64,000 bases of DNA, taken from Thermodesulfobacterium sp. TA1. Its GTDB lineage: Bacteria; Desulfobacterota; Thermodesulfobacteria; Thermodesulfobacteriales; Thermodesulfobacteriaceae. How positions within the stretch are numbered: position 1 is the first letter of the stretch; the number at the start of each line of letters is the position of its first letter. The stretch spans positions 372,001 through 436,000 of the forward strand of contig NZ_CP043908.1 of NCBI RefSeq assembly GCF_008630935.1, read 5' to 3'. Positions 1 through 64,000 of this stretch are shown here, in pieces. The position numbers were made by a program, and so were the translations under genes. The notes beneath the pieces were generated by a model. That model made no database searches and was not told the origin of the DNA. It saw only the letters and a list, made by a program, of their open reading frames with translations.

Positions 1-127
1 AGAATATTTGAAAGAAACAGTCTTTACAAAAGATGAATAAAAAATTTAAAAAACCGGTGAAAATTAGCTTTACAAAATGAAAAATTTTGATAAGATTAAT
101 TAAAAATTGAACTCTTAGGAGGTTAGG

Positions 128-328
128 GTGAAGGTTATTTTTGACCCAGATATCCCAGAGGATTTTAAAGAGGATATTATAAAGGCGATAGAAGAGGAAA
201 ATATAGCAGACCTTTGTAAGGTCTGCGGTGGAGATACTCTTTATGTAGCTTTTTTAGAGGGCGTGTTAGATGTAAAATGTTATGAATGCGGCCATTCATA
301 TATAGAAATAGAACTTGCTGAGGAGTAA
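128..328 (+). CDS. Small two-CxxC zinc-ribbon-like protein
   Basis: A 66-residue acidic protein of unknown function. Two Cys pairs (CKVC near residue 30 and CYEC near residue 51) are spaced like the knuckles of a zinc ribbon, so it probably binds one zinc ion; no other domain fits in this length. I take the GTG start because an AGGAGG ribosome binding site ends six bases before it. It stops two bases before the convergent tsaC gene. Metal binding is inferred from the Cys spacing; no partner or pathway can be named. Confidence 0.7.
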   Translation: MKVIFDPDIPEDFKEDIIKAIEEENIADLCKVCGGDTLYVAFLEGVLDVKCYECGHSYIEIELAEE

Positions 329-330
329 TT

Positions 331-966
331 TTATAGAAAAAAAGTCAATATATCTTTAAAAGGTATAGCTCCTGTTCTTATCAGAGAAAGTTGATTGTTT
401 ACCACAGAAACTACAGTAGAGGGAGCGTTAGTTTCTAAATATCCATAGTCTACTATAAAATCCAATCCTGAAAGTTGATCCATAACTTCTTCAGGAGAAG
501 AACAGGCAGGTTGGTTTGAAAGGTTGGCGCTAGTTCCGGTAATAGGTTTGCCAAAGGCTTTAATGATGGCTTTTACTATTGGAGAAGAAGAAAGCCTTAT
601 ACCGATAGTTCCTGTTCCAGCGGTTAAATAAGGAGAAAGATTTTTTTTAGCAGGGAAAACTATGGTTAAAGGTCCTGGCCAGAATTTTTCTATAAGTTTT
701 TCTGCTATAGGTGGAATTTCTTCGACCAAAAAGTACAGTTGTTCTATATCTTCTATTAAAAGAAGAATAGGTTTTTTTTGCGGTCTTTTCTTTATCAAAA
801 AAAGCTTTTCTAATGCTTTTTGGGAAAAGGGGTCTGCAGCCAATCCATAAAGGGTTTCTGTAGGTATTACACCTACATTATGCTTTTCTAAAAATATAGC
901 TACCCTTTGGGCTATATCTTCTAAATTAGAAAGGTCTTTTTCAAGTTTAAGAAGCTGAGGAGGCAT
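331..966 (-). CDS. tsaC: L-threonylcarbamoyladenylate synthase (Sua5/YciO/YrdC family)
   Basis: Makes threonylcarbamoyl-AMP from threonine, bicarbonate and ATP, the first step of the universal t6A37 modification of ANN-decoding tRNAs. The 211 residues are one YrdC domain: the PTETLYGLAAD substrate-binding segment (about residues 36-46), the KKRP basic motif (about 59-62), the PGPLT segment and the GTSANLS motif are all visible. The length matches the short TsaC form without the extra Sua5 C-terminal domain. It is last in a leftward group after the nif3-like and zinc coiled-coil genes and overlaps the upstream gene by 20 bases, so it is probably co-transcribed. trmO at 26 kb acts later on the same modified base. 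Confidence 0.93.
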   Translation of the reverse strand: MPPQLLKLEKDLSNLEDIAQRVAIFLEKHNVGVIPTETLYGLAADPFSQKALEKLFLIKKRPQKKPILLLIEDIEQLYFLVEEIPPIAEKLIEKFWPGPLTIVFPAKKNLSPYLTAGTGTIGIRLSSSPIVKAIIKAFGKPITGTSANLSNQPACSSPEEVMDQLSGLDFIVDYGYLETNAPSTVVSVVNNQLSLIRTGAIPFKDILTFFL

Positions 967-1714
967 TTTTCTCTTTTAGCACGGGTTCAGCACTTTCTTC
1001 AGGAAAATAAAATTTTTTATAAAAAATAAGTCTTTTACAATGAGGACATTCATAATATCTATTGTCTCTTTGGATCTCGTTGTAGAGTTGCGGAGGAATA
1101 GCCATATAGCAACCTTCACATACATAGTTGTCAACAGGTGCTATCCCTAATCCTCCTTTTCTTTCCCTTAAAAGTTCATATTTTTTAAGAAGTCTTGACG
1201 GAATTTTTTTACTTAAACTTATCCGTTTTTCTAAGAGTTTTTCTTTATCTTGATTTAGTTGGCTACAGTAATCATCAAACTTTTGCTTTTCTTGGTTAAA
1301 AATATCTTCTACTTTAGTAAATTCTTCTTCAAGTTTGGCTTTTTCTTGCTCAAGCTTTTCTATTTCCTCCATCAGCTTTAAGAGTTCCTCTTCTTTTTGC
1401 TTGTTAGCTTTTTTAATTTCTTCTATTTCTCTTAAAAGCAGTTGGTATTCCCTAGTACCCCTTATCTGGACCAACCGTGCTTGAGTGCTTTTAAGTCTTT
1501 GGTATTCTTGTTTTAACTCTTCTTCAAAAAGATTTTTTTGTCTATTTTTTTCGTCTAAGAGGCTTTTAAGGTTTTCTATCTTGTTTAGTAACTGGTCTTT
1601 TTCTTTTTGAACTTTCTGAAGGCTTTGAGGAACCTCTTGAACAGCTTTTTCTATCTTAAGTATTTCTAAGTCTAAATTTTGAAGCTCTATCAATCGTAAG
1701 ATTTCTTCTTGCAT
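947..1714 (-). CDS. Coiled-coil protein with C4 zinc ribbon (DUF164 family)
   Basis: A 255-residue soluble protein. About residues 10-180 are a long charged, Lys/Glu/Leu-rich antiparallel-type coiled coil. About residues 198-232 carry a C4 zinc ribbon (CEGC, then CPHC about 24 residues on). This architecture is the DUF164/zf-RING_7 family, which usually sits beside a nif3-like gene in bacteria. The biochemical role is not established; a nucleic-acid or chaperone-like role has been suggested for relatives, and nothing here decides that. It overlaps the nif3-like gene upstream by 25 bases and tsaC downstream by 20, indicating translational coupling in one operon. Confidence 0.85.
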   Translation of the reverse strand: MQEEILRLIELQNLDLEILKIEKAVQEVPQSLQKVQKEKDQLLNKIENLKSLLDEKNRQKNLFEEELKQEYQRLKSTQARLVQIRGTREYQLLLREIEEIKKANKQKEEELLKLMEEIEKLEQEKAKLEEEFTKVEDIFNQEKQKFDDYCSQLNQDKEKLLEKRISLSKKIPSRLLKKYELLRERKGGLGIAPVDNYVCEGCYMAIPPQLYNEIQRDNRYYECPHCKRLIFYKKFYFPEESAEPVLKEKNASSAS

Positions 1715-2526
1715 TTAACCTCCTCCGACAATATTTTATATGGACTTGGTTCCTTAAAGATTTCTATTTTGAGGTTAGTTTGTGAGGTGTTTATAAACTT
1801 AACAAGAACTTCTTTTAACCAATCAAGCACCAAACTTTCTGCTACTCCATGGTCGACTATGATAAAATTAAAACCCTCTTCCAACGAATCCTTAGCTGTA
1901 TGATATTTTACATCTGAGGTTATCAGGGTGTTAATCCCTAAGGTTTTAAGCTCATCCTTTAAAAAGGCTCCAGAACCTCCACATACCCCAAAAGCCTTAA
2001 TCGGGGTTTCTAAGTCTCCAACTACCATGACCCAGCTTTTAAGAGCCTTTCCTATTTTTTTAGCTAAGTCTTGCAGTTTAATAGATTTTTTTAAATATAC
2101 AACCCTTCCGAGCCCAAAAACTTTTTGATTTTTTTCCTGTTCATAAATAAACCTGTCTCCTTTTAGGTTTAAAGCTTTTAGAAAAGCCTCTGAAACTCCT
2201 TCAGCTATCTTGTCTAAAGGGGTATGCCAAGAAATAAGGTTTATTTCTTTTTGAATTAATCGGTAAATAAGCCTACCTTTTAGGTCTTCCTTGATGATAG
2301 AGTTTAGCGGTTTAAAAATAAAAGGATGATGGCTTATGATAAGGTTGAGCCTGTTTTTTATAGCATAGTCTATAGCTTTTTCTGTAAGGTCTACTACTAA
2401 CAAAACTCCCACGACATTAGCTTCAAAGGATCCAACTTGTAGGCCGTTATTATCTTGTGGTTCTGCTATGTAAATAGGAGCAATTTGATTTAGAAAGTTA
2501 TAAAAATCTTTTGTTTTTAAAGACAT
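1690..2526 (-). CDS. Nif3-like dinuclear metal-centre protein (YbgI/DUF34)
   Basis: A 278-residue member of the Nif3/YbgI family, hexameric proteins with a two-metal site. Visible metal ligands are the SHHPF His pair (about residues 65-69), WHTPLD (about 99-104) and VDHGVAES near the C-terminus, so all expected ligand positions are filled. The length is that of the short form without a central PII-like insert. Family members have been linked to GTP cyclohydrolase-like or metal-insertion roles, but the physiological substrate is unsettled. It is the first gene of the nif3/zinc coiled-coil/tsaC operon and lies just downstream of tRNA-Met on the same strand. Confidence 0.88.
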   Translation of the reverse strand: MSLKTKDFYNFLNQIAPIYIAEPQDNNGLQVGSFEANVVGVLLVVDLTEKAIDYAIKNRLNLIISHHPFIFKPLNSIIKEDLKGRLIYRLIQKEINLISWHTPLDKIAEGVSEAFLKALNLKGDRFIYEQEKNQKVFGLGRVVYLKKSIKLQDLAKKIGKALKSWVMVVGDLETPIKAFGVCGGSGAFLKDELKTLGINTLITSDVKYHTAKDSLEEGFNFIIVDHGVAESLVLDWLKEVLVKFINTSQTNLKIEIFKEPSPYKILSEEVKCKKKSYD

Positions 2527-2544
2527 ATGAAATTTAAATTTTAA

Positions 2545-2618
2545 TGGGCCCGCCAGGAATCGAACCTGGGACCTTCCGGTTATGAGCCGGTGGCTCTAAC
2601 CATCTGAGCTACGGGCCC
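2545..2618 (-). tRNA. tRNA-Met (CAT), elongator type
   Basis: Read on the minus strand this folds as a cloverleaf: acceptor stem GGGCCCG/CGGGCCC, a GCTC/GAGC D stem, anticodon loop CTCATAA with anticodon CAT, and a T arm CCAGG-TTCGATT-CCTGG. The discriminator base is A and the CCA tail is not encoded. The top anticodon-stem pair is an A-A mismatch. The acceptor stem is fully paired at its first base pair, unlike an initiator tRNA. A tRNA-Ile2 (lysidine-modified CAT) cannot be fully excluded by eye. A good sigma-70 promoter lies just upstream. Confidence 0.93.
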
Positions 2619-2632
2619 TTATTATAATAACA

Positions 2633-2660
2633 AAAATAATATAAATTATCTGTTTGTCAA
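2633..2660 (-). promoter_or_regulatory. Sigma-70 promoter of tRNA-Met
   Basis: On the minus strand a perfect TTGACA -35 box (2660-2655) is followed after 16 bases by TATTTT (2638-2633). The predicted transcription start is a few bases before the mature tRNA 5' end at 2618, leaving a very short leader. Confidence 0.55.
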
Positions 2661-2713
2661 GGTGTTAAAAAGGTGTTTTAATTTTATTTATTTACCTTTT
2701 AGAAAACGTTGAG

Positions 2714-3487
2714 TTATTTTATTTCTCGCATATTTTCTGGGGAAGCCACCTCAAACTCGTCGTTTTTTATTTCTGTTATGATATTTGTTTTAAGCAACAT
2801 TTTGGAAAGAAATACCCCTAATTCAAAAAGCACATAAAGAGGAATAGCTAAAAGAGCCATGTTAAAAGCATCTGGGGTAGGGGTTATCATGGCAGAAATA
2901 ACGGCTATTCCAAAAAAAACTTCTCTACGGTATCGGGTGATTTTATAAGGATTTAAAACCTTTATTATAGAAAAAAAGGCTAATACAAGAGGTAACTCAA
3001 AGATTAACCCAAAGGCAAGCACAAAGAAAGAAAAAAAATTAACAAAATGTCCTAAGGAAATGGAAGGTTCTATTTTTTCTGTGCGAAAGGAGAGTAAAAA
3101 TTTTATCCCATATGGAAGGGTAATAAAGTAAGCAAACAAAGCCCCTAAGTAAAAGAGCCCTAAACCTAATAGATAGAATATCAAGAAAAACTTTTTTTTA
3201 AGGTTAAATACAAGGTTTAAGCCTCTAAGAAAAAGATAGAAAATCAAAGGAAAGCTAACGAGAAAAGTAAGGACTAAAGAGAATTTTAGGAAAGAAATTA
3301 GAGGTTCTGAAAGGCTATAAAAAACAAACTTTTGTCGGTAAAAGTGCTGAAGAAAGTTTAAAAGGTAAGGTGAGGCCCAAAAAAAACTTAAATAAAGTCC
3401 TAAAAACAGAAAGGTAATTAAAAAACCTCTTTTTTTCCAGTGGTGTAAAAAAAACTTGATAAACTTGGCTATTTTTTTAGCTGACAT
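2714..3487 (-). CDS. tatC: Sec-independent protein translocase TatC
   Basis: Core receptor subunit of the twin-arginine translocase, which exports folded proteins across the inner membrane. The 257 residues show six hydrophobic segments, the conserved FELP segment in the middle transmembrane region (about residues 160-170), and the ITPTPDAFN motif preceding the last helices, all typical of TatC. The N-terminus (first ~20 residues) is basic, as expected for the cytoplasmic side. The ATG overlaps the purQ stop by one base (TAATG), so expression is coupled to purQ. No tatA/B gene is next to it. Confidence 0.93.
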   Translation of the reverse strand: MSAKKIAKFIKFFLHHWKKRGFLITFLFLGLYLSFFWASPYLLNFLQHFYRQKFVFYSLSEPLISFLKFSLVLTFLVSFPLIFYLFLRGLNLVFNLKKKFFLIFYLLGLGLFYLGALFAYFITLPYGIKFLLSFRTEKIEPSISLGHFVNFFSFFVLAFGLIFELPLVLAFFSIIKVLNPYKITRYRREVFFGIAVISAMITPTPDAFNMALLAIPLYVLFELGVFLSKMLLKTNIITEIKNDEFEVASPENMREIK

Positions 3488-4299
3488 TAAAGTAGATGGT
3501 CTTTAACCCAGTTTACGGCATTTTTGAAAATTTCAAGCCCGGCAACCGCTAAGTTTTTTTCTCGGGTCCAACGAGGATGGTTGGTAAGGTGGTTAAATGC
3601 CTCTGGATGAGGCATAAGCCCAAAGATACGTCCTGTAGGGTCTGTTAACCCTGCTACTGCCTCAACCGCACCGTTAGGGTTGTAAGGATATTCTAAGGTA
3701 GGAATTTTAGTTTCAGGATGTATATACTGAAGGGCAATCAGCCCTTGAGACTTTATTTCTTTAAGTACTTCTATATTTTCAGGAATAAACTTGCCTTCGC
3801 CATGTCTTACCGGAAGATAAAGTTCGTCTAAACCTTTTAAAAAAACACAAGGAGTTTTTGGGTTTACTTTTAGGTAGACCCATCTGTCTTCAAACCTTCC
3901 AGAGTCATTATAAGTGAGGGTAACCTTTCTTTCTCCTAAATATTTTCCTCCTGGTAAAAGTCCCATCTTTACCAACAACTGAAACCCATTACATATTCCA
4001 AGGATAAGCCCACCTTTTTCTAAAAAGGCCATCAGTTTTTCCCAAAGATAGGTTTTATCTTTTAGTCTTAAATGTCTAAACCTGTGGGCACAGGCTTGGG
4101 CGCTTCCTAAATGATCTCCGTCTAAAAAACCTCCTGGAAAACAGATGATTTGATAGTCAAGAAGATTTTTTTCCCCGGAAAAAATCTCAGAAAGATGTAC
4201 TATCTCCGGAGATCCGCCCACTAATTCAAACGCATGGTAGGTCTCTATTTCACAGTTTATTCCATAACCCCAAAGCACAAGCACTCTTGGTTTTTTCAT
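3487..4299 (-). CDS. purQ: Phosphoribosylformylglycinamidine synthase, glutaminase subunit PurQ
   Basis: Supplies ammonia from glutamine to PurL in step four of purine biosynthesis. A class I glutamine amidotransferase fold is visible: the nucleophile is Cys103 in GICNGFQLL and the His-Glu pair is H231/E233 in MPHPEAF. At 270 residues it is longer than the common ~225-residue PurQ and resembles the larger subtype seen in some thermophiles and archaea. It heads a leftward pair with tatC. purM, another step of the pathway, is encoded at 38.6 kb; purL is not in the window. Confidence 0.92.
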   Translation of the reverse strand: MKKPRVLVLWGYGINCEIETYHAFELVGGSPEIVHLSEIFSGEKNLLDYQIICFPGGFLDGDHLGSAQACAHRFRHLRLKDKTYLWEKLMAFLEKGGLILGICNGFQLLVKMGLLPGGKYLGERKVTLTYNDSGRFEDRWVYLKVNPKTPCVFLKGLDELYLPVRHGEGKFIPENIEVLKEIKSQGLIALQYIHPETKIPTLEYPYNPNGAVEAVAGLTDPTGRIFGLMPHPEAFNHLTNHPRWTREKNLAVAGLEIFKNAVNWVKDHLL

Positions 4300-4339
4300 A
4301 ACCTTTACAAATCTCCTGAGTTAAGTTATAGTATTTCTA

Positions 4340-4367
4340 ATTATATTTCAAAAATTTTTTTTTTCAA
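4340..4367 (-). promoter_or_regulatory. Probable purQ-tatC promoter
   Basis: On the minus strand TTGAAA (4367-4362), a 16-base spacer, then a perfect TATAAT (4345-4340). The predicted start gives a leader of about 35 bases containing CAGGAG. It overlaps the region upstream of the divergent 872-residue protein gene. Confidence 0.45.
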
Positions 4368-4378
4368 AAAGAGGCAAC

Positions 4379-6997
4379 ATGTTAAAGCTGAATAAAAAAA
4401 TTTTTTTATTATTTTTACCCCTTTGTGGAATATTTTTAAGGTTAACCCCATTATATGGGGCTAATTTTAATCCTTTGCACCTTACAGTTTATTTAGAGAT
4501 AAAACCTAATACCATAGTAGGTACTCTACAAACCTTCTTACAGGAAAAAAAAGTTTATACTTTTAGAACGAAATCTCTTATAATTAAAGAAGGAACCTTA
4601 GGCGAAAATTCTTTATCTCTTACCTCTCTTAAGGAAGGAGTTTTTAGCCTTTTATCCGAGAAACCAAACAGTCCTTTACTGTTATCCTTTGAACGTCCTG
4701 TTAATTTTATAGTAGTACCCTTTAACTTAGTAGAACAGTTTATCCCTTTACCTGAAGAACCTTTTACCTATGATATAGTTTTAAAGATACCTAAAAAATT
4801 GAGCTATTTTGCCTTTATTTTTTCAGAAGATTACAAAGTAAAAGAAGAAGGAGAATTTTGGATATATCAGTTTAAAAATTCAAAACCGATAAAATCTCCG
4901 GTTCTTATCCTTTCTAAAGAACCTATAAGCCCTTCGGTTTTAGTTTATAAAAACTTGAAGTTTTCTATTTGCTTCATAGACAATAAAAAATTTTTTTCTA
5001 AAGATGAACTTTCTTCTTGGTTCCAAAAGGTTAAAACTGAGTTAGGACTATTAGAGAAAAATTTTTCTGAGGTTTATCCCTTTTCTAATCTATGGGTTTT
5101 AGTAGGAAAGGAACAAAAAAACAAAATAGATTATGCCAATACCCTTTTGGTTGATTTTTCAAGTTTTAACTCCCCTTGGGATTTTGTTTCTTTATTAACC
5201 GAAAAACGTTTAAGAGATGGAATATTTTACGATGATGATCATAAGGTAAAGGGTCTTGTTTGGTTTTTGAGAGACTTAGCCAAAGGTAAAGAAGAGGAGC
5301 TTAGAAAAAAACTCCTTATTACTTCATCTTTAGATGGACAAAGTTTTTTTTATTTTTTAGAACTTAGCCAAAAAATAGGAGAAAAACCGTTTTTAAGTAG
5401 GTTAAAACATTTTTACGAAACCAAACTTTTTACTCCTCATACTTTTAAAGACCTTTTAGCCTATTTAAAGTCCTCTTTTCCAGAGGTTTTTATGTCGTTT
5501 CCAGAGTTTTCTCAATTTAAAAAACTCTACCTAAAGGGTGAGGTGGTATTCTTACAGCCTAAGGAAGGAGGATATGAGCTAACCTTAGCTTTTAGGAAGT
5601 CTAACTCTCCTTATACCCTTACTCAGAATGAAAGAGAAGTGGTGCTTAAGTTTTTAGTGGTTTGTAAGGACAATACCTATTCTTTTGAAAGAACCCTGCT
5701 AAGTCCTTATCAGATTTTTCAGGTATGGATTAAAGAAAGACCTGAAGAGGTATACTTAGACCCAAACTATAGTATATGGAGATATTTAGAAAAAAGAGAA
5801 GATTATGTGGCTTTAGAGAAGTTGTTAGAAATTCCAGGAATAGTGTTTTATCCAGAAGAAGAATTTCCTATTTATCAAAAAATAATAGAGGTTTTGAGAA
5901 ACAAGGGATATAAGATATTACCGGTTAAAGATCCTGCTCAAGTGCCTATCGAGGAAGGTAAAAATGTAATTTATTTGCATAAATTTCCTTTATCTTGGAT
6001 GGTAAAAGAGATAGATAAAGGATTTTATTTTAAATTATTTCCTTGCCCTTTTGAAAAAGAGGGTTTGGTAGGTTATTTTTTTTCTTCTTCTGCTAAGGAA
6101 ACAGAGTTGGCTATCAACCTTTTGTTTAAATTAAGTTCTCTTTCTGAAGCCTATATAAAGTCAGGTAAAATAGTTTTTAAAAGGTCTTTAGGTTCACAAA
6201 AAGGCATATTAGTCCCTGTAAGGCTTAAACCTGCAGGTTATTATTCTAAGGCTAAGCTTAACACTTATGAGCTTGCGATCCAATTAATAAACACTCAGTT
6301 GATCTTAATAGGAGAGGAAAAACAAGATCCTTCCCCTGATTTTACCCAGTTTTATAAGGAATTTTTAGAAAATCTTCATCAGCTAAACGAAAATCTCATC
6401 ATTACTTTAGATCTTCCTTTATCTTATCAAGTTTTAATAGACCAGTTTTTTGAAAATAAAATTTCTATCGATATTTTAGAGAAAGAATTATCCAAGGCAG
6501 GATCTGATGTAAACTTTAACAACTTAATTGAAGTTTTAAGGTTAGCTAAAACCAAAAAGATAAAGGTTTTAACCATAGGAGTAGAGGAAGGGCTTTTTCA
6601 GAAGGTGTTGACTAAAGGTCTTTTAAACCTTTCTCAAGAGGAAATTTCTAACCTGCCAGAAATGGACTTGATGAACCCCCTTTTTAAAACCTATCTTTAC
6701 GAAAAATATCAACAAGAAAAAAAAGCCTTCCCTCCTTTTGAAAATTTTTATCAAGCCTATTTCTTAAAAAAAGAAGCCCTTACTGAAAATCTACTAAAGG
6801 TGTTAGATAAATATTCCCATTTTCAAATCATCCTTATTACTACTAAAGAGGTACTAAACAATATTTCTGGAATTACTCAAGGATTAGAAAAGAAAAACTT
6901 TTTTAACTTTAAAAAGATAATTCTTGATAACCAAAACAAATTATCAGCTGAAACAGGAGATTATTTTTTTAACGGGGGAGAGAGCATCCCCCGTTAA
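4379..6997 (+). CDS. Exported two-domain protein: degenerate M1-peptidase-like plus ChaN-like domain
   Basis: An 872-residue protein with a signal peptide (about residues 1-28, hydrophobic core then LYGA). Residues ~30-190 look beta-rich. Residues ~200-400 resemble the helical part of M1 aminopeptidases (a FLELSQKIGEKPF segment near residue 328 and a following DLLAYLKSSF segment), but no HEXXH zinc motif is present. Residues ~625-860 resemble the ChaN/TIKI haem-binding fold: LILIGEE at about 641, DLPLSYQVLIDQF at about 677, then an ISIDILEKEL segment. The GExH metal motif reads GEEK, so both domains look catalytically dead. It starts after a GAGG site and ends inside a terminator hairpin. The domain calls are by eye; a plain exported protein of unknown function is the safe description. 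Confidence 0.6.
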   Translation: MLKLNKKIFLLFLPLCGIFLRLTPLYGANFNPLHLTVYLEIKPNTIVGTLQTFLQEKKVYTFRTKSLIIKEGTLGENSLSLTSLKEGVFSLLSEKPNSPLLLSFERPVNFIVVPFNLVEQFIPLPEEPFTYDIVLKIPKKLSYFAFIFSEDYKVKEEGEFWIYQFKNSKPIKSPVLILSKEPISPSVLVYKNLKFSICFIDNKKFFSKDELSSWFQKVKTELGLLEKNFSEVYPFSNLWVLVGKEQKNKIDYANTLLVDFSSFNSPWDFVSLLTEKRLRDGIFYDDDHKVKGLVWFLRDLAKGKEEELRKKLLITSSLDGQSFFYFLELSQKIGEKPFLSRLKHFYETKLFTPHTFKDLLAYLKSSFPEVFMSFPEFSQFKKLYLKGEVVFLQPKEGGYELTLAFRKSNSPYTLTQNEREVVLKFLVVCKDNTYSFERTLLSPYQIFQVWIKERPEEVYLDPNYSIWRYLEKREDYVALEKLLEIPGIVFYPEEEFPIYQKIIEVLRNKGYKILPVKDPAQVPIEEGKNVIYLHKFPLSWMVKEIDKGFYFKLFPCPFEKEGLVGYFFSSSAKETELAINLLFKLSSLSEAYIKSGKIVFKRSLGSQKGILVPVRLKPAGYYSKAKLNTYELAIQLINTQLILIGEEKQDPSPDFTQFYKEFLENLHQLNENLIITLDLPLSYQVLIDQFFENKISIDILEKELSKAGSDVNFNNLIEVLRLAKTKKIKVLTIGVEEGLFQKVLTKGLLNLSQEEISNLPEMDLMNPLFKTYLYEKYQQEKKAFPPFENFYQAYFLKKEALTENLLKVLDKYSHFQIILITTKEVLNNISGITQGLEKKNFFNFKKIILDNQNKLSAETGDYFFNGGESIPR

Positions 6998-7004
6998 AAA
7001 TTTT
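6966..7004 (+). terminator. Hairpin terminator overlapping the end of the preceding gene
   Basis: A perfect 13-bp stem (6966-6978 with 6988-7000, core AACGGGGG/CCCCCGTT) with a 9-base loop is followed by TTTT. It includes the last codons and stop of the 872-residue protein. It may also act on leftward transcripts from the HU gene. Confidence 0.6.
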
Positions 7005-7020
7005 AAAAGACTTTTAAGTT

Positions 7021-7299
7021 TTATGCTTTAGAAGCGGCATCTTCTAATTTTTTACCAGGTTTGAACTTAACAATTTTTTTAGCAGGAATTTTGATAGGTT
7101 TGCCTGTTCTGGGGTTTCTACCTTCCCTTTCAGCTCTTTTAAGCACTTGAAACGTTCCAAAACCTACCAAAACTACTTTATCTCCTTTAGAAACGGCTTC
7201 TCCTACAGCCTCCATAAAAGCATCTAAGAGCTTTTCAGCAGTAGACTTGGGAACTTCTGCAAGCTCTGCCATCCTTTTTACTAATTCTGACTTATTCAT
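7021..7299 (-). CDS. hup: HU-family DNA-binding protein
   Basis: A 92-residue histone-like protein that bends and compacts DNA as a dimer. The sequence shows the N-terminal helical dimerisation part (LVKRMAELAEVPKSTAEKLL), the GDKVVLVGFGTF strand region and the DNA-binding arm with NPRTGKPIKIPAKK. I start at the ATG at 7299, preceded by AGGAGG at ideal spacing. A longer reading from 7335 would begin almost at the predicted -10 box and so is unlikely. It is monocistronic, with its own strong promoter. Confidence 0.95.
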   Translation of the reverse strand: MNKSELVKRMAELAEVPKSTAEKLLDAFMEAVGEAVSKGDKVVLVGFGTFQVLKRAEREGRNPRTGKPIKIPAKKIVKFKPGKKLEDAASKA

Positions 7300-7336
7300 A
7301 ATTCCCTCCTTTAGAAGAATTTTCTTATTTTTCAAT

Positions 7337-7365
7337 TTTATAAAAGATTATTCTTTATTTGTCAA
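7337..7365 (-). promoter_or_regulatory. Strong sigma-70 promoter of the HU gene
   Basis: Minus strand: consensus TTGACA (7365-7360), a 17-base spacer, then TATAAA (7342-7337). The predicted start near 7330 gives a leader of about 30 bases that contains the AGGAGG site. Confidence 0.65.
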
Positions 7366-7395
7366 GGGTAAAAACTAAGTTTTTTTAAGACTTTT

Positions 7396-8205
7396 TTAAG
7401 ATTGACAGTTTTTACAAAAGGTGGTTCCTCTTTGATTGACTTTAATATATTGTAAGGTCTCCCCACAAATCGGGCATATTTGACCTTTTTTCCCATAAAC
7501 CAGGTGCTCTTCTTGAAACCTACCTTTTTGCCCTTGGGCGTCTATATAGTCTTTAACCGAAGATCCTCTCAATTCTATAGCCCTATGTAAAAGGGCTTTG
7601 ATGGTATGGTAAAGCCTGTTTAGCTCTTCTTTATTAAGGGAAGAGGCCTTTTTTAAAGGATGTATACCAGCCCTAAAAAGGGCTTCGTCTACGTAGATAT
7701 TTCCAAGGCCTGAAATCTTAGTTTGGTCTAAAAGTAAAGTTTTTACTGGTTTTGAAGAATTTTTTAAAAGAAAACCAAAATTTTCTTGGTCTATTTCTAA
7801 GGCATCTTTTCCTAAAGTAGATATTTCTTTAGGAAGATGTTTTGGGTCAAAAACCTTTATTCTACCAAACTTTCTTATATCGAAATAACCTAATGTGTCT
7901 TTTTCAAAGTTTAAAGATAAACGTAAAAATTTAGGATTAATTTGAGTTTTACATCGGTTTAAAAGGATTAAACCTCCGGTTAATCCAAGATGCCATAGTA
8001 GATTCTTTTTTTCAAACACAAACCATAAATATTTTCCTTTTCTTTTTATATCTAAAAGTTTTTCTCCTTTTAAACTAAATAAATCTTCAAGTGAGATTTT
8101 TTTTACAAAATCAGGGTCTAAAACCTTTACTTCAACCAGTTTTTGGTTTGTTAAGGCTTTTTTTAATTGTTGTTTAATGGTTTCTACTTCAGGTAATTCA
8201 GGCAT
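7396..8205 (-). CDS. mutM: Formamidopyrimidine-DNA glycosylase (Fpg/MutM)
   Basis: Base-excision repair enzyme that removes 8-oxoguanine and ring-opened purines and cleaves the abasic site. The 269 residues begin with MPELPEVETI, giving the Pro nucleophile after Met removal and catalytic Glu3. LDQTKISGLGNIYVDE in the middle is the helix-two-turns-helix DNA-binding motif. The C-terminal zinc finger is complete (CPIC about residue 243 and CKNC at the end). It ends 3 bases after the stop of, or is close behind, the AI-2E permease gene, so the two are probably co-transcribed leftward. Confidence 0.95.
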   Translation of the reverse strand: MPELPEVETIKQQLKKALTNQKLVEVKVLDPDFVKKISLEDLFSLKGEKLLDIKRKGKYLWFVFEKKNLLWHLGLTGGLILLNRCKTQINPKFLRLSLNFEKDTLGYFDIRKFGRIKVFDPKHLPKEISTLGKDALEIDQENFGFLLKNSSKPVKTLLLDQTKISGLGNIYVDEALFRAGIHPLKKASSLNKEELNRLYHTIKALLHRAIELRGSSVKDYIDAQGQKGRFQEEHLVYGKKGQICPICGETLQYIKVNQRGTTFCKNCQS

Positions 8206-8208
8206 TTT

Positions 8209-9315
8209 TTATTCATTTTGATTAACATCAGAATGATCGGTTAAGTGATTAACCAGATGGTGTTTGTAAATTTCTATGATAGATAGAAAAAGGGCAAGGA
8301 TAAGTGGCCCTAAAAAAAGCCCTAAAATCCCAAATTGAACAATTCCCCCAAGCACTGAAAAAAAGATAAGAAGATTATGTATTTTGGTTTTTCCTCCGAT
8401 TAAAAATGGTTTTAAAAAGTTATCTAAGTTAGAAATGATAACTCCACAGAAAACTAAGAGAATTATTCCTTTTATATAGCTTCCGGTTAAAAACAGATAT
8501 CCAACCAAAGGTCCCCAAATAAGAAAGGTCCCAAAGGCTGGTATAAAAGAGGCTAACATCGTAAGGATAGCCCAAAATAGGTTTTGAGGTATACCCAAAA
8601 TAGAATAGATAAAAAAGGCTAAGATCCCTTGGATCAAGGCAGTTAAAACATTACCATACAGCACACCTTTTAAGATCAAACTTACCCTTTCTAACATTTT
8701 CTTTTTTTCTAAATCTTGTCCAGGGATAAGGTACAATATCTCTTTAATGACCTTCTCTCCATCTATCAAAAAATAGTGTAAAGTAAGGATAGTAAAAGCT
8801 GATTGAAACCCAATGGAAAATAAAAATTTGGCTAAGTTAGTTATCGAAAGAAATCCTGCTTGAACGATCGAAGAGATTAATTGGGTAAGCTTTTCTTGGA
8901 TTTGAGGTAAGTAGGGTTGTATTTGATCCAAAATTTTAGTAAACAAAACATAGAGCTTGGGATATTTCTTAGTTTTTTCGATAAACTCATAAATACTTTG
9001 ATGGGTAAAAGGTTTAAGCCAATCTAAAATCGAAAGAATTTGTTGATAAAGATTTAAGAGAACCACAGAAAGCGGGCCTATTACAAACAGCACTAAGAAA
9101 AAAAGGACTATAAAAGAAGATAAATTTTTTCTTTTGGTTTTTAGGTAGATTTTTTGGTAACAAGGATAGACAAAAAAAGCGATAATCCCAGCCCAGCAGA
9201 TGATATAAAAAAGAGGAGTTAATAAATAGACAAATCCAAGGATGATAACAAAGGCTAAAAAGAAAGAAAGAAAAAATCCTATTTTAGGATAAAAGCTATT
9301 TTTAACGATTTTCAT
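8209..9315 (-). CDS. AI-2E family (UPF0118) membrane permease
   Basis: An integral membrane protein of the AI-2E/UPF0118 family, known members of which export autoinducer-2 or act as Na+/H+ antiporters; the substrate here cannot be told. Hydrophobic segments cluster at the N-terminus (about three), followed by a long soluble helical loop (about residues 95-150) and then four or five more segments including the family's conserved GPLVGYLF and GPLILALF regions. I use the ATG at 9315; an in-frame TTG at 9351 would add 12 residues. Neither has a good ribosome binding site. It is divergent from the FmdB-like gene. Confidence 0.82.
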   Translation of the reverse strand: MKIVKNSFYPKIGFFLSFFLAFVIILGFVYLLTPLFYIICWAGIIAFFVYPCYQKIYLKTKRKNLSSFIVLFFLVLFVIGPLSVVLLNLYQQILSILDWLKPFTHQSIYEFIEKTKKYPKLYVLFTKILDQIQPYLPQIQEKLTQLISSIVQAGFLSITNLAKFLFSIGFQSAFTILTLHYFLIDGEKVIKEILYLIPGQDLEKKKMLERVSLILKGVLYGNVLTALIQGILAFFIYSILGIPQNLFWAILTMLASFIPAFGTFLIWGPLVGYLFLTGSYIKGIILLVFCGVIISNLDNFLKPFLIGGKTKIHNLLIFFSVLGGIVQFGILGLFLGPLILALFLSIIEIYKHHLVNHLTDHSDVNQNE

Positions 9316-9362
9316 TTTAAAAAAATATAGCTTAGATTGTTTTTTTCTCAAGATCTTTTATG

Positions 9363-9390
9363 TTGTAAACTTAGAAATAGATATTATAAT
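9363..9390 (+). promoter_or_regulatory. Promoter of the FmdB-like gene, likely leaderless
   Basis: TTGTAA (9363-9368), a 16-base spacer, then perfect TATAAT (9385-9390). The ATG at 9397 lies exactly where transcription should start and no ribosome binding site precedes it. The palindromic -10 area also contains TATAAT on the minus strand (9388-9383), which may serve the divergent permease. Confidence 0.5.
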
Positions 9391-9396
9391 TAAGTT

Positions 9397-9768
9397 ATGC
9401 CAATTTATGAGTTCAGGTGCGAAAATTGTGGTGAAATTTTTGAAAAATTGCAGAGGATGGATGAAGACTATCCGCCCTGTCCAAACTGTGGAAGTTTTGA
9501 TGTGATGAAACTTCCTTCTATTTTTGGTTTTCAGGACAAAATAGCCCAAAAATCCCAGAGAGAGATTTCAATCTTGAAAAGAGCAAGAGATTATTTAATA
9601 GATGGTAAAATCGGAGAAGCCCGTCGTTTTTTAGAAAAAGCTAAAGAGTTTCATCCATCAGAAAGGATAAAGAAACTTTCTGATGTTCTTTCAGAAAGAA
9701 AAGCAGTAAAAAGTGTTTATGCAAGCCAGACCGAATATGTTATCACCAAAAAGAAGGAGAAAAGCTAA
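9397..9768 (+). CDS. FmdB-family zinc-ribbon protein
   Basis: A 123-residue putative regulatory protein. Residues 1-40 are the FmdB zinc ribbon: MPIYEFRCENCG, then CPNCG about 20 residues later. The tail is helical and charged. FmdB was named for regulation of a formamidase; in most bacteria the function is unknown. It begins immediately at the predicted transcription start, so the mRNA may be leaderless. The next gene starts one base after its stop. Confidence 0.85.
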   Translation: MPIYEFRCENCGEIFEKLQRMDEDYPPCPNCGSFDVMKLPSIFGFQDKIAQKSQREISILKRARDYLIDGKIGEARRFLEKAKEFHPSERIKKLSDVLSERKAVKSVYASQTEYVITKKKEKS

Positions 9769-9769
9769 T

Positions 9770-10042
9770 ATGAGTAGAGACCAAGATGACTTTTTTTCAA
9801 ACTTGATAACCTTTAGTACGTTTATTCTTTCTTTAAATACCGCAGCCCTTATTCATTTAGGAGAACTTCCAGACCCGATTACTAATAAAAAAGAAATTAA
9901 TCTGCTTTTAGCTAAACAAACGATAGACACCATCGAAATGTTAAAAGAAAAAACTAAAGGCAACTTAACTCTTGATGAGGAACGCCTTCTAAATACTATT
10001 CTTTATGAACTTAAGCTAAAATTTTTAAAAGTTGCAGACTAA
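9770..10042 (+). CDS. DUF1844 family small protein
   Basis: A 90-residue, all-helical, acidic protein. The run ITFSTFILSLNTAALIHLGE (about residues 11-30) and the DLPDP-like LPDPIT segment are the hallmarks of DUF1844, a family of unknown function common in deltaproteobacterial-type genomes. I start at the ATG at 9770, which has an AAGGAG site and follows the FmdB-like stop by one base; the longer open frame upstream is not used. It is followed closely by ispE, so probably lies in one transcript. Confidence 0.85.
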   Translation: MSRDQDDFFSNLITFSTFILSLNTAALIHLGELPDPITNKKEINLLLAKQTIDTIEMLKEKTKGNLTLDEERLLNTILYELKLKFLKVAD

Positions 10043-10056
10043 GGGATATAATTTTT

Positions 10057-10899
10057 ATGAAAAAATATCTCTTTTTATCACCTGCTAAGCTAAACTTAGT
10101 TTTACAGGTATTAGGTCGCAGAGAAGATGGTTATCATAATATTTATACGATTTTTCAAAAAATAGACCTTTTTGATGAAATAGAAATTAAAAAAGGTGTC
10201 CCTGATTTTAGATTGGAATTTATAACCAAGGGAATTAACATTCCTCTTGAAGAAAATTTGGTTTACAAGGCCTATGTTAAATTTAAGCAGGCTTTTAACT
10301 TGAGAGAAAATCACCATATAACGATTAAAAAAACTATACCTATAGGTGCTGGTTTAGGGGGAGGAAGCAGTAATGCTGCTACTGTTTTGAAGGGGTTAGC
10401 TTATATTTATGGTATCGATCAGCAAACTCCGGTTTTATATGATATAGCTAAGGAGTTGGGGGCAGACGTACCTTTCTTTTTAAGTCCTTATGCTACAGCC
10501 TTAGGCGAAGGGATAGGAGAGGTTTTGACCCCTTATCCTACTTTTTCTGCATGGTATTTATTGATTTGTCCTGACTTTGAGATAAGTACTAAATGGGCGT
10601 ATCAAAATTTAGGATTGACAAAATCCAAAAATCCTGTTTATTATTCTACCGAACATTCTCCCTGGAGACAGCCTCAGGGATTAATAAACGATTTTAAGGC
10701 CTTAGTTTTTGAGAAGTTCCCCTTTTTAAAGGAGCTTGAAGCCCAGCTTAAAGCCTGTGGCTGCTGTGCTGTGGGCCTTAGCGGCACAGGTCCTACAATT
10801 TTTGGAGTTTTTGAGAAAGAACTTCCTTTTTACGTTTATGAAGCTTTAAAGAAAAAGTTTAGAAAAGTAAGAGTTTTTTTAGTACAAAACTTGGAGTAG
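10057..10899 (+). CDS. ispE: 4-diphosphocytidyl-2-C-methyl-D-erythritol kinase (IspE)
   Basis: GHMP kinase that phosphorylates the 2-OH of CDP-methylerythritol in the MEP route to isoprenoids. The ATP-binding motif PIGAGLGGGSSNAATVL (about residues 93-109) and the N-terminal SPAKLNLVLQVLGRREDGYH substrate segment are clear. A C-terminal LSGTGPTIFGVF motif completes the fold. The length (280) is standard. It sits next to prs, an order very common in bacteria. Confidence 0.95.
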   Translation: MKKYLFLSPAKLNLVLQVLGRREDGYHNIYTIFQKIDLFDEIEIKKGVPDFRLEFITKGINIPLEENLVYKAYVKFKQAFNLRENHHITIKKTIPIGAGLGGGSSNAATVLKGLAYIYGIDQQTPVLYDIAKELGADVPFFLSPYATALGEGIGEVLTPYPTFSAWYLLICPDFEISTKWAYQNLGLTKSKNPVYYSTEHSPWRQPQGLINDFKALVFEKFPFLKELEAQLKACGCCAVGLSGTGPTIFGVFEKELPFYVYEALKKKFRKVRVFLVQNLE

Positions 10900-10919
10900 G
10901 TTAGGAGGAGAAAAAAGCT

Positions 10920-11876
10920 ATGGGGGGCTATAATTTTAAAGGAATTTGTGTTTTATCTGGTAATGCTAACCCTGTATTAGCAGAAAAGATCTGTAGTTTT
11001 TTAGATATACCTTTGGGAAAGGCGGTGGTAAAACGTTTTAGTGACGGAGAGATATTTGTAGAAATAAAAGATAATATAAGAGGGGCAGATGTTTTTATCA
11101 TTCAGCCTACTTGTCCTCCTGTAAATGAAAATTTGATGGAACTACTTATCATGATAGATGCTGCTCGCAGGGCTTCGGCCAGAAGGATTACTGCTGTGAT
11201 TCCTTATTATGGTTATGCCAGGCAAGATAGGAAAACCGCTCCAAGGACACCCATTTCTGCTAAATTAGTAGCTAATTTGATAGTAGTAGCCGGTGCCAGA
11301 AGGGTTTTAACCGTTGACCTTCATGCCGGTCAAATCCAAGGTTTTTTTGACATCCCTGTGGATCATCTTTATGCCCTGCCAGTTTTTTTAAAACATATAA
11401 AAGAGAATTTTGCTGGAAAAGACCTGGTAATCGTTTCTCCAGATGCTGGAGGAGTGGAAAGGGCAAGAGAGTATGCCAAAAGGTTGGAGGCCTCCATCGC
11501 TATCATCGATAAAAGAAGAGAACGTCCAAACGAAAGTGCTGTAATGAATATCATCGGAGAGGTAAAAGATAAAGTAGCCATCATCGTCGATGATATGATA
11601 GACACAGCAGGCACTATGTGTCAAGCAGCTGATGCTATCAAGGAAAGAGGTGCTTTGGAGGTTTATGGAATGGCTACTCATCCTGTGCTTTCTGGAAAGG
11701 CTTTAGAAAGGATTTCTAACTCTTCTTTAAAAGCCCTTTGGGTAAGTGATACCATACCTTTAAGCGAAGAAGCAAAAGTTATAGAAAAGATACAAGTCCT
11801 TTCTTTGGCAGGTTTGTTAGCCGAGGCTATAAAAAGGATAAATACCGATGAGTCTATAAGCTCACTTTTTGTATAA
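10920..11876 (+). CDS. prs: Ribose-phosphate pyrophosphokinase (PRPP synthetase)
   Basis: Makes PRPP from ribose 5-phosphate and ATP, feeding purine, pyrimidine, His and Trp synthesis. Visible motifs are the [10 protein letters not shown] region near residue 40, the flexible-loop [10 protein letters not shown] segment (about 98-107), the [11 protein letters not shown] ribose-phosphate loop (about 130-140) and the PRPP-binding [14 protein letters not shown] (about 219-232). The length of 318 is that of class I bacterial enzymes. A strong AGGAGG precedes the ATG. rplY follows directly, the usual prs-ctc arrangement. Confidence 0.97.
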
Positions 11877-11907
11877 AAAATGTCAATTAAAAGGAGGAGG
11901 AGATACA

Positions 11908-12504
11908 ATGAGGCAGGTTAGTTTGTCCGCTTTGAAAAGAGACAAAACAGGTAAAGAGTGTGCCAAAAAGTTAAGAAAACAAGGTTTAATTCCCGCCGTA
12001 GTTTATGGCCACAATTTTAACCCCGTTTCTATTTCAGTTAAAGCTAATGAACTTGAAAGTATTTTACACAAATACAAAGGAGAAACTTTGCTTTTTAACT
12101 TGGAGGTTCAAAACGGAGAGGTTCAAAAGATACAAGCTATTTTAAAAGATTATCAACTTCATCCTGTTACCGATAAAATCATTCATCTTGATTTTGTAGC
12201 GATTAAGGAAGGTGAAAAAATAAGTATTGATGTACCATTAGAGTTTATCGGGCGTCCTGTAGGACTTACTAAAGGTGGTGTGCTTGAGGTTTTTATGCAT
12301 ACCATTACGGTAGAGTGTTTACCTTCTGACATTCCAGATAAAATTCAGATAGATATTTCTGGTTTAGATTTAGGAGATGTTTTACACGTGAAAGATATAA
12401 AAGTCCCTGATGGGGTAAAGATTTTAGACAACCCTGAGGAGACTGTTATTACTATAGTGGCTGAAGGTGCTGAGAAAGAAGAGGCTTCTTCAGAAGAAGC
12501 TTAA
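11908..12504 (+). CDS. rplY: 50S ribosomal protein L25/general stress protein Ctc
   Basis: Binds 5S rRNA in the large subunit. The 198 residues have an N-terminal L25 domain (KRDKTGKECAKKLRKQGLIPAVVYG, split here by the usual loop) and a C-terminal TL5-type beta domain (from about residue 95), ending in an acidic tail. This is the long TL5/Ctc form. I start at the ATG behind AAGGAGGAGG; an upstream in-frame start at 11869 overlaps prs and has no site. It is flanked by prs and pth, the conserved order. Confidence 0.93.
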   Translation: MRQVSLSALKRDKTGKECAKKLRKQGLIPAVVYGHNFNPVSISVKANELESILHKYKGETLLFNLEVQNGEVQKIQAILKDYQLHPVTDKIIHLDFVAIKEGEKISIDVPLEFIGRPVGLTKGGVLEVFMHTITVECLPSDIPDKIQIDISGLDLGDVLHVKDIKVPDGVKILDNPEETVITIVAEGAEKEEASSEEA

Positions 12505-12516
12505 TAATTTTGTGCG

Positions 12517-13080
12517 ATGTGGCTTTTTTGTGGTTTAGGTAATCCCGGAGAGGAATATAAAGAAACGAGACATAATTTTGGATTTTTAGTTTTAGATGCC
12601 TTTGCTAAAAAGCATAGACTTAAGTTTGAGTTTTATAGAGATATGGAAAGTGAAGTAGCTTATTTTAAAGATAAAGCCATTTTAATTAAACCTCAGACAT
12701 ACATGAACCTCTCCGGTAGAGCGGTCAAGAAGTGGATGATAAAAGAACGAATACCTTTAAACAATCTGTTAGTAATCTATGATGACATGGACCTTCCCTT
12801 AGGAAAGATTAAGATTGCTCCTAAGGGTGGGGCTGGTGGGCATAAGGGGATGGTTTCGATCATAGAAGCTTTAGGATCCTCTGATTTTCCGAGGATGAAA
12901 CTTGGGATAGGCAAACCAGACCATAAAGATACAGTAAAATTTGTTCTATCTCCTTTTAACGAAGAAGAAAAAGAGAAGGTTAAGAAGGTGATAGAGATAG
13001 CAGTCCTTGCTTTAGAAGACCTTATTTATAAAGATCTTCTAAAAACCATGACTATATATAATTCCCAAACAGCGATTTAA
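12517..13080 (+). CDS. pth: Peptidyl-tRNA hydrolase
   Basis: Releases tRNA from peptidyl-tRNA that drops off ribosomes. The FCGLGNPGEEYKETRHNFGF start region contains the catalytic His (H20 in RHNFG) and the conserved Asn10. LVIYDDMDLPLGKIKI and GGAGGHKG (about residues 87-115) are further family signatures with the catalytic Asp. Standard length of 187. It follows rplY by 12 bases and precedes the psiE-like gene by one base. Confidence 0.95.
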   Translation: MWLFCGLGNPGEEYKETRHNFGFLVLDAFAKKHRLKFEFYRDMESEVAYFKDKAILIKPQTYMNLSGRAVKKWMIKERIPLNNLLVIYDDMDLPLGKIKIAPKGGAGGHKGMVSIIEALGSSDFPRMKLGIGKPDHKDTVKFVLSPFNEEEKEKVKKVIEIAVLALEDLIYKDLLKTMTIYNSQTAI

Positions 13081-13081
13081 G

Positions 13082-13546
13082 ATGAACTTAGAACGTTGGA
13101 ACTACTATGTACAATCCTTTTTCTTAAGGCTTGAAAGAGCTCTTTATGTTTTTATTGGTTTAGGAATATTGGTTGCTACCGCTTTTATTATTTTTTATGG
13201 ATTTAAAGCCATTTGGAACCTTCCTTCTTATCCTAATTTTACCGAAGGTATCATCTATGTTTTAGACAAGTTTTTAATTGCTATGATGTTTTTAGAGGTT
13301 TTCTATACCCTTCAGGTAATTTTTGGGGAAGAATACAAGATTAAGTGCTTAGAACCATTTTTATTGGTAGGTATCATTGCTTTAGTGCGAAGGCTTTTGA
13401 TCGTAGGTTTTGAAATAGCCCATACTCCTTCTTTTGAACCAGAGCGGTTTAAATATTATCTTTTTGAGATATTTACTATAGGAATCCTTATTTTGACCTT
13501 GATAGCAGGTATAGCTATTTTAAGAAAATTGAGGGTAATGAAATGA
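13082..13546 (+). CDS. PsiE-like membrane protein
   Basis: A 154-residue inner-membrane protein with four hydrophobic segments (about residues 20-45, 60-80, 95-112 and 130-148). The pattern and the central [12 protein letters not shown] segment fit the phosphate-starvation-inducible PsiE family, whose biochemical function is unknown. It starts one base after the pth stop and its last bases overlap guaA (ATGA), so it is firmly within this transcript. Family assignment is by overall pattern. Confidence 0.7.
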
Positions 13547-15084
13547 AAAACAAAATATTGATCCTTGATTTTGGTTCCCAGACTACTCAGCTTATTGCAA
13601 GAAGGATTAGAGAATTAGGTGTTTATAGTGAGATTAAACCTTGTTTTATTTCTTTAGAAGAGATTAAAAGTTTTAAACCGTCAGGTATCATTCTTTCAGG
13701 GGGACCAAGTAGTGTCTATGATATAGATGCTCCTACTATAACTCCTAAGATTTTTGAGCTTGGTGTTCCTGTTTTAGGAATTTGTTATGGAGTACAGTTA
13801 ATAAGTCATCTTTTAGGTGGGAAAGTGGAGAGAAGCGAAAAACGTGAATTTGGGCCAGCTTTTATCAAAATAGTAGAAGAAAACGCCCTTTTTAAAGGGT
13901 TGAAAAAGGGCGGAGTTTATAAAGTATGGATGAGCCATAGCGATAGGATTGAGGTTTTGCCAGAAGGTTTTTATGTGTTGGCTGAAACAGAAAATACACC
14001 ATTTGCCGCGATAGCTCATAAAGAAAAACCTGTTTATGGGGTTCAGTTTCATCCTGAAGTTATCCATACAGAGATAGGACAAGAAGTGTTAGGAAATTTT
14101 GTTTTTGAGGTGTGCGGTTGTGAGGCAGACTGGAGTATGCCTTCTTTTATAGAAAGAACCGTAGAAGAGATAAAAGAACTGGTTAAGGAAAATGAAAAGG
14201 TGATTTGTGCTCTTTCTGGGGGTATAGATTCTACCGTTACCGCACTTTTAGTCCATAAAGCCATAGGAGATAGATTGATACCTATATTTGTAAACAATGG
14301 ACTGTTGAGAAAAAATGAACCTGAAGAGGTCTTATCTTTGATGAAGAGTTTAGGGCTAAAAGTGGATTATGTGGACGCAAGTTCTCTTTTTCTTGAAAGG
14401 CTTAAAGGGGTTGAAGACCCAGAAAGAAAAAGAAAGATTATAGGGGAAACCTTTATAGAAGTTTTTGAAAAAGAAGCTAAAAAATTTGAAAATGTAGTTT
14501 ATCTTGCTCAAGGCACTTTATACCCTGATGTGATAGAGAGTGTTTCTTTCAGAGGTCCTTCTGCTACGATAAAGTCTCATCATAACGTAGGTGGACTTCC
14601 TGAAAGGATGCATCTTAAACTTATTGAACCACTACGGGAGCTGTTTAAGGATGAGGTTAGAAAGATAGCCGAGCTTTTGGGTTTACCTAAGCATATCATC
14701 TGGAGACAACCTTTTCCAGGTCCAGGTCTTGCTATAAGGATTATAGGCGAGGTTTCAGAAGAAAAGTTAAACATCCTTAGAGAGGCAGACGCAATAGTTA
14801 CCGAGGAGATGCTTAATACAGGTTGGTATTATCAGGTATGGCAAAGCTTTGCTGTGCTTTTACCGGTAAAAACTGTAGGGGTTATGGGTGATGCAAGAAC
14901 CTATGAGTACGTAGTGGCTATTAGGTGTGTTGAGAGCCAAGATGCTATGACCGCTGACTGGGTAAAACTTCCTTATGAACTTTTAGAAAGACTTTCTAAT
15001 CGTATAATTAACGAAGTAAAAGGGGTTAATAGAGTAGTTTATGATATCTCTTCTAAACCTCCAGCTACGATCGAATGGGAATGA
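13543..15084 (+). CDS. guaA: GMP synthase (glutamine-hydrolysing)
   Basis: Converts XMP to GMP. The N-terminal amidotransferase domain has Cys81 in GICYGVQLI and the QFHPEV His-Glu pair. The ATP-pyrophosphatase P-loop SGGIDST is at about residues 225-231. The C-terminal dimerisation domain ends in the family-typical KPPATIEWE. The 513 residues are standard. It overlaps the psiE-like gene by ATGA and the following polyprenol-kinase-like gene by ATGA, so translation is coupled across all three. Confidence 0.97.
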
Positions 15085-15635
15085 ACTTTTATAGAAAGGT
15101 TTTTCATCTGTTTTTTGGTGTTTTTCTTTGGGGATTATCCTATGTTCTTTCTTATAAAACGTTTAGCTGGGTCTTAGTAGGTTTGTTGATAGCATCTTCT
15201 CTTTTTGAAATTTTAAGACTTTTTTTATATGATTATCTTCCTTTAAAAAGAATTTGGATACCCCTCCTTAAAAAAGAAGAATTTTATAAGATAAGCGATG
15301 GTTGGTTTTATCTTGTTGGGATAACCTGTCTTTATGGTTTAGTAGGTATTCAAGATTTTAGATTGGTGGTTTTAGTGTTAACTTTAGCCGATCCGATGGC
15401 CTCTTTGGTTGGATTTTATATAGGAAGAATAAAAGTATTTAGTGGAAAGACCTTGGAAGGAGGAGTAACTTTTCTTTTGATAACGCTTTTTATAGTTTAT
15501 ACGGTTAAAAGGTCTTTAACCCTTGTAGATATAGGATTTAGTACTCTTCTTGCTTTTACAGAACTTTTAACTAAAAGAGACAACTTTTGGATTCCTTTAA
15601 TAGGAGGTTTGTACTTAAGATATTTTAAAGGTTAA
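15081..15635 (+). CDS. Diacylglycerol/polyprenol kinase-like membrane protein
   Basis: A 184-residue membrane protein with several hydrophobic segments, of the SEC59/DGK1/VTE5 family of CTP-dependent lipid kinases. The segment [21 protein letters not shown] (split: DPMASLVG then [13 protein letters not shown], about residues 108-130) is the family's conserved cytosolic active region. The lipid substrate (polyprenol, diacylglycerol or phytol-like) cannot be told from sequence. I choose the ATG at 15081, which overlaps the guaA stop as ATGA; an ATG at 15075 would add two residues. Confidence 0.75.
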
Positions 15636-15698
15636 TTTTTAAAACGTAATCTTAAGAAAGTTTAAAAACTCTTTTTGTGTCATCCTTTTGTCTAATAT

Positions 15699-15726
15699 TT
15701 GACTTTTTTAGATTAAGAGTTATTTT
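15699..15726 (+). promoter_or_regulatory. Candidate promoter of yceD-rpmF-plsX-fabH
   Basis: TTGACT (15699-15704), a 16-base spacer and TATTTT (15721-15726), 33 bases before the yceD start. It lies in the only sizeable gap of this gene run. The preceding 60 bases hold a weak AGTTT/AAACT hairpin followed by CTTTTT that may end the guaA transcript. Confidence 0.4.
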
Positions 15727-15758
15727 AAAAACAAACAAAAGCGAGGTTTAAGAAAAAC

Positions 15759-16307
15759 ATGGAAGAACTTAAAAATTGGGGCATTAGTTTAGATGATATT
15801 CCTTTAGAAGGTTTAAAGGTTGAGTTTGGCGATATAAAAAATTTAGAGGGTTTTAAAATAAAAGAACCCCTTTCTGGTTTTTTAAAATTGAAAAAATTAG
15901 GGATTGAGGTAAAATTAGAGGGCTTTATAAAAGGGTCTTTAATTTTAGAGTGCGATAGATGCTTAACTGAGTTTGAGTTTGATTTAGAACATTCTTTTGA
16001 ATTAGATTTAAAGCCGTTAAGTAGTCTTAATTTTGAGGAAGAAAAAGAACTTTCTGATGAAGAGATGGAGGTTAGTTTTTTTGAAAACTCTTGGATTTCT
16101 TTTTATGACCTTTTAAGAGAGGAAATTTGGTTGTCTTTACCTTATAAGAAACTTTGTAAAGAAGATTGTAAAGGACTTTGTAACTACTGTGGAGCCAATC
16201 TTAATGAAAGAAGCTGTAGCTGTGGGGTTTATAAAAAACATAGCCCTTTTGCAGTATTGCAAAAATTATTAGAAAAGGACAGTTTGGAAAAAAGAGGAGG
16301 TAAGTAA
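15759..16307 (+). CDS. yceD: YceD/DUF177 family protein
   Basis: A 182-residue acidic protein of the YceD (DUF177) family, which is linked to 23S rRNA accumulation and nearly always precedes rpmF. The CDRCL pair (about residues 66-70) and a C-terminal cluster of Cys ([13 protein letters not shown], then CSC; residues ~128-150) are the conserved features and probably bind zinc. It ends one base before rpmF. The role in ribosome assembly comes from the family, not from this sequence. Confidence 0.88.
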
Positions 16308-16308
16308 C

Positions 16309-16491
16309 ATGGCTGTACCTAAGAGAAAAACTTCAAGGTCAAGGAGAGGGATGAGAAGGGCTCATAAACATTTAGACGCCCCTTCTTTTTCTGTGTGTCC
16401 AAGATGCAAGTCTACTAAGCTTCCCCATAGGGCTTGTCCCAGCTGTGGTTATTACAAAAGCAAACAGGTTTTGGAAAAAGAATCTTCTTAG
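16309..16491 (+). CDS. rpmF: 50S ribosomal protein L32
   Basis: A 60-residue basic protein of the large subunit. [19 protein letters not shown] is the canonical start, and four Cys (CPRC and CPSC) form a zinc ribbon, so this is the zinc-binding (C+) form. A GAGGTAAGTAAC site precedes the ATG. It sits between yceD and plsX as in most bacteria. Confidence 0.98.
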
Positions 16492-16507
16492 GTTTTTTAT
16501 CTAACCT

Positions 16508-17515
16508 ATGTATAGGGTAGTCTTAGATGTGATGGGAGGGGATTTTGCTCCCTCCCAAATCCTTAGAGGTGCAGACCTTGCTCTTAAAGAATTTCCAGAT
16601 TTAGAGCTTATTTTAGTAGGGAAAGAACAGGTTTTGCGGGAGTATGTGGGGAAGCCCAGGGTTTCGGTGGTTTTTACTGAAGAAGTGGTGGATATGGATG
16701 AGAGTCCAGGGGATGCTTTAAGGAAAAAAAGAGAGGCCTCAGTTTTTAAAGGGATAGAACTTTTAAAGACCAAAGAGGCAGAGGCTTTTGTTTCGGCCGG
16801 AAACTCAGGGGCAGTAGCAGCAGGAAGTATTTTTATTTTAGGGAGGATAGAAGGGGTTAGGCGTCCGGCTATTGCTACCTTACTTCCTACTGTTAAAGAT
16901 CCTTTTGTTTTGATAGATGTAGGGGCTAACGTGGATTCCAAACCGATAGACCTTTTTCAGTTTGGTATCATGGGTAAAGTATTTTTAGAGAAGGTTTGGG
17001 AAAGGGATAACCCTAAGATAGCTTTATTGTCGATAGGAGAAGAGTCTGGTAAAGGAAATCTTCTGGTAAAAAAGGCCCATCAACTTTTTAAACAATCTAA
17101 GCTTAATTATGTAGGAAATATAGAAAGCAGAGATATTTATCGTGGAGAAGTAGACGTAGTGGTTTGTGATGGTTTTATTGGGAATGTTTGTCTTAAACTT
17201 TCTGAAGGTTTGGCTGAGGTTATCTTAGAGATGTTAAAAAACGAGGTAAAAAAATCGATGCTTTCTATTTTGGGACTTTTAATGGCTAAAAAGGCGATAG
17301 ATGGGTTTAAGAAAAAGTCTGATTGGAGAGAATACGGTGGAGCTCCACTTTTAGGGGTAAAAGGAAATGTAATCATCGCTCATGGAAGGTCTGATGCCTT
17401 GGCAATCAAAAACGCTATTAAAGTAGCTATAAACACCATCAAAATCAACCTGGTAGAAAAATTAGAGAGCGCCATTAAGGAAAATTTAGTTGAGGAGGAA
17501 AAGGAGTGTGTTTAA
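16508..17515 (+). CDS. plsX: Phosphate acyltransferase PlsX
   Basis: Makes acyl-phosphate from acyl-ACP, the first committed step of phospholipid synthesis in most bacteria. The VLDVMGGDFAP start, EVVDMDESPGDALRKKREAS region (about residues 59-78), FVSAGNSGAV (about 95-104) and GFIGNVCLKLSEG (about 222-234) are diagnostic. 335 residues is standard. Its last ten bases overlap fabH, so the two are translationally coupled. Confidence 0.96.
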   Translation: MYRVVLDVMGGDFAPSQILRGADLALKEFPDLELILVGKEQVLREYVGKPRVSVVFTEEVVDMDESPGDALRKKREASVFKGIELLKTKEAEAFVSAGNSGAVAAGSIFILGRIEGVRRPAIATLLPTVKDPFVLIDVGANVDSKPIDLFQFGIMGKVFLEKVWERDNPKIALLSIGEESGKGNLLVKKAHQLFKQSKLNYVGNIESRDIYRGEVDVVVCDGFIGNVCLKLSEGLAEVILEMLKNEVKKSMLSILGLLMAKKAIDGFKKKSDWREYGGAPLLGVKGNVIIAHGRSDALAIKNAIKVAINTIKINLVEKLESAIKENLVEEEKECV

Positions 17516-18504
17516 ATGCGGTTAGGTCTGCTGTTTTAGGGATAGGGATGGCTGTTCCTCCTAAGGTATTAACCAACCAGGACCTTGAAAAGATGGTTGA
17601 AACCTCAGATGCATGGATTACCGAAAGAACAGGAATTAAAGAAAGACATATTTTGGAAGACGGAGAAAACATCAGTCAATATGCTATCAAAGCCTCCAAA
17701 GAGGCTTTAGAAAAGGCAGGGATTTCTCCAGAGGAATTAAACCTTATCATTTGTGCTACCGTAACCCCAGACTATTTAATTCCTTCGCTTGCGGTGTTGG
17801 TTCAAGAGGGATTAGGTGCTTCTAAAGCCGGTGCTTTTGACCTTTCTGCTACCTGCTCAGGTTTTATCTATGCTTTAAGTGTGGCTGACCAGTTTGTAAG
17901 GCTAAACCCTGACTGGAAAGTGTTGGTAATAGGGGCTGAAGCTCTCTCGCGGAAAACCAACTGGCAAGATAGAACCATTTGTGTGCTTCTTGGAGATGGG
18001 GCAGGGGCTGTAGTGGTAGGAAAAAGTCCAAACCCTTCCCAAAGAGGGCTTATAGATTTTATTCTCGGAGCAGATGGTTCCCAATGGCCTTTACTCACGC
18101 TTAAAGGAGGTGGAAGTGCCTTTCCTCCCTTTGATGAACGTTTACCTAAAGAAGAATATTATATAAAAATGCAGGGTAGAGAGGTTTTTAAGTTTGCTAC
18201 CAGGATTATGGAGAGGTTGGCTTTGGAACTATTAGAAAGAAATGGCTTTTCTAAAGAAGACTTAAAACTTTTGGTGCCTCATCAAGCTAATCTAAGAATT
18301 ATAGAATATCTAAGAGAAAGGCTTGACCTTCCTAAGGAAAAAGTTTTTGTAAACATCCAAAAGTATGGTAATACTTCAGCAGCAAGCATCCCTATAGCCC
18401 TTTATGAAGCAGAAAAAGAAGGGAAACTTAAGGAGGGAGATTTGGTTTTACTGGTTGCATTCGGAGGAGGTTTTACCTTTGGAAGTGCATTGTTAAAATG
18501 GTAA
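17506..18504 (+). CDS. fabH: 3-oxoacyl-ACP synthase III (FabH)
   Basis: Starts fatty-acid synthesis by condensing acetyl-CoA with malonyl-ACP. The Cys-His-Asn triad is intact: Cys117 in SATCSGF, His in PHQAN and Asn in GNTSAAS. A GTG start at 17506 is supported by a GAGGAGG site inside the end of plsX; the protein proper begins a few residues later at RSAVLGIGM. Standard length of 332. The following gene overlaps its end (ATGGTAA). Confidence 0.96.
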   Translation: MCLNAVRSAVLGIGMAVPPKVLTNQDLEKMVETSDAWITERTGIKERHILEDGENISQYAIKASKEALEKAGISPEELNLIICATVTPDYLIPSLAVLVQEGLGASKAGAFDLSATCSGFIYALSVADQFVRLNPDWKVLVIGAEALSRKTNWQDRTICVLLGDGAGAVVVGKSPNPSQRGLIDFILGADGSQWPLLTLKGGGSAFPPFDERLPKEEYYIKMQGREVFKFATRIMERLALELLERNGFSKEDLKLLVPHQANLRIIEYLRERLDLPKEKVFVNIQKYGNTSAASIPIALYEAEKEGKLKEGDLVLLVAFGGGFTFGSALLKW

Positions 18505-19460
18505 ACACAGAACTTACCATAGGTTTTTCCACTCACAGGATCGAAGTTCTCCCCTTAGCTGAAAGATTTATAGAGAATTCAGAAATTATCGTTCTTGAAG
18601 AACCACCAAACGAAAAATTAAGAGAGGTTTTTGAAGGAAAGATTTCAGAAGAAGAATATGTCGCAAACGTAGACTTCTGGTTTCCAGAGTTTATTAAACA
18701 AACCCTTAAGCTTCTTAAAAAATTTTATCGCCAAGGAAAGAAAATTTTTCAGATAGAACCATATCTGGAAGGGGTTAAATTTTTACAAGAAAAGGCAGAA
18801 GGAATTAATTCTTTAAAAACTATAGATGAGGCACTTTTAGAAAGGATAGCTGAGTCAGAAAAGAAAGCTATAGGAAAGCTTTTAGAATTCTATGAAGTTT
18901 CCTTAAGCCGAAATTTTGAAAAAATCATCGAAAGTGTAAAGGCTTTTTCTAAGGCAGATGCCGCAAGATTTAGATTAAGAGATCGATTAAGGGCCGAGGC
19001 AATTTTAAACATCCTGTCTGAAGGTAAAAGGATTTATATAGAAGCAGGTACTATCCATCTTTATTTAAAAAAGATTTTACAGGTCAGAACTAAAAATTTA
19101 GGTAAGGTTTCTCATGTTTTCTTGCTTCAAGACATTTTAAAACCTCTTACTGGAAAGCCTTTTTTGTTTCCTCCAGGGGAACTCTTAACTTTAAGATATA
19201 TCTTCAAGTTAAAAGAAAATTCTAAGCTTGAAAACCTGCTTGCTGCCAGGTCTTTGATTTATATTAAAATCATTCCTAAAGAAGAATTAATTCCTACAGA
19301 AGAAAATCGCTTTCCCCATCTAAACGAAGAACTTAAGGCCATAAAGCTAACAGAACATTTAGGTTTTGAGGACTGCAAAAGGCTTTATTTTACCCTTTTT
19401 TGGATAAAAGATTACAAAGAGGCAAGAAAAATAGTAGAGAACTATCTAAAAGGTTTATAA
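18498..19460 (+). CDS. Unknown protein with TIKI/TraB-like motif pattern
   Basis: A 320-residue soluble protein that I cannot name. It has features of the TIKI/TraB/EreA/ChaN hydrolase-like superfamily: an N-terminal GFSTHR (residues 9-14, His13), VLEEPP (32-37, Glu34), a basic helix RFRLRDRLRAEAIL (157-170) and a late AGTIHLYL (183-190) that fits the C-terminal GxxH metal motif. The central part (60-150) is helical. It overlaps fabH by seven bases and thus is translated with the fatty-acid cluster, and it overlaps the convergent glycosyltransferase by 19 bases. Fold assignment is inference from motif order; the substrate is unknown. Confidence 0.55.
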   Translation: MVNTELTIGFSTHRIEVLPLAERFIENSEIIVLEEPPNEKLREVFEGKISEEEYVANVDFWFPEFIKQTLKLLKKFYRQGKKIFQIEPYLEGVKFLQEKAEGINSLKTIDEALLERIAESEKKAIGKLLEFYEVSLSRNFEKIIESVKAFSKADAARFRLRDRLRAEAILNILSEGKRIYIEAGTIHLYLKKILQVRTKNLGKVSHVFLLQDILKPLTGKPFLFPPGELLTLRYIFKLKENSKLENLLAARSLIYIKIIPKEELIPTEENRFPHLNEELKAIKLTEHLGFEDCKRLYFTLFWIKDYKEARKIVENYLKGL

Positions 19461-20980
19461 AGGATATAATAGGTTTTTGATGGGTCTTTTTGAGCTTTAA
19501 AGGTAGTAAGCTTGTATCCTTTTTCTGTAAGGTTTGTTATCTCTTGAGGTATCTTTTTTCGAATGAGTATAATATCACAATCTTTACCCTCGACAAAAGG
19601 CTCTACTTTTTGGTTAATTTGAGCATAAAAGTAAACATTAGCTACCGGTTGGTTAAGTTGACAAACCGTAGCGTTTTGCTTTTGAGAAAGAAGAGTGTTT
19701 AAAAAAATACCTGCTTCTTTTTCTGAGCTTTTAGAGTGATAAGGTATAAGGAGACCATAGACCAACCATTCAATCACTGCAAAATGTAAGATAAGACTAA
19801 AAAGGTTTTCTTTTTTAAGTAAAAAAAAGATGAGACCCTGTATCAAAAAACCTAAGATTAATCCTAAACTTATGCCAAGAGAAGGTTTTAGACCTAAAGA
19901 TAGAAGGATAAAAAAAGCCCCTAAAGGTAGTAATATTAGAGGATATTTTAGTAGCTGGTATGTTTTTAGCAAAAACTGATGGCAATGGTTTTTTAAGTAG
20001 TAGGTAATCAAGATTATAGAGAAGGGTAAAATAGGAAGAAGGTAGTAACCTCTTCGGGCTTTAGCTATGGTAAAGATAAAAAAGATGGCAAGAGAGGTTA
20101 AGAAAAAGAGTTTTTCTTCGGTAGATAGTTTTTGGAAATTTGAGGTAAATTTAACCAAAGCCCCTATTAAAAGGAGAGACCAAGGAGCTAACCATAAAGG
20201 CCAAAAATAAAGATAGATAAAAAAGGGTCTAAGGTTGTCATAAGGGTCTACTGCTTGTTTTAGGTTTTCTCTAAACCATAGATAAAAGGGAATTTCGCTT
20301 TTTAGTTCTTGAGAGGTTAAGTAATAAGGGAGAAAATATAGACTTAAGGCTATAAGGGCTGCTAAAATGGATTTCCAATTTAGATGAAAAAACCTTTTTT
20401 CAAGGATTGAGTCTATCAGAGGTAGGGTAATTAGCACCACAAAAGACGTTATTCCTTTAGAGAGACCACCTAAAACCATTCCGATAAAAAATCCTAAGTA
20501 TCCCAAAAAGCTTTTTTGATTTCTAAAGCAAACATAAAAGGTAATCCCTACGATAATCCCAAAAAGTTGATAAATCTCAGATTGGGCTAAACGAGAAAAC
20601 TCTATAAATCCTATTGAAGTAAGCAGAAGTCCAGTAGCTATAAGGTTCCAAGGATAAGAAAAAAGATGGGTTACACCTCTATAAAAAACCAATAAGCTTG
20701 CAAAAGCAAGCAATGCCCCAGGTAACCTTACGAAAAATTCGTTAAACTGTTGAAAAAGCATTCCAGAAAGTTTGATCAACCAAAATGGTATCAGAGGTTT
20801 GGTTATATGAGGGTCAAAGTTAAGGGTTGGAACAAACCAAGAATTTCTAAGGACCATTTCCCTTGCTGCTTCTGCCCATCTACCTTCTACTCCAAATAAA
20901 GGCCTCTCTCCCAAGTTCCAAAAGATCAAAAAAAAGGCTATTACCAATAAAGCTAAAAAAATAACGTTTTCTTTTTTCAT
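19442..20980 (-). CDS. GT39/ArnT-like membrane glycosyltransferase
   Basis: A 512-residue integral membrane protein of the ArnT/PMT (GT39, GT-C fold) type, which transfers a sugar from a polyprenyl-phosphate donor to lipid A or another acceptor. The first periplasmic loop has FGVEGRWAEAAREM (about residues 29-42) followed by KPLIPFWLIKL, the family's catalytic acid and substrate loop. About eleven hydrophobic segments follow and a soluble C-terminal part from ~410. The acceptor is unknown. It is convergent with the previous gene (19-base overlap) and divergent from a second enzyme of the same family at 21204. Confidence 0.82.
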   Translation of the reverse strand: MKKENVIFLALLVIAFFLIFWNLGERPLFGVEGRWAEAAREMVLRNSWFVPTLNFDPHITKPLIPFWLIKLSGMLFQQFNEFFVRLPGALLAFASLLVFYRGVTHLFSYPWNLIATGLLLTSIGFIEFSRLAQSEIYQLFGIIVGITFYVCFRNQKSFLGYLGFFIGMVLGGLSKGITSFVVLITLPLIDSILEKRFFHLNWKSILAALIALSLYFLPYYLTSQELKSEIPFYLWFRENLKQAVDPYDNLRPFFIYLYFWPLWLAPWSLLLIGALVKFTSNFQKLSTEEKLFFLTSLAIFFIFTIAKARRGYYLLPILPFSIILITYYLKNHCHQFLLKTYQLLKYPLILLPLGAFFILLSLGLKPSLGISLGLILGFLIQGLIFFLLKKENLFSLILHFAVIEWLVYGLLIPYHSKSSEKEAGIFLNTLLSQKQNATVCQLNQPVANVYFYAQINQKVEPFVEGKDCDIILIRKKIPQEITNLTEKGYKLTTFKAQKDPSKTYYILYKPFR

Positions 20981-21144
20981 AAAAAACTCTGCTAAATTAG
21001 CGCTTTTTTTAACTTTTCTTCTTTTTGGTTAAAGGGTAAAAAACTTGCCTTTTAAGGATACACCTCAGCTTTGTTTTAAACCTAAAAGGGATAAGGATCT
21101 TCTATGTTAAAGCTTTTACCTTTAAAACACAAATTGTTGCCTCC

Positions 21145-21172
21145 TTGCTAAGATTGTTAGATAATTTAAAAT
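21145..21172 (+). promoter_or_regulatory. Candidate promoter of the second GT39 gene
   Basis: TTGCTA (21145-21150), a 16-base spacer, then TAAAAT (21167-21172), 32 bases before the start. The rest of the 223-base divergent gap (20981-21203) holds a short GCTAAATTAGC palindrome near 20990 and nothing else I can name. Confidence 0.35.
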
Positions 21173-21203
21173 GTAATATGCTTTATAAGTTTAAGAGATT
21201 TTT

Positions 21204-22847
21204 ATGAAAAATAAAGTCTTTTTAAAAATCAGTCTGTTTTTAATCATTTTTGGAACAGTTCTTTTCTTGCCTTTTATAGGAGAAAAAGAGTTTCAAGGAG
21301 AAGAAGGAAGAAGGGTTTTGCTTGCCTTACAAATGCTTGAAACCAAGGAATTTCTTTTTCCTAAACTTTTTGGAGAACCATATTTTTTAAAACCATCTGG
21401 ATATAATTGGTTTCTTGCCCTGTGGTTTTTTCTTACCAAAGACTTTTCAGAGTTTACAGCCAGAGCTAGCTCTGCATTTATAATAATTCTTACTTCTTTA
21501 GTTTTAACTTGGTTTTGGATAAAAATCCTTCGAAAAGAAGGATTTGATAAGGAAGGACCTGCTCTTTCCTTGTTACCTTTTTTACCAGGTTTAATTTTTT
21601 TAACCATACCTGAGGTTATAGATAAGGGGCTAAGGGCTGAGATAGACGGTTTTTATACCTTTTTGGTCACAACCGGTATTTTTTCTTGGTTTTATTTTTA
21701 TGAACTGACCAAAAGAAGATGTTTGGGCTTTTTGTTATGGGGCATTTTTATGGGGTTTTCTGTTTTAACCAAAACCTTTCATGCCTTACTTTTCTTTTAT
21801 TTAGCCTGGATACCATATCTTTTTTATTTTAAAAAGTTAAAAGAGCTCTTCACCTTTCCTCATTTTTTAGGTATAGGAATAACCTTAGGGATTTTTGGAA
21901 TTTGGTTTTTCTTTAGTTTAGGTTTTGATTTAAACCTTTTTTCTGCCTGGTTAGGAGAATATAAAGACGCTTTGTCAGGGGCTGAAGTCTCTTTGGGGGA
22001 ACATTTTGAATTCTTTACCTTGGGTTTTTTGACAGGATATGCTCCTTGGATCTTTGTTTTGTTTTTGTTTAAAGACCCTGGTTTTATCCAGGTTTTTCTT
22101 AAAAAGCATCCTAATTTTTTTAAGTTGATAATATTTTCTCTGTTTTTGTTTATGTTTTCTTATATGTTTCATTTTTTCTCTCTGGGTGCAAGACTTAGGT
22201 ATATGCTTCCAGCGATAGGAGGATTGGTTTTTATTTCTGCTATCGGATTTTTGTATCTTATTGTATATAAAAAAGAAATTTTAAATCGGTCGCTAAGAAT
22301 TTTTGTAAAGCTTTTACCTTGGATTTTAGCAGCTTTAGGAGTGATGTTTTTAGGTTATTTGATCCTTAGAAAGTTTTATTATTGGGAGGCTTTGGTAGTT
22401 GTTTGGGTTTTGATAATAGGGAGTTTGGCTTTTGGGTTTAGGTTTTGGAAAAAGGTTTCTTACCAAGGATTTTTGTGGTTTTTAGTCTTTTGTGTTTTTT
22501 CTGTTAAACAGGTTTATGCAGCTTTTTATTATTCTTACCATAAAGAAAAGGTAGATTATTTTAGAAAAGCATCCCAAAACCTTGTTTTAGCCGTAGGTAA
22601 AGGAGAAGTGATATACCTCTGTGAGGAGGCACCCCATCATTTAATTTACTACGGAAAATATAAATACAAGACTTTAGATTTTAAATACCTAAAGCCTTGT
22701 GATAAACGTTTGATTTTTGAGCTCAAAGACCGATGGGTTTTACTATCTAAAAAAAGGTTTGAATCTTTGGGTTTAAACGAAAAAGATTTTAAAATTTTTC
22801 AAATTTTACCGGTTAGAAAAAAGGTTTATTTGTTGGTGAAACCATAG
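21204..22847 (+). CDS. GT39/ArnT-like membrane glycosyltransferase
   Basis: A 547-residue integral membrane protein related to its divergent neighbour. The first loop has FQGEEGRRVLLALQML (about residues 30-45) and FLKPSGYNWFLALW (about 65-78), the ArnT/PMT signature with an acidic catalytic residue and a Lys-Pro substrate loop. About twelve hydrophobic segments and a ~70-residue soluble C-terminus follow. Expected to move a sugar from a polyprenyl phosphate to an envelope acceptor; donor and acceptor are unknown. It has no obvious co-transcribed partner. Confidence 0.8.
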   Translation: MKNKVFLKISLFLIIFGTVLFLPFIGEKEFQGEEGRRVLLALQMLETKEFLFPKLFGEPYFLKPSGYNWFLALWFFLTKDFSEFTARASSAFIIILTSLVLTWFWIKILRKEGFDKEGPALSLLPFLPGLIFLTIPEVIDKGLRAEIDGFYTFLVTTGIFSWFYFYELTKRRCLGFLLWGIFMGFSVLTKTFHALLFFYLAWIPYLFYFKKLKELFTFPHFLGIGITLGIFGIWFFFSLGFDLNLFSAWLGEYKDALSGAEVSLGEHFEFFTLGFLTGYAPWIFVLFLFKDPGFIQVFLKKHPNFFKLIIFSLFLFMFSYMFHFFSLGARLRYMLPAIGGLVFISAIGFLYLIVYKKEILNRSLRIFVKLLPWILAALGVMFLGYLILRKFYYWEALVVVWVLIIGSLAFGFRFWKKVSYQGFLWFLVFCVFSVKQVYAAFYYSYHKEKVDYFRKASQNLVLAVGKGEVIYLCEEAPHHLIYYGKYKYKTLDFKYLKPCDKRLIFELKDRWVLLSKKRFESLGLNEKDFKIFQILPVRKKVYLLVKP

Positions 22848-23171
22848 CAATTTTTAAGTTAATCAAGAAATAAAGCAAAGATTTTTAGAATAACTGTTTT
22901 AAAGATTAATTCTAATGTAAAACTACAAAAAGTGTTGAAGCCTGTCTTACTTAAAAAGGGATTGCGAGGTGTTGCTAATCTTAATAATAAAAGTTTTTTA
23001 ACAACCTTATAAAAGGTTAGTAAACCTGATATGGAGGTTTTATTTCATTTTTTGAAGTATTGATTTCTATTTTGTTGATGAGGTTAAGTTTATGTTTTTT
23101 TGAATCCCTACCATAGATTGTAGCATAAGTGGAGTATTTTGAGTGGTTAAATTTTTAAAATAATTATTTTT
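22848..23171. other. Convergent intergenic region with small inverted repeats
   Basis: No gene is visible in these 324 AT-rich bases between two convergent genes. Two short hairpins lie side by side: AACCTT/AAGGTT (23003-23018) and AAACCT/AGGTTT (23022-23040), followed by a T-rich stretch to 23053. The inner arms could also pair with each other. A weak bidirectional terminator zone is the simplest reading. Confidence 0.3.
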
Positions 23172-24875
23172 TTACCAAGAGCCACCTCCACCACCACCTG
23201 CACCACCACCGGAAAAACCACCTCCACCACTTCCAGAGGATGAAGAACGAGGTGAGGTTGTAAAAATTTGGGATGCTTGACTGGTGAAATTATTTAAGGA
23301 ATGGGCAAAATAAACGGTTGAAAAACTGTCTGTTCCTTCATACCATCTTGGTGGTTTAGTAAACAAACTTTCAAAGGCTTCTGCCCATTTATCACCTTCT
23401 CCGAAGACGATTGCAAAGGGTAAAGTGACTTCAAAAACTTCAGGAATTTTTTCAGGGGAGAAAAGTTTTTCTATAACATCCCTTTCTACCTTAGTAATAA
23501 ATTCTTCATAACCTTTTAAGTACTCTAACATCTCAGTGCCTTTGGAGGTTTTTCGTGGCATAAACCGTCCGAAAATAAGAAGACCAAAGGCAGTAACTAA
23601 ACCTGACAGTAAAATGGGAAAAGGAAGAGTAGAATATAAAAATTGAGACCCAATCATAATCCAAATTGTAAAAATAAAAACTATTGCTCCAAGCCAGGTA
23701 TATTTATTTCTAACATTAAGAGGGTTTTTAAAGAAAAATCCTTTAGAGGTTAGGGAAGAAAAAACATGTTTTTTTATAAGTGGAATAAAGCGATAGAATT
23801 TTTTGTTAAGTTCAGAAAGTTTTACTCTACTTTTATCTTCAAAAATACCTGATAGAATTTGTAGGTCAAAGGGATTATTCTGAATAACAGTATCAAACTT
23901 TTTAGTTTGCTCCAGGATATAGTTTATTTTTTTACCAAACAGGAATTTAGGTTCTTCAATTTCTATTATTTTTAAATATCCTCGCCTTGCTAAATCTATG
24001 ATTTCAGCAACTATGTCACGCCCATCCACTTTTTCATCTATTAAAGTTCCTGCTTCAAGTGGTGTTAAGTTTTCTGGTGGAAAATACTGAGTCTGTATTG
24101 CTCCTTTGCCTCCGATATCTCTTCCTTTGGTCCACCATAACCATATCATAAAACTTAAGAATAATATTATGTATAAAAACGTATATATCCAAGGATTTTT
24201 CCACCATGGTGGACCTTCAGGTATAGGTATTAATCCTGCCTTCCAACCTACAGCTATCGTCATTCCTTCATGGGCAGATAAAGGTTGAGTAAGGGTAAAT
24301 AAGATGGCTTGTTTTTCTTTTTTTATTTTACAATTCTTATCAATTCTACCAAAGGCACCTGTATAGCAGGTAAATTGAATAGAACTATCCTCAAAGGGTA
24401 GGATTACTTTAGCGGTTACATTTTTTATAGGGACATTCCAACCTGTTCCTATAGCATTCCAGTAAAGCTCATCTATAGGGCCAAGATTATAAAGAGCGTA
24501 TTTTACTTTATAGCTGATGATGTAAAATTGAGTTCCGTTTACCAATTTATTGGGATCTCCGATTTTAATCCTCAAAGTATTTTTATGTTTAGAAATTTTA
24601 GTTTGATAAGAGTTAAGATTTTGATTGGTTACCAAAATGTCTTTAATTTCTATCCTATGTTTTTTCCCTGAAGGGTCATAAAAATCTAACGGAATATCAC
24701 GATAGATTCCATGTTTATTTTCATCTTCAAAATCAACGACCAATTTTTCTACGATTTTTAATTCACTACTTGGCTCCACTTTTATTTCTACATCGTAATA
24801 TTTTATGTACCATGCCCAAGATGAAAAAGGAGAAAAGATTATTAATAATAAAGTCAAAAAGATAAGTCGTCGCAT
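23172..24875 (-). CDS. DUF2207 membrane protein with Gly-rich tail
   Basis: A 567-residue envelope protein. A signal peptide (about residues 1-21) leads into the extracytoplasmic DUF2207 domain (about 22-215; DGIYRDIP-like HGIYRDIPLDF is visible). A transmembrane segment follows at about 230-248, then a cytoplasmic region and two more segments at about 398-440. The C-terminus ends in SSSGSGGGGFSGGG followed by more Gly and a final SW, as in many family members. Function unknown. It begins 8 bases after the lemA-like stop; LemA and DUF2207 proteins are commonly encoded together and probably act together in the envelope. Confidence 0.87.
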   Translation of the reverse strand: MRRLIFLTLLLIIFSPFSSWAWYIKYYDVEIKVEPSSELKIVEKLVVDFEDENKHGIYRDIPLDFYDPSGKKHRIEIKDILVTNQNLNSYQTKISKHKNTLRIKIGDPNKLVNGTQFYIISYKVKYALYNLGPIDELYWNAIGTGWNVPIKNVTAKVILPFEDSSIQFTCYTGAFGRIDKNCKIKKEKQAILFTLTQPLSAHEGMTIAVGWKAGLIPIPEGPPWWKNPWIYTFLYIILFLSFMIWLWWTKGRDIGGKGAIQTQYFPPENLTPLEAGTLIDEKVDGRDIVAEIIDLARRGYLKIIEIEEPKFLFGKKINYILEQTKKFDTVIQNNPFDLQILSGIFEDKSRVKLSELNKKFYRFIPLIKKHVFSSLTSKGFFFKNPLNVRNKYTWLGAIVFIFTIWIMIGSQFLYSTLPFPILLSGLVTAFGLLIFGRFMPRKTSKGTEMLEYLKGYEEFITKVERDVIEKLFSPEKIPEVFEVTLPFAIVFGEGDKWAEAFESLFTKPPRWYEGTDSFSTVYFAHSLNNFTSQASQIFTTSPRSSSSGSGGGGFSGGGAGGGGGGSW

Positions 24876-24883
24876 TTTATTTC

Positions 24884-25432
24884 TTAAAATTTAATCTGAG
24901 GGACTTCTCTTTCTCTATCATCTGTTTCAAAAAATATCTTAGGGGTAAAGTTAAAAATCCTTGCAAGGATAGAATTTGGAAAAATCGAGATAGCGGTATT
25001 GTAATCTCTAACTACTGCATTTAAATATCTTCTCGCCTGACTTATGGTTTCTTCAACTTTGGCAAGCTCATTTTGTAGGGCTTGAAAATTGCTACTTGCT
25101 TTAAGGTCAGGATAACTTTCTGCTAAGGCAAAGAGTTGTCCTAAAGCCTGAGTTAACCTATTTTCAGCTTCTATTTTTTCTTGAGGGGTTTGGGCAGTAA
25201 TTGCTGTATTTCTTAGTTTTACTACTTCTTCAAGAGTTTTTCTTTCATGCTGTGCATATCCTTTTACAGTTTCTAAAAGATTGGGTATTAAATCATGCCT
25301 TCTTTTTAATTGTACGTCTACATCAGACCAAGCTTGTTCTATCATTATTTTTAGCTTGATAAGCTTGTTATAAACCCAAATTGCCCAAAAAACTATTAGA
25401 ATAAAGATAGTTAAAAGAATGAAATATAACAT
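24884..25432 (-). CDS. LemA family protein
   Basis: A 182-residue protein with one N-terminal transmembrane segment (residues 1-20) and a helical domain. The signatures AWSDVDVQLKRRHDLIPNLLE (split: WSDVDVQLKRR then DLIPNLLETVKGYA, about 39-64) and AESYPDLKASSNFQALQNEL (about 115-133) are diagnostic for LemA. The molecular role is unknown. It heads a two-gene leftward unit with the DUF2207 protein and has a strong promoter and a GGAGGA site. Confidence 0.93.
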   Translation of the reverse strand: MLYFILLTIFILIVFWAIWVYNKLIKLKIMIEQAWSDVDVQLKRRHDLIPNLLETVKGYAQHERKTLEEVVKLRNTAITAQTPQEKIEAENRLTQALGQLFALAESYPDLKASSNFQALQNELAKVEETISQARRYLNAVVRDYNTAISIFPNSILARIFNFTPKIFFETDDREREVPQIKF

Positions 25433-25451
25433 TTTTATCCTCCTAAGGAGG

Positions 25452-25480
25452 ATTTTAACATCAAAGATTTTTCAAGTCAA
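25452..25480 (-). promoter_or_regulatory. Sigma-70 promoter of the lemA-DUF2207 unit
   Basis: Minus strand TTGACT (25480-25475), a 17-base spacer, then TAAAAT (25457-25452). Transcription should begin around 25445, giving a leader of only about 13 bases that starts at the AGGAGGA ribosome binding site. Confidence 0.6.
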
Positions 25481-25633
25481 ATTTATTTTTTACGTTTGTA
25501 AAAAATGCAATTTTTGCAAAGATTTCTTTAAAAATATTAGAAAACTTTAAGTTTGTTGAAGATTTCAAGATTTTAATTTTAGGTATACTTTTTGAAATAA
25601 AAACTAATAAAAAAGACCACAGGAGGGGGAGAC

Positions 25634-25957
25634 ATGAAAAAGCTGGTAGCTATTTTAGCAGGTGTTTCTTTATTGGGGTTTTCTGCGGTTTATGCTAAGG
25701 GGCCTCAAGGAGGTCCTGCTGGTCCCAAACCTTATCAAGGGGCTGGGATAGGTAAAGAGGTTAGTAATGCTACTAAAGAGCTTAAAGGAGAAGAAAGCAA
25801 AAAAGGATTTGGAAAGACGGTTAGAGAAAGGGCACGGGAAAAATCAAGAATTAGAGAACATAAAGAACTAAAAAAACAAGAAAAAATCAGACAACACCAA
25901 AAAAAGTTGTCCCTAATAACGCCACTTCTCAATAAGCCATTTCTTTGGTATATTTAG
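25634..25957 (+). CDS. Small secreted basic protein, unknown function
   Basis: A 107-residue protein with a clear signal peptide (MKKLVAILAGVSLLGFSAVYA). The mature part starts KGPQGGPAGPKPYQGAG, then becomes highly charged and helical (Lys/Arg/Glu-rich, residues ~50-92), with a short hydrophobic C-terminus. No Cys. I do not recognise a family. The ATG has an excellent AGGAGGGGGAG site, and a TATACT box lies at 25584-25589. It is monocistronic, closed by a strong terminator, which suggests a well-expressed periplasmic or surface protein. Confidence 0.7.
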   Translation: MKKLVAILAGVSLLGFSAVYAKGPQGGPAGPKPYQGAGIGKEVSNATKELKGEESKKGFGKTVRERAREKSRIREHKELKKQEKIRQHQKKLSLITPLLNKPFLWYI

Positions 25958-25975
25958 AATAAATAAACTTTTTAA

Positions 25976-26015
25976 GTAGCAGGCAGGTATTCCTTCCTGC
26001 TACCAGTTTTTGTTT
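25976..26015 (+). terminator. Strong intrinsic terminator
   Basis: A 12-bp stem with one mismatch (outer arms GTAGCAGG and CCTGCTAC, 25976-26003) is followed by CAG and a T-rich tract, TTTTTGTTTT (26006-26015). It ends the small secreted protein transcript just before trmO. Confidence 0.82.
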
Positions 26016-26031
26016 TAGGGAGACCTTATAA

Positions 26032-26442
26032 GTGCAGGAAGAATATGTATTTCGTGTTATTGGATATGTAAAAACCGAGGCTAAGGAAGTTCCTCGACAT
26101 TGGTCTATTTCTGAGGTAGAAGGTTATTTAGAAATAAACCCGGAATATCAGTTAGGGCTAAGAGATTTTAAAAAGGGAGATAAAATCGTGGTGCTTTTTG
26201 TGTTTCATCAATCCCCTCCTTTTACTTCAGACAAACTTTTACAAAAACCTCCTCATAGAAAGGAATTGCGAGGGGTTTTTAGCACTTGTTCTCCTATCAG
26301 GCCCAACCCTATAGGTCTTTCGGTAGTTGAGGTTTTAGAAGTTTCAGACAACAAGGTCAAGGTAAAAGGGCTGGATATGTTTGATGGAAGCCCTATTCTC
26401 GATTTAAAACCTTTTAAAGCCTATCAAAAAAATTCTACCTAA
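26032..26442 (+). CDS. trmO: tRNA (t6A37) methyltransferase TrmO
   Basis: SAM-dependent enzyme that N6-methylates t6A at position 37 of some tRNAs. The beta-barrel TrmO/YaeB/VirR family is recognised from RVIGYVKTEAKEVP at the start, GVFSTCSPIRPNPIGLSVVEV (split at the central Pro; about residues 82-102) and a following DGSPILDLKP motif. 136 residues covers the catalytic domain without a C-terminal extension. The start is GTG. It uses the product of the TsaC pathway encoded at the window start. Confidence 0.9.
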   Translation: MQEEYVFRVIGYVKTEAKEVPRHWSISEVEGYLEINPEYQLGLRDFKKGDKIVVLFVFHQSPPFTSDKLLQKPPHRKELRGVFSTCSPIRPNPIGLSVVEVLEVSDNKVKVKGLDMFDGSPILDLKPFKAYQKNST

Positions 26443-26463
26443 AAATTTAAAAAGGAGTTTTCT

Positions 26464-27876
26464 ATGAAGCATTCAGAACAAGAATGTATTTTTTATCCTT
26501 TTATTATAAGGCTTGAAATGCCTAACCTATTGGGTAGGTTTGGAGAGGTTGTAGGTTTTATCAATAGATTGGGTGGAGAGATAGGAAGTGTAAAATTAAT
26601 CAAAGTTTCTAAGAATAAGGTTGTAAGAGAAATTGAGGTAATATGTGTAGATGAAAGAGAGAGAAAAAAGATTATAAAGGGGTTAAAAGGTTTAAAAGAG
26701 GTAAAACTGCTAAAGGTTGTAGATAAGATCTTTGAGTTGCATGAGGAAGGAAAGATAGAAATGGTAAACAAAGTAGAGGTAAAGGATCAAGAGACTTTGG
26801 CTAAGGTTTATACCCCAGGGGTTGCTAAGGTTTGTTTATACCTTAAAAACCATCCGGAAGAGGTATATAAATACACGATAAAAGGACACACCGTTGCGGT
26901 GGTTACCGATGGGTCTGCGGTTTTAGGTTTGGGCAACATAGGGCCTTTAGCTTCTTTGCCGGTTATGGAAGGTAAGTGCATGCTTTTTAAAGAGTTTGCA
27001 GGGTTGGATGCCTTCCCTTTAGCGATAACTACTCAAGAGATAGACCAGTTTGTTGAGGTGGTAAAACATCTATCTTTAGTGTTTGGTGGGATAAATTTAG
27101 AGGATATTTCTGCCCCAAGATGTTTTGAAATAGAAAGAAGGTTAAGGGAGGAGCTTGATATCCCTGTTATCCACGATGACCAGCATGGGACGGCTATTGT
27201 GGTATTAGCAGGGCTTATCAACGTAGAAAGGTTGTTAAAAAGAAGTTTAAAAGATATGAAGATAGTTATTTCAGGAGCAGGGGCTTCGGCTATAGGTACG
27301 GCTAAACTTCTTTTAAAATATGGGGTTAAACACCTTATTTTATGCGATACCGCAGGGGCTATCTATCAAGGAAGAAAAGAAAAGATGAACCCATATAAAG
27401 AGGAACTGGCAGCACTTACCAATCCAGAAAAATTGAAAGGATCACTTTCTGAAGTTTTGGTAGGGGCAGATGTTTTCATAGGGCTTTCAGCTCCAAACAT
27501 CCTTAAACCCGAAGATTTAAAAATTATGGCTAAGGACAGGGTGGTTTTTGCTTTATCTAATCCCGACCCAGAAATAGCCCCAGAACTTGCCTTACCCTTA
27601 GTAAGGGTCTTAGCTACAGGGCGTTCAGACTATCCTAACCAAATAAACAATGCCTTAGCTTTCCCCGGTCTTTTTAAAGGATTGTTAGAGGCTAAGGCTA
27701 AAAAGGTAGATGAAGAGGTTTTTATTGAAGCAGCCAAGGCTATCGCCTATATCATAAAGGATGACGAACTAAAAGAAGATTATATAATCCCTAGCATTTT
27801 TGATAAAAGGGTAGTAAAAGCAGTAGCTAAGGCTGTGGTAGAAAAATTGACAAAATCAGTAAAAAGTTTAAACTAA
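26464..27876 (+). CDS. Malic enzyme with N-terminal ACT domain
   Basis: Oxidative decarboxylation of malate to pyruvate with NAD(P)+. Residues ~12-85 form an ACT regulatory domain, so an amino acid or other small effector probably controls it. The catalytic part starts at VYTPGVAKVC (about 113) with VTDGSAVLGLGNIGPLASLP, HDDQHGTAIV and the Rossmann motif ISGAGASAIGTAKLL; SNPDPEIAPE and NNALAFPG complete the active site. 470 residues fits ACT-malic enzymes. Cofactor preference is not decidable here. It follows trmO by 21 bases with an AAGGAG site. Confidence 0.92.
   Translation: MKHSEQECIFYPFIIRLEMPNLLGRFGEVVGFINRLGGEIGSVKLIKVSKNKVVREIEVICVDERERKKIIKGLKGLKEVKLLKVVDKIFELHEEGKIEMVNKVEVKDQETLAKVYTPGVAKVCLYLKNHPEEVYKYTIKGHTVAVVTDGSAVLGLGNIGPLASLPVMEGKCMLFKEFAGLDAFPLAITTQEIDQFVEVVKHLSLVFGGINLEDISAPRCFEIERRLREELDIPVIHDDQHGTAIVVLAGLINVERLLKRSLKDMKIVISGAGASAIGTAKLLLKYGVKHLILCDTAGAIYQGRKEKMNPYKEELAALTNPEKLKGSLSEVLVGADVFIGLSAPNILKPEDLKIMAKDRVVFALSNPDPEIAPELALPLVRVLATGRSDYPNQINNALAFPGLFKGLLEAKAKKVDEEVFIEAAKAIAYIIKDDELKEDYIIPSIFDKRVVKAVAKAVVEKLTKSVKSLN
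27847..27874 (+). promoter_or_regulatory. Candidate promoter of the M18 aminopeptidase gene
   Basis: Perfect TTGACA (27847-27852), a 16-base spacer and TAAACT (27869-27874), lying within the last codons of the malic enzyme gene. An AAGGAGG site follows 39 bases later, before the ATG at 27923. Confidence 0.45.
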
Positions 27877-27922
27877 ACTTTATCTTTTGAGATTAAAAAG
27901 TTTGAGATAAAAAGGAGGGCTA

Positions 27923-29344
27923 ATGGCTAAAAAAAAGGTTAGTTCTAAAGAAAAATCAGAATTGATAAAAAATTTGGTCTGGAACCCTAAACATGTGTTT
28001 GAAGTATTGAAGGAAGAGGAAAAAACTCAGGTTGAGTCTTTAAGCCAAAAATATCTTGAATTTCTTTCTCAAGCAAAAACAGAAAGAGAAACTATAGAAA
28101 AGGCTTTAAACCTTTTAGAAAAAGAAGGTTTTTCCGAAAAAGGCAATAAAAAAGGATATGTAGTTTACAAAAATAAACTACTTTTTGCTTGGCATCAAGG
28201 TAAAAGAGGAATAACCGAAGGACTTAGGATAGTAGTTAGTCATATAGATACCCCAAGACTTGACCTTAAACTACATCCGCTTTTTGAAGACACCGATTTA
28301 GCCTTTTTGAAAACCCATTATTATGGGGGAATTAAAAAATATCATTGGGTAGCTCAACCTTTAAGTTTACATGGAATAGTGGTTAAAAAAGACGGTAGCT
28401 TGATAAAAGTGGTGCTGGGTGAAAGGGAGGATGAGCCTGTTTTTACTATCTGTGATCTCCTTCCTCATCTTTCAAGAAAGGTTCAGTCAGAAAAAAAACT
28501 TTCTGAGGCTATCTTAGGGGAAAAACTAAACGTTCTTTTTGGTGGCATACCTTTGGAAAAATTAGACGAAGAAAAAGACCTAAAAGAAAGGGTTAAACTA
28601 AATTGTTTAAGGATTTTACATCAAACTTATGGGATAAAAGAAGAAGATTTCGTGTCAGCAGAGCTTTATGTAGTTCCTGCCGGTAGGGCAAGGGAGGTAG
28701 GTATAGATAGAGCCTTTATAGGAGGATATGGACAAGACGACAGAATATGTGCTTTTACCTCTCTTAAAGCGTTTTTAGAAGTAAAAAATCCAGAATATAT
28801 TAACATTTTGCTTTTTATGGATAGAGAAGAAATAGGGTCTGAGGGTAATACCTCAGCTAAAAGTAGGGTTTTTGAAAAATTTATCTACGAACTTATTAAA
28901 AAACAAGGATTTTCTCCTACTCCTGATGTGTTTTTTGAGGTTATGGCTAATACCCAGGCTATTTCTGCAGACGTAACCGCTGGGATAGACCCTAATTATA
29001 TAGAGGTGCATGACAAGCTTAATGATGCTAAGATAGGTTATGGTATTGCGGTAAACAGGTATACGGGGCATGGCGGAAAATATATGGCAAATGAGGCTCA
29101 TGCCGAATTTTTAGCGCAGCTTTTAAAAAATTGGGATGAAGACGGGGTGGTTTACCAAGTAGTTTCTATGGGGAAGGTAGATGAAGGAGGAGGAGGCACG
29201 GTAGCTAAGTATTTTGCTTCTTATGGGATGGACGTAGTAGATGCAGGCCCACCTTTGCTTTCTATGCATTCACCGTTTGAAGTGGCACATAAAGCCGACC
29301 TTTTTATGTGTTATCGTGCTTATAAAAGTTTCTTTAGACATTAA
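27923..29344 (+). CDS. M18 family zinc aminopeptidase
   Basis: Cytoplasmic dodecameric metalloaminopeptidase (aminopeptidase I family) that clips N-terminal, mostly acidic or neutral, residues from peptides. The metal ligands are visible in VSHIDTPRLDL (about residue 108), GGYGQDDR (about 267), DREEIGSEG (about 300) and the late SMHSPFEVAHKAD. YYGGIKKYHW near residue 133 is also family-specific. 473 residues is a usual length. It has its own ribosome binding site (AAGGAGG). Confidence 0.92.
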   Translation: MAKKKVSSKEKSELIKNLVWNPKHVFEVLKEEEKTQVESLSQKYLEFLSQAKTERETIEKALNLLEKEGFSEKGNKKGYVVYKNKLLFAWHQGKRGITEGLRIVVSHIDTPRLDLKLHPLFEDTDLAFLKTHYYGGIKKYHWVAQPLSLHGIVVKKDGSLIKVVLGEREDEPVFTICDLLPHLSRKVQSEKKLSEAILGEKLNVLFGGIPLEKLDEEKDLKERVKLNCLRILHQTYGIKEEDFVSAELYVVPAGRAREVGIDRAFIGGYGQDDRICAFTSLKAFLEVKNPEYINILLFMDREEIGSEGNTSAKSRVFEKFIYELIKKQGFSPTPDVFFEVMANTQAISADVTAGIDPNYIEVHDKLNDAKIGYGIAVNRYTGHGGKYMANEAHAEFLAQLLKNWDEDGVVYQVVSMGKVDEGGGGTVAKYFASYGMDVVDAGPPLLSMHSPFEVAHKADLFMCYRAYKSFFRH

Positions 29345-29371
29345 TACTTTTGTGGTAAAAAGGTTGAGTTT

Positions 29372-30139
29372 ATGAAGATTGCAGAAGGAGATTATGTTTT
29401 GGTTTTAACCTCAGAGGAAAAAAAATATTTGGTAGAGGTTAAAGAAGGATTTTTTCATACTCATAAAGATTTTTTGGACTTGAAAGATTTAGTAGGCAAG
29501 ACTTATGGAGAAATAGTTTACGGAAAAAAAGGAGAAAAATTTTATGTGTTAAAGCCTTCGCTTTATGATTTTTTGATGAAAATAGAAAGGGCTACCCAGG
29601 TAGTTTATCCTAAGGATATAGGGTATATTTTGTTAAAGCTTAATATAGGTCCAGGAAGTGTGGTTTTGGAATGTGGAGGTGGGTCTGGGGCTTTAACTAC
29701 TGCCCTTGCTTTTATGGTTGGTCAAGAGGGTAAGGTAATCTCTTATGAAAGAGAACTGAAGTTTCAACAAATTGCTATAAAAAACCTTAAAAGACTTGGA
29801 CTTTTAGACAGGGTAGTTTTTAAAAATGTAGAAGTGGTTGAGGCCTTTGAAGAGGAAGAAGTAGATGCGGTATTTTTAGACCTAAAAGAACCTTGGTATT
29901 TAATTTCTGCTGCATGGAAGGCATTAAAAGGAGGACATTTTTTAGGAATACTTGTGCCTACTGCTAATCAGGTTTCTCAATGTCTTTTAGAAATACAACG
30001 TCTTCCCTTTTTAGACATAGAAGTTTCAGAAATCTTGCTTAGAAAATATAAGCCTAATCCCGAAAGATTAAGGCCAGAGGATAGGATGGTAGCCCATACA
30101 GGGTATTTAATTTTTGCTAAAAAGGTGGTTGAAAAATAA
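29372..30139 (+). CDS. trmI: tRNA (adenine-58-N1)-methyltransferase TrmI
   Basis: Methylates A58 in the T-loop of tRNA, a modification important for thermostability. An N-terminal small beta domain (1-65) precedes the Rossmann methyltransferase domain with the SAM motif VVLECGGGSGALTTAL (about residues 96-111), KVISYERE and DAVFLDLKEPW. TATQVVYPKDIG-like ATQVVYPKDIGYI (about 71-84) is characteristic. Last base overlaps the ybeY-pdxJ start, so translation is coupled. Confidence 0.93.
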   Translation: MKIAEGDYVLVLTSEEKKYLVEVKEGFFHTHKDFLDLKDLVGKTYGEIVYGKKGEKFYVLKPSLYDFLMKIERATQVVYPKDIGYILLKLNIGPGSVVLECGGGSGALTTALAFMVGQEGKVISYERELKFQQIAIKNLKRLGLLDRVVFKNVEVVEAFEEEEVDAVFLDLKEPWYLISAAWKALKGGHFLGILVPTANQVSQCLLEIQRLPFLDIEVSEILLRKYKPNPERLRPEDRMVAHTGYLIFAKKVVEK

Positions 30140-31350
30140 TGCCTGTTTCAGTTTTGGTGCTTAGAAGGGATCTTTTATCTGCAGAGCTTGAAAAAAAACT
30201 GGTTGCAAGCCTAAACAAGGCCTTAAAAGAGTTAAAGCTTGTTAAAAAAGAGGTTTCTCTAACCTTAGTGGATAACCAAACCATTTGGGACTTAAACCGT
30301 AAATATTTGGGAAGAGACTATCCTACCAACGTCCTTTCTTTTTCGTTTTTTGGTAAGCAGGACTTAAACCACAAGCTTTTAGGAGAGATTATCATTTCTG
30401 TAGAGAAGGCTAAAGAAGAGGCTGAGTTTTATGGTTTAAACTTTGAAAACTATTTATTAAGTTTAGCCATCCATGGGTTGCTACATTTACTTGATTACGA
30501 CCATGAAAAAGGGGTTTTTTCTCCTTGGCTTATGTTAAGAAAAGAGATACAATTGTTTGAAAAAATAGGTTTTTCAGAAGGTAAAGAGGAGGTTTTAAAC
30601 TTTTTAAAAAGGAGGGAATATATGCCCGCTAAACTTGCGGTAAACGTAGACCATGTGGCTACGGTTAGAGAGGCAAGAAAAGCCCCTTATCCTGACCCTG
30701 TACATGCGGCTGTACTGGCTGAGTTAGGTGGGGCTGACGGAATAGTGGTTCATCTAAGATTAGATAGAAGACACATCAAAGAAAGGGATGTAAGATTGAT
30801 AAAAGAGGTGATTAAAACTAAGCTTATTTTAGAAATGGCTATAGATGAAGGGTTGATAAAGTTTGCTAAAGAGATTAAACCTTTTCAAGTAACCTTGGTG
30901 CCAGAAAGAACAGAGGAGATAACTACTGAAGGAGGGATGGTTTTAGAAGGTAGAGTAGATGAAGTAAAAAAGGCAGTAAAAGACCTAAATAAGGCAGGTA
31001 TCAAGGTAAGTTTATTTTTAAATCCAGAAGAGAAGACTATAAAGCTTGCCAAAAAAACAGGGGCTCAGATTATAGAAATCCATACAGGAATGTATGCCGA
31101 AGCAGAGGATGAGGTTAAAAAAGAGGAAGAACTGGCTAAAATTGAAGTGGCTGCGAGGTTAGCTAAAGACCTTGGGTTTGTTGTGCATGCAGGACATGGT
31201 TTAAGCTACGAGAACATAGGGCCTGTAGCTGCTATTCCAGAAATAGAGGAGTTTAGTATCGGACATAGCATAGTTTCTAAGGCTATTATGGTAGGAATGA
31301 AAGAGGCAGTGAGGGAAATGAAAGAGGTTATTTTAAAGGCTCGGGGATAG
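30139..31350 (+). CDS. ybeY-pdxJ: Fused YbeY endoribonuclease and PdxJ pyridoxine 5'-phosphate synthase
   Basis: One 403-residue open frame with two unrelated enzymes. Residues 1-155 are YbeY, a zinc-dependent RNase for 16S rRNA maturation and ribosome quality control; the HGLLHLLDYDH motif (His112, His116, His122) is present with Asp119 where Gly is usual. Residues 162-403 are a complete PdxJ, which condenses deoxyxylulose 5-phosphate and aminoacetone phosphate: LAVNVDHVATVREAR, HLRLDRRHI and VPERTEEITTEGG are visible. No stop separates them. An AGGAGG site precedes the in-frame ATG at 30622, so free PdxJ may also be made. It could be a sequence error removing a stop, but both halves are intact. 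Confidence 0.9.
   Translation: MPVSVLVLRRDLLSAELEKKLVASLNKALKELKLVKKEVSLTLVDNQTIWDLNRKYLGRDYPTNVLSFSFFGKQDLNHKLLGEIIISVEKAKEEAEFYGLNFENYLLSLAIHGLLHLLDYDHEKGVFSPWLMLRKEIQLFEKIGFSEGKEEVLNFLKRREYMPAKLAVNVDHVATVREARKAPYPDPVHAAVLAELGGADGIVVHLRLDRRHIKERDVRLIKEVIKTKLILEMAIDEGLIKFAKEIKPFQVTLVPERTEEITTEGGMVLEGRVDEVKKAVKDLNKAGIKVSLFLNPEEKTIKLAKKTGAQIIEIHTGMYAEAEDEVKKEEELAKIEVAARLAKDLGFVVHAGHGLSYENIGPVAAIPEIEEFSIGHSIVSKAIMVGMKEAVREMKEVILKARG
30611..30624 (+). promoter_or_regulatory. Internal ribosome binding site before the PdxJ part
   Basis: GGAGGG followed by AATAT and the in-frame ATG at 30622. The spacing is near ideal. It marks the ancestral pdxJ start inside the fused reading frame and probably still works. 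Confidence 0.6.
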
Positions 31351-31846
31351 AACAGAGGTCTTTTATCGGAAATTGAGAGGTTAAATTTTTAAGGTTTTCT
31401 AAGGTTAAGTCTTTAGAACTAAAAAGGATTAAAAATCCTTGAGAAGGGGTTTCTAAAACAGGGATGATTACTACCTTTTTTTCTCCTTTTTCGTAAACTT
31501 TTACTTTTATTTCGTTTATTTCTTCATCTTTTAAGTCGTTTTTATCGATTTCTAAAAGATTAAGCACTAAGTCTTGCCAGTTAGGCATTAAATTTTCTCC
31601 CCAAAACACCCTAACCTTTAGTTTAACCTTCAGGTTTTTGTAAACCCTCTCTTTGTTGCGAATAGTTCCTAAGAAATTAGTTTTGGTTTCTTTGATTTCA
31701 GTAGCTTGGAATCCCGGAAGGTTGATAAAAAATTTCTCATCAGCTTGGTATAAAAGTTTGGGGTCGCAAAAACTTTTTCCTTGAGAATGGTTGGCGAAAA
31801 CTATGAAAAACAATAGACTTATCAAAGAAATTAAAGTTTTTTTCAT
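31328..31846 (-). CDS. Exported protein of unknown function
   Basis: A 172-residue protein with a signal peptide (about residues 1-23). The mature part is mixed alpha/beta with two Cys (about residues 27 and 166) that could form a disulphide. I do not recognise a family. It overlaps the NfeD gene upstream by four bases (ATGA) and its end overlaps the convergent pdxJ part by 23 bases. Being coupled to NfeD, it may act with it in the envelope, but nothing in the sequence proves this. Confidence 0.75.
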   Translation of the reverse strand: MKKTLISLISLLFFIVFANHSQGKSFCDPKLLYQADEKFFINLPGFQATEIKETKTNFLGTIRNKERVYKNLKVKLKVRVFWGENLMPNWQDLVLNLLEIDKNDLKDEEINEIKVKVYEKGEKKVVIIPVLETPSQGFLILFSSKDLTLENLKNLTSQFPIKDLCSIPEPLK

Positions 31847-33132
31847 TGGTCTTTTCTCTTTACTTTTAGTCTTAAGCCGTCTTTTTCTAAAATTACTACT
31901 TTTTCTCCCTTAGGTATGGTCTCCTCTGCATAAGCCTGCCAGATTTCTCCTTCGACAAACACCTTTCCTCCTTGAGGTCCTACTTCTTCTAAAACCTTAC
32001 CTATTTTCCCGATTATTCCTTCTCGTCCTGAAACAGGCTTTTTCCTAACGGTTTTTAAGGCGATATAGGTGATACCTCCTAAAATCGAGGAAAAGATAAG
32101 GACCAAAGAGTATAAAAGAGGGGTTGAAACCTTTAAGGCCGGAGGGTTTTTACCAAAAAGCATAAGAGAACCTAAAAAAAGACAAATCACCCCGGCTAAG
32201 GTTAAAAGTCCATGCGAGGTTACCTGGAGTTCTAAGAAAAAAAGCACACCTGCTAACAAGATAAAAACAAGCCCTGCATAGTTTACAGGGATGATGCTTA
32301 GACCCACCAAGGCTAAGATAAGACAAACAGCCCCTAATACACCAGGAAAGATGCTTCCAGGATGGGAGAGCTCAAAATACAACCCTGCAAGCCCTAACAT
32401 AAGCAAAAAATATACCAAGTTAGGGTTAGTAAGAATTTTAAGAATCTTGGTTTTGAGGTCTTCAGGTATTTTTTCTATTTGGGCGTTTTTAAGGTTTAGA
32501 ATTCTTTTTTCTTCTCCTACCAGGACTTGCCTTCCGTGGGCTTTATTTAATAGGTCGTTTAAATCTTTAGCTATAAGTTCTATCACCCCTATTTGGAGAG
32601 CCTCGTTTTCAGTGATGCTTTTACTTTTTCTTACTGCCTCTTCTGCAAAGGTTTCGTTGCGGTTACGCATCTGGGCAAGATTTTTAGCCCAGGCTACCAG
32701 GTCATTGACTACTTTGTTCATCACCTCTTTATCTGCTTTTCCGGTAAGTTCTACAGGGTGGGCAGCACCTACATGGGTTCCAGGGGCCATGGCTGCCAAA
32801 TGGGAGGCAAGTAAGATAAAAGTGCCTGCAGAGGCAGCCCTGGCACCAGATGGACTTACATAAACTATCACAGGCACTCGACTTTGTAAGATGTCTTTTA
32901 CTATGTCTCTGGTAGATTCAACCAGCCCTCCAGGTGTATCAAGTTCTATAATAATTGCTTCGGCCTTTTGTTGGTTGGCAAGGTCTATGCTATAACTTAT
33001 AAAATTGGCAATAACAGGAGTTATAGGAGCATCTATTTTTACATGATAAACCTTTTTAGTCTCTGCTCCTTTTAGAAAGGAAGTCCATAAACAAACTAAG
33101 ATTAAACTAACTAGCCAAAAACATTTCTTCAT
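31843..33132 (-). CDS. NfeD-family membrane-bound ClpP-class serine protease
   Basis: A 429-residue long-form NfeD (1510-type). A signal peptide (1-22) precedes a ClpP-like protease domain (about 27-200) whose catalytic pair appears to be Ser101 in ARAASAGTF and Lys140 in EVMNKVVND. Four to five transmembrane segments (about 240-365) and a C-terminal OB-fold NfeD domain (about 372-429) follow. In other prokaryotes it cleaves the hydrophobic C-terminus of stomatin-like partners; no stomatin gene is in the window. It overlaps the UDG gene by 26 bases and the next exported protein by four. Confidence 0.92.
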   Translation of the reverse strand: MKKCFWLVSLILVCLWTSFLKGAETKKVYHVKIDAPITPVIANFISYSIDLANQQKAEAIIIELDTPGGLVESTRDIVKDILQSRVPVIVYVSPSGARAASAGTFILLASHLAAMAPGTHVGAAHPVELTGKADKEVMNKVVNDLVAWAKNLAQMRNRNETFAEEAVRKSKSITENEALQIGVIELIAKDLNDLLNKAHGRQVLVGEEKRILNLKNAQIEKIPEDLKTKILKILTNPNLVYFLLMLGLAGLYFELSHPGSIFPGVLGAVCLILALVGLSIIPVNYAGLVFILLAGVLFFLELQVTSHGLLTLAGVICLFLGSLMLFGKNPPALKVSTPLLYSLVLIFSSILGGITYIALKTVRKKPVSGREGIIGKIGKVLEEVGPQGGKVFVEGEIWQAYAEETIPKGEKVVILEKDGLRLKVKRKDQ

Positions 33133-33787
33133 AAAATTTCCTAAATTTTTGTAAATCTTCCCATACGGCTCGTTTTATCCCTGGATTTTTTAACACAAAG
33201 GAAGGATGATAGGTAAAAAATATGTTGATTTCCTTAAGTTTAAAAATCTTTCCTCTTACTAAAGTTAAGTTTTTACCATCTAAAAGGACCTTAGGTGGGG
33301 TAAAACCTAAGGCTAAAATCAGTTTAGGTTTTAAATGTTTTATCTGTTTTAATAAATGAGGTTTACAAGCTTCGATTTCTTCTTGTTCCGGAGGTCTTCC
33401 TCCTGGAGTCTTACATTTAACCGCATGGGTAATAAAAAAACTTTCGCGTTTTAGATTGATGGCGGCAAGCATCCGTTCAAGAAGGTTACCTACTTCTCCT
33501 ATAAAAGGCTTTCCGTAAAAATCTTCGTCCCGGTCTGGATATTCGGAGATTATCATCAAACCATTAGGTTCGGTAGGTCCTTCTCCCCAAACTACCCCTT
33601 TTCTAACCCTATGAAGAGTACATTTCACACACCGAAGGACCTTATTTTGTAATGAAAATAAGGAATCTTCTTCTAAGGGAACCTCTTGTTGAAGAAGTTT
33701 TTTAATAGCTTCAGAAATCGGTATAGCTTGTAATCCTATTTCTTTCAAGTAAAAAAGATTTTTGATTAGTTCTTTTCTAATGTCCAT
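33107..33787 (-). CDS. Family 4-like 4Fe-4S uracil-DNA glycosylase
   Basis: A 226-residue DNA repair glycosylase of the UdgA type, common in thermophiles. The four cluster ligands are in place: Cys53 and Cys56 (CVKC), Cys125 (VKCK) and Cys141 (ACKP). The ~45-residue N-terminal extension is also seen in longer relatives. Motif A reads SEYPDRDEDFYGKPFIG rather than the usual GExPGxxED start, and ITHAVKC replaces ITN; the late TYHPSF motif is normal. Substrate preference may therefore differ. It starts one base after selB ends, so it is co-transcribed with selB. Confidence 0.85.
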   Translation of the reverse strand: MDIRKELIKNLFYLKEIGLQAIPISEAIKKLLQQEVPLEEDSLFSLQNKVLRCVKCTLHRVRKGVVWGEGPTEPNGLMIISEYPDRDEDFYGKPFIGEVGNLLERMLAAINLKRESFFITHAVKCKTPGGRPPEQEEIEACKPHLLKQIKHLKPKLILALGFTPPKVLLDGKNLTLVRGKIFKLKEINIFFTYHPSFVLKNPGIKRAVWEDLQKFRKFYEEMFLAS

Positions 33788-35701
33788 TTAGGGTTTTCTC
33801 AATATTCTTTTATCTCCCACCCTAAGGGTAACCTTCTTTTTGTCTAAATATTCTACCAAAGGTATCAAAAATTTTCTACTCAGCTGAACCTTAGGAAGAT
33901 TTTTAAAATCAGTAATCTCTAATTCTTTTTTCTTCTGAAAGGCTTCTCTCACCAAATTTTCCCATTCTTCTAATATTTTAGCATGAAATACTAATTTGTC
34001 TGTAAGTTTAACTAAAATACCTTCCCTTAAAAGGGTTTGAGCCAATTCTTTAGCAGCTTTATAATTTTCTTTAAAATCAAGAAGGATGGTTTCAAAATCC
34101 CTTGGGGTATAACCTTCTGATAAAAATTTTTCTTCAAGTTCTTTTTTTAGTCTTTCTTTCTCTTCTGAGTTTAAATACTTAAACTCGGTTAAATAAAGAA
34201 TTTCTTTATTTCTTCCTATAACCCCTTTATTTATCAAGTCTTCGAGTACATACTGATAAAATCCCTCAGAAATAAAAGAAGAAATCCTAGCTTTTAAAAG
34301 CTCTTTTGTAAGTCCAGGACTAAAAGGATTGTTGGTATGAAAATTTTTTAAAGTAGCAACGACCTGTTCTTTAAGCTCTTTTTCAGCCTTTTTGCTAAAA
34401 TAAAAAACCTTTTCTCCTTCTTTTATCTTTATTAAGTCATTTTCCAGTTTTTCTACGATTTTTTTGAACTTTTCCCCGAAAATAGAGACCATAATTTGTA
34501 AGTCCTTTTCATAAATCCCTAAAAATTCTCTTTTTTCTACCCAAAACTTAATGAGGTCTTTTTCAGAGGCTTGAGATAAATATTCAAGTTCTTTTCTTTC
34601 CCAAGGTTTAGTCCTTTTTCTACGATAGGCTACAGGGTTTAAAACCTCACCACCTCCGACCGTCTGGTTGGTAGAGGTTCTCCTTAAAATAAACCTATCT
34701 CCTCTCCAAGCAACTACCGGCTCTTGAACAAATATCTGGGCTATATCTGTTTCTCCTGGATTTAGTTGGTCTTTTCCTAAAAGAAAAATTTTAGCTAAAG
34801 TTTCTTTGGTTCCTATATAAAAAAGAAGGGTTTCAAAGTTTTTAATAGGTGGGGTTACACTTTTTAAAGAATTAAGCTTAACATCTAACCACTGAGAAGG
34901 TTTTAAGACTTCAAGGTCTGCTAGAACGTCTCCTCGCTCTATTTCTTCTTTTTCTACTCCTTGTAGGTTAAGGGCTGTTCTCATGCCTGCATAGGCTACC
35001 TCTACATTTTTACCGTGGACCTGAATGTTTCTTACTTTGGTAAGAAGATTTTTAGGATAAACCATCAAGGTTTGGTTAAGGCTTACTTTTCCTGAAATGG
35101 CAGTCCCACGAGCCACCGTTCCAAATCCTTTGATGGTAAAAACTCCGTCTACCGGTAGTCTAAAAGGTTGGTCTTCAGCCTTTATAGAAATCTTTAAGGC
35201 CTTTTCATCTAAGGTTTTGAGAATTTCTTCTTTACCTTGGCCTGTAACCGCTGAAAACTCTAAAATAGGAGCATCTTTTAAAAAGGTATTTTTTAAAAAC
35301 TCTTTTAGGTCTTCTTTTATCAATTCTAACCAGTCTTTTTCTACTAAATCTACCTTGGTTAAAACTACGATACCGTCTTTAATCCCTAAAAGTTCGCAAA
35401 TTTCTACATGTTCTATCGTCTGAGGCATCACCCCTTCGTCTGCAGCTACTACCAACATAACTAAGTCTATTCCTGAAGCTCCTGCTACCATGTTGCGAAT
35501 AAATCTTTCATGTCCAGGAACATCTACTATTCCTACAAGGGTTCCTGAAGGTAAAGTCAGATGAGCAAAACCTATGTCTATGGTAATCCCACGCTCTTTT
35601 TCTTCTTTAAGTCTGTCTGTATCAATTCCGGTAAGGACCTTAATCAAAGTGGTTTTACCATGGTCTATATGACCGGCTGTTCCGACGATGACCCTTCTCA
35701 T
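33788..35701 (-). CDS. selB: Selenocysteine-specific elongation factor SelB
   Basis: Delivers Sec-tRNA to UGA codons next to a SECIS hairpin. The GTPase domain has AGHIDHGKT (residues 9-17), the DVPGHERFI switch-2 motif and TKVD. Beta-barrel domains 2 and 3 follow, then about 250 residues of winged-helix repeats that bind the SECIS element. 637 residues is normal. selA, selD and tRNA-Sec were not seen in the window. It is followed by the UDG and NfeD genes leftward. Confidence 0.95.
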
Positions 35702-35711
35702 ATTCTACCAT

Positions 35712-37787
35712 TTAAATAAAGGCTGTAAAATCACCAAAATTTTCAAAAAGTTCAGCTACCCTTTTTAATACCTTTAATCTGTTGTTCCTGGTAGCCTCGT
35801 CTTCTACCATCACAAATACTTTGTCAAAAAATTTATCTATAGTTTCTTTAAGGCTTACCAGCTTGTCTAAATAGGAAAGATAATCTTTTCTGTCTATTAA
35901 GCTAAGTAATATAGGCCTTAAACTTAAGGCCTGTTGGTAAAGTTGTTTTTCTTCTTCTAACTGAAAGAGTCTTTCTTCTACTTCTTCTAAAAGCGGTTGT
36001 TGATCTACGGTTTTTAAAAGTTGGGCCACCCGTTTAAACCCGATAATCAGGTCGATAAAATCTTTTCTTTCTTGAAAATCTGAAAGGGCTTTTAGTCTTA
36101 GATATTGGTCGTAAGGATTAAGAGGTAAGGGGAGAACTACCCCCAAGATGTTTTTACTAAACCCTAAGGTTAAAAATTCCCCTTCTAGTCGCTTTTGGAT
36201 AAAACCTCTGATTTCTTCTAAAGCCTTTTGATTTTTTAAGAAACCTTGTTTTTCTAACAGTCCTAAGGAAAATTCTATAGCCTCTTCTAAGTTTAAAAAC
36301 TTTTCTTTACCTATTAACAATTTTACTATGCCATAGGCTGTCCTTCTTAGACCATAAGGATCTTTTTCTCCAGAAGGTTTTTCATTAACCCCAAAAAGGG
36401 CAGAAAGATGGTCTATTTTGTCGGCTAAAGAAAGGATAAACCCCTCAAAAGACTGAGGAAGGGTTTCTTCCTTAGGATAGGGCAGATATTGTTCAAAGAC
36501 TGCCTGTGCCACCTCTTTTTCTCCAGCATGTTCAAGCAGGATTTTTCCCATAACTCCTTGCAGAGAAGGAAATTCACTTACCACTTCAGAAGCTGCGTCT
36601 ATCTTTGCATAAAGACAGGTTTTTTCTATCTTAGAAAGAAGGGAGGGATATTCTAACTTTAAAGCTAAGTATTTACTAAGGTCTACTAACCTCTGAGTTT
36701 TTTCCCATAGGGTACCACATTTCACGTGATAAACTATCCCTTTTATCTTTTCTAAGAAATGATTAAGTGGTTGAGATAAATCCTTTTCAAAATAAAACTT
36801 AGCGTCTTCAAGCCTAGCTTTAGTTACCCTTTCATGTCCCTTTTTTACTATTTCCCAGTTTCGTGGGCGGTTGTTGTTAACCGCTATAAAGTAATTAAGA
36901 AGATTTCCCTCAGGATTTCTTAGACAAAAGTACCTTTGATGTTCTTTTAAGGCAGTGATGATTAAAGGTTCTGGTAAGGTTAAAAATTCTTCAGAAAATT
37001 TACCTACTATAGGAAAGGGATATTCCACCAGATTGGCATTTTCTTTTAAGAGGTCTTCGTCTATCTCAGGAATGCCGTATGGTTTAGCTACTTCTAAAAT
37101 ATTTTGCTCAGTAAGGTTTAGTCTTTTTTTAAGAGTAACAACTACATAGTTATTTTCAAGGATTTTTTCATATCCTTCCCAATCAGCCGAGCTAAGCGGA
37201 ATGGGATCAGGAGTTAAAAATCTATGACCTAAAGTTTGATTTGAGGCTTTAACCCCTGCTATTTCTATCGGAATAACCTTTTGACCAAAAAGGCAGACCA
37301 TCCATCTTATAGGACGTCCGAACCTAAGCTCATAAGAGCCCCATCTCATGGTTTTAGGAAAATAGATTTCTTTAAGAAGAGAAAGAAGAAGAGAAGGTAA
37401 AAGGTCTTCTGTGTTTTGTCCAGGAATGGTTCTTTTTAGATAAAAATACTCACCCTTAGGGGTTTTTTTGACCTTTAACTCCTCTATGTTTACTCCATAT
37501 TTTTTAGCAAAACCTACCAATGCTTGACTAAAACCACCATCCTGGGTAAGACCTACGGTTACAGATGGCCCTAAAATCTCTTCCTCTCGGTCTTCTTGTT
37601 TTTCTGCCAATCCTTTTATAAAAAGGACCAGCCTTCTAAAAGTCCCTGCGGTTTTTATGTCTTCATAACTTAAGGAAAGGTCTTTTAGTTTTTTTTCTGC
37701 TGCTTTTTTTAAACTTGTGATAGCAGGTTCTATAAACCTTGCCGGCAGCTCCTCAGTTCCTATTTCCCAAAGGAGGTCTTTAGCCAT
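35712..37787 (-). CDS. glyS: Glycyl-tRNA synthetase beta subunit
   Basis: Large subunit of the heterotetrameric glycyl-tRNA synthetase, responsible for tRNA binding. The [15 protein letters not shown] start, the PKTMRWG segment (about 148-154), the GRPIRWMV segment and the HEREYFCL-like [14 protein letters not shown] region (about 290) are characteristic, and the C-terminal anticodon-binding DALR-type helical domain ends the protein. 691 residues is standard. It overlaps glyQ by eight bases. Confidence 0.96.
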
Positions 37788-38640
37788 CGTTTCCTTCTCC
37801 TTTGCTTAACCAAATTTCTGCCGCTTTTTTAGCCAATCCTCTTACACGTCCTATGTAGTTTGCCCTTTCTATAGGAGAAAGAATTCCTCTTGCATCAAGA
37901 AGATTAAAGGTGTGAGAACATTTTATCACAAAGTCATATCCTGGAAGGGCAAGACCTAAATCTAACAATCTGTTCCCTTCAACTTCATATTTATCAAAAA
38001 GGTCTTTTAATAAGGCTACATCGGCTTCATCAAAATTATAGATCGAATATTCTACCTCTCCTCGGTAATGAATGTCTCGATAGGTATAATGTTCGTTCCA
38101 TTTTAAGTTAAAAAGGTTTTCTACCTCTTGAAGATACATCGTAATACGTTCAAGTCCATAGGTTATTTCTACAGTAACCGGAAAGCAGTCAAAACCTCCT
38201 ATTTGTTGGAAATAGGTAAACTGGGTGATTTCCATTCCGTCAAGCCATACCTCCCAACCTAATCCCCAAGCTCCTAAGGTAGGTGATTCCCAGTCATCTT
38301 CAACAAATCTTATATCATGTTCTTTAGGGTCTATACCCAAAGCTTTTAAGCTTTCCAGATAAACATCCTGTATGTTATCAGGAGAAGGTTTGATTATTAC
38401 CTGATATTGGTAGTAATGTTGTAACCTGTTAGGATTTTCTCCATACCTTCCGTCTGCAGGTCTTCTACAAGGTTGAACATAGGCACAAGCAAAAGGTTCA
38501 GGACCAAGGGACCTTAAAAAGGTAGCAGGGTGGAAAGTTCCTGCTCCTACCTCCATGTCATATGGCTGCAAGATTACACAACCTTTTTCTCCCCAAAACT
38601 TGTTTAAAGTAGCGATTACCTCTTGAAAATACATAGCCAA
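37780..38640 (-). CDS. glyQ: Glycyl-tRNA synthetase alpha subunit
   Basis: Catalytic class II subunit that activates glycine. The [24 protein letters not shown] start (split by the usual loop), [20 protein letters not shown] and [21 protein letters not shown] regions are highly conserved in GlyQ. The length of 286 residues is standard. It precedes glyS with an eight-base overlap and follows purM by six bases, so all three are one leftward transcript. Confidence 0.97.
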
Positions 38641-38646
38641 ACTCCT

Positions 38647-39690
38647 CTAAACCAAAATCACCTGTGGTTCATTTTCTTCTCTTTTCTCTATATAGCCTAT
38701 CACGTGATAACTTTCACCTAAAGCAGCGATGAGGCTGGTTATCTCTTCTAAATCTTGCTTATCTACTATCAACACCAACCCAATCCCACAGTTAAACACC
38801 CGATACATTTCTTCTTCAGAGATATCACCCCAGGTTTGAAAAAGCTTAAATACCGGAGGTTTTTCCCAGGAATTTTTTTCTATCACTGCCTTACAGTTTT
38901 GAGGTAAAATCCTCGGTAGGTTGTCTATAAAACCACCTCCTGTGATATGGGCGCATCCTTTAATATTATAACCCTTGTTAGTAAGGGTTACCATAACCGG
39001 TACGTAAATCTTAGTAGGGGTAAGGACTACCTCACCTATGGGTTTCCCTAACTCTTCTGGGATATAGTCTAAGTTTATATTTTTTTCTTCTAAGATTTTT
39101 CTTACTAAAGAAAAACCATTACTGTGAAGTCCGCTTGATGGTATGCCAAGCAACACATCACCTATAGAGACAGTAGAACCGTCTATGATTTTATCTCTTT
39201 CCACTATTCCTACGACAAACCCTGCACAGTCATAGTCTCCTGGGGCATACATTCCTGGCATTTCTGCCGTTTCTCCGCCTAAAAGGGCGCATTGAGAAGT
39301 TTTACACCCTTCCACTATCCCTGCAATCAATTCTTCAAAAATCTTTTCTTCAAACTTACCAAAGGCCAAATAGTCTAAGAAAAAAAGTGGTTTAGCCCCA
39401 CAGGTGATAATATCGTTTACACACATAGCAACCAGGTCAATCCCAATACCCTTATGAAACCCAGCTTTGATAGCCAGTTTAATTTTGGTTCCTACTCCGT
39501 CGGTAGAAGAAACTAAAACAGGGTTTTTATAGGTATTAAGGTCTAAGGCAAAAAGTCCAGCATAGCCTCCAATACCTGAAATTACCCCTTTTTGAGAAAG
39601 ACCAACGGTGTGTTTTTTGACGATGTCTACCAAAAGGTTAGCCTTTTCTAAATCTACCCCTGCTTCCTTATATTTTTCAGCCGCCTTCAT
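38647..39690 (-). CDS. purM: Phosphoribosylformylglycinamidine cyclo-ligase (AIR synthase)
   Basis: Closes the imidazole ring in step five of purine synthesis. The GIGGYAGLF start region, VSSTDGVGTKIKLA, DLVAMCVNDI and GGETAEMPGMY motifs are intact. I start at the ATG at 39690, preceded by CAGGAG at proper spacing, giving 347 residues as usual for the family; an upstream in-frame TTG at 39726 would add 12 unconserved residues. It is divergent from the small gene at 39785. Confidence 0.96.
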   Translation of the reverse strand: MKAAEKYKEAGVDLEKANLLVDIVKKHTVGLSQKGVISGIGGYAGLFALDLNTYKNPVLVSSTDGVGTKIKLAIKAGFHKGIGIDLVAMCVNDIITCGAKPLFFLDYLAFGKFEEKIFEELIAGIVEGCKTSQCALLGGETAEMPGMYAPGDYDCAGFVVGIVERDKIIDGSTVSIGDVLLGIPSSGLHSNGFSLVRKILEEKNINLDYIPEELGKPIGEVVLTPTKIYVPVMVTLTNKGYNIKGCAHITGGGFIDNLPRILPQNCKAVIEKNSWEKPPVFKLFQTWGDISEEEMYRVFNCGIGLVLIVDKQDLEEITSLIAALGESYHVIGYIEKREENEPQVILV

Positions 39691-39784
39691 AGACATCTCC
39701 TGGGTAAATAAGTTTGATGATTTCAAAATTTTATATTATATTTTCCTAAAAACAAGTTTCTTTTTTTACAAAGAGGTCTAAAAA

Positions 39785-40246
39785 ATGCAAGGAAGATTTC
39801 CTAAAAAAGTAACCGAAGAAGAAAAGAAAGAAATTTTAACCTATCTTGAAGAAAGGTTTGGATTATTACCAGAGCTTTTTGAGGACTATGAAATACTGAA
39901 AGGGGTTTCTAACTTTTGGCTTTTTCCTAAAACTTCATATCTAAATTTTTTAACCTCTCTTGAGGTTCAAACCGTTGGGCTTCTTTTTTTAAGAAAGGTT
40001 TCTTCGTATCTTAAACCTACGTCTGCTTTCTTACAACGTTTTGGCGATCTTGCTACTAAGAACGTAGTTACCCTTTCTTCTGAAATCATAGAAAAGCTAA
40101 AAGAAAGAAAAAAGGTAGAAATAGACTTAGATTTATCTCCAGGATATGTAATCCTTAGAGACGAAAAATGGGTTTTAGGTTGTGGACTTTATCTACCAGG
40201 TAAACTTTTTGCGTATTTAGAAGAAAAGGTTTTAAGAAACTTGTAA
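39785..40246 (+). CDS. Unknown protein with possible C-terminal PUA-like domain
   Basis: A 153-residue protein. The N-terminal half is helical. The C-terminal part, with PGYVILRDEKWVLGCGLYLPGKLF (split after the Asp-Glu-Lys; about residues 116-140), resembles the PUA-like or FAU tail found on rRNA methyltransferases, so it may bind structured RNA. No catalytic domain is present. An AAAGAGG site precedes the ATG. The call is a weak resemblance by eye. Confidence 0.6.
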   Translation: MQGRFPKKVTEEEKKEILTYLEERFGLLPELFEDYEILKGVSNFWLFPKTSYLNFLTSLEVQTVGLLFLRKVSSYLKPTSAFLQRFGDLATKNVVTLSSEIIEKLKERKKVEIDLDLSPGYVILRDEKWVLGCGLYLPGKLFAYLEEKVLRNL

Positions 40247-40270
40247 ATTTCTCTAATAAAAAGTCTTTGG

Positions 40271-40294
40271 AAGGGGGAGGATTAACCCCCCTTT
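40271..40294 (-). terminator. Hairpin between convergent genes
   Basis: AAGGGGG (40271-40277) and CCCCCTT (40287-40293) form a GC stem around a 9-base loop in the 62-base gap between the convergent PUA-like and rhodanese genes. A T-run follows only loosely on the minus strand, so it may serve both directions. Confidence 0.5.
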
Positions 40295-40308
40295 AAGATA
40301 TTAAAAGA

Positions 40309-40800
40309 TTATTTTTGAACAGCCTTTTTGATTCCTTTAGCAAAACCTTCTGGTTCTCCGGTCTCTATAGGCTGTTTAGCCTCTTTCCATCCGTCAAAAC
40401 CACCTTTTAAGTTGTATACATTTTTATATCCTAATTTTTTTAGGTCACAAGCAGCTACTACCCCTCTTCCTCCGGTTTTGCAATAAACTAAATAAACTTT
40501 TTCTTTGTCAGGAAGCCATTCATAGGCTTTAAAGTCTAAAAGTCCTCTTGGAGCCCAGATAGCACCAGGAATGTGTCCTGCTTTGTATTCTGTATATTCT
40601 CTTACATCAAGAAGAATCGCACCGTTAGCTATAAGCTTTTTAGCACCCTCTACGTCTACCTCCTGTACTCCACAAACAGTTTTTGCTTCTTTTACCCTTT
40701 CATCGCTTAAAGGAGTGCCTGTAAAACCTGTGCTTACTGTTAAAAAGGTAAAAACCAAAAGACTTAAAACCCAACTTAAAATACTTTTCCCTACTTTCAT
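40309..40800 (-). CDS. Exported rhodanese-like sulfurtransferase
   Basis: A 163-residue periplasmic protein with a signal peptide (about residues 1-30, cut near TGFTG). One rhodanese domain spans about 45-150: ILLDVREYTEYKAGHIPGA, then the active-site loop with Cys in VYCKTGGRG, and GGFDGWKEA near the end. It could handle sulfane sulfur or serve as a sulfur carrier in a sulfur-metabolising host; the donor is unknown. Upstream, a GATTAATTAATC palindrome (40831-40842) lies in the promoter area. Confidence 0.9.
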   Translation of the reverse strand: MKVGKSILSWVLSLLVFTFLTVSTGFTGTPLSDERVKEAKTVCGVQEVDVEGAKKLIANGAILLDVREYTEYKAGHIPGAIWAPRGLLDFKAYEWLPDKEKVYLVYCKTGGRGVVAACDLKKLGYKNVYNLKGGFDGWKEAKQPIETGEPEGFAKGIKKAVQK

Positions 40801-40876
40801 ACCTCTACCTCCTTTTTTAGAGTTTAAGTTGATTAATTAATCTTAATAGATAATATTAATCTACTTTATAAAAAAA

Positions 40877-41905
40877 TCAAGAGACATTTTTAAGATAAAC
40901 CGTCCTGATGGGAAAGGGAATTTCTATTCCTTCTTCACGATATCTTTGATGTAGCCTTTTTATAAATTCGTGAATAATAAGATGCCTATCAATATAAGTT
41001 CTAACCCTTAAGACCACATTAAAGTTAATACTTGAGTCTCCAAAGGAGTAATAACGGATAAATGGTTCAAACTCAGGAATACCTCCTTGGATTTCTTTGA
41101 GCACTTCTTTGGCTACTTCAATCGTTACTTGTTCTACTTTTTTTAAATCGCTACCATAACTTACACCAACAGGTATTAAAATGTTCAATTCAGGTTGAGG
41201 CAAGGTATAGTTGGTAATAACCGAAGAGGAGATTTTTGAGTTAGGCACGATGATAAGGTTGTTTGTAGGATGACGAAGAAGAGTGTTTCTCCAAGTTATG
41301 TCTTCTACAAAGCCTTCTAAATTACCGTCTAACATAATGTAGTCTCCGGGTTTAATTTGTCTTGCCATCAACAGGTGAAGACCAGAAAAGAAATTTTCAA
41401 GGGTGTCTTTCAACGCTAAACCTACTGCAAGACCTGCTATACCCAAGGAGGTAATAAAAGGGGTAACGTTTATTTTAAGGATGTCTAAAACTAAGATAAG
41501 TCCGATAAAAAATATTATAATTTTAATCAATAATTCTATGATAGAAACACTGGGTATTACTCCTATTTTCTGGATTATATGCTGAGTAAAAAGGTTTATT
41601 AAAAGTTGAGAAAAAACCCATACTAAGGAAAGGATGAAAGATATGGCTATTAGTTTATTAAAAAGGGAGGTTAATCTTGGCAAAGGATTTAAAAATTCAT
41701 TTATAAGATAAAAACCTAAGATTAAACACCATAGAAAAAAGGCCCAGGAGAGGAGGTTTATAGTTTTTTCTTTTAGGTTTATACCAAAAAATTTCTCTAA
41801 TAATTTAAATTTTTTTTGGGTTAACCACTTGATTAAAAAAGAAAACCCTAAGGAAAGGCCTATCAAAAGAAAAGTTTTAAGATAGGTCGGAAAAGTTTCC
41901 CACAT
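40877..41905 (-). CDS. MscS-family mechanosensitive channel
   Basis: A 342-residue inner-membrane protein. Four hydrophobic segments occupy about residues 10-165. The pore-lining helix and MscS beta domain follow: ITSLGIAGLAVGLALKDTLENFFSGL (split after the central LA; about 152-177), the GNLEGFVEDITWRNTLLRHPTN region (about 194-215) and a C-terminal alpha/beta domain ending in IPFPIRTVYLK. It should release osmolytes on hypo-osmotic shock. It stands alone on the minus strand. Confidence 0.93.
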   Translation of the reverse strand: MWETFPTYLKTFLLIGLSLGFSFLIKWLTQKKFKLLEKFFGINLKEKTINLLSWAFFLWCLILGFYLINEFLNPLPRLTSLFNKLIAISFILSLVWVFSQLLINLFTQHIIQKIGVIPSVSIIELLIKIIIFFIGLILVLDILKINVTPFITSLGIAGLAVGLALKDTLENFFSGLHLLMARQIKPGDYIMLDGNLEGFVEDITWRNTLLRHPTNNLIIVPNSKISSSVITNYTLPQPELNILIPVGVSYGSDLKKVEQVTIEVAKEVLKEIQGGIPEFEPFIRYYSFGDSSINFNVVLRVRTYIDRHLIIHEFIKRLHQRYREEGIEIPFPIRTVYLKNVS

Positions 41906-42133
41906 AATACTTATTATTTATAAAAAGAAATTAATTAAAAGTCAAGAACTCAAATATTACTTTGTTATCTGCAAGGAAATAAACGGCATTTCTTGATCTT
42001 GTAAGAGGTTTCTGTCTATTGTTCAAACAAAAAGGGATTTCCTCTAAGCCGTCAGGGAGAAATTTTTTAAGATAATAAGATGATTATTTTTAAAATTAAT
42101 CTGTATTCAAGTGTATCCAGTGTAGTTTGAAGG

Positions 42134-42161
42134 TTTAACAATTTTTTAAGTTTGGTATAAT
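42134..42161 (+). promoter_or_regulatory. Promoter of the corrinoid-activator operon
   Basis: TTTAAC (42134-42139), a 16-base spacer, then perfect TATAAT (42156-42161), 36 bases before the ATG. The rest of the 292-base gap (41906-42133) shows no gene; I looked for a cobalamin-riboswitch core and did not find one. Confidence 0.5.
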
Positions 42162-42197
42162 AAAGTTTTAATCTCAGGTTTTTTTAAGGTTTGAGGT

Positions 42198-44051
42198 ATG
42201 GTGAAGGTAAAGTTTTTACCCTTTGAGGAAGAGTATGAGGTTTTTGAAGGTGAAACACTTTTTGATGTAGCTTTAAGAGCAGGAATACATATTAATGCTT
42301 CTTGTGGGGGGGCAGGGGGCTGTAATCGTTGTAAGGTGCGCTTAATAGCAGGAAAAGTTGAAGGAGAGATTATAGAAGGTTTATATTATAAGGCTTGTCA
42401 GACCTATCCTTTAACCGATGTGGTGGTAGAGGTTCCTTTGACGGCTATTTTAGATAAAACCGCCCTTTATCGTCAGGTAAAAAAAAGGGCTAAGTCATTA
42501 GAAATCTCTGAGGTTAAATCTATATTATCCCCGCTAAGAGAAGTCTTTTTAAGACTTAAAGAACCAACCATAGAAGAAAACACTTCAGACTTTACCAGGT
42601 TAAAGGATGGACTGGCTAAACAGGGTATATCTGAGCCAGAGGTTCCTTTAGAAGTGTTAAGAAAGGTTCCTTATGTACTTCGTCAAAAAAAGTTTACCGC
42701 CACGGCTTATGTATACCAAGATCCAGGAACGTCAAAAAATTATCTGGTAGACCTAACCGCAGAACCTTTAGAACCTTTTTTAGGGGTTGCAGTAGACGTT
42801 GGGACTACCACCCTTCAGGTAGAGGTTATCGACTTAAGAAAAGGAGAAACCTTGGGGTTTGCTTCAGATTATAACCCCCAGATTAAGTATGGTGATGATG
42901 TAATCACCAGGATAGAATTTTGTAAAAAACAGGAGGGGTTAGAGGTTTTATCTAAGGTTTTAAAAGAGAAAATAGTTCTTTTGATAAAAGAGGCTTTAGG
43001 TACAAGAGGACGTTTGGAAGATATAAAGCTTATTTCCTTAGCAGGCAATACAGTTATGACCCATCTTTTCCTTGAGCTTGAACCAAGATATTTAAGAGAA
43101 TATCCCTATGTACCAGTAGCTACTGAGTTTCCTGTTTTTAGGGGTGAAGACTTAGGGTTTAAAGGGTTCAATCCGGTTGTGCAGTTAATTCCTTGTAAAG
43201 CGAGCTATGTAGGAGGAGACATAGTGGCAGGGGTGGTGGCTTCTAAGATGTGCGAAGAGGCACCGATTACCCTTTTTATAGACCTTGGGACCAACGGAGA
43301 GGTGGTGGTAGGTAATCAGGATTTTTTAGTTTGTGCTGCTTGTTCTGCTGGTCCGGCTTTTGAAGGAGGAGGCATAAAACATGGCATGAGGGCAACCTTA
43401 GGCGCGATAGAAATGGTAAATATCGACCCCTATACTTATGAACCTATGGTAGTTACCATCGGTAGGGTAAAACCTGTAGGGATTTGCGGTTCAGGCATCC
43501 TTTCTCTATTAGCTTCGCTTTTTAGGGTAGGACTTATAGATAAATCAGGCAAAATAAAAAAAGACCTTTCTAACCCCAGGATAAGAGAAGGATCTGAAGG
43601 CTGGGAATATGTAATAGTTTTTAAGGAAGAGGCTCAAACAGAAGAAGACATAGTTTTTACCGAAGCTGATATAGAGAATGTGATAAGGGCTAAAGGGGCT
43701 ATTTTTGCAGGATGCCAGATTTTGGTCGAATCAGTAGGGTTATCCTTAAAAGATATAGAGCGTGTTTATTTAGCAGGCACTTTTGGAAACTATCTTGATG
43801 TAGAAGACGCTATCTATATAGGGCTTTTGCCTGATTTAGAAAGGGACCGGTTTTTCTTTTTAGGCAATACTAGTTTAGCAGGGGCAAGATTAGCCCTTTT
43901 TTCTCAAGAAAGGTTTGCTAAAATGAGAGAAGTGGCTAATACTATGACCCATTTTGAGCTTTCAAACCATCCTGGTTATATGGACGCTTATGTAGCAGCC
44001 TTGTTTTTACCTCATACAGATGAAACCTTATTTCCTACTATTAAAAAATAA
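42198..44051 (+). CDS. 2Fe-2S/ASKHA corrinoid-protein activator (DUF4445, RACE type)
   Basis: A 617-residue protein of the family that reduces and reactivates corrinoid methyl-transfer proteins at the cost of ATP. The N-terminal 2Fe-2S ferredoxin domain has Cys36, Cys42, Cys45 and Cys67. A linker (about 95-190) leads to an ASKHA ATPase core: VAVDVGTTTLQVEVIDL (about 200-216), FIDLGTNGEVVVG and LAGTFGNYLD (late). Partners would be an acetyl-CoA-pathway or methyltransferase corrinoid protein, none of which lies in this window. It is followed by psd at 14 bases. Confidence 0.88.
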   Translation: MVKVKFLPFEEEYEVFEGETLFDVALRAGIHINASCGGAGGCNRCKVRLIAGKVEGEIIEGLYYKACQTYPLTDVVVEVPLTAILDKTALYRQVKKRAKSLEISEVKSILSPLREVFLRLKEPTIEENTSDFTRLKDGLAKQGISEPEVPLEVLRKVPYVLRQKKFTATAYVYQDPGTSKNYLVDLTAEPLEPFLGVAVDVGTTTLQVEVIDLRKGETLGFASDYNPQIKYGDDVITRIEFCKKQEGLEVLSKVLKEKIVLLIKEALGTRGRLEDIKLISLAGNTVMTHLFLELEPRYLREYPYVPVATEFPVFRGEDLGFKGFNPVVQLIPCKASYVGGDIVAGVVASKMCEEAPITLFIDLGTNGEVVVGNQDFLVCAACSAGPAFEGGGIKHGMRATLGAIEMVNIDPYTYEPMVVTIGRVKPVGICGSGILSLLASLFRVGLIDKSGKIKKDLSNPRIREGSEGWEYVIVFKEEAQTEEDIVFTEADIENVIRAKGAIFAGCQILVESVGLSLKDIERVYLAGTFGNYLDVEDAIYIGLLPDLERDRFFFLGNTSLAGARLALFSQERFAKMREVANTMTHFELSNHPGYMDAYVAALFLPHTDETLFPTIKK

Positions 44052-44065
44052 AAAGGAGTAAAAGC

Positions 44066-44707
44066 ATGATACACAAAGATGGGTTCCCTTGGGTTTTTTA
44101 TCCATTGCTGTTTGCTGGAACAAACCTTTTGTTTAAGAAAAGGAAAGCAGCTATCATAGGTTTAGGGATCAGTTTGGCTAACGCCTTCTTTTTTAGAAAT
44201 CCTAAAAGAGAACCTGTGTTAGACCCTGAGCTTATCATTTCTCCTGCAGACGGAAAGGTGGTTACTTGTGAAATAGAGGAGAATCCTTCTTGGTTTCCGA
44301 CCCCGCTTTGGAGGATAGGGATTTTTATGAGGTTATGGGATGTTCATATCAACCGAGCACCCACTACCGGAAAAATTTTACGTATGCAATACATAAAAGG
44401 AGAAAAACTTCCAGTTTTTAAGGAAGATGCTTTTGAAAAAAATGAAAAGCAGCTTTATTTGATAGAAAGGGAAGATGGTACTCCTTTTTGGATGGTACAA
44501 ATAGCCGGCATGGTAGCCAGAAGGATAAAAAGTTTTGTGCTGCCAGGAGACGATGTGGTGGCAGGAGACCCTATTGGGATTATAAAGTTTAGTTCAAGGG
44601 TTGAACTTTTCTTTCCGGTTGAAAGGGCTGAGATTTACGTAAAAGAAGGTCATAGGGTTTTTGCCGGAGAAACGGTTTTAGGACGGGTTCTTTTAAATAA
44701 AGGTTAA
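44066..44707 (+). CDS. psd: Phosphatidylserine decarboxylase, short (archaeal-type) form
   Basis: Converts phosphatidylserine to phosphatidylethanolamine. This is the ~210-residue membrane-anchored form: two N-terminal hydrophobic stretches (about 8-40), ISPADGKV (about 58-65), WDVHINRAPTTG and the self-cleavage region IIKFSSRVELFFP (about 172-184). The pyruvoyl group should form at Ser177; the residue before it is Ser176 rather than the more common Gly. Next to pssA, which makes its substrate, with one base between them. Confidence 0.92.
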   Translation: MIHKDGFPWVFYPLLFAGTNLLFKKRKAAIIGLGISLANAFFFRNPKREPVLDPELIISPADGKVVTCEIEENPSWFPTPLWRIGIFMRLWDVHINRAPTTGKILRMQYIKGEKLPVFKEDAFEKNEKQLYLIEREDGTPFWMVQIAGMVARRIKSFVLPGDDVVAGDPIGIIKFSSRVELFFPVERAEIYVKEGHRVFAGETVLGRVLLNKG

Positions 44708-44708
44708 G

Positions 44709-45446
44709 ATGATAGCACTTGTACCTAATATTTTTACTACTTTTAACCTTTTGTTTGGATTCTATTCTATCATATCCTCGATAAACGGAGATTTTACTAA
44801 AGCCGGCTGGGCTATATTTTTGGCGATAATTTTTGATGTGTTTGATGGTCGGATTGCCCGATATTTTAACCAAACCACTAAGTTTGGGCTTGAATATGAT
44901 TCTTTAAGCGACCTTATTTCTTTTGGGGTAGCCCCTGCTATTCTTATATATCAGTTTGTGCTTGCTGAGTTTGGTAAGATAGGTTGGTTGACTTGTTTTT
45001 TATACACTACTTGTGTAGCTTTAAGGCTTGCAAGATATAATGTGAAAACACATTCAGGCCTTGGTTATTTTGAAGGCTTACCTTCTCCTGCAGGGGCTGC
45101 TATCTTAGCTTCTTCTGTGCTTTTTATCCAAGCTTATCATCCAAGTTTTGAGGTTCCTAAATGGGCTATTATCACTGCTGTAAGCGTCATATCTTATCTT
45201 TTAGTATCCCCTATACAGTATCCTAGTTTTAAAGACATAAAGATAAAAAAGGCTCAAAGTTTTTATCTTTTGCTTCTTTTTGTGGGTGGGCTTACTATAG
45301 CGGCTTCTAACCCTTCATACTCTCTTTTTATTTTGGTTATAATCTACACCCTTTTGGGTCCTGTTTTATTTTTAAGGTACAAAGGGGCTAAAGTGGTAAA
45401 AAAAATACGTAAAAGAAAGGATTTTGGAGAAAAATTGACAAAATAA
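44709..45446 (+). CDS. pssA: CDP-diacylglycerol-serine O-phosphatidyltransferase
   Basis: Makes phosphatidylserine from CDP-diacylglycerol and serine in the inner membrane. The CDP-alcohol phosphatidyltransferase motif is complete: DGRIAR then G nine positions on and YDSLSD (about residues 45-67). Six or so hydrophobic segments cover the 245 residues, with a basic C-terminus. Paired with psd in one transcript. Confidence 0.94.
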   Translation: MIALVPNIFTTFNLLFGFYSIISSINGDFTKAGWAIFLAIIFDVFDGRIARYFNQTTKFGLEYDSLSDLISFGVAPAILIYQFVLAEFGKIGWLTCFLYTTCVALRLARYNVKTHSGLGYFEGLPSPAGAAILASSVLFIQAYHPSFEVPKWAIITAVSVISYLLVSPIQYPSFKDIKIKKAQSFYLLLLFVGGLTIAASNPSYSLFILVIIYTLLGPVLFLRYKGAKVVKKIRKRKDFGEKLTK

Positions 45447-45462
45447 AAAAATGTTTTACAAT
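45435..45462 (+). promoter_or_regulatory. Sigma-70 promoter of remA-like/gmk/rlmB
   Basis: Perfect TTGACA (45435-45440), a 16-base spacer and TACAAT (45457-45462), overlapping the last codons of pssA. The leader of about 57 bases contains an AAAAGGAGT/ACTCTTTT hairpin just before the AAGGAGG site. Confidence 0.6.
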
Positions 45463-45525
45463 AATCAAAAATAAACTTGTTTTTTTTCTTTTAAAAGGAG
45501 TTAGTACTCTTTTAAGGAGGTTTTT

Positions 45526-45810
45526 ATGGGATGTAGTTGTAAACTTTTAAACATAGGTTTTGGTAATTATGTGGTAGCAGATCGAATTATCGCTATCGTA
45601 AACCCTAATTCAGCTCCGATGAAGAGATTAAAAGAGGAGGCTAAAGAAACAAGAAGACTTATTGACGCTACCCAAGGTCGTAAAACCCGTTCTATCATTA
45701 TCACTGACAGCAATCACATCATCCTTTCTGCTATACAGGCTGAAACTGTAGCCCAAAGATTGATGACTGACAGTTTAGACCGGTTAGACAGAGATGAAGA
45801 AGAAGAATAA
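45526..45810 (+). CDS. RemA-like (DUF370) regulatory protein
   Basis: A 94-residue protein of the DUF370/RemA family. In Bacillus RemA is a DNA-binding activator of matrix genes; elsewhere the family almost always precedes gmk, as here. [26 protein letters not shown] (split in the middle; about residues 9-34) and [18 protein letters not shown] (about 48-65) are conserved. It has a strong promoter and an AAGGAGG site and overlaps gmk by 17 bases. Confidence 0.92.
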
Positions 45811-46420
45811 TAAAGGTTTAATCATCGTTGTTACCGGTCCTTCTGGAGCTGGTAAAAGTACGATTCTTAAAGATTTACCAGAAGATGAGTTCTATTTTTC
45901 TGTTTCTCATACCACCAGAGCACCTCGTCCTGGAGAAGAAGAGGGAAAACATTATTATTTTGTGAGTCGTTCTACTTTTTTAGAGATGATAGAAAGGGAT
46001 GAATTTTTAGAATGGGTTGAAGTTTTTGGAACGTTTTACGGGACGGCTAAAACAGAAATAGAAAAGGCTTTTTCTCAGAACAAACATTTGGTTTTGGACA
46101 TAGAGGTAGTAGGTGCTACCAGACTTAAGTCCTATTTTGGTTCAGATGCGGTTTTTATCTTTATCGCTCCTCCTGACCTTCAGTCTCTAAAAAATCGTAT
46201 CATTCAAAGAGGTACAGAAAACGAGAATGAGGTGCAAAATCGTTTAAGAAGGGCTAAAGAAGAGCTTAGGTTTGCTTCTTGGTTTGACTATGTAATAGTT
46301 AATGAAGACTTGGAAAAAAGTAAAGAGCTTTTTTTCTCCATCATTAGAGCAGAATTAAGCAGACCTTATAGAAACCTTGAGTGGAAGAACTTTTTATCTT
46401 CTTTTAATCTTAATCTATGA
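45794..46420 (+). CDS. gmk: Guanylate kinase
   Basis: Phosphorylates GMP to GDP. The P-loop GPSGAGKST is at about residues 15-23, followed by [20 protein letters not shown] (about 38-57), the GMP-binding region, and a lid segment near [16 protein letters not shown]. 208 residues is standard. It begins inside the remA-like gene and overlaps rlmB by ATGA, so the three are coupled. With guaA at 13.5 kb it covers consecutive GMP steps. Confidence 0.96.
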
Positions 46421-47154
46421 ACTTTTTAATCTACGGTATAAATCCTGTTTTAGAAGCTCTTAAAAGTAATCCTAAGTCTATCGAGAAGATATGGCTTGAA
46501 AAAAAAAGTCTTTCAGGGAAAAAACATCAAATTTTAGAAAAGGCCAAAAAATTGGGTATACCGGTTAAAGTTTCGGAAAACCCTCCGCCCAAAGTACCAC
46601 CTCATATAAGCACCCAAGGGGTAGTGGCTTATCTTTTAACGTTTGGCTATGCAGATTTAGAAGATATAGTAGCTAATTGGGAAAAAAGGAAAGAGGTCCC
46701 ATTGGTGGTGTTATTAGATGAGGTAGAAGATCCACACAACGTAGGGGCTATCATCAGGAGTGCTGATGCAGCCGGAGCTCACGGTGTGGTTATCCCTAAG
46801 GTTAGAGGATGTGAAGTGACCGAAACGGTGGTTAAGGTTTCTTCAGGGGCGGTTTTTAATCTTCCAATAACTAAGGTAACCAACCTTAAACATGCCATTA
46901 AGTTTTTTAAAGAAAAGGGGTTGTGGGTTTTAGGGCTTACCCATAAAGCCGACCAGTCTATCTATCGACTTGATCTTAAAATACCTTTGGTATTGATAGT
47001 AGGTAACGAAGGTAGAGGTATAAGGCCTGGGATTTTAGAACAGTGTGATTTTTTAGCCAAAATCCCTATGAAAGGCAAGGTAGAAAGCCTTAATGTTTCT
47101 GTAGCTACAGCCATAGCCCTTTTTGAAACTTTAAGACAAAGAAGTATGGTCTAA
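46417..47154 (+). CDS. rlmB: 23S rRNA 2'-O-methyltransferase RlmB-type (SpoU family)
   Basis: SPOUT-class methyltransferase, most like RlmB, which 2'-O-methylates G2251 of 23S rRNA. The N-terminal substrate-binding domain (1-75) begins FLIYGINPVLEAL. The trefoil-knot domain has LLDEVEDPHNVGAIIRSADAAG (split; about 98-119), LIVGNEGRGIR and IPMKGKVESLNVSVATAI. 245 residues is standard. It ends before a weak AAACAG/CTGTTT hairpin in the 31-base convergent gap. Confidence 0.9.
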   Translation: MNFLIYGINPVLEALKSNPKSIEKIWLEKKSLSGKKHQILEKAKKLGIPVKVSENPPPKVPPHISTQGVVAYLLTFGYADLEDIVANWEKRKEVPLVVLLDEVEDPHNVGAIIRSADAAGAHGVVIPKVRGCEVTETVVKVSSGAVFNLPITKVTNLKHAIKFFKEKGLWVLGLTHKADQSIYRLDLKIPLVLIVGNEGRGIRPGILEQCDFLAKIPMKGKVESLNVSVATAIALFETLRQRSMV

Positions 47155-47185
47155 AACAGACTTAAAGCCTGTTTATTAAGCCCCT

Positions 47186-47647
47186 TCAACCACCTTTTAG
47201 GTATAGGTTTAAAATTTTAGTTTCTATTTCTGGATTAAACGGTTTGGCTGGGCTAGGAGAGTAGGTTTTTATCTCGGTATAATGGGGTATGATTTCTGTT
47301 TTTCCTTTATATGTTTTATAAACATAAAAATCTATCAAGATAAACTCAGTAAGGTTGGTTATTATACCAAAATAGGGCAAAGGATTGGTTAAAAGTCTTG
47401 CTAAGCTTAAAAAACCTCTCTCAAAGCAGGACAAAAAAGTTTGAGGCTTATAATCTACCCAGAAATATGTTTGGTCTTTTTCCTGTATGATCAAAGGTAA
47501 AATTAATTCGTGGTTTATACCTGATAAGGAAAAAGAAAGTTTGAAGTTAAAGATAAACAAACTTTCCGGATAGCCTAAGGTTTTAAAGATTGAAACAAGA
47601 TTTTCTAAGACCCGGTCTTGAGGAACTTTTTCTGGGCTATTTCCCAT
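47186..47647 (-). CDS. Unknown protein resembling HsdR N-terminal-type nuclease fold
   Basis: A 153-residue protein, not firmly recognised. The central strand pattern HELILPLII - VDYKP (about residues 46-70) and the late PYFGIITNLTEFILIDFYVY (about 98-117) resemble the HSDR_N_2 region of restriction-type nucleases. The expected acidic catalytic residues of a PD-(D/E)XK site are not clear, so if related it is likely inactive. It overlaps the PHP gene upstream by 43 bases, an unusually long coupling overlap. Confidence 0.55.
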   Translation of the reverse strand: MGNSPEKVPQDRVLENLVSIFKTLGYPESLFIFNFKLSFSLSGINHELILPLIIQEKDQTYFWVDYKPQTFLSCFERGFLSLARLLTNPLPYFGIITNLTEFILIDFYVYKTYKGKTEIIPHYTEIKTYSPSPAKPFNPEIETKILNLYLKGG

Positions 47648-48252
47648 ATTTTTTCTACTTCTTGGGGAGTTAAGCCAGCACCCAACCCTACTTTAAAAGC
47701 CATCTCCTTAGACATAAAATCTGAAGGGCTATGTCCGTCTGAGTTTATTATCAAGTTAGCTTCATAAGCCTTAGCCAGGTTAACCACATGTCCGTTGGTA
47801 AGACAATGACCTTTTCTTCCAGAGATCTCTAAGAATACCCCTTTTTTAGCAGCAAGTTTTACCTCTTCAGGTTTAATAAGACCAGGATGTGCAAGAATGT
47901 CTGCCTCTCCGAGAATAGCAGCAAGGTTGGTTCCTTCAGCAACCGGTTCTACTATTGTTTCTCCATGGACTACTACGATTTCAGCCCCAGCTTTTCTACA
48001 TTCTTTGATGAGAGGAGGAATAAGGTCCGGGGGAACATGGGTTATTTCTACCCCTAAGATAAATTCTGGGGTAAAGCCTTGTAAGGCTTTTTTAAACTTA
48101 GAAAGATTTTGGATAATATGTTCAAAGTTTGAGTGGTCTACATGGTCGGTAATGGCTATAGCTTGATAACCTAAGGCTTGGACTCTCCTCCAAAGCTCTG
48201 CTGGTATAAGCTCTCCATCGCTAAAAACCGAATGGCAATGAAAATCAAACAT
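47605..48252 (-). CDS. PHP-domain phosphoesterase
   Basis: A 215-residue metal-dependent phosphoesterase of the PHP superfamily, related to histidinol phosphatase. All metal-ligand motifs are visible: DFHCHSVFSDG (residues 3-13), AITDHVDH (about 34-41), VVHGE (about 104), AHPGLI and NSDGHSP (about 170-176). The substrate is unknown; the family includes nucleotide and sugar phosphatases. It lies 11 bases downstream of the DUF151 gene on the minus strand. Confidence 0.88.
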   Translation of the reverse strand: MFDFHCHSVFSDGELIPAELWRRVQALGYQAIAITDHVDHSNFEHIIQNLSKFKKALQGFTPEFILGVEITHVPPDLIPPLIKECRKAGAEIVVVHGETIVEPVAEGTNLAAILGEADILAHPGLIKPEEVKLAAKKGVFLEISGRKGHCLTNGHVVNLAKAYEANLIINSDGHSPSDFMSKEMAFKVGLGAGLTPQEVEKIWEIAQKKFLKTGS

Positions 48253-48263
48253 CGATAAATTCC

Positions 48264-48779
48264 TTACATTTTGTATTTAAAAAGTTTTGGGTCTAACGTT
48301 TCAAGCATTTCTTTAAGTTTTTCTTTTTCTTCTTCGGTAGTTACTACCATTTCTCCTTGTTTCTCAGCTACAGGGGTATCAGAATAAAGCTGACTCTTTT
48401 TCAGCACTTCTTCTTCTACAAAAATCTCAGCGTTGAGCCTTAAGGCTAAGGCTATGGCATCGCTTGGGCGAGAATCTATTTCCAAGGTTTTATCACCAGT
48501 AGCTACAGTAATCACCGCATAATAAGTGTTATCTCTAAGGTCTACTATTTCTACCTTGGGAATGGTTATGCCTAAACTTTCAAAGATGTTTTTCATCAGA
48601 TCATGGGTTAAAGGTCTTGGAAATTGTATGTTTTCAAGTTTGGCTGCGATAGAAGTAGCCTCTAACACTCCAATCCATATAGGAAGTATTCTATCCCCTT
48701 CTACTTCTTTTAACAACATTACCGGGCTGTTAGACATGGGATCCATAGCTATCCCATGTAACACCATTCTTATTTTCAT
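48264..48779 (-). CDS. Bifunctional nuclease-domain protein (DUF151)
   Basis: A 171-residue member of the DUF151 (bifunctional nuclease, BFN) family. MVLHGIAMDPMSNSPVMLLKE at the start (split after Pro), LPIWIGVLEATSIAAKLE (about 30-47), PRPLTHDLM and IDSRPSDAIALALR (about 102-115) are the family hallmarks. Plant members have DNase/RNase activity; the bacterial role is unknown. I start at the ATG at 48779, behind an AAGGGGG site; a TTG at 48788 lies too close to that site. Confidence 0.92.
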   Translation of the reverse strand: MKIRMVLHGIAMDPMSNSPVMLLKEVEGDRILPIWIGVLEATSIAAKLENIQFPRPLTHDLMKNIFESLGITIPKVEIVDLRDNTYYAVITVATGDKTLEIDSRPSDAIALALRLNAEIFVEEEVLKKSQLYSDTPVAEKQGEMVVTTEEEKEKLKEMLETLDPKLFKYKM

Positions 48780-48870
48780 AAGAACCAACCCCCTTTAGGC
48801 TTCTTTTTTAAAAAGTTTAATTATATGTTAAGGCTTAATCGTTAAAAAGTCAAGCAAAATTGAGGGTTTA

Positions 48871-49630
48871 TGTGGTTACTATTTTAAAACGTCGTTTTAT
48901 TAAAATGACCTCCTATAAAACCATTAAGGAGGTCAGCTTCATGGGAAAAGCTACATCAGGCAAACTCACCTTTAAATAGGCTTCCTTAGCCCTCGGCTTA
49001 ACCTATAGACATACCCTCAGGCTCAAAGAAAGACTTAAAAACCTCGGTCTCATTGGAATTCAAAGAACAAAACCCAAAAACCTCTTAACCTTAAAATCAC
49101 ACCAGAACTAAGAAATACCATCATCTCCCTAAGACAAAAATACTACTTTGACTTCAATGTGCTTCACTTTAGAGACAAACTCATTAAGGACCATAATATT
49201 ACTCTTAGCTACGAAACCCTAAGGAAGCTTCTGATAGAAGAAGGACTACATGAACCAAGAAGAAAAAGGAAGGTATATCGGAGACTAAAAAGGATGCCCA
49301 AAGTGGAGATGCTTGTTCAGATGGATTTTTTGCTTCAGCTAATTCACCACAAGCCAAAGGCAGGATAGAAAGGCTTTTCGGTTTTCTGCAAGATAGATTG
49401 ATTAAGGAGCTAAGGCTTAAGAAGATAAAGGATTATGAGAGTGCGAACAAGTTTTTGGAGGAAGAGTTTTGGCCTTGGTATAATAACAGATACATGCTTC
49501 AGACAGAGAGTGTTTATAGGGAATTACCAGAGGGGTTAAATCTTGAGTTGGTATTTAGTGTGAAACAGATTAGGGAGGAAACGATATTATTAAGGCTGAC
49601 TATTCTGAAAAGCTTTTATTTTTAGAAAGA
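48871..49630 (+). mobile_element. Decayed insertion sequence (IS1202/ISNCY-like)
   Basis: The left end near 48871 reads TGTGGTTACT, and 25 bases later ATTAAAATGACC, the kind of terminal motif seen in ISNCY/IS1202 elements. The interior is the broken transposase gene. I could not find a matching inverted repeat on the right, so that end is lost or diverged; the right limit is approximate. It is the only mobile DNA recognised in the window and sits between the DUF151 and GGCT-like genes. Confidence 0.6.
48941..49625 (+). pseudogene. Broken DDE transposase (ISNCY/IS1202-like)
   Basis: Remains of an integrase-core transposase. An N-terminal helix-turn-helix (KLTF..ASLALGLTYRHTLRLKERLK) is cut by a TAG at 48977. 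A frameshift lies near 49090. The middle part (ITPELRNTII to MLVQMD, to about 49326) then joins abruptly to a C-terminal piece (SPQAKGRIERLFGFLQDRL to FSVKQIRE), so most of the catalytic core between the first Asp and the final Glu region is deleted. At least three inactivating lesions are present; it cannot encode a working enzyme. Confidence 0.85.
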
Positions 49631-49761
49631 TTGAAGAAAAAGTTAGGATCTTTAAAAAATTATCCGGATAGGTAATTTTTATATGAAAAATGAAATCAAA
49701 AAAATAGTTAAACATGTTACAATCTGTTAAAATAAAGAACTTTTAATCAGAGGTTAAAGTT

Positions 49762-50124
49762 ATGCCTAAGGTTTTTGTTTATGGCACTTTAAGAAAAGGA
49801 GAGAGTAGAAGTTTTCTTTTAACAGATTGCAAATTTCTCGGTTATGCCAAGGCTAAAGGCTTTCTTCTTTATAATGTTAGTTCCTTTCCAGGGATGGTTC
49901 CAGGTGAGGGAGAGGTCATAGGAGAGGTCTACGAAATCCCAGAAAGTTTACTGGAAAAGCTGGATAAGGTTGAAGATGTGCCTAATCTTTTTAGAAGAGA
50001 ACTTATAGAGGTTGTGCTCGAAGATGGAATAGGTATTTTGGCTTATGTTTATCTTTATAATAAAAAGGTAGATAACAAGCTTCTTATACCTTCGGGTGAT
50101 TGGAAAGATGTTAGTAAATTTTAG
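49762..50124 (+). CDS. Gamma-glutamylcyclotransferase-like (GGCT/AIG2) protein
   Basis: A 120-residue small protein of the GGCT/YtfP fold. KVFVYGTLRKGESR at the start (residues 3-16) is the substrate-binding loop, and GEVYEIPESLLEKLDKVED (about 53-71) holds the usual acidic catalytic region (Glu or Asp). FRRELIEVV and AYVYLYN follow. It may release 5-oxoproline from a gamma-glutamyl compound; actual substrate unknown. It is downstream of the dead IS and upstream of the MoxR pair, on its own. Confidence 0.85.
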   Translation: MPKVFVYGTLRKGESRSFLLTDCKFLGYAKAKGFLLYNVSSFPGMVPGEGEVIGEVYEIPESLLEKLDKVEDVPNLFRRELIEVVLEDGIGILAYVYLYNKKVDNKLLIPSGDWKDVSKF

Positions 50125-50395
50125 CGAGCTAAAGAGATTGCCTTGCGTTTTAATAGTTTATCTAAGCTTACATATGGTTTTTGAGTAAAATATTTAAAAT
50201 GATCTAAAAACACCGAAATAGGTTTATCTTAAAAATAGATAGGTTTTTCTGATAAGGTTAGTTTTTTAGCTTATTAAGTATTAGGAAACTATTTAACTCT
50301 TTAGGAAATCGATAGGAAACTACCAAATTGATTTAGTTGCTTTGAGGGTTAGCTGTGGTACAATTTTAAAAAATTATGTAAGGTAGGTAAGGTTT
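50125..50395. promoter_or_regulatory. MoxR operon upstream region with phased direct repeats
   Basis: No gene is visible. Three copies of TAGGAAA start at 50283, 50303 and 50314, spaced 20 and 11 bases, that is about two and one helical turns. They lie 17-55 bases upstream of the -35 box of the MoxR promoter. This layout suits an activator or repressor binding one face of the DNA. Two ATAGGTTT copies occur near 50218 and 50240. Confidence 0.35.
50338..50365 (+). promoter_or_regulatory. Promoter of the MoxR module
   Basis: TTGCTT (50338-50343), a 16-base spacer, then TACAAT (50360-50365) preceded by TGG, an extended -10 element. The start codon is 31 bases downstream, with TAAGGTAAGG-like purine-rich sequence before it. 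Confidence 0.45.
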
Positions 50396-51289
50396 ATGGA
50401 AACAGTCGTAATAGACGGGGTTACCCTTTATCTTAGTCATCCTGATGAACTTGACATTCCGGTTTATGAAAGAAAAGAGATTTTAAACCAGATACTTGCT
50501 TGTTGGCTTACGGTAGATGAAAAGGACCTTCCTCTTACTCCCAGGTTGATAGGTAAACCAGGGGTAGGGAAGACCACCCTTGCCTACTTAGCTGCCAAAA
50601 AACTTAATAAAGAGGTTTATATTTTTCAGGCTACGGTAGACACCAGACCCGAAGACTTGATAATTACTCCGGTTATTTCAGAGGATAAAAAGATAAGGTA
50701 TATAGCAAGCCCTATCGTTTCTGCGATGATTAAAGGAGGAGTAGCTATCATCGATGAGGCAAACAGAATGAGCGAAAAATCTTGGGCATCCTTAGCCCCT
50801 TTACTTGATAGCAGAAGATATGTAGAGTCTGTGATTGCAGGTATAAAGATAAAGGCCCATAAAGACTTTAGACTTTGTGTTACGATGAATGAGGATGCCT
50901 CTACCTTTGAACTTCCTGAATACATCCAATCAAGGCTTCAACCCCAGATTTTTATAGATTTTCCCGAGGCAGAAGAAGAAAAACACATTCTTAAAACTAA
51001 CCTTCCTTGGCTTGAAGACACAACGATTAACTACCTTGTGGACTTTCTTCAGATAACCCATCAGTATGGAGAACCGTATAGTGTTAGAGACGGAGTGAAT
51101 ATAGGAAGGTATGTAGCTAAAAAACTGGCTTTTTTAACCCAAACCTCTCCCTCTACCCAGATAGCGGTTTTAGAGGTGTTAAAAGAGGCTATTGGTCTTA
51201 TTTTAGGGCCTCAGGCCTTGGTTTATTTTAAAGAGTTTATCGAAAAAGGTAAAAAGTTTAAAAAACCTGTGCTTTTTACCATAGACTGA
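50396..51289 (+). CDS. MoxR-type AAA+ ATPase
   Basis: A 297-residue AAA+ protein. Walker A is GKPGVGKTT (residues 53-61), Walker B is GVAIIDEANR (115-124), and the sensor-1 strand is LCVTMNED, with an arginine-containing helix IQSRLQPQI after it. The QATVDTRPEDLI segment after helix 1 is typical of MoxR/CbbQ/NorQ proteins, which remodel partner proteins, often together with a VWA-domain protein. Here no VWA gene follows. Instead its stop overlaps the start of a 612-residue protein (TGATG), which is therefore the likely client or partner. Confidence 0.88.
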   Translation: METVVIDGVTLYLSHPDELDIPVYERKEILNQILACWLTVDEKDLPLTPRLIGKPGVGKTTLAYLAAKKLNKEVYIFQATVDTRPEDLIITPVISEDKKIRYIASPIVSAMIKGGVAIIDEANRMSEKSWASLAPLLDSRRYVESVIAGIKIKAHKDFRLCVTMNEDASTFELPEYIQSRLQPQIFIDFPEAEEEKHILKTNLPWLEDTTINYLVDFLQITHQYGEPYSVRDGVNIGRYVAKKLAFLTQTSPSTQIAVLEVLKEAIGLILGPQALVYFKEFIEKGKKFKKPVLFTID

Positions 51290-53127
51290 TGTTAAAGCTT
51301 AACCTAAATAAAGAGGGGTCTTCCCTTTTTTTATTACCTTTTTTACCAGAAAATCTTGAGATTACTCAGGCAATATCCAAAGAGCTTATCCGTTTAAACC
51401 CTGATGGGATTGCTTTGGTCCTTCCTCCTTTTTTAAAGGAAGATTGGGTTTCTGCAGTAAAAGCCCTACCTACCATTACAGTTTTAGAAATACATTATAA
51501 GGACGAAACGGTAGAGTATCTCATAGTTTCTCCTTTATGTCCTTTGGTTGAGGCTACACGTTATGCCTTACGGTTTAAAAAAGACCTATATTTTGTAGAC
51601 CTTCCTTGTAAAGAAGAAGAAATTTTTGAAGTAAAAGGTCTTGTTTCTTCCTGTTTTTTGCCTGCAATGGGATATCAAGCTTATACAGAAACCTTTCTTT
51701 CTGGACTGATTAATAGAGGGTTAAGCTTTGAGGTTAAGCCTAAGCATCGTTACATAGCAAACAAATTACTTCATTATTCAAAAAAAGGGCTGGTTGCTGT
51801 GGTATTGCCTTATCATTTTGTTCCTGGCGTTTTAAAGGCCTTAGAACATCCTGATAATCTATATTTTTTTCCTGAAAAGCAGGCAGTAGAGATAAACCTT
51901 TATTCCTTGCATCCCCAGAGCATAAGGGAGGTTCTTGCTGAACCAGGATTTTTTCAACAGACTTACGAAGAAAAACGAGAAGAAATTTTTGCAAAACCTG
52001 ATTTTTGGTTAAATAGAGTTTCCCTTTGGGAAGATGTCTTAACCAAGGCTATAGCTAAGTTTAAAGATGAAACCGGCACAGTGCTTTCTCCTAAAGATTT
52101 AAAGGTGTTAGGGCAATTTTTAAAGAATTATCTTTTGGTAAGAGGAAACTATTTTCCTGAACTTTTTGATTTAGTGGTAGCAGCAAGGGGGGTAGGAGGA
52201 GATGAACTTGCCTTTTGGGTTTGGGAGATAGCTACTGCTTATGAATTAAAAAGGGAAGAAATAGCCTATCCAGAAATCAAGCTCTCTCCAGAGGAGTTAA
52301 ATCTGTCTGTAAAAAAGCTTAGGTTATTTAGAAAGGTAAAAAGTTTAAGGGCAGGATTAAAGTTTTTACAAAAGTTTGCTTCTCGCGAGGAAAGGAAAAA
52401 GTTTGCCCAACGATTTTCAGGTAAAACTATCTGTTCTTTCCCTCCTGAAGACATAGTGGTTGAAACCTTTGGGAAAAAAGCCTCAGAAAAGGGGATAAAG
52501 GTAATTACCGAGAACTTAAGAAAAATAGAACCCTTTATTTCTTCTCTGAAAGATGGACTGGATATAAGAGAGACTATTAGAAACTGGTTCTTTAAAGAGA
52601 TGATTTATATCAGAGAAGAACCTAAAACTAATGCCAAGATAGGGTCTTTAGTTATCATATTTGAAGAAGACCCAGACCCTATTACCGGAGAAGAAAAATA
52701 TCCTTGGAATTTTACTTGGCACGGAGAGCATCATCAGGAATCAGACATGGCTTTTTATGCTACCGACCCTAAAGAAAAGGTAATCGGTCCAGGTATAGCC
52801 AGGGCTAAATATGGAGGGTTTATGTTGACCTACCCTCCTAAAAGGGTATATGATATCTGGACAGACCCTCTTTTTTCGTTGGCTGAAAACAAACCAGAAA
52901 GGTTGCTTTTAGCTGCTATAGACTACAGCCTTGAAAAATATGTGCTGTATATAGCCAAAAAACCTCCTACTTCTTTTGCCAAAAACTGGGCGTTTAGACA
53001 GGGTAAAAAGGTGATTTTTCTTCCGATCGGGTCTTTCTCAAAGAATTTGTTAGAAAAAGTAAGAACCTTTCATGTGCTTGAAGGGGCTCATGTAAGAGAA
53101 TATGCCCATAAATTCATAGATAAATAG
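51289..53127 (+). CDS. MoxR partner protein; N-terminal TraB/TIKI (DUF5682-like) fold
   Basis: A 612-residue soluble protein with no clear named family. Residues 1-190 follow the order of DUF5682/TraB-type proteins: LNPDGIALVLPP (36-47), SPLCPLVEATRYAL (81-94), YFVDLP (101-106), a basic helix HRYIANKLL (153-161) and VVLPYHFVPGVLKAL (171-185). The first GxxH metal motif is missing, while His176 of the second is kept. A helical middle (200-440) leads to a C-terminal domain with FTWHGEHHQESD (475-486) and a late HVREYAHKF (601-609), both His-rich. It is translationally coupled to the MoxR ATPase. The fold call is inference from motif order; function unknown. Confidence 0.6.
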   Translation: MLKLNLNKEGSSLFLLPFLPENLEITQAISKELIRLNPDGIALVLPPFLKEDWVSAVKALPTITVLEIHYKDETVEYLIVSPLCPLVEATRYALRFKKDLYFVDLPCKEEEIFEVKGLVSSCFLPAMGYQAYTETFLSGLINRGLSFEVKPKHRYIANKLLHYSKKGLVAVVLPYHFVPGVLKALEHPDNLYFFPEKQAVEINLYSLHPQSIREVLAEPGFFQQTYEEKREEIFAKPDFWLNRVSLWEDVLTKAIAKFKDETGTVLSPKDLKVLGQFLKNYLLVRGNYFPELFDLVVAARGVGGDELAFWVWEIATAYELKREEIAYPEIKLSPEELNLSVKKLRLFRKVKSLRAGLKFLQKFASREERKKFAQRFSGKTICSFPPEDIVVETFGKKASEKGIKVITENLRKIEPFISSLKDGLDIRETIRNWFFKEMIYIREEPKTNAKIGSLVIIFEEDPDPITGEEKYPWNFTWHGEHHQESDMAFYATDPKEKVIGPGIARAKYGGFMLTYPPKRVYDIWTDPLFSLAENKPERLLLAAIDYSLEKYVLYIAKKPPTSFAKNWAFRQGKKVIFLPIGSFSKNLLEKVRTFHVLEGAHVREYAHKFIDK

Positions 53128-53273
53128 TTTTATAAAAAACTAAATTTTTAAAACAAGCTACCGGCTTCATGACAAAGGATTGGTAGTTTAACAAAGCACA
53201 TCTTAAGTTTATAAACTTAAAAATTTTCCTAATAAAAAAATCTTGAAAAAAATTTTTTTAAATTTTTCAAAAA

Positions 53274-53304
53274 TTTGACGTTTCTGTCAAAAATATGATA
53301 TAAT
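53274..53304 (+). promoter_or_regulatory. Promoter with overlapping palindrome; leaderless start
   Basis: TTGACG (53275-53280), an 18-base spacer, then perfect TATAAT (53299-53304). The ATG of the sigma-54 regulator is at 53312, about where transcription should begin, and no ribosome binding site is present. An inverted repeat TTTGAC/GTCAAA (53274-53279 and 53286-53291) overlaps the -35 box and could be an operator. The upstream gap from 53128 is otherwise AT-rich with a weak CTACC/GGTAG hairpin near 53158-53193. Confidence 0.55.
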
Positions 53305-53311
53305 AACTTTC

Positions 53312-54325
53312 ATGAGCTACTTAATAGAAAGCAAAAATCCGGTGATGAAAGAAGTCTATCGATTAGCTAAGAAGGTAGCTCCTTCAAGTAGCACGGTTCT
53401 TATTTTAGGTGAGTCAGGTACCGGAAAGGAAGTCTTGGCTAAATACATACATTTTAACAGTAAACGTCAAGGACCTTTTGTGGCTATTAATTGTGCAGCC
53501 ATACCAGAAGAACTGCTTGAAGCAGAGCTTTTTGGGTATGAAAAAGGAGCTTTTACCGGTGCAATCAAGACCAAACCAGGTAAGTTTGAAATAGCTAATA
53601 AAGGTACCCTTTTCCTTGATGAAATAGGGGATTTAAGCGCCAAACTTCAAGCCAAACTTCTTAGAGTCCTTCAAGAAAGACAGGTAGAAAGATTAGGGGG
53701 AGAACATTCTATTAAAGTAGATGTAAGGATTATTGCTGCTACCAATAAAGATTTAGAAAAAGAGGTAAAAGCCGGTAGGTTTAGAGAAGACTTGTTTTAT
53801 AGACTAAACGTTATTCCTATAAAACTCCCTCCACTTAGAGAGAGAAAGGAAGACATTCCCCTTTTGGTTAATTTTTTTCTCCAAAAAGTTTGTGAAAGAG
53901 AAGGGGTCCAGGTTAAAAGGTTGTCTGAGGAGACTTTACAAAGACTTTTAGCCTATCATTGGCCAGGTAATGTAAGAGAACTTGAAAATTTAGTAGAAAG
54001 ACTGGTGGTATTGGTTGATAAAGAGGTTATAGAGCCTGAAGACCTTTCTTATCCTTTTGGTACTTCCTTTACTTCTGAAGAAGATAAGCTGCTTAAAGAG
54101 ACTCTATCTCTATATACCACCATTTCTTCCAACCAAAATGGGATAACCCTGCCTGAACTTACTGAGAGAGGGGTTGATTTAAACAACCTTATAAAAGAAA
54201 TAGAGCTTTTTTACCTGAAAAAAGCTTTAGAGAAGACCTCAGGGGTTAAAACCAAGGCTGCTAAGCTTCTTAATCTTAACCGTACTACCTTTATAGAAAA
54301 GCTAAAAAAATACAATCTGGCATAA
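53312..54325 (+). CDS. Sigma-54-dependent activator without receiver domain
   Basis: A 337-residue NtrC-family enhancer-binding protein consisting only of the AAA+ domain and a Fis-type DNA-binding domain. Walker A is GESGTGKE (about residues 33-40), the sigma-54-contacting loop is GAFTGA, Walker B is TLFLDEIGD, and the C-terminal helix-turn-helix is TKAAKLLNLNRTTFIEKLKKY. With no sensory domain it must be controlled by expression level or by a partner; the second activator at 56211 is an obvious candidate. Position at the head of the flagellar operon points to flagellar gene control, as for FlrC/FlgR-type proteins. Confidence 0.92.
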   Translation: MSYLIESKNPVMKEVYRLAKKVAPSSSTVLILGESGTGKEVLAKYIHFNSKRQGPFVAINCAAIPEELLEAELFGYEKGAFTGAIKTKPGKFEIANKGTLFLDEIGDLSAKLQAKLLRVLQERQVERLGGEHSIKVDVRIIAATNKDLEKEVKAGRFREDLFYRLNVIPIKLPPLRERKEDIPLLVNFFLQKVCEREGVQVKRLSEETLQRLLAYHWPGNVRELENLVERLVVLVDKEVIEPEDLSYPFGTSFTSEEDKLLKETLSLYTTISSNQNGITLPELTERGVDLNNLIKEIELFYLKKALEKTSGVKTKAAKLLNLNRTTFIEKLKKYNLA

Positions 54326-54332
54326 AATTTGT
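54318..54332 (+). promoter_or_regulatory. Candidate sigma-54 promoter
   Basis: TGGCAT (54318-54323), five bases, then TTGT (54329-54332), close to the -24/-12 consensus TGGCAC-N5-TTGC, with GG and GT ten bases apart. It straddles the stop of the activator gene and would start transcription at about 54343, just before the TPR gene's ATG at 54347. Confidence 0.4.
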
Positions 54333-54346
54333 TTAATTTTTAAAGG

Positions 54347-56203
54347 ATGTCTAAGGGGTTAAAATTTGTTTGCTTATTTTTGGGTTTGTTTTTAGCTTAC
54401 TTTATTCCTAAGGTGTTTTCTCAGCCTAAAAATTTACAAAACGCAACCCTTATTTCTTCTAACTTTACCTTGACCTATCAGCAAAAAGGAGAAGAAATTT
54501 TACAGGAAATAAAGAACGCTTATGCTCGAAAAGAGTATGAAAAAGTAGTATTTCTTGCTAAGTCTTTACCTGCTCTCTTTTCTGTAAGACCAGAAGAAAA
54601 TTTGCTTATAGCAGAAAGCGCTTTAAAAGAAGGATTTTTATCAGAGGCAATCGATTTTGCTCAAAAGGTAGCTTCTGTAACCAAAGGCAGAAACGAAGCC
54701 TGTGTGGCTAATCTTATAAGGTTTAAATCCCTTTTTTTGATGGGAAAAGGCCCTTTAGTGGTTAAAGAGGTAAAAGAATTTCTTGATTCTTATTGTGATG
54801 ATGCTATCAAAAAAGAGGCTAAAATTCTTTTGTATCACTTTAAAGTTTTGCCTGAAAAGGAGATAAAGGACCTTTCAGCTACAGAGATAAAAAAAAATAT
54901 AAGAGAGTTTTATAAAACCCAAATAGTTTATCTCTTGCGTCAGGGTAAGGTTGATGAAGCAAGGTCTAAGGTTTTTTACTACATAAACGTATATGGGGCT
55001 CCAGAAGAAGCCCCAGAACTTCTGTTAAAACTTGCAGAAGCTTATTTTAAAAAAGGAGAGCGAGAAAAGGCTAAGAACCTTTATCAACTTATCATTACTT
55101 TTTGGGATAAAGGCAACCCAAGTTTGGTTTCTAAGTTTAGGCTTTATCAGATAGCTTATGAAAAAGCGCCTTTTAAAGAACTTTTACCAAGACAAACTAA
55201 AGAAGACCTCCTTTCTTTTTCCGCACAGGTAAAGGCTAAATTTTCTAAAACCCCTTTGGCTGAAGAGGCGCACTTAGTAGAGTTAAGGGTGCTTTCTGAC
55301 CTTAAAAACTATAAATTTTTAAGAAAAAGCGCTTTAGAATTTTTTCAGCAATTTCCTGAAAGCTTAAACCTAAAAGAAGTAAACCAATTTTATTGCATGG
55401 CTGTGTCTCAACTTTTTAAAGAAGGTATCGAGGCCCAACGCATTTCTGAGGTTTTATCCTTAGAAAAAGAAGATAAAGAACAATTGGCTAAGGTAAAATG
55501 TGGTGAACCCTTTTATGTTTTAGGAAACATGTTTTTAGATTATAAGCTTTATACGAGAGCTGTCTTAGAATACATCAAGGCCTTTGAGGTTGGGGTGCCT
55601 GCTGAGATAAAACCTTCTCTACTTTTAAACCTCAGCTTTGTTGCGGTTGAAACAGAAGAACCTGAGGTGTTCTTTTCTGTTTTTGGGTACTTGCTCTCGA
55701 CTTATCAAGAGAAAAGTTTAGCTACCTATCCTTTTTATCATTACCTTAGGACTTTATACGAAGGAAAAAAAAGTTTATCTCAGGCAGAAAAATATCTTAC
55801 CCAAGCTTTATCTTCTAACCTTTCAGATTTTTATAAAAAAAGGCTTATTTCTTTTATGTTTAATCAGGCTCTTATTACTAAACAATATGCCAAAGCCTGG
55901 GGATATCTGCAAAATTCCTATTTTCAACCAGAGCTTAAGGATTACCTACTGATCCTTTTAGAAAGTTTAGGTAAAGACAACCTTACCTTTGAAAGGGCTC
56001 TTGAGGTAGCTAAACAAAGGTTCCCTAAAGAGCCTAAGATAGCCCTGATAGAGGTTTATTATTTAGAAAGCAAAGGAAAGATAGGAAAGGCAGATACCAT
56101 ATGGCAGGGATTGACCGAAGCCTCGAATTTAGAAAAAGAGCTGGCTGAAATTTATAAAAAAAATAAAGAGCTGGTAGAAAGAGCACAAAAGTTAGTTTTT
56201 TAG
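54347..56203 (+). CDS. Exported TPR-repeat protein of the flagellar cluster
   Basis: A 618-residue protein with a signal peptide (about residues 1-26, ending VFSQ) and a long all-helical body. Degenerate tetratricopeptide-like helix pairs are visible, for example LLKLAEAYFKKGEREKAKNLY (split; about 227-247), PFYVLGNMFLDYKLYTRAVLEY (about 387) and a run near 500. Such proteins scaffold envelope or motility complexes. It sits between the two sigma-54 activators and 14 kb-scale flagellar genes, so a periplasmic motility role is likely but not shown. Confidence 0.78.
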   Translation: MSKGLKFVCLFLGLFLAYFIPKVFSQPKNLQNATLISSNFTLTYQQKGEEILQEIKNAYARKEYEKVVFLAKSLPALFSVRPEENLLIAESALKEGFLSEAIDFAQKVASVTKGRNEACVANLIRFKSLFLMGKGPLVVKEVKEFLDSYCDDAIKKEAKILLYHFKVLPEKEIKDLSATEIKKNIREFYKTQIVYLLRQGKVDEARSKVFYYINVYGAPEEAPELLLKLAEAYFKKGEREKAKNLYQLIITFWDKGNPSLVSKFRLYQIAYEKAPFKELLPRQTKEDLLSFSAQVKAKFSKTPLAEEAHLVELRVLSDLKNYKFLRKSALEFFQQFPESLNLKEVNQFYCMAVSQLFKEGIEAQRISEVLSLEKEDKEQLAKVKCGEPFYVLGNMFLDYKLYTRAVLEYIKAFEVGVPAEIKPSLLLNLSFVAVETEEPEVFFSVFGYLLSTYQEKSLATYPFYHYLRTLYEGKKSLSQAEKYLTQALSSNLSDFYKKRLISFMFNQALITKQYAKAWGYLQNSYFQPELKDYLLILLESLGKDNLTFERALEVAKQRFPKEPKIALIEVYYLESKGKIGKADTIWQGLTEASNLEKELAEIYKKNKELVERAQKLVF

Positions 56204-56210
56204 GAGAAAA

Positions 56211-57557
56211 ATGAGAGGAAAGGTTGTCTTAATAGGAGATAGTTTAGAAATAAAACTTTTAAAAGACTTTTTGGAAGAAAGAGAGATAGAAACTTTTTGG
56301 TCTTCTAAAAAGGAGGCTTTCCCTAAAATAGACCCAAACGAGATAGATGTCATGGTTTATGAACTTGATTATCCCCAAACTAAAAGCTTAGAAATACTTC
56401 ATCAACTTTTTAACCAAGGGGTTAAAAACATCGTTTTTTTAGCAGAAAAAGCAGACTTAGAAGATGCGGTTGAGTTTGTAAAACATGGTGCCTATGATTT
56501 TAAACTCCTTTCTACCCCTCTTGAGTTAATAGAAAAAACCGTGCTTTTCGCTTTAGAGGACAAAAGGATTTTATGGCAGGAAGAAAGTTTTATCACCCGA
56601 GATCCTTATATGTTAGACATCTTAAAAAAACTTGAAGTAGTATCCCAAAGTAAAGTTCCTGTTCTGTTGATAGGGGAATCAGGCACAGGAAAAGAGCTAC
56701 TTGCCAAGTATATACATCAAAAAAGTCCAAGAAGGTTTGGTCCTTTTATAGCTATAAACTGTGCCGCCCTTCCTGAAACCCTTCTTGAATCAGAACTTTT
56801 TGGCTATGAAAAAGGAGCTTTTTCTGGAGCTAACTTTAGGAAAAAAGGAAAGATAGAACTGGCAGAGGGAGGGACTCTATTTTTAGACGAGATAGCTGAG
56901 ATGAACCCTAATCTTCAGAGCAAACTTTTACGTGTATTGCAAGAAGGGGAAGTTGATAGACTCGGGGGATACCATCCGATAAAGGTAGACGTTAGGTTTT
57001 TGGCAGCTACCAATAGAGACATTGAAAAAGAAGTTCAAGAAGGTAGGTTTAGGTCAGACCTATACTATAGATTAAACGTTATTACCGTTAAAATACCACC
57101 TTTAAGAGAAAGAAAAGAGGATGTCAAATTTTTGTCAAGTTTTTTTCTGGAAAAATTTTCCCGTTTATACCGAAAGACTTTAAAAGGTTTTTCTGAAGAG
57201 ACACAAAAATTTTTGTTGGAATATCCCTTTCCTGGAAACGTAAGAGAACTTAAAAACATGATAGAAAGAGCAGTTCTTATCTGTGAAAAGGACGTGATAG
57301 AGGTTAAACATCTGATAGACCCTTTTTCTCAAAACGAAAAAAGAGAAATGAGCTTAGGCATGAATTTTGATAATAAATCTTCGGATTTAGTGGTAAAACC
57401 TTTGGAAGAGCTTGAAAGGGAAGCTATCATGAAGGCTTTGGAAGTGGCTAAAGGTAATAAAACACGGGCGGCTGAGCTCCTTGGGATTACGGTTAGAACG
57501 TTGAGGAATAAGTTAAAACAATATCAGGCTACCAAGTTTTCTGAAGGGAGGATTTAA
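56211..57557 (+). CDS. NtrC-family regulator with degenerate receiver domain
   Basis: A 448-residue sigma-54 activator with receiver, AAA+ and Fis-type domains. The receiver (1-115) is degenerate: the phospho-acceptor position is Glu51 (VYELDYP), the acidic pocket is reduced to GDS, and the conserved Lys is replaced in LLSTP. This resembles FleQ/FlrA-type flagellar master regulators, which do not rely on phosphorylation. The AAA+ part has GESGTGKE and LFLDEIAE; the sigma-54 loop reads GAFSGA instead of GAFTGA. The C-terminal helix-turn-helix is NKTRAAELLGITVRTLRNKL. It directly precedes flgB by two bases. Confidence 0.92.
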   Translation: MRGKVVLIGDSLEIKLLKDFLEEREIETFWSSKKEAFPKIDPNEIDVMVYELDYPQTKSLEILHQLFNQGVKNIVFLAEKADLEDAVEFVKHGAYDFKLLSTPLELIEKTVLFALEDKRILWQEESFITRDPYMLDILKKLEVVSQSKVPVLLIGESGTGKELLAKYIHQKSPRRFGPFIAINCAALPETLLESELFGYEKGAFSGANFRKKGKIELAEGGTLFLDEIAEMNPNLQSKLLRVLQEGEVDRLGGYHPIKVDVRFLAATNRDIEKEVQEGRFRSDLYYRLNVITVKIPPLRERKEDVKFLSSFFLEKFSRLYRKTLKGFSEETQKFLLEYPFPGNVRELKNMIERAVLICEKDVIEVKHLIDPFSQNEKREMSLGMNFDNKSSDLVVKPLEELEREAIMKALEVAKGNKTRAAELLGITVRTLRNKLKQYQATKFSEGRI

Positions 57558-57559
57558 GG

Positions 57560-57958
57560 ATGTGGGGGTTGTTTGAAAAGACATTTAATACCGTAAAATT
57601 AGCTCTGAACTTAAGGGCTAAAAAACATAGCTTACTTGCTTCAAACATAGCCAATGTTGATACCCCTGGTTATAGAAGAAGAGACCTCCCTTTTGAAAAA
57701 ATTATGCAAACCTACCTTTCAAACGAGTCTAACCTTAAAACTACCAGACCTAAACATTTTACCGGTAAAGAAAACCTTGTCAAAAAAATGACGGAAGAAA
57801 TGGAGAGGGTACAGACTTTAGGTACTCCGAACAATGTAAGTTTAGAAGAGGAGATAAGTTTATTGACTGAAAATCAGTTGATGTATGAAGCTACTTTACA
57901 GGCCTTGGCTAAAGAGTTGGAAAGGTTGAAAGAGGCAATTACTGAGGGAGGTAAGTAA
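57560..57958 (+). CDS. flgB: Flagellar basal-body rod protein FlgB
   Basis: Proximal rod component, exported through the flagellar type III apparatus. SLLASNIANVDTPGYRRRDLPFE (split at Pro; about residues 24-46) is the N-terminal rod signature and the C-terminal helix LLTENQLMYEATLQALAKELERLK closes the coiled coil. 132 residues is standard. Its stop is two bases before flgC, the invariable partner. Confidence 0.95.
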   Translation: MWGLFEKTFNTVKLALNLRAKKHSLLASNIANVDTPGYRRRDLPFEKIMQTYLSNESNLKTTRPKHFTGKENLVKKMTEEMERVQTLGTPNNVSLEEEISLLTENQLMYEATLQALAKELERLKEAITEGGK

Positions 57959-57960
57959 AA

Positions 57961-58371
57961 ATGAGACTTTTAGATATTTCTAAGGTTGCTGCAAGTGGGC
58001 TTTTTGCTCAGAGAACCAGATTAAACGTAGCAGCCACCAACATAGCCAATGCTCAGGTAACAAGGACTTTGGAAGGAGGTCCTTATAAAGCCAAAAACGT
58101 GGTGTTAAAGGCTGTTCCTCTTAAGGACAGAGAAAATCTTTTAAGGTTGGTAAAAGTAGATAGAATAGAAGATAGTAAAGCCCCGTTTAAAGAGGTATAT
58201 GACCCAGGACATCCAGACGCAGATGCAAGAGGAATTGTCAAATATCCTAACGTAGACGTAATAACTGAGATGGTTGAGCTTATTTCAGCCGGCAGGGCTT
58301 ATGAGGCAAACCTTTCTGTGCTTTCTACTTCTAAAAGTATGACCCAAAGAACTTTAGAGCTTTTAAAGTAA
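57961..58371 (+). CDS. flgC: Flagellar basal-body rod protein FlgC
   Basis: Proximal rod protein. The N-terminal SGLFAQRTRLNVAATNIANAQVT (split after the Ala pair; about residues 12-34) and C-terminal MVELISAGRAYEANLSVLSTSKSM (about 107-130) are the conserved rod helices. YPNVDVITEM is a further FlgC mark. 136 residues is standard. It lies between flgB and fliE as in most flagellar operons. Confidence 0.96.
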   Translation: MRLLDISKVAASGLFAQRTRLNVAATNIANAQVTRTLEGGPYKAKNVVLKAVPLKDRENLLRLVKVDRIEDSKAPFKEVYDPGHPDADARGIVKYPNVDVITEMVELISAGRAYEANLSVLSTSKSMTQRTLELLK

Positions 58372-58391
58372 AAAGGAGGTGAAGGGATAAG

Positions 58392-58685
58392 ATGAAAGTT
58401 AATCCATCGTTGTTAAATAGTTATCAAAAAGTGGGTAGTCTCACTCAAAAAGAAAAGGTAGAGGTTCCCAGTTTTAAAGATTTTTTAGTAGAAAAAATAA
58501 AAGAAGTTGACCAGGCTCAAAAACAGGCTTTAGCCTCCATCGAAGCCTTGGCTAAGGGTGAGGAAGTAGACCTTTCCGATGTGGCTCTTACCATTTCCAA
58601 GGCTGACACCAATTTTAAACTGCTCTTAAGGATAAGAAATAAAGTGCTTGAGGCCTATCAAGAAATCATGAGAATGCAAATCTAA
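58392..58685 (+). CDS. fliE: Flagellar hook-basal body protein FliE
   Basis: Links the MS ring to the rod. The 97 residues show the typical FKDFLVEKIKEVDQAQKQA start (about 28-46), DLSDVALTISKADTNFKLLLRIRNKV (split; about 56-82) and an EIMRMQI end. An AAGGAGG site precedes the ATG. Next gene is fliF. Confidence 0.94.
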   Translation: MKVNPSLLNSYQKVGSLTQKEKVEVPSFKDFLVEKIKEVDQAQKQALASIEALAKGEEVDLSDVALTISKADTNFKLLLRIRNKVLEAYQEIMRMQI

Positions 58686-58703
58686 GCTTAGGGGAAGACT
58701 GAA

Positions 58704-60272
58704 ATGGCAATGCCTAATCTTAGGGAACTCCCTGATCAACTAAAAGAGTTTTGGTCTAAGTTAGATACCAGAAAACGTTTGATGCTTATAGGAGGAAGTT
58801 TAGGTCTTACTCTTTTGTTGGTTTTAGGGGTATGGTTTATTTCTAAACCAAGCTGGGGATTGCTTTATCGGAGTATGGATGAAGTTTCTAACAGTCAGAT
58901 TATACAGTATTTAAAAGAGCAAAAAATCCCTTATAAAGTTGAGACAGACGGAAGTATTTATGTTCCTAAAGATAAGGTACCTGAGCTTCGTATGGAAATC
59001 GCTGGTAAAGGATTAGTAGGGGGTTATCGCGGTCCTGGGTTTGAACTTTTTGATAAAGAACAGATGGGTCTTACTGAATTTCAAGAAAAGGTAAACTATC
59101 AGAGGGCTTTAGAAGGCGAGTTGGCAAGAAGTATTCAAGGAATAAAGGGAATAAAATCGGTCAGGGTCCATTTAGCCATGCCTAAGGAAAGTCTTTTTAT
59201 CGAAGAAGAAAAACCTCCAAAAGCCTCTGTTTTGATAGAACTTCTTCCTGGGTATGAACTTTCTCCTAATCAAGTAAGGGGGATTGTAAATTTTGTAAGC
59301 GGTGCTGTTCCTAAGCTTGACCCTAAAAATATAACCATCGTTGATGCTACTACCGGAAAAAGCATTAGACTTCCCTCTGAAGAGGAAGAATTTACTACTA
59401 CTCAACTGGCTTATAAGAAAAAGATAGAGGATGAACTAAAAGCCAAGATAGAAGATATGTTAGAAAAGGCTTTAGGTCCGGGAAAGGCGGTTGCTCAGAT
59501 TGCGGTAGACCTTTCTTTTGATAAAGAAAAACTGATGGAAGAGACCTACGACCCAGAAGGCACTGCGGTAGTCTCTGAAGAGGCAGAAGAAGAACAAAAG
59601 ACCTCTAAGGGACCTTCGGAGGGAGGGATAGCAGGGGTTAAAGGTGCTCTTGAGCAAAAATTTGAGGCCACCTCTCCAGAGCAACCCCAAGGCGAAACTT
59701 ACTTTAGAAAAAAGGTAGTAAGAAACTACGAGGTAAGTAAAAAGGTAAGGAACCTTGAAATTTCTCCAGGAGGTATTAAAAAAATAAGTGTAGCAGTGTT
59801 GGTTGATAAATCAGTGCTTACTGACAATTCTACCGAAAAAGTGGTATGGTTAGAAAATTTAGTAAAAGGTGCTATTGGCTATAATCCAGATAGAGGAGAT
59901 GAAGTTAAGGTTGAGGCTAAAGAATTTACTAAACCACCGATAGTTAAACCTGGGGTTATGGATTACGCAGCTAAGTTTTATAAACCATTACTGATAGTTT
60001 TAGGTTTGATAGTCCTTTATCTTTTGGTGATAAGACCACTACTTAAAAGCCTTGCACCTAAGCCTACCCCAGCTCCTGAGTTAGAAAAGGTTGCTGAAGC
60101 TGTTCCTCCTACCTTAGAGGCTAAGGTTCCTGAAGAAGAGGGCCCTTTACCTCAGGAGGTTGCTTTAGGTATTATACACAGTCAGCCTGAAAAAGCTGCT
60201 ATGTTGGTTAAAAAATGGCTCTTAGAAGAAACCTTAGAAGAAAGAAAGAAAGCTTTGGCAGAGGCTGGATAA
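58704..60272 (+). CDS. fliF: Flagellar MS-ring protein FliF
   Basis: Forms the inner-membrane ring that carries the rotor and export gate. Transmembrane segments lie at about residues 27-48 and 425-447, bracketing the periplasmic ring-building motifs. VNYQRALEGELARSIQGIKGIKSVRVHLAMP (split; about 130-160) is highly conserved. The cytoplasmic C-terminal tail (450-522) binds FliG, encoded next. 522 residues is normal for the family. Confidence 0.95.
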   Translation: MAMPNLRELPDQLKEFWSKLDTRKRLMLIGGSLGLTLLLVLGVWFISKPSWGLLYRSMDEVSNSQIIQYLKEQKIPYKVETDGSIYVPKDKVPELRMEIAGKGLVGGYRGPGFELFDKEQMGLTEFQEKVNYQRALEGELARSIQGIKGIKSVRVHLAMPKESLFIEEEKPPKASVLIELLPGYELSPNQVRGIVNFVSGAVPKLDPKNITIVDATTGKSIRLPSEEEEFTTTQLAYKKKIEDELKAKIEDMLEKALGPGKAVAQIAVDLSFDKEKLMEETYDPEGTAVVSEEAEEEQKTSKGPSEGGIAGVKGALEQKFEATSPEQPQGETYFRKKVVRNYEVSKKVRNLEISPGGIKKISVAVLVDKSVLTDNSTEKVVWLENLVKGAIGYNPDRGDEVKVEAKEFTKPPIVKPGVMDYAAKFYKPLLIVLGLIVLYLLVIRPLLKSLAPKPTPAPELEKVAEAVPPTLEAKVPEEEGPLPQEVALGIIHSQPEKAAMLVKKWLLEETLEERKKALAEAG

Positions 60273-60279
60273 ATAGGTT

Positions 60280-61290
60280 ATGGCTAAGATAGACCCTGAT
60301 AAACTTACCGGTCCTCAAAAAGCAGCTATTTTTCTTATGTTAATGGGAGACGAATTTACCTCCGAGGTGTATAAGTACTTAGATGAAGACGACATAAAAC
60401 GCATCGGTATAGAAATGGCTAAGATAGAATATATTCCTGCTGAAGCAGTAAAGAAAGTACTTGAAGAGGCTAACATTGAAGCCAAAGAAATGTTAGGAGA
60501 TGTAACCATCTCTCCTGAAGAGTTTTTAAAACAGTCTCTTATTCGGGCTTATGGAGAAAAAGGAAAGGAACTTTTTGAGGAAATAAAAAAAGAGATAGGT
60601 CCAGAGACCTTTAAAAAACTTAAGAAACTTGACCCTAAAACTATAGCCAGTTTTTTAGCAAACGAGCATCCCCAAACTGTAGCCATCATTTTAGTCCACT
60701 TAGACCCAGAACTTTCAGGTCAAGTTATGCAGTTCCTACCAGATAAGCTTAGAGCAGAGGTGCTTTTAAGAATAGCCCTTTTAAACAAAGTAGACCCAGA
60801 GATAGTTAAAGAGATAAGCGATGCTTTGGAAAGTGAACTTCAAAGCGTAGGCGGGGCGTTGGGTAAAAAAATCGGAGGCCCTGAAAAGGCTGCAGAGGTG
60901 CTTTCTCATGCAGGAAGAGAGCTTGAGGATGAGATTTTAAGCGAGATAGAGGACGAAAATCCAACTTTGGCAGAGGAAATAAGAAAATACTTGTTTACTT
61001 TTGAGGATTTCCTCAATGTGGATGACTTCGCTATTCAAACCTTGCTTAGAGAAATCTCTACTGATGACTTAAAATTAGCTTTAAAAGGAGCCTCCCCTGA
61101 GATTAGAGAAAAATTTTTCCGCAATATGAGTAAAAGAGCGGCAGACCTTATGAAAGAAGAGCTTGAGATGATGGGGCCTGTAAGGATTAGCGAAGTTGAA
61201 AAGGCTCAACAAAACATCATTAGGATTGCTAAAAAATTAGAACAAGAAGGTAAAATCATCCTTAGCAAAGGCGAGGAGGAGTTTGTCTAA
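60280..61290 (+). CDS. fliG: Flagellar motor switch protein FliG
   Basis: Rotor protein that couples the stator to rotation and sets direction. The N-terminal FliF-binding part (LTGPQKAAIFLMLMGDEF), the middle domain with the EHPQ motif (about residue 128) and the C-terminal torque helix region (DDLKLALKGASPEIREKFFRNMSKRAA, split here by loops) are all present. 336 residues is standard. It overlaps fliH by eight bases. Confidence 0.96.
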   Translation: MAKIDPDKLTGPQKAAIFLMLMGDEFTSEVYKYLDEDDIKRIGIEMAKIEYIPAEAVKKVLEEANIEAKEMLGDVTISPEEFLKQSLIRAYGEKGKELFEEIKKEIGPETFKKLKKLDPKTIASFLANEHPQTVAIILVHLDPELSGQVMQFLPDKLRAEVLLRIALLNKVDPEIVKEISDALESELQSVGGALGKKIGGPEKAAEVLSHAGRELEDEILSEIEDENPTLAEEIRKYLFTFEDFLNVDDFAIQTLLREISTDDLKLALKGASPEIREKFFRNMSKRAADLMKEELEMMGPVRISEVEKAQQNIIRIAKKLEQEGKIILSKGEEEFV

Positions 61291-62050
61291 GGTACTTAAG
61301 AGCCATAAAATTTCTGTATTAGAACTTTTAACCCCAGATTTAAGCCCTACGGAAGAGGAAAGTTTTAAGTCCATTTTAAAAGATTTGGAAGAAAATCGTG
61401 GAGTTTCTATTAAAGAAGAGATTAATGCTTTATCGCCTGAAGAACTTTTAGAGGAAAGGCTTAAAGAAGGTTTTGAAAAAGGATATCAAGAAGGTTTGGA
61501 TTTAGGAAAAACCGAAGGGTTTAAGCAAGGATATCAAGAAGGGTTAGACAAGGGATATAAAGAGGGAAAAGAAAAGGCTGAGCAAGAACTTAAGGCTAAA
61601 TATAAAGAGTTAGAAGAGGCCCTTAAGAAGGATTTTGAAAATAAAGTAAAAGAGGTTTCTCAGTTTCTCCAAAAACTTGAAGAAGAGACCAAGACTTTAG
61701 TTTTAAACTTAGATAAAGAGGTGTTAACTTTAGCCTTAAAAATCGCCCAAAAGATAGTATTAAAAGAAATAAACATAGATAAAGAAACTACGCTTAACGT
61801 GATAAAAGAAGCTTTAAACTATGTAGCCGAAGGTATAGAAATTAACCTTAAGGTTAATCCTGAAGAGTTAAGTTTTTTACAAGAAAAACTTTCTCAGTTG
61901 ATCGGTCCTTCTTCTAAGATAAACCTTATCCCAGATCCTACGATTTCTAAAGGAGGGGTTTTTATAGAAACCGCTTTAGGGGTGGTTGATGCTACCATAG
62001 AAAAAAGATGGGAAAGATTGTTGCAGGGGATTTTTAAAGATGAGGGTTAA
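61283..62050 (+). CDS. fliH: Flagellar assembly protein FliH
   Basis: Stator-like regulator of the export ATPase FliI. Residues ~58-100 hold the GxxxG-type repeats characteristic of FliH (FEKGYQEGLDLGKTEGFKQG and onward). A coiled coil and the C-terminal FliH domain with LALKIAQKIVLKEI follow. The TTG start at 61283 is chosen because GAGGAGG lies just before it inside fliG. It overlaps fliI by 11 bases. Confidence 0.93.
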   Translation: MSKVLKSHKISVLELLTPDLSPTEEESFKSILKDLEENRGVSIKEEINALSPEELLEERLKEGFEKGYQEGLDLGKTEGFKQGYQEGLDKGYKEGKEKAEQELKAKYKELEEALKKDFENKVKEVSQFLQKLEEETKTLVLNLDKEVLTLALKIAQKIVLKEINIDKETTLNVIKEALNYVAEGIEINLKVNPEELSFLQEKLSQLIGPSSKINLIPDPTISKGGVFIETALGVVDATIEKRWERLLQGIFKDEG

Positions 62051-63347
62051 AGATTTAGAGTTTTACCATAAAAGGATTGATAACCTTCTTCCTTTTGAGG
62101 TTTATGGTTATGTAACTAAAGTTTTAGGTTTAACCATTGAGAGTACAGGTCCCTTTTTAAAGGTAGGTGACCTTTGTAAGGTTGAGGGACAACAAAAAAG
62201 CATACTTGCTGAGGTGGTAGGCTTTAATGACAACCGTTTTATCCTTACCGCTTTAGGAGAGCTGAAAGGGATAGAAATAGGGGCTAAGGTTTATCCTTTA
62301 GGGTCTTCCTATGCTCCTGTAGGAGAAAAATTCTTAGGGAGGGTAGTTAATGCCTTGGGAGAACCTTTAGACCAAGGATTAGCCCCAAAGGCCTCAGATT
62401 TTTATCCACTTTATGGAGAACCTCTTAAACCTTTAGAAAGAGCACCTATTAAAGAGATTTTGGATGTAGGGATAAAGGCTATAAACGCCCTTTTGACGAT
62501 AGGCAGAGGACAAAGAATGGCTATCATGGCAGGCTCAGGGGTTGGGAAAAGCACCCTTCTTGGTATGATAGCAAGATATACCGAGGCTGATGTTAACGTT
62601 ATAGCCTTGATAGGAGAGAGAGGAAGGGAAGTAAGGGAGTTTATAGAAAGAGACTTAAGAGAGAGTATTAAAAAATCGGTGGTAGTAGTGGCAACTTCAG
62701 ATGAAGCCCCTTCTATGAGGATAAGAGCAGCTTACTATGCGATGAGTTTAGCTGAATACTTTAGAGATAAAGGCTTAAGAGTGCTTTTATTAATGGATTC
62801 TCTTACAAGGTTTTGTATGGCAGGAAGAGAAATAGGGTTAGCCTCAGGAGAGCCTCCTACTGCTCGAGGTTATACCCCTTCGGTCTTTGCGATGCTACCC
62901 AAGGTGCTTGAAAGGGCAGGGGCTAAAGTAGGAGGGGGAGATATCACCGGTATTTACACCGTCCTGGTTGAAGGAGACGATTTTAACGACCCGATAGCAG
63001 ATGCGGTTAGAAGTATCGTAGACGGACATATTGTACTTTCTAGAGACCTTGCCCATGAAGGGCACTATCCTCCGATAGACGTTCTGGCAAGTATTAGTAG
63101 GTTGATGAAAGATATAGTCCCAAGAGAACATTTAGACTTAGCTTATCAAACCATTTCCGTGCTGGCTACCTACAAAAAGGCTGAGGACTTAATTAACATC
63201 GGTGCCTACGTAAAAGGTTCTAATCCTGAAATAGATAGAGCTTTAGCCTTGATAAAACCTTTAAAAGAATTTTTAAAACAACATTTAGACGAACGCTATG
63301 ACTTGCTAACCTCTTTAACCCTTCTTAGAAACATTTTAGCAGGATAA
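62040..63347 (+). CDS. fliI: Flagellum-specific export ATPase FliI
   Basis: F1-like ATPase powering early flagellar protein export. Walker A is GSGVGKST (about residues 164-171); the catalytic-loop ALIGERGREVREFIE, Walker B VLLLMDSLTRFC and the QREIGLA-like GREIGLASGEPPTARGYTPSVF (split) are clear. 435 residues is standard. It lies between fliH and fliJ, its cytoplasmic partners. Confidence 0.97.
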   Translation: MRVKDLEFYHKRIDNLLPFEVYGYVTKVLGLTIESTGPFLKVGDLCKVEGQQKSILAEVVGFNDNRFILTALGELKGIEIGAKVYPLGSSYAPVGEKFLGRVVNALGEPLDQGLAPKASDFYPLYGEPLKPLERAPIKEILDVGIKAINALLTIGRGQRMAIMAGSGVGKSTLLGMIARYTEADVNVIALIGERGREVREFIERDLRESIKKSVVVVATSDEAPSMRIRAAYYAMSLAEYFRDKGLRVLLLMDSLTRFCMAGREIGLASGEPPTARGYTPSVFAMLPKVLERAGAKVGGGDITGIYTVLVEGDDFNDPIADAVRSIVDGHIVLSRDLAHEGHYPPIDVLASISRLMKDIVPREHLDLAYQTISVLATYKKAEDLINIGAYVKGSNPEIDRALALIKPLKEFLKQHLDERYDLLTSLTLLRNILAG

Positions 63348-63348
63348 A

Positions 63349-63780
63349 ATGAGAAATAAACTTAGAGCCCTAAAAACTTTAGCCTGGTATAAGGAACTAA
63401 AAGAAGAGCAAGCTAAGGCTACACTTTTACAAGCTAAACAAGTTTATCAAATCCTTTTAAAAGAAAAAGAAAATTTGATAAAGGAAAAAGAAGAGGCCTT
63501 TAAAGGTTTAGAGAATAAAAAGGTATTAACCGCAGAAGAACTAAAGACCTATCTGGAAATTTTAGAGGTTTTTTTTGTGGCTAAAGAAGAGCTTGAAACA
63601 AAAATAAAAACTCAAGAAAGAGAAATAGACTTACTTTTAGAGGCCCTAAAGAATGCCTATCAAGAAAAAAGAGTAGCTGAAATCTTAAGAGATAAAACCT
63701 ACAGGTTATTTTATGAAGAAGGTTTAAAAAATTTTTATCGACAGATGGACGACTTGATGGTGATTAGAAGAGGGAAATAG
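63349..63780 (+). CDS. fliJ: Flagellar export chaperone FliJ
   Basis: A 143-residue all-helical, charged coiled-coil protein that sits in the FliI hexamer. Sequence conservation in FliJ is weak; the call rests on length, coiled-coil character throughout, and position one base after fliI. The ending YRQMDDLMVIRRGK, with a basic C-terminus, is typical. Confidence 0.85.
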   Translation: MRNKLRALKTLAWYKELKEEQAKATLLQAKQVYQILLKEKENLIKEKEEAFKGLENKKVLTAEELKTYLEILEVFFVAKEELETKIKTQEREIDLLLEALKNAYQEKRVAEILRDKTYRLFYEEGLKNFYRQMDDLMVIRRGK

Positions 63781-64000
63781 ATGAAAAACAAGTTTATCAA
63801 GCCTCCTAAAATTAGGTTAAATTTAGAAAAATTTAAAAAACTTAAGTTTCTATCAAGGACTAAAAACCTTTTTTGGGTTTTGTTTGGTTTAGGGGTTTTT
63901 AAAGTTTTTTTAGCTTTGTTGATTTTTGGGGTTTATACTTATGAGTTAAGCGCTAAAGAAGAAAGAATAACTGCAGGTTGTCCTCCTGATTTTGCAGATT
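63781..64000 (+). CDS. Start of a membrane-anchored flagellar protein (MotE-like), cut by window end
   Basis: Begins directly after the fliJ stop and is open to the window end (73 codons seen). A basic N-terminus of about 30 residues is followed by one transmembrane segment (about 31-53) and a periplasmic part with a Cys-Pro-Pro (about 67). In many flagellar operons the gene after fliJ encodes MotE, a periplasmic chaperone of the stator with one N-terminal anchor, and this fits. The diagnostic MgtE-N-like part lies outside the window. Confidence 0.55.
   Translation, partial: MKNKFIKPPKIRLNLEKFKKLKFLSRTKNLFWVLFGLGVFKVFLALLIFGVYTYELSAKEERITAGCPPDFAD

Follow-up and report, generated by a model that had tools for sequence, protein, structure and literature searches.

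A VWA cofactor generally occurs alongside MoxR proteins (PMC3893208). Discussion of MoxR ATPases usually treats them as members of MoxR/VWA couples. Among these, NorD has a variable N-terminal domain, proposed to give target specificity, and a C-terminal VWA domain that has been proposed to plug the MoxR ring; McrC plugs the McrB ring without a VWA domain (PMC9976466). VMAP and other MoxR-VWA conflict systems consist of a VWA protein plus a third component (PMC7159879). The nearest described arrangement to the locus presented here is YehL-YehM-YehP-YehQ of E. coli (MoxR, DUF5682, VWA and SWIM, respectively). Here we describe a two-gene locus from Thermodesulfobacterium sp. TA1, in which a MoxR ATPase gene is followed by a gene for a partner protein with a TraB/DUF5682-like N-terminal domain and a C-terminal domain of its own. 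No description of this pair was found in the titles and abstract openings returned by full-text searches, whose coverage mostly leaves out subscription journals.

Organization of the gene pair

The window, which is the whole 64,000-nucleotide stretch of DNA that was analysed, is part of a complete genome of 1.83 Mb. As shown in Table 1, the two open reading frames, the AAA+ MoxR protein with its intact Walker motifs, the one-base overlap and the 612-residue partner described in the first-pass annotation were all confirmed; the base common to the moxR stop and the partner start lies in the sequence ..TGATG... No Rfam families were found in the region. Among the named relatives found, Thermodesulfobacterium thermophilum is the closest, with 81% identity over the partner as a whole.

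Table 1. Coordinates of the moxR-partner gene pair and its features (window positions)
Feature	Position	Strand	Description
moxR ORF	50396..51289	+	297 aa, MoxR-clade AAA+ ATPase
Walker A (GKPGVGKTT, residues 53-61)	50552..50578	+	G53, P55, G56, G58, K59, T60, T61 invariant
Walker B region (VAIIDEANR, residues 116-124)	50741..50767	+	D120, E121, N123, R124 invariant
Partner ORF	51289..53127	+	612 aa; start codon overlaps moxR stop
TraB/PrgY-like, DUF5682 N-terminal-like domain (residues ~9-204)	51313..51900	+	catalytic 2His/2Glu-type residues lost in window copy
Partner middle region (residues ~205-360)	51901..52368	+	helical in low-confidence model
Private C-terminal domain (residues ~380-610)	52426..53118	+	most conserved part of partner

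The MoxR protein matches Pfam AAA_5 (E 3e-19) and AAA_3 (E 6e-10), both above cut-off. Its Walker A (GKPGVGKTT) and Walker B (IIDEAN) motifs are intact, with their key residues invariant in an alignment of 15 orthologues, and the nearest solved structures in a PDB sequence search are those of midasin, CbbQ and NorQ. The orthologue on a Neochlamydia plasmid is 59% identical to it, the next best match in the plasmid records being only ~27% identical.

The locus had also been described as standing next to a dead IS. A broken, multi-copy element is indeed present at 48839-49640; the genome holds a further copy at 91% and a partial one at 86%, and the IS fragments have no Pfam match. However, "next to" is loose, as an intact gamma-glutamylcyclotransferase-like gene (49762-50124) lies between this remnant and moxR. 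On the other side of the pair, at 53312-57557, a TPR-like protein is encoded between two sigma-54 activator-like proteins, upstream of flagellar rod genes; the other Thermodesulfobacterium loci that were read also have this sigma-54 activator/TPR block after the pair.

Distribution and pairing

The two genes were looked for in a sample of 297 genomes from the phylum and in collections of plasmid, phage and viral sequences. A protein search with the partner gave matches in 50 of the 297 genomes; one of these (G040, E 7e-4) falls in an ORF read as an ABC exporter and was set aside, so that 49 remain. MoxR, at a cut-off of E 1e-60 chosen by us, was found in 49 genomes, and the weakest accepted matches (5e-72 and 8e-76) cover just query residues ~72-278. 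The two sets are the identical 49 genomes, each with a single copy of each gene, a count that is uncorrected for kinship among the genomes. The pair is obligate within this sample, and is present in about one-sixth of the sampled phylum genomes. Neither the MoxR nor the partner is encoded in G100 and G269, the two genomes that represent a sister genus within the same family. The pair is present also in the Neochlamydia plasmid and in one viral-collection contig. A degenerate-pattern search of the genome contigs with the window protein alone recovered one relative only, the rest having been found by the whole-genome searches.

The pairing with MoxR that the first-pass annotation had noted extends to all 49 genomes, and homologues of the partner are mostly found beside a MoxR gene: the two are adjacent and on the same strand in 37 genomes and within 800 bp of each other in 40, while the other nine have them on separate contigs or at a distance above 800 bp. 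Clustering of the neighbouring genes detected no third conserved gene, other gene clusters being common to at most eight loci, and no conserved third component of the VMAP-type systems (VMAP, iSTAND, FtsH or beta-propeller) occurs at the pair loci. The neighbours in the loci read are varied and, by eye, mostly of housekeeping type.

In G227 (L056, 5229-5916), two small genes that by eye are MNT nucleotidyltransferase-like and HEPN-like lie between moxR and the partner. In two viral-collection contigs (L105, 5125-8346, and L033, 1-2500), the partner gene is located beside phage genes. In L105 moxR is upstream of the partner and a tyrosine-integrase-like gene starts 168 bp beyond the partner 3' end, an arrangement that points to host DNA bordering a prophage.

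Search for a VWA cofactor

In the complete genome, the Pfam models VWA_2 and VWA match at one place, a 611-residue ORF that also holds AAA_5, and VWA_CoxE has no match. Since the one VWA domain that these models find is fused to an AAA domain of its own, the MoxR of the pair is left with no recognisable VWA cofactor. Nor was one recognised in the partner: profile comparison detected no VWA domain in it, and the MIDAS motif DxSxS is absent from 39 of 41 partners and present in two. The proposal that the locus is a minimal form lacking a recognisable VWA protein is therefore upheld by the genome and MIDAS searches, in the sense that no free VWA protein is recognisable by the three Pfam models, which a very divergent VWA domain could escape.

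The C-terminal domain of the partner

Across 41 sequences, mean conservation of the partner peaks at residues 481-520. Thirteen residues of its C-terminal domain are invariant in all 41, namely C382, E387, D388, E392, E428, R431, E480, E484, S485, D486, M487, Y490 and H595. Identity to the closest relative is 93% in the C-terminal domain and 92% in MoxR, against 70% in the TraB domain. The dN/dS ratios with respect to T. thermophilum are 0.24 for residues 1-200, 0.12 for residues 201-374, 0.026 for residues 375-612 and 0.063 for MoxR, and are rough, as they come from one sequence pair and a simple counting method at a dS of ~0.8 to 1.3. By these sequence measures, the C-terminal domain is the constrained core of the partner, and the TraB-like domain its fast-evolving part.

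A profile built from 28 C-terminal sequences located the domain only in these partners among the 297 genomes, the next-best match being a 34-residue stretch at E 1e-4. The domain has no sequence match in the PDB up to E 10 and none in Pfam or NCBIfam. VWA, SWIM, DUF5691, DUF4132 and the DUF5682 C terminus were each considered as its identity and set aside, as none gave a profile match. An AlphaFold2 model of the domain, built on a four-sequence alignment, has a pLDDT of 38. The first-pass annotation had drawn attention to two His-rich strings, WHGEHH and HVREYAHK, as a possible metal-binding site. Both strings are present in the window copy, but most of their His residues vary among the 41 sequences (H478 is found in 11, H482 in 4, H601 in 14 and H607 in 13), the conserved His residues being H481 (38 of 41) and the invariant H595; a metal site made up of the two clusters was rejected on this account. 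What the pair does offer is an uncharacterised domain with invariant residues suited to mutation.

A conserved C-terminal domain and a conserved ATPase, together with a fast-evolving N terminus, fit the NorQ/NorD plan with another domain in the position of the VWA. Our main reading, to which we assign a probability of about 0.5, is that the two proteins work as a dedicated MoxR chaperone pair that does without VWA: the C-terminal domain would be coupled to the ring, and target recognition would fall to the TraB-like domain. Judging from its motifs, MoxR probably assembles into a hexameric, ATP-hydrolysing ring of the usual kind, and the partner would take the place of the VWA cofactor. The private C-terminal domain would dock on or into this ring and would carry an essential activity or contact, while the TraB-fold domain would recognise a target, which it may also hydrolyse in most of the relatives; the outcome would be the remodelling of some housekeeping target by the pair. 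A physical complex of MoxR and its partner is an inferred part of this reading. More tentatively, the C-terminal domain could be a new fold that replaces the VWA domain as the coupling part, and the pair could serve the maturation or repair of one particular housekeeping enzyme across a large bacterial group, although we would sooner bet against this extended version than for it.

The same conservation could equally be read in terms of catalysis. The C-terminal domain would then be an enzyme of new fold and MoxR its ATP-driven activator, as McrB drives McrC; the candidates include, for instance, a metal-dependent hydrolase (E480, E484, D486 and H595) or a Cys/His enzyme (C382 and H595). The invariant C, E, D and H residues, the very strong constraint and the restriction of the domain to the company of the pair's ATPase all agree with such an activity. 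We nevertheless consider it rather unlikely, as no enzyme family was matched in Pfam, NCBIfam or the PDB sequences, and the invariant residues may be structural in a domain for which the model is of low confidence.

The TraB/DUF5682-like N-terminal domain

The window copy of the partner has no match beyond chance in Pfam, NCBIfam, PHROG, PADLOC or the PDB. Pfam DUF5682 is matched by 9 of 18 relatives of the partner at E 1 or better (best 5e-10), the window copy itself not scoring, and a genome search with the DUF5682 model scored above cut-off on family members in five genomes. In profile-profile comparisons (hhalign) built from 41 partners, residues ~7-201 align to TraB/PrgY (97%, E 1e-10) and residues 11-303 to YehM-type DUF5682 (97.5%, E 7e-12). 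The N-terminal part alone gives 97.4-98% against TraB/PrgY and DUF5682, with E values of 1e-10 to 1e-13 overall and of 1e-10 to 1e-11 for TraB/PrgY, and the controls for this part gave less than 1% for reversed profiles and unrelated families and 14% for the GumN branch. The TraB/DUF5682-like motif order first noted in residues 1-190 is accordingly real, at 97-98% in hhalign against controls below 1%. Taken alone, the middle (205-350) and C-terminal (340-612) parts match no profile tried in hhalign, so that nothing independent supports the stretch of the DUF5682 match past the TraB-like part. In the longer partners (branch L034-L048), tens of extra residues occur near residue 235, after the TraB-like domain, which places a domain boundary there. 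For the whole partner, AlphaFold2 with a four-sequence alignment gave a pLDDT of 43, and a Foldseek search with this low-confidence model returned no match at E 0.001 or better.

This homology to DUF5682, along with the order of AAA ATPase followed by DUF5682 protein that the pair has in common with E. coli yehLM and with plasmid loci, would suit a reduced conflict or stress system of the YehLMPQ-like, DUF5682 type that has lost its VWA and SWIM proteins. Such an origin appears unlikely. The MoxR protein is only 20% identical to E. coli YehL over 143 residues (E 0.027) in a pairwise comparison, and, with its subtype placed by pairwise similarity alone, is not YehL-like. The C-terminal half of the partner has no detectable DUF5682 similarity, and the partner has no match in the defence library. 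Moreover, the pair is kept as a single copy per genome among mostly housekeeping-type neighbours, with no third conserved gene and under strong purifying selection, which does not look typical of a conflict system.

Among the 37 partner rows from outside Thermodesulfobacterium, H20 is present in 34, and E44, E153 and H177 in 35 each. These positions agree with the 2His/2Glu set that is catalytic in a TIKI-fold enzyme (PMC6254334). At the same four positions the window copy has P, V, H and F; the earlier remark that the first metal His is lacking is thus correct (P at position 20) but incomplete, as E44, E153 and H177 are gone too. In the three remaining Thermodesulfobacterium rows, E153 is kept but H20, E44 and H177 are missing. 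With four copies compared, the predicted TraB active site is degenerate in Thermodesulfobacterium. The presence of the catalytic-type set in most relatives outside the genus would favour a reading in which the TraB domain does the essential work, as a hydrolase or protease under the control of MoxR, and the C-terminal domain serves as its scaffold, but this is very unlikely, as MoxR and the C-terminal domain remain well conserved in the four Thermodesulfobacterium copies that lack H20, E44 and H177, and the partners of L047 and L105 have likewise lost most of the set, which argues that TraB hydrolysis is not the common function. Under the chaperone reading preferred here, the TraB-like domain of Thermodesulfobacterium probably binds only, given its degenerate active site.

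Comparison with known systems

If the C-terminal domain does replace VWA as the coupling part, MoxR rings are not bound to work with VWA cofactors. The pair is widespread, strictly co-occurring and VWA-less, and provides a simple two-gene system for asking what a VWA partner does for the ring.

As in yehLM, a MoxR-type ATPase gene directly precedes the gene for a protein with a TraB-like DUF5682 N terminus, and yeh-type loci on plasmids show the same order of ATPase and DUF5682 genes with VWA, SWIM, DUF5691 or DUF4132 genes alongside. Unlike yehLMPQ, the pair has a MoxR of another subtype, as judged by pairwise similarity, and a partner whose C-terminal half is unrelated at the profile level, and its loci are without a VWA or SWIM gene. 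The TraB, PrgY and TIKI-fold proteins resemble the N-terminal 200 residues of the partner in profile comparison, and most relatives of the partner have the 2His/2Glu-type residues; the partner differs from these proteins in the loss of the active site from the window copy, in the fusion to a private C-terminal domain and in its link to an ATPase. McrB/McrC, in which a partner without VWA plugs an AAA+ ring shaped like those of NorQ and CbbQ (PMC9976466), is comparable by analogy only, since the partner matches no PDB chain by sequence, McrC included. With NorQ/NorD and CbbQ/CbbO, in which a MoxR of the CGN subfamily works with a VWA cofactor, the pair has in common a MoxR nearest to the midasin, CbbQ and NorQ structures and a partner that combines a variable N-terminal with a conserved C-terminal domain; it is distinguished from NorD and CbbO by a partner that has neither a VWA match nor a MIDAS motif and carries a TraB-like domain at its N terminus.
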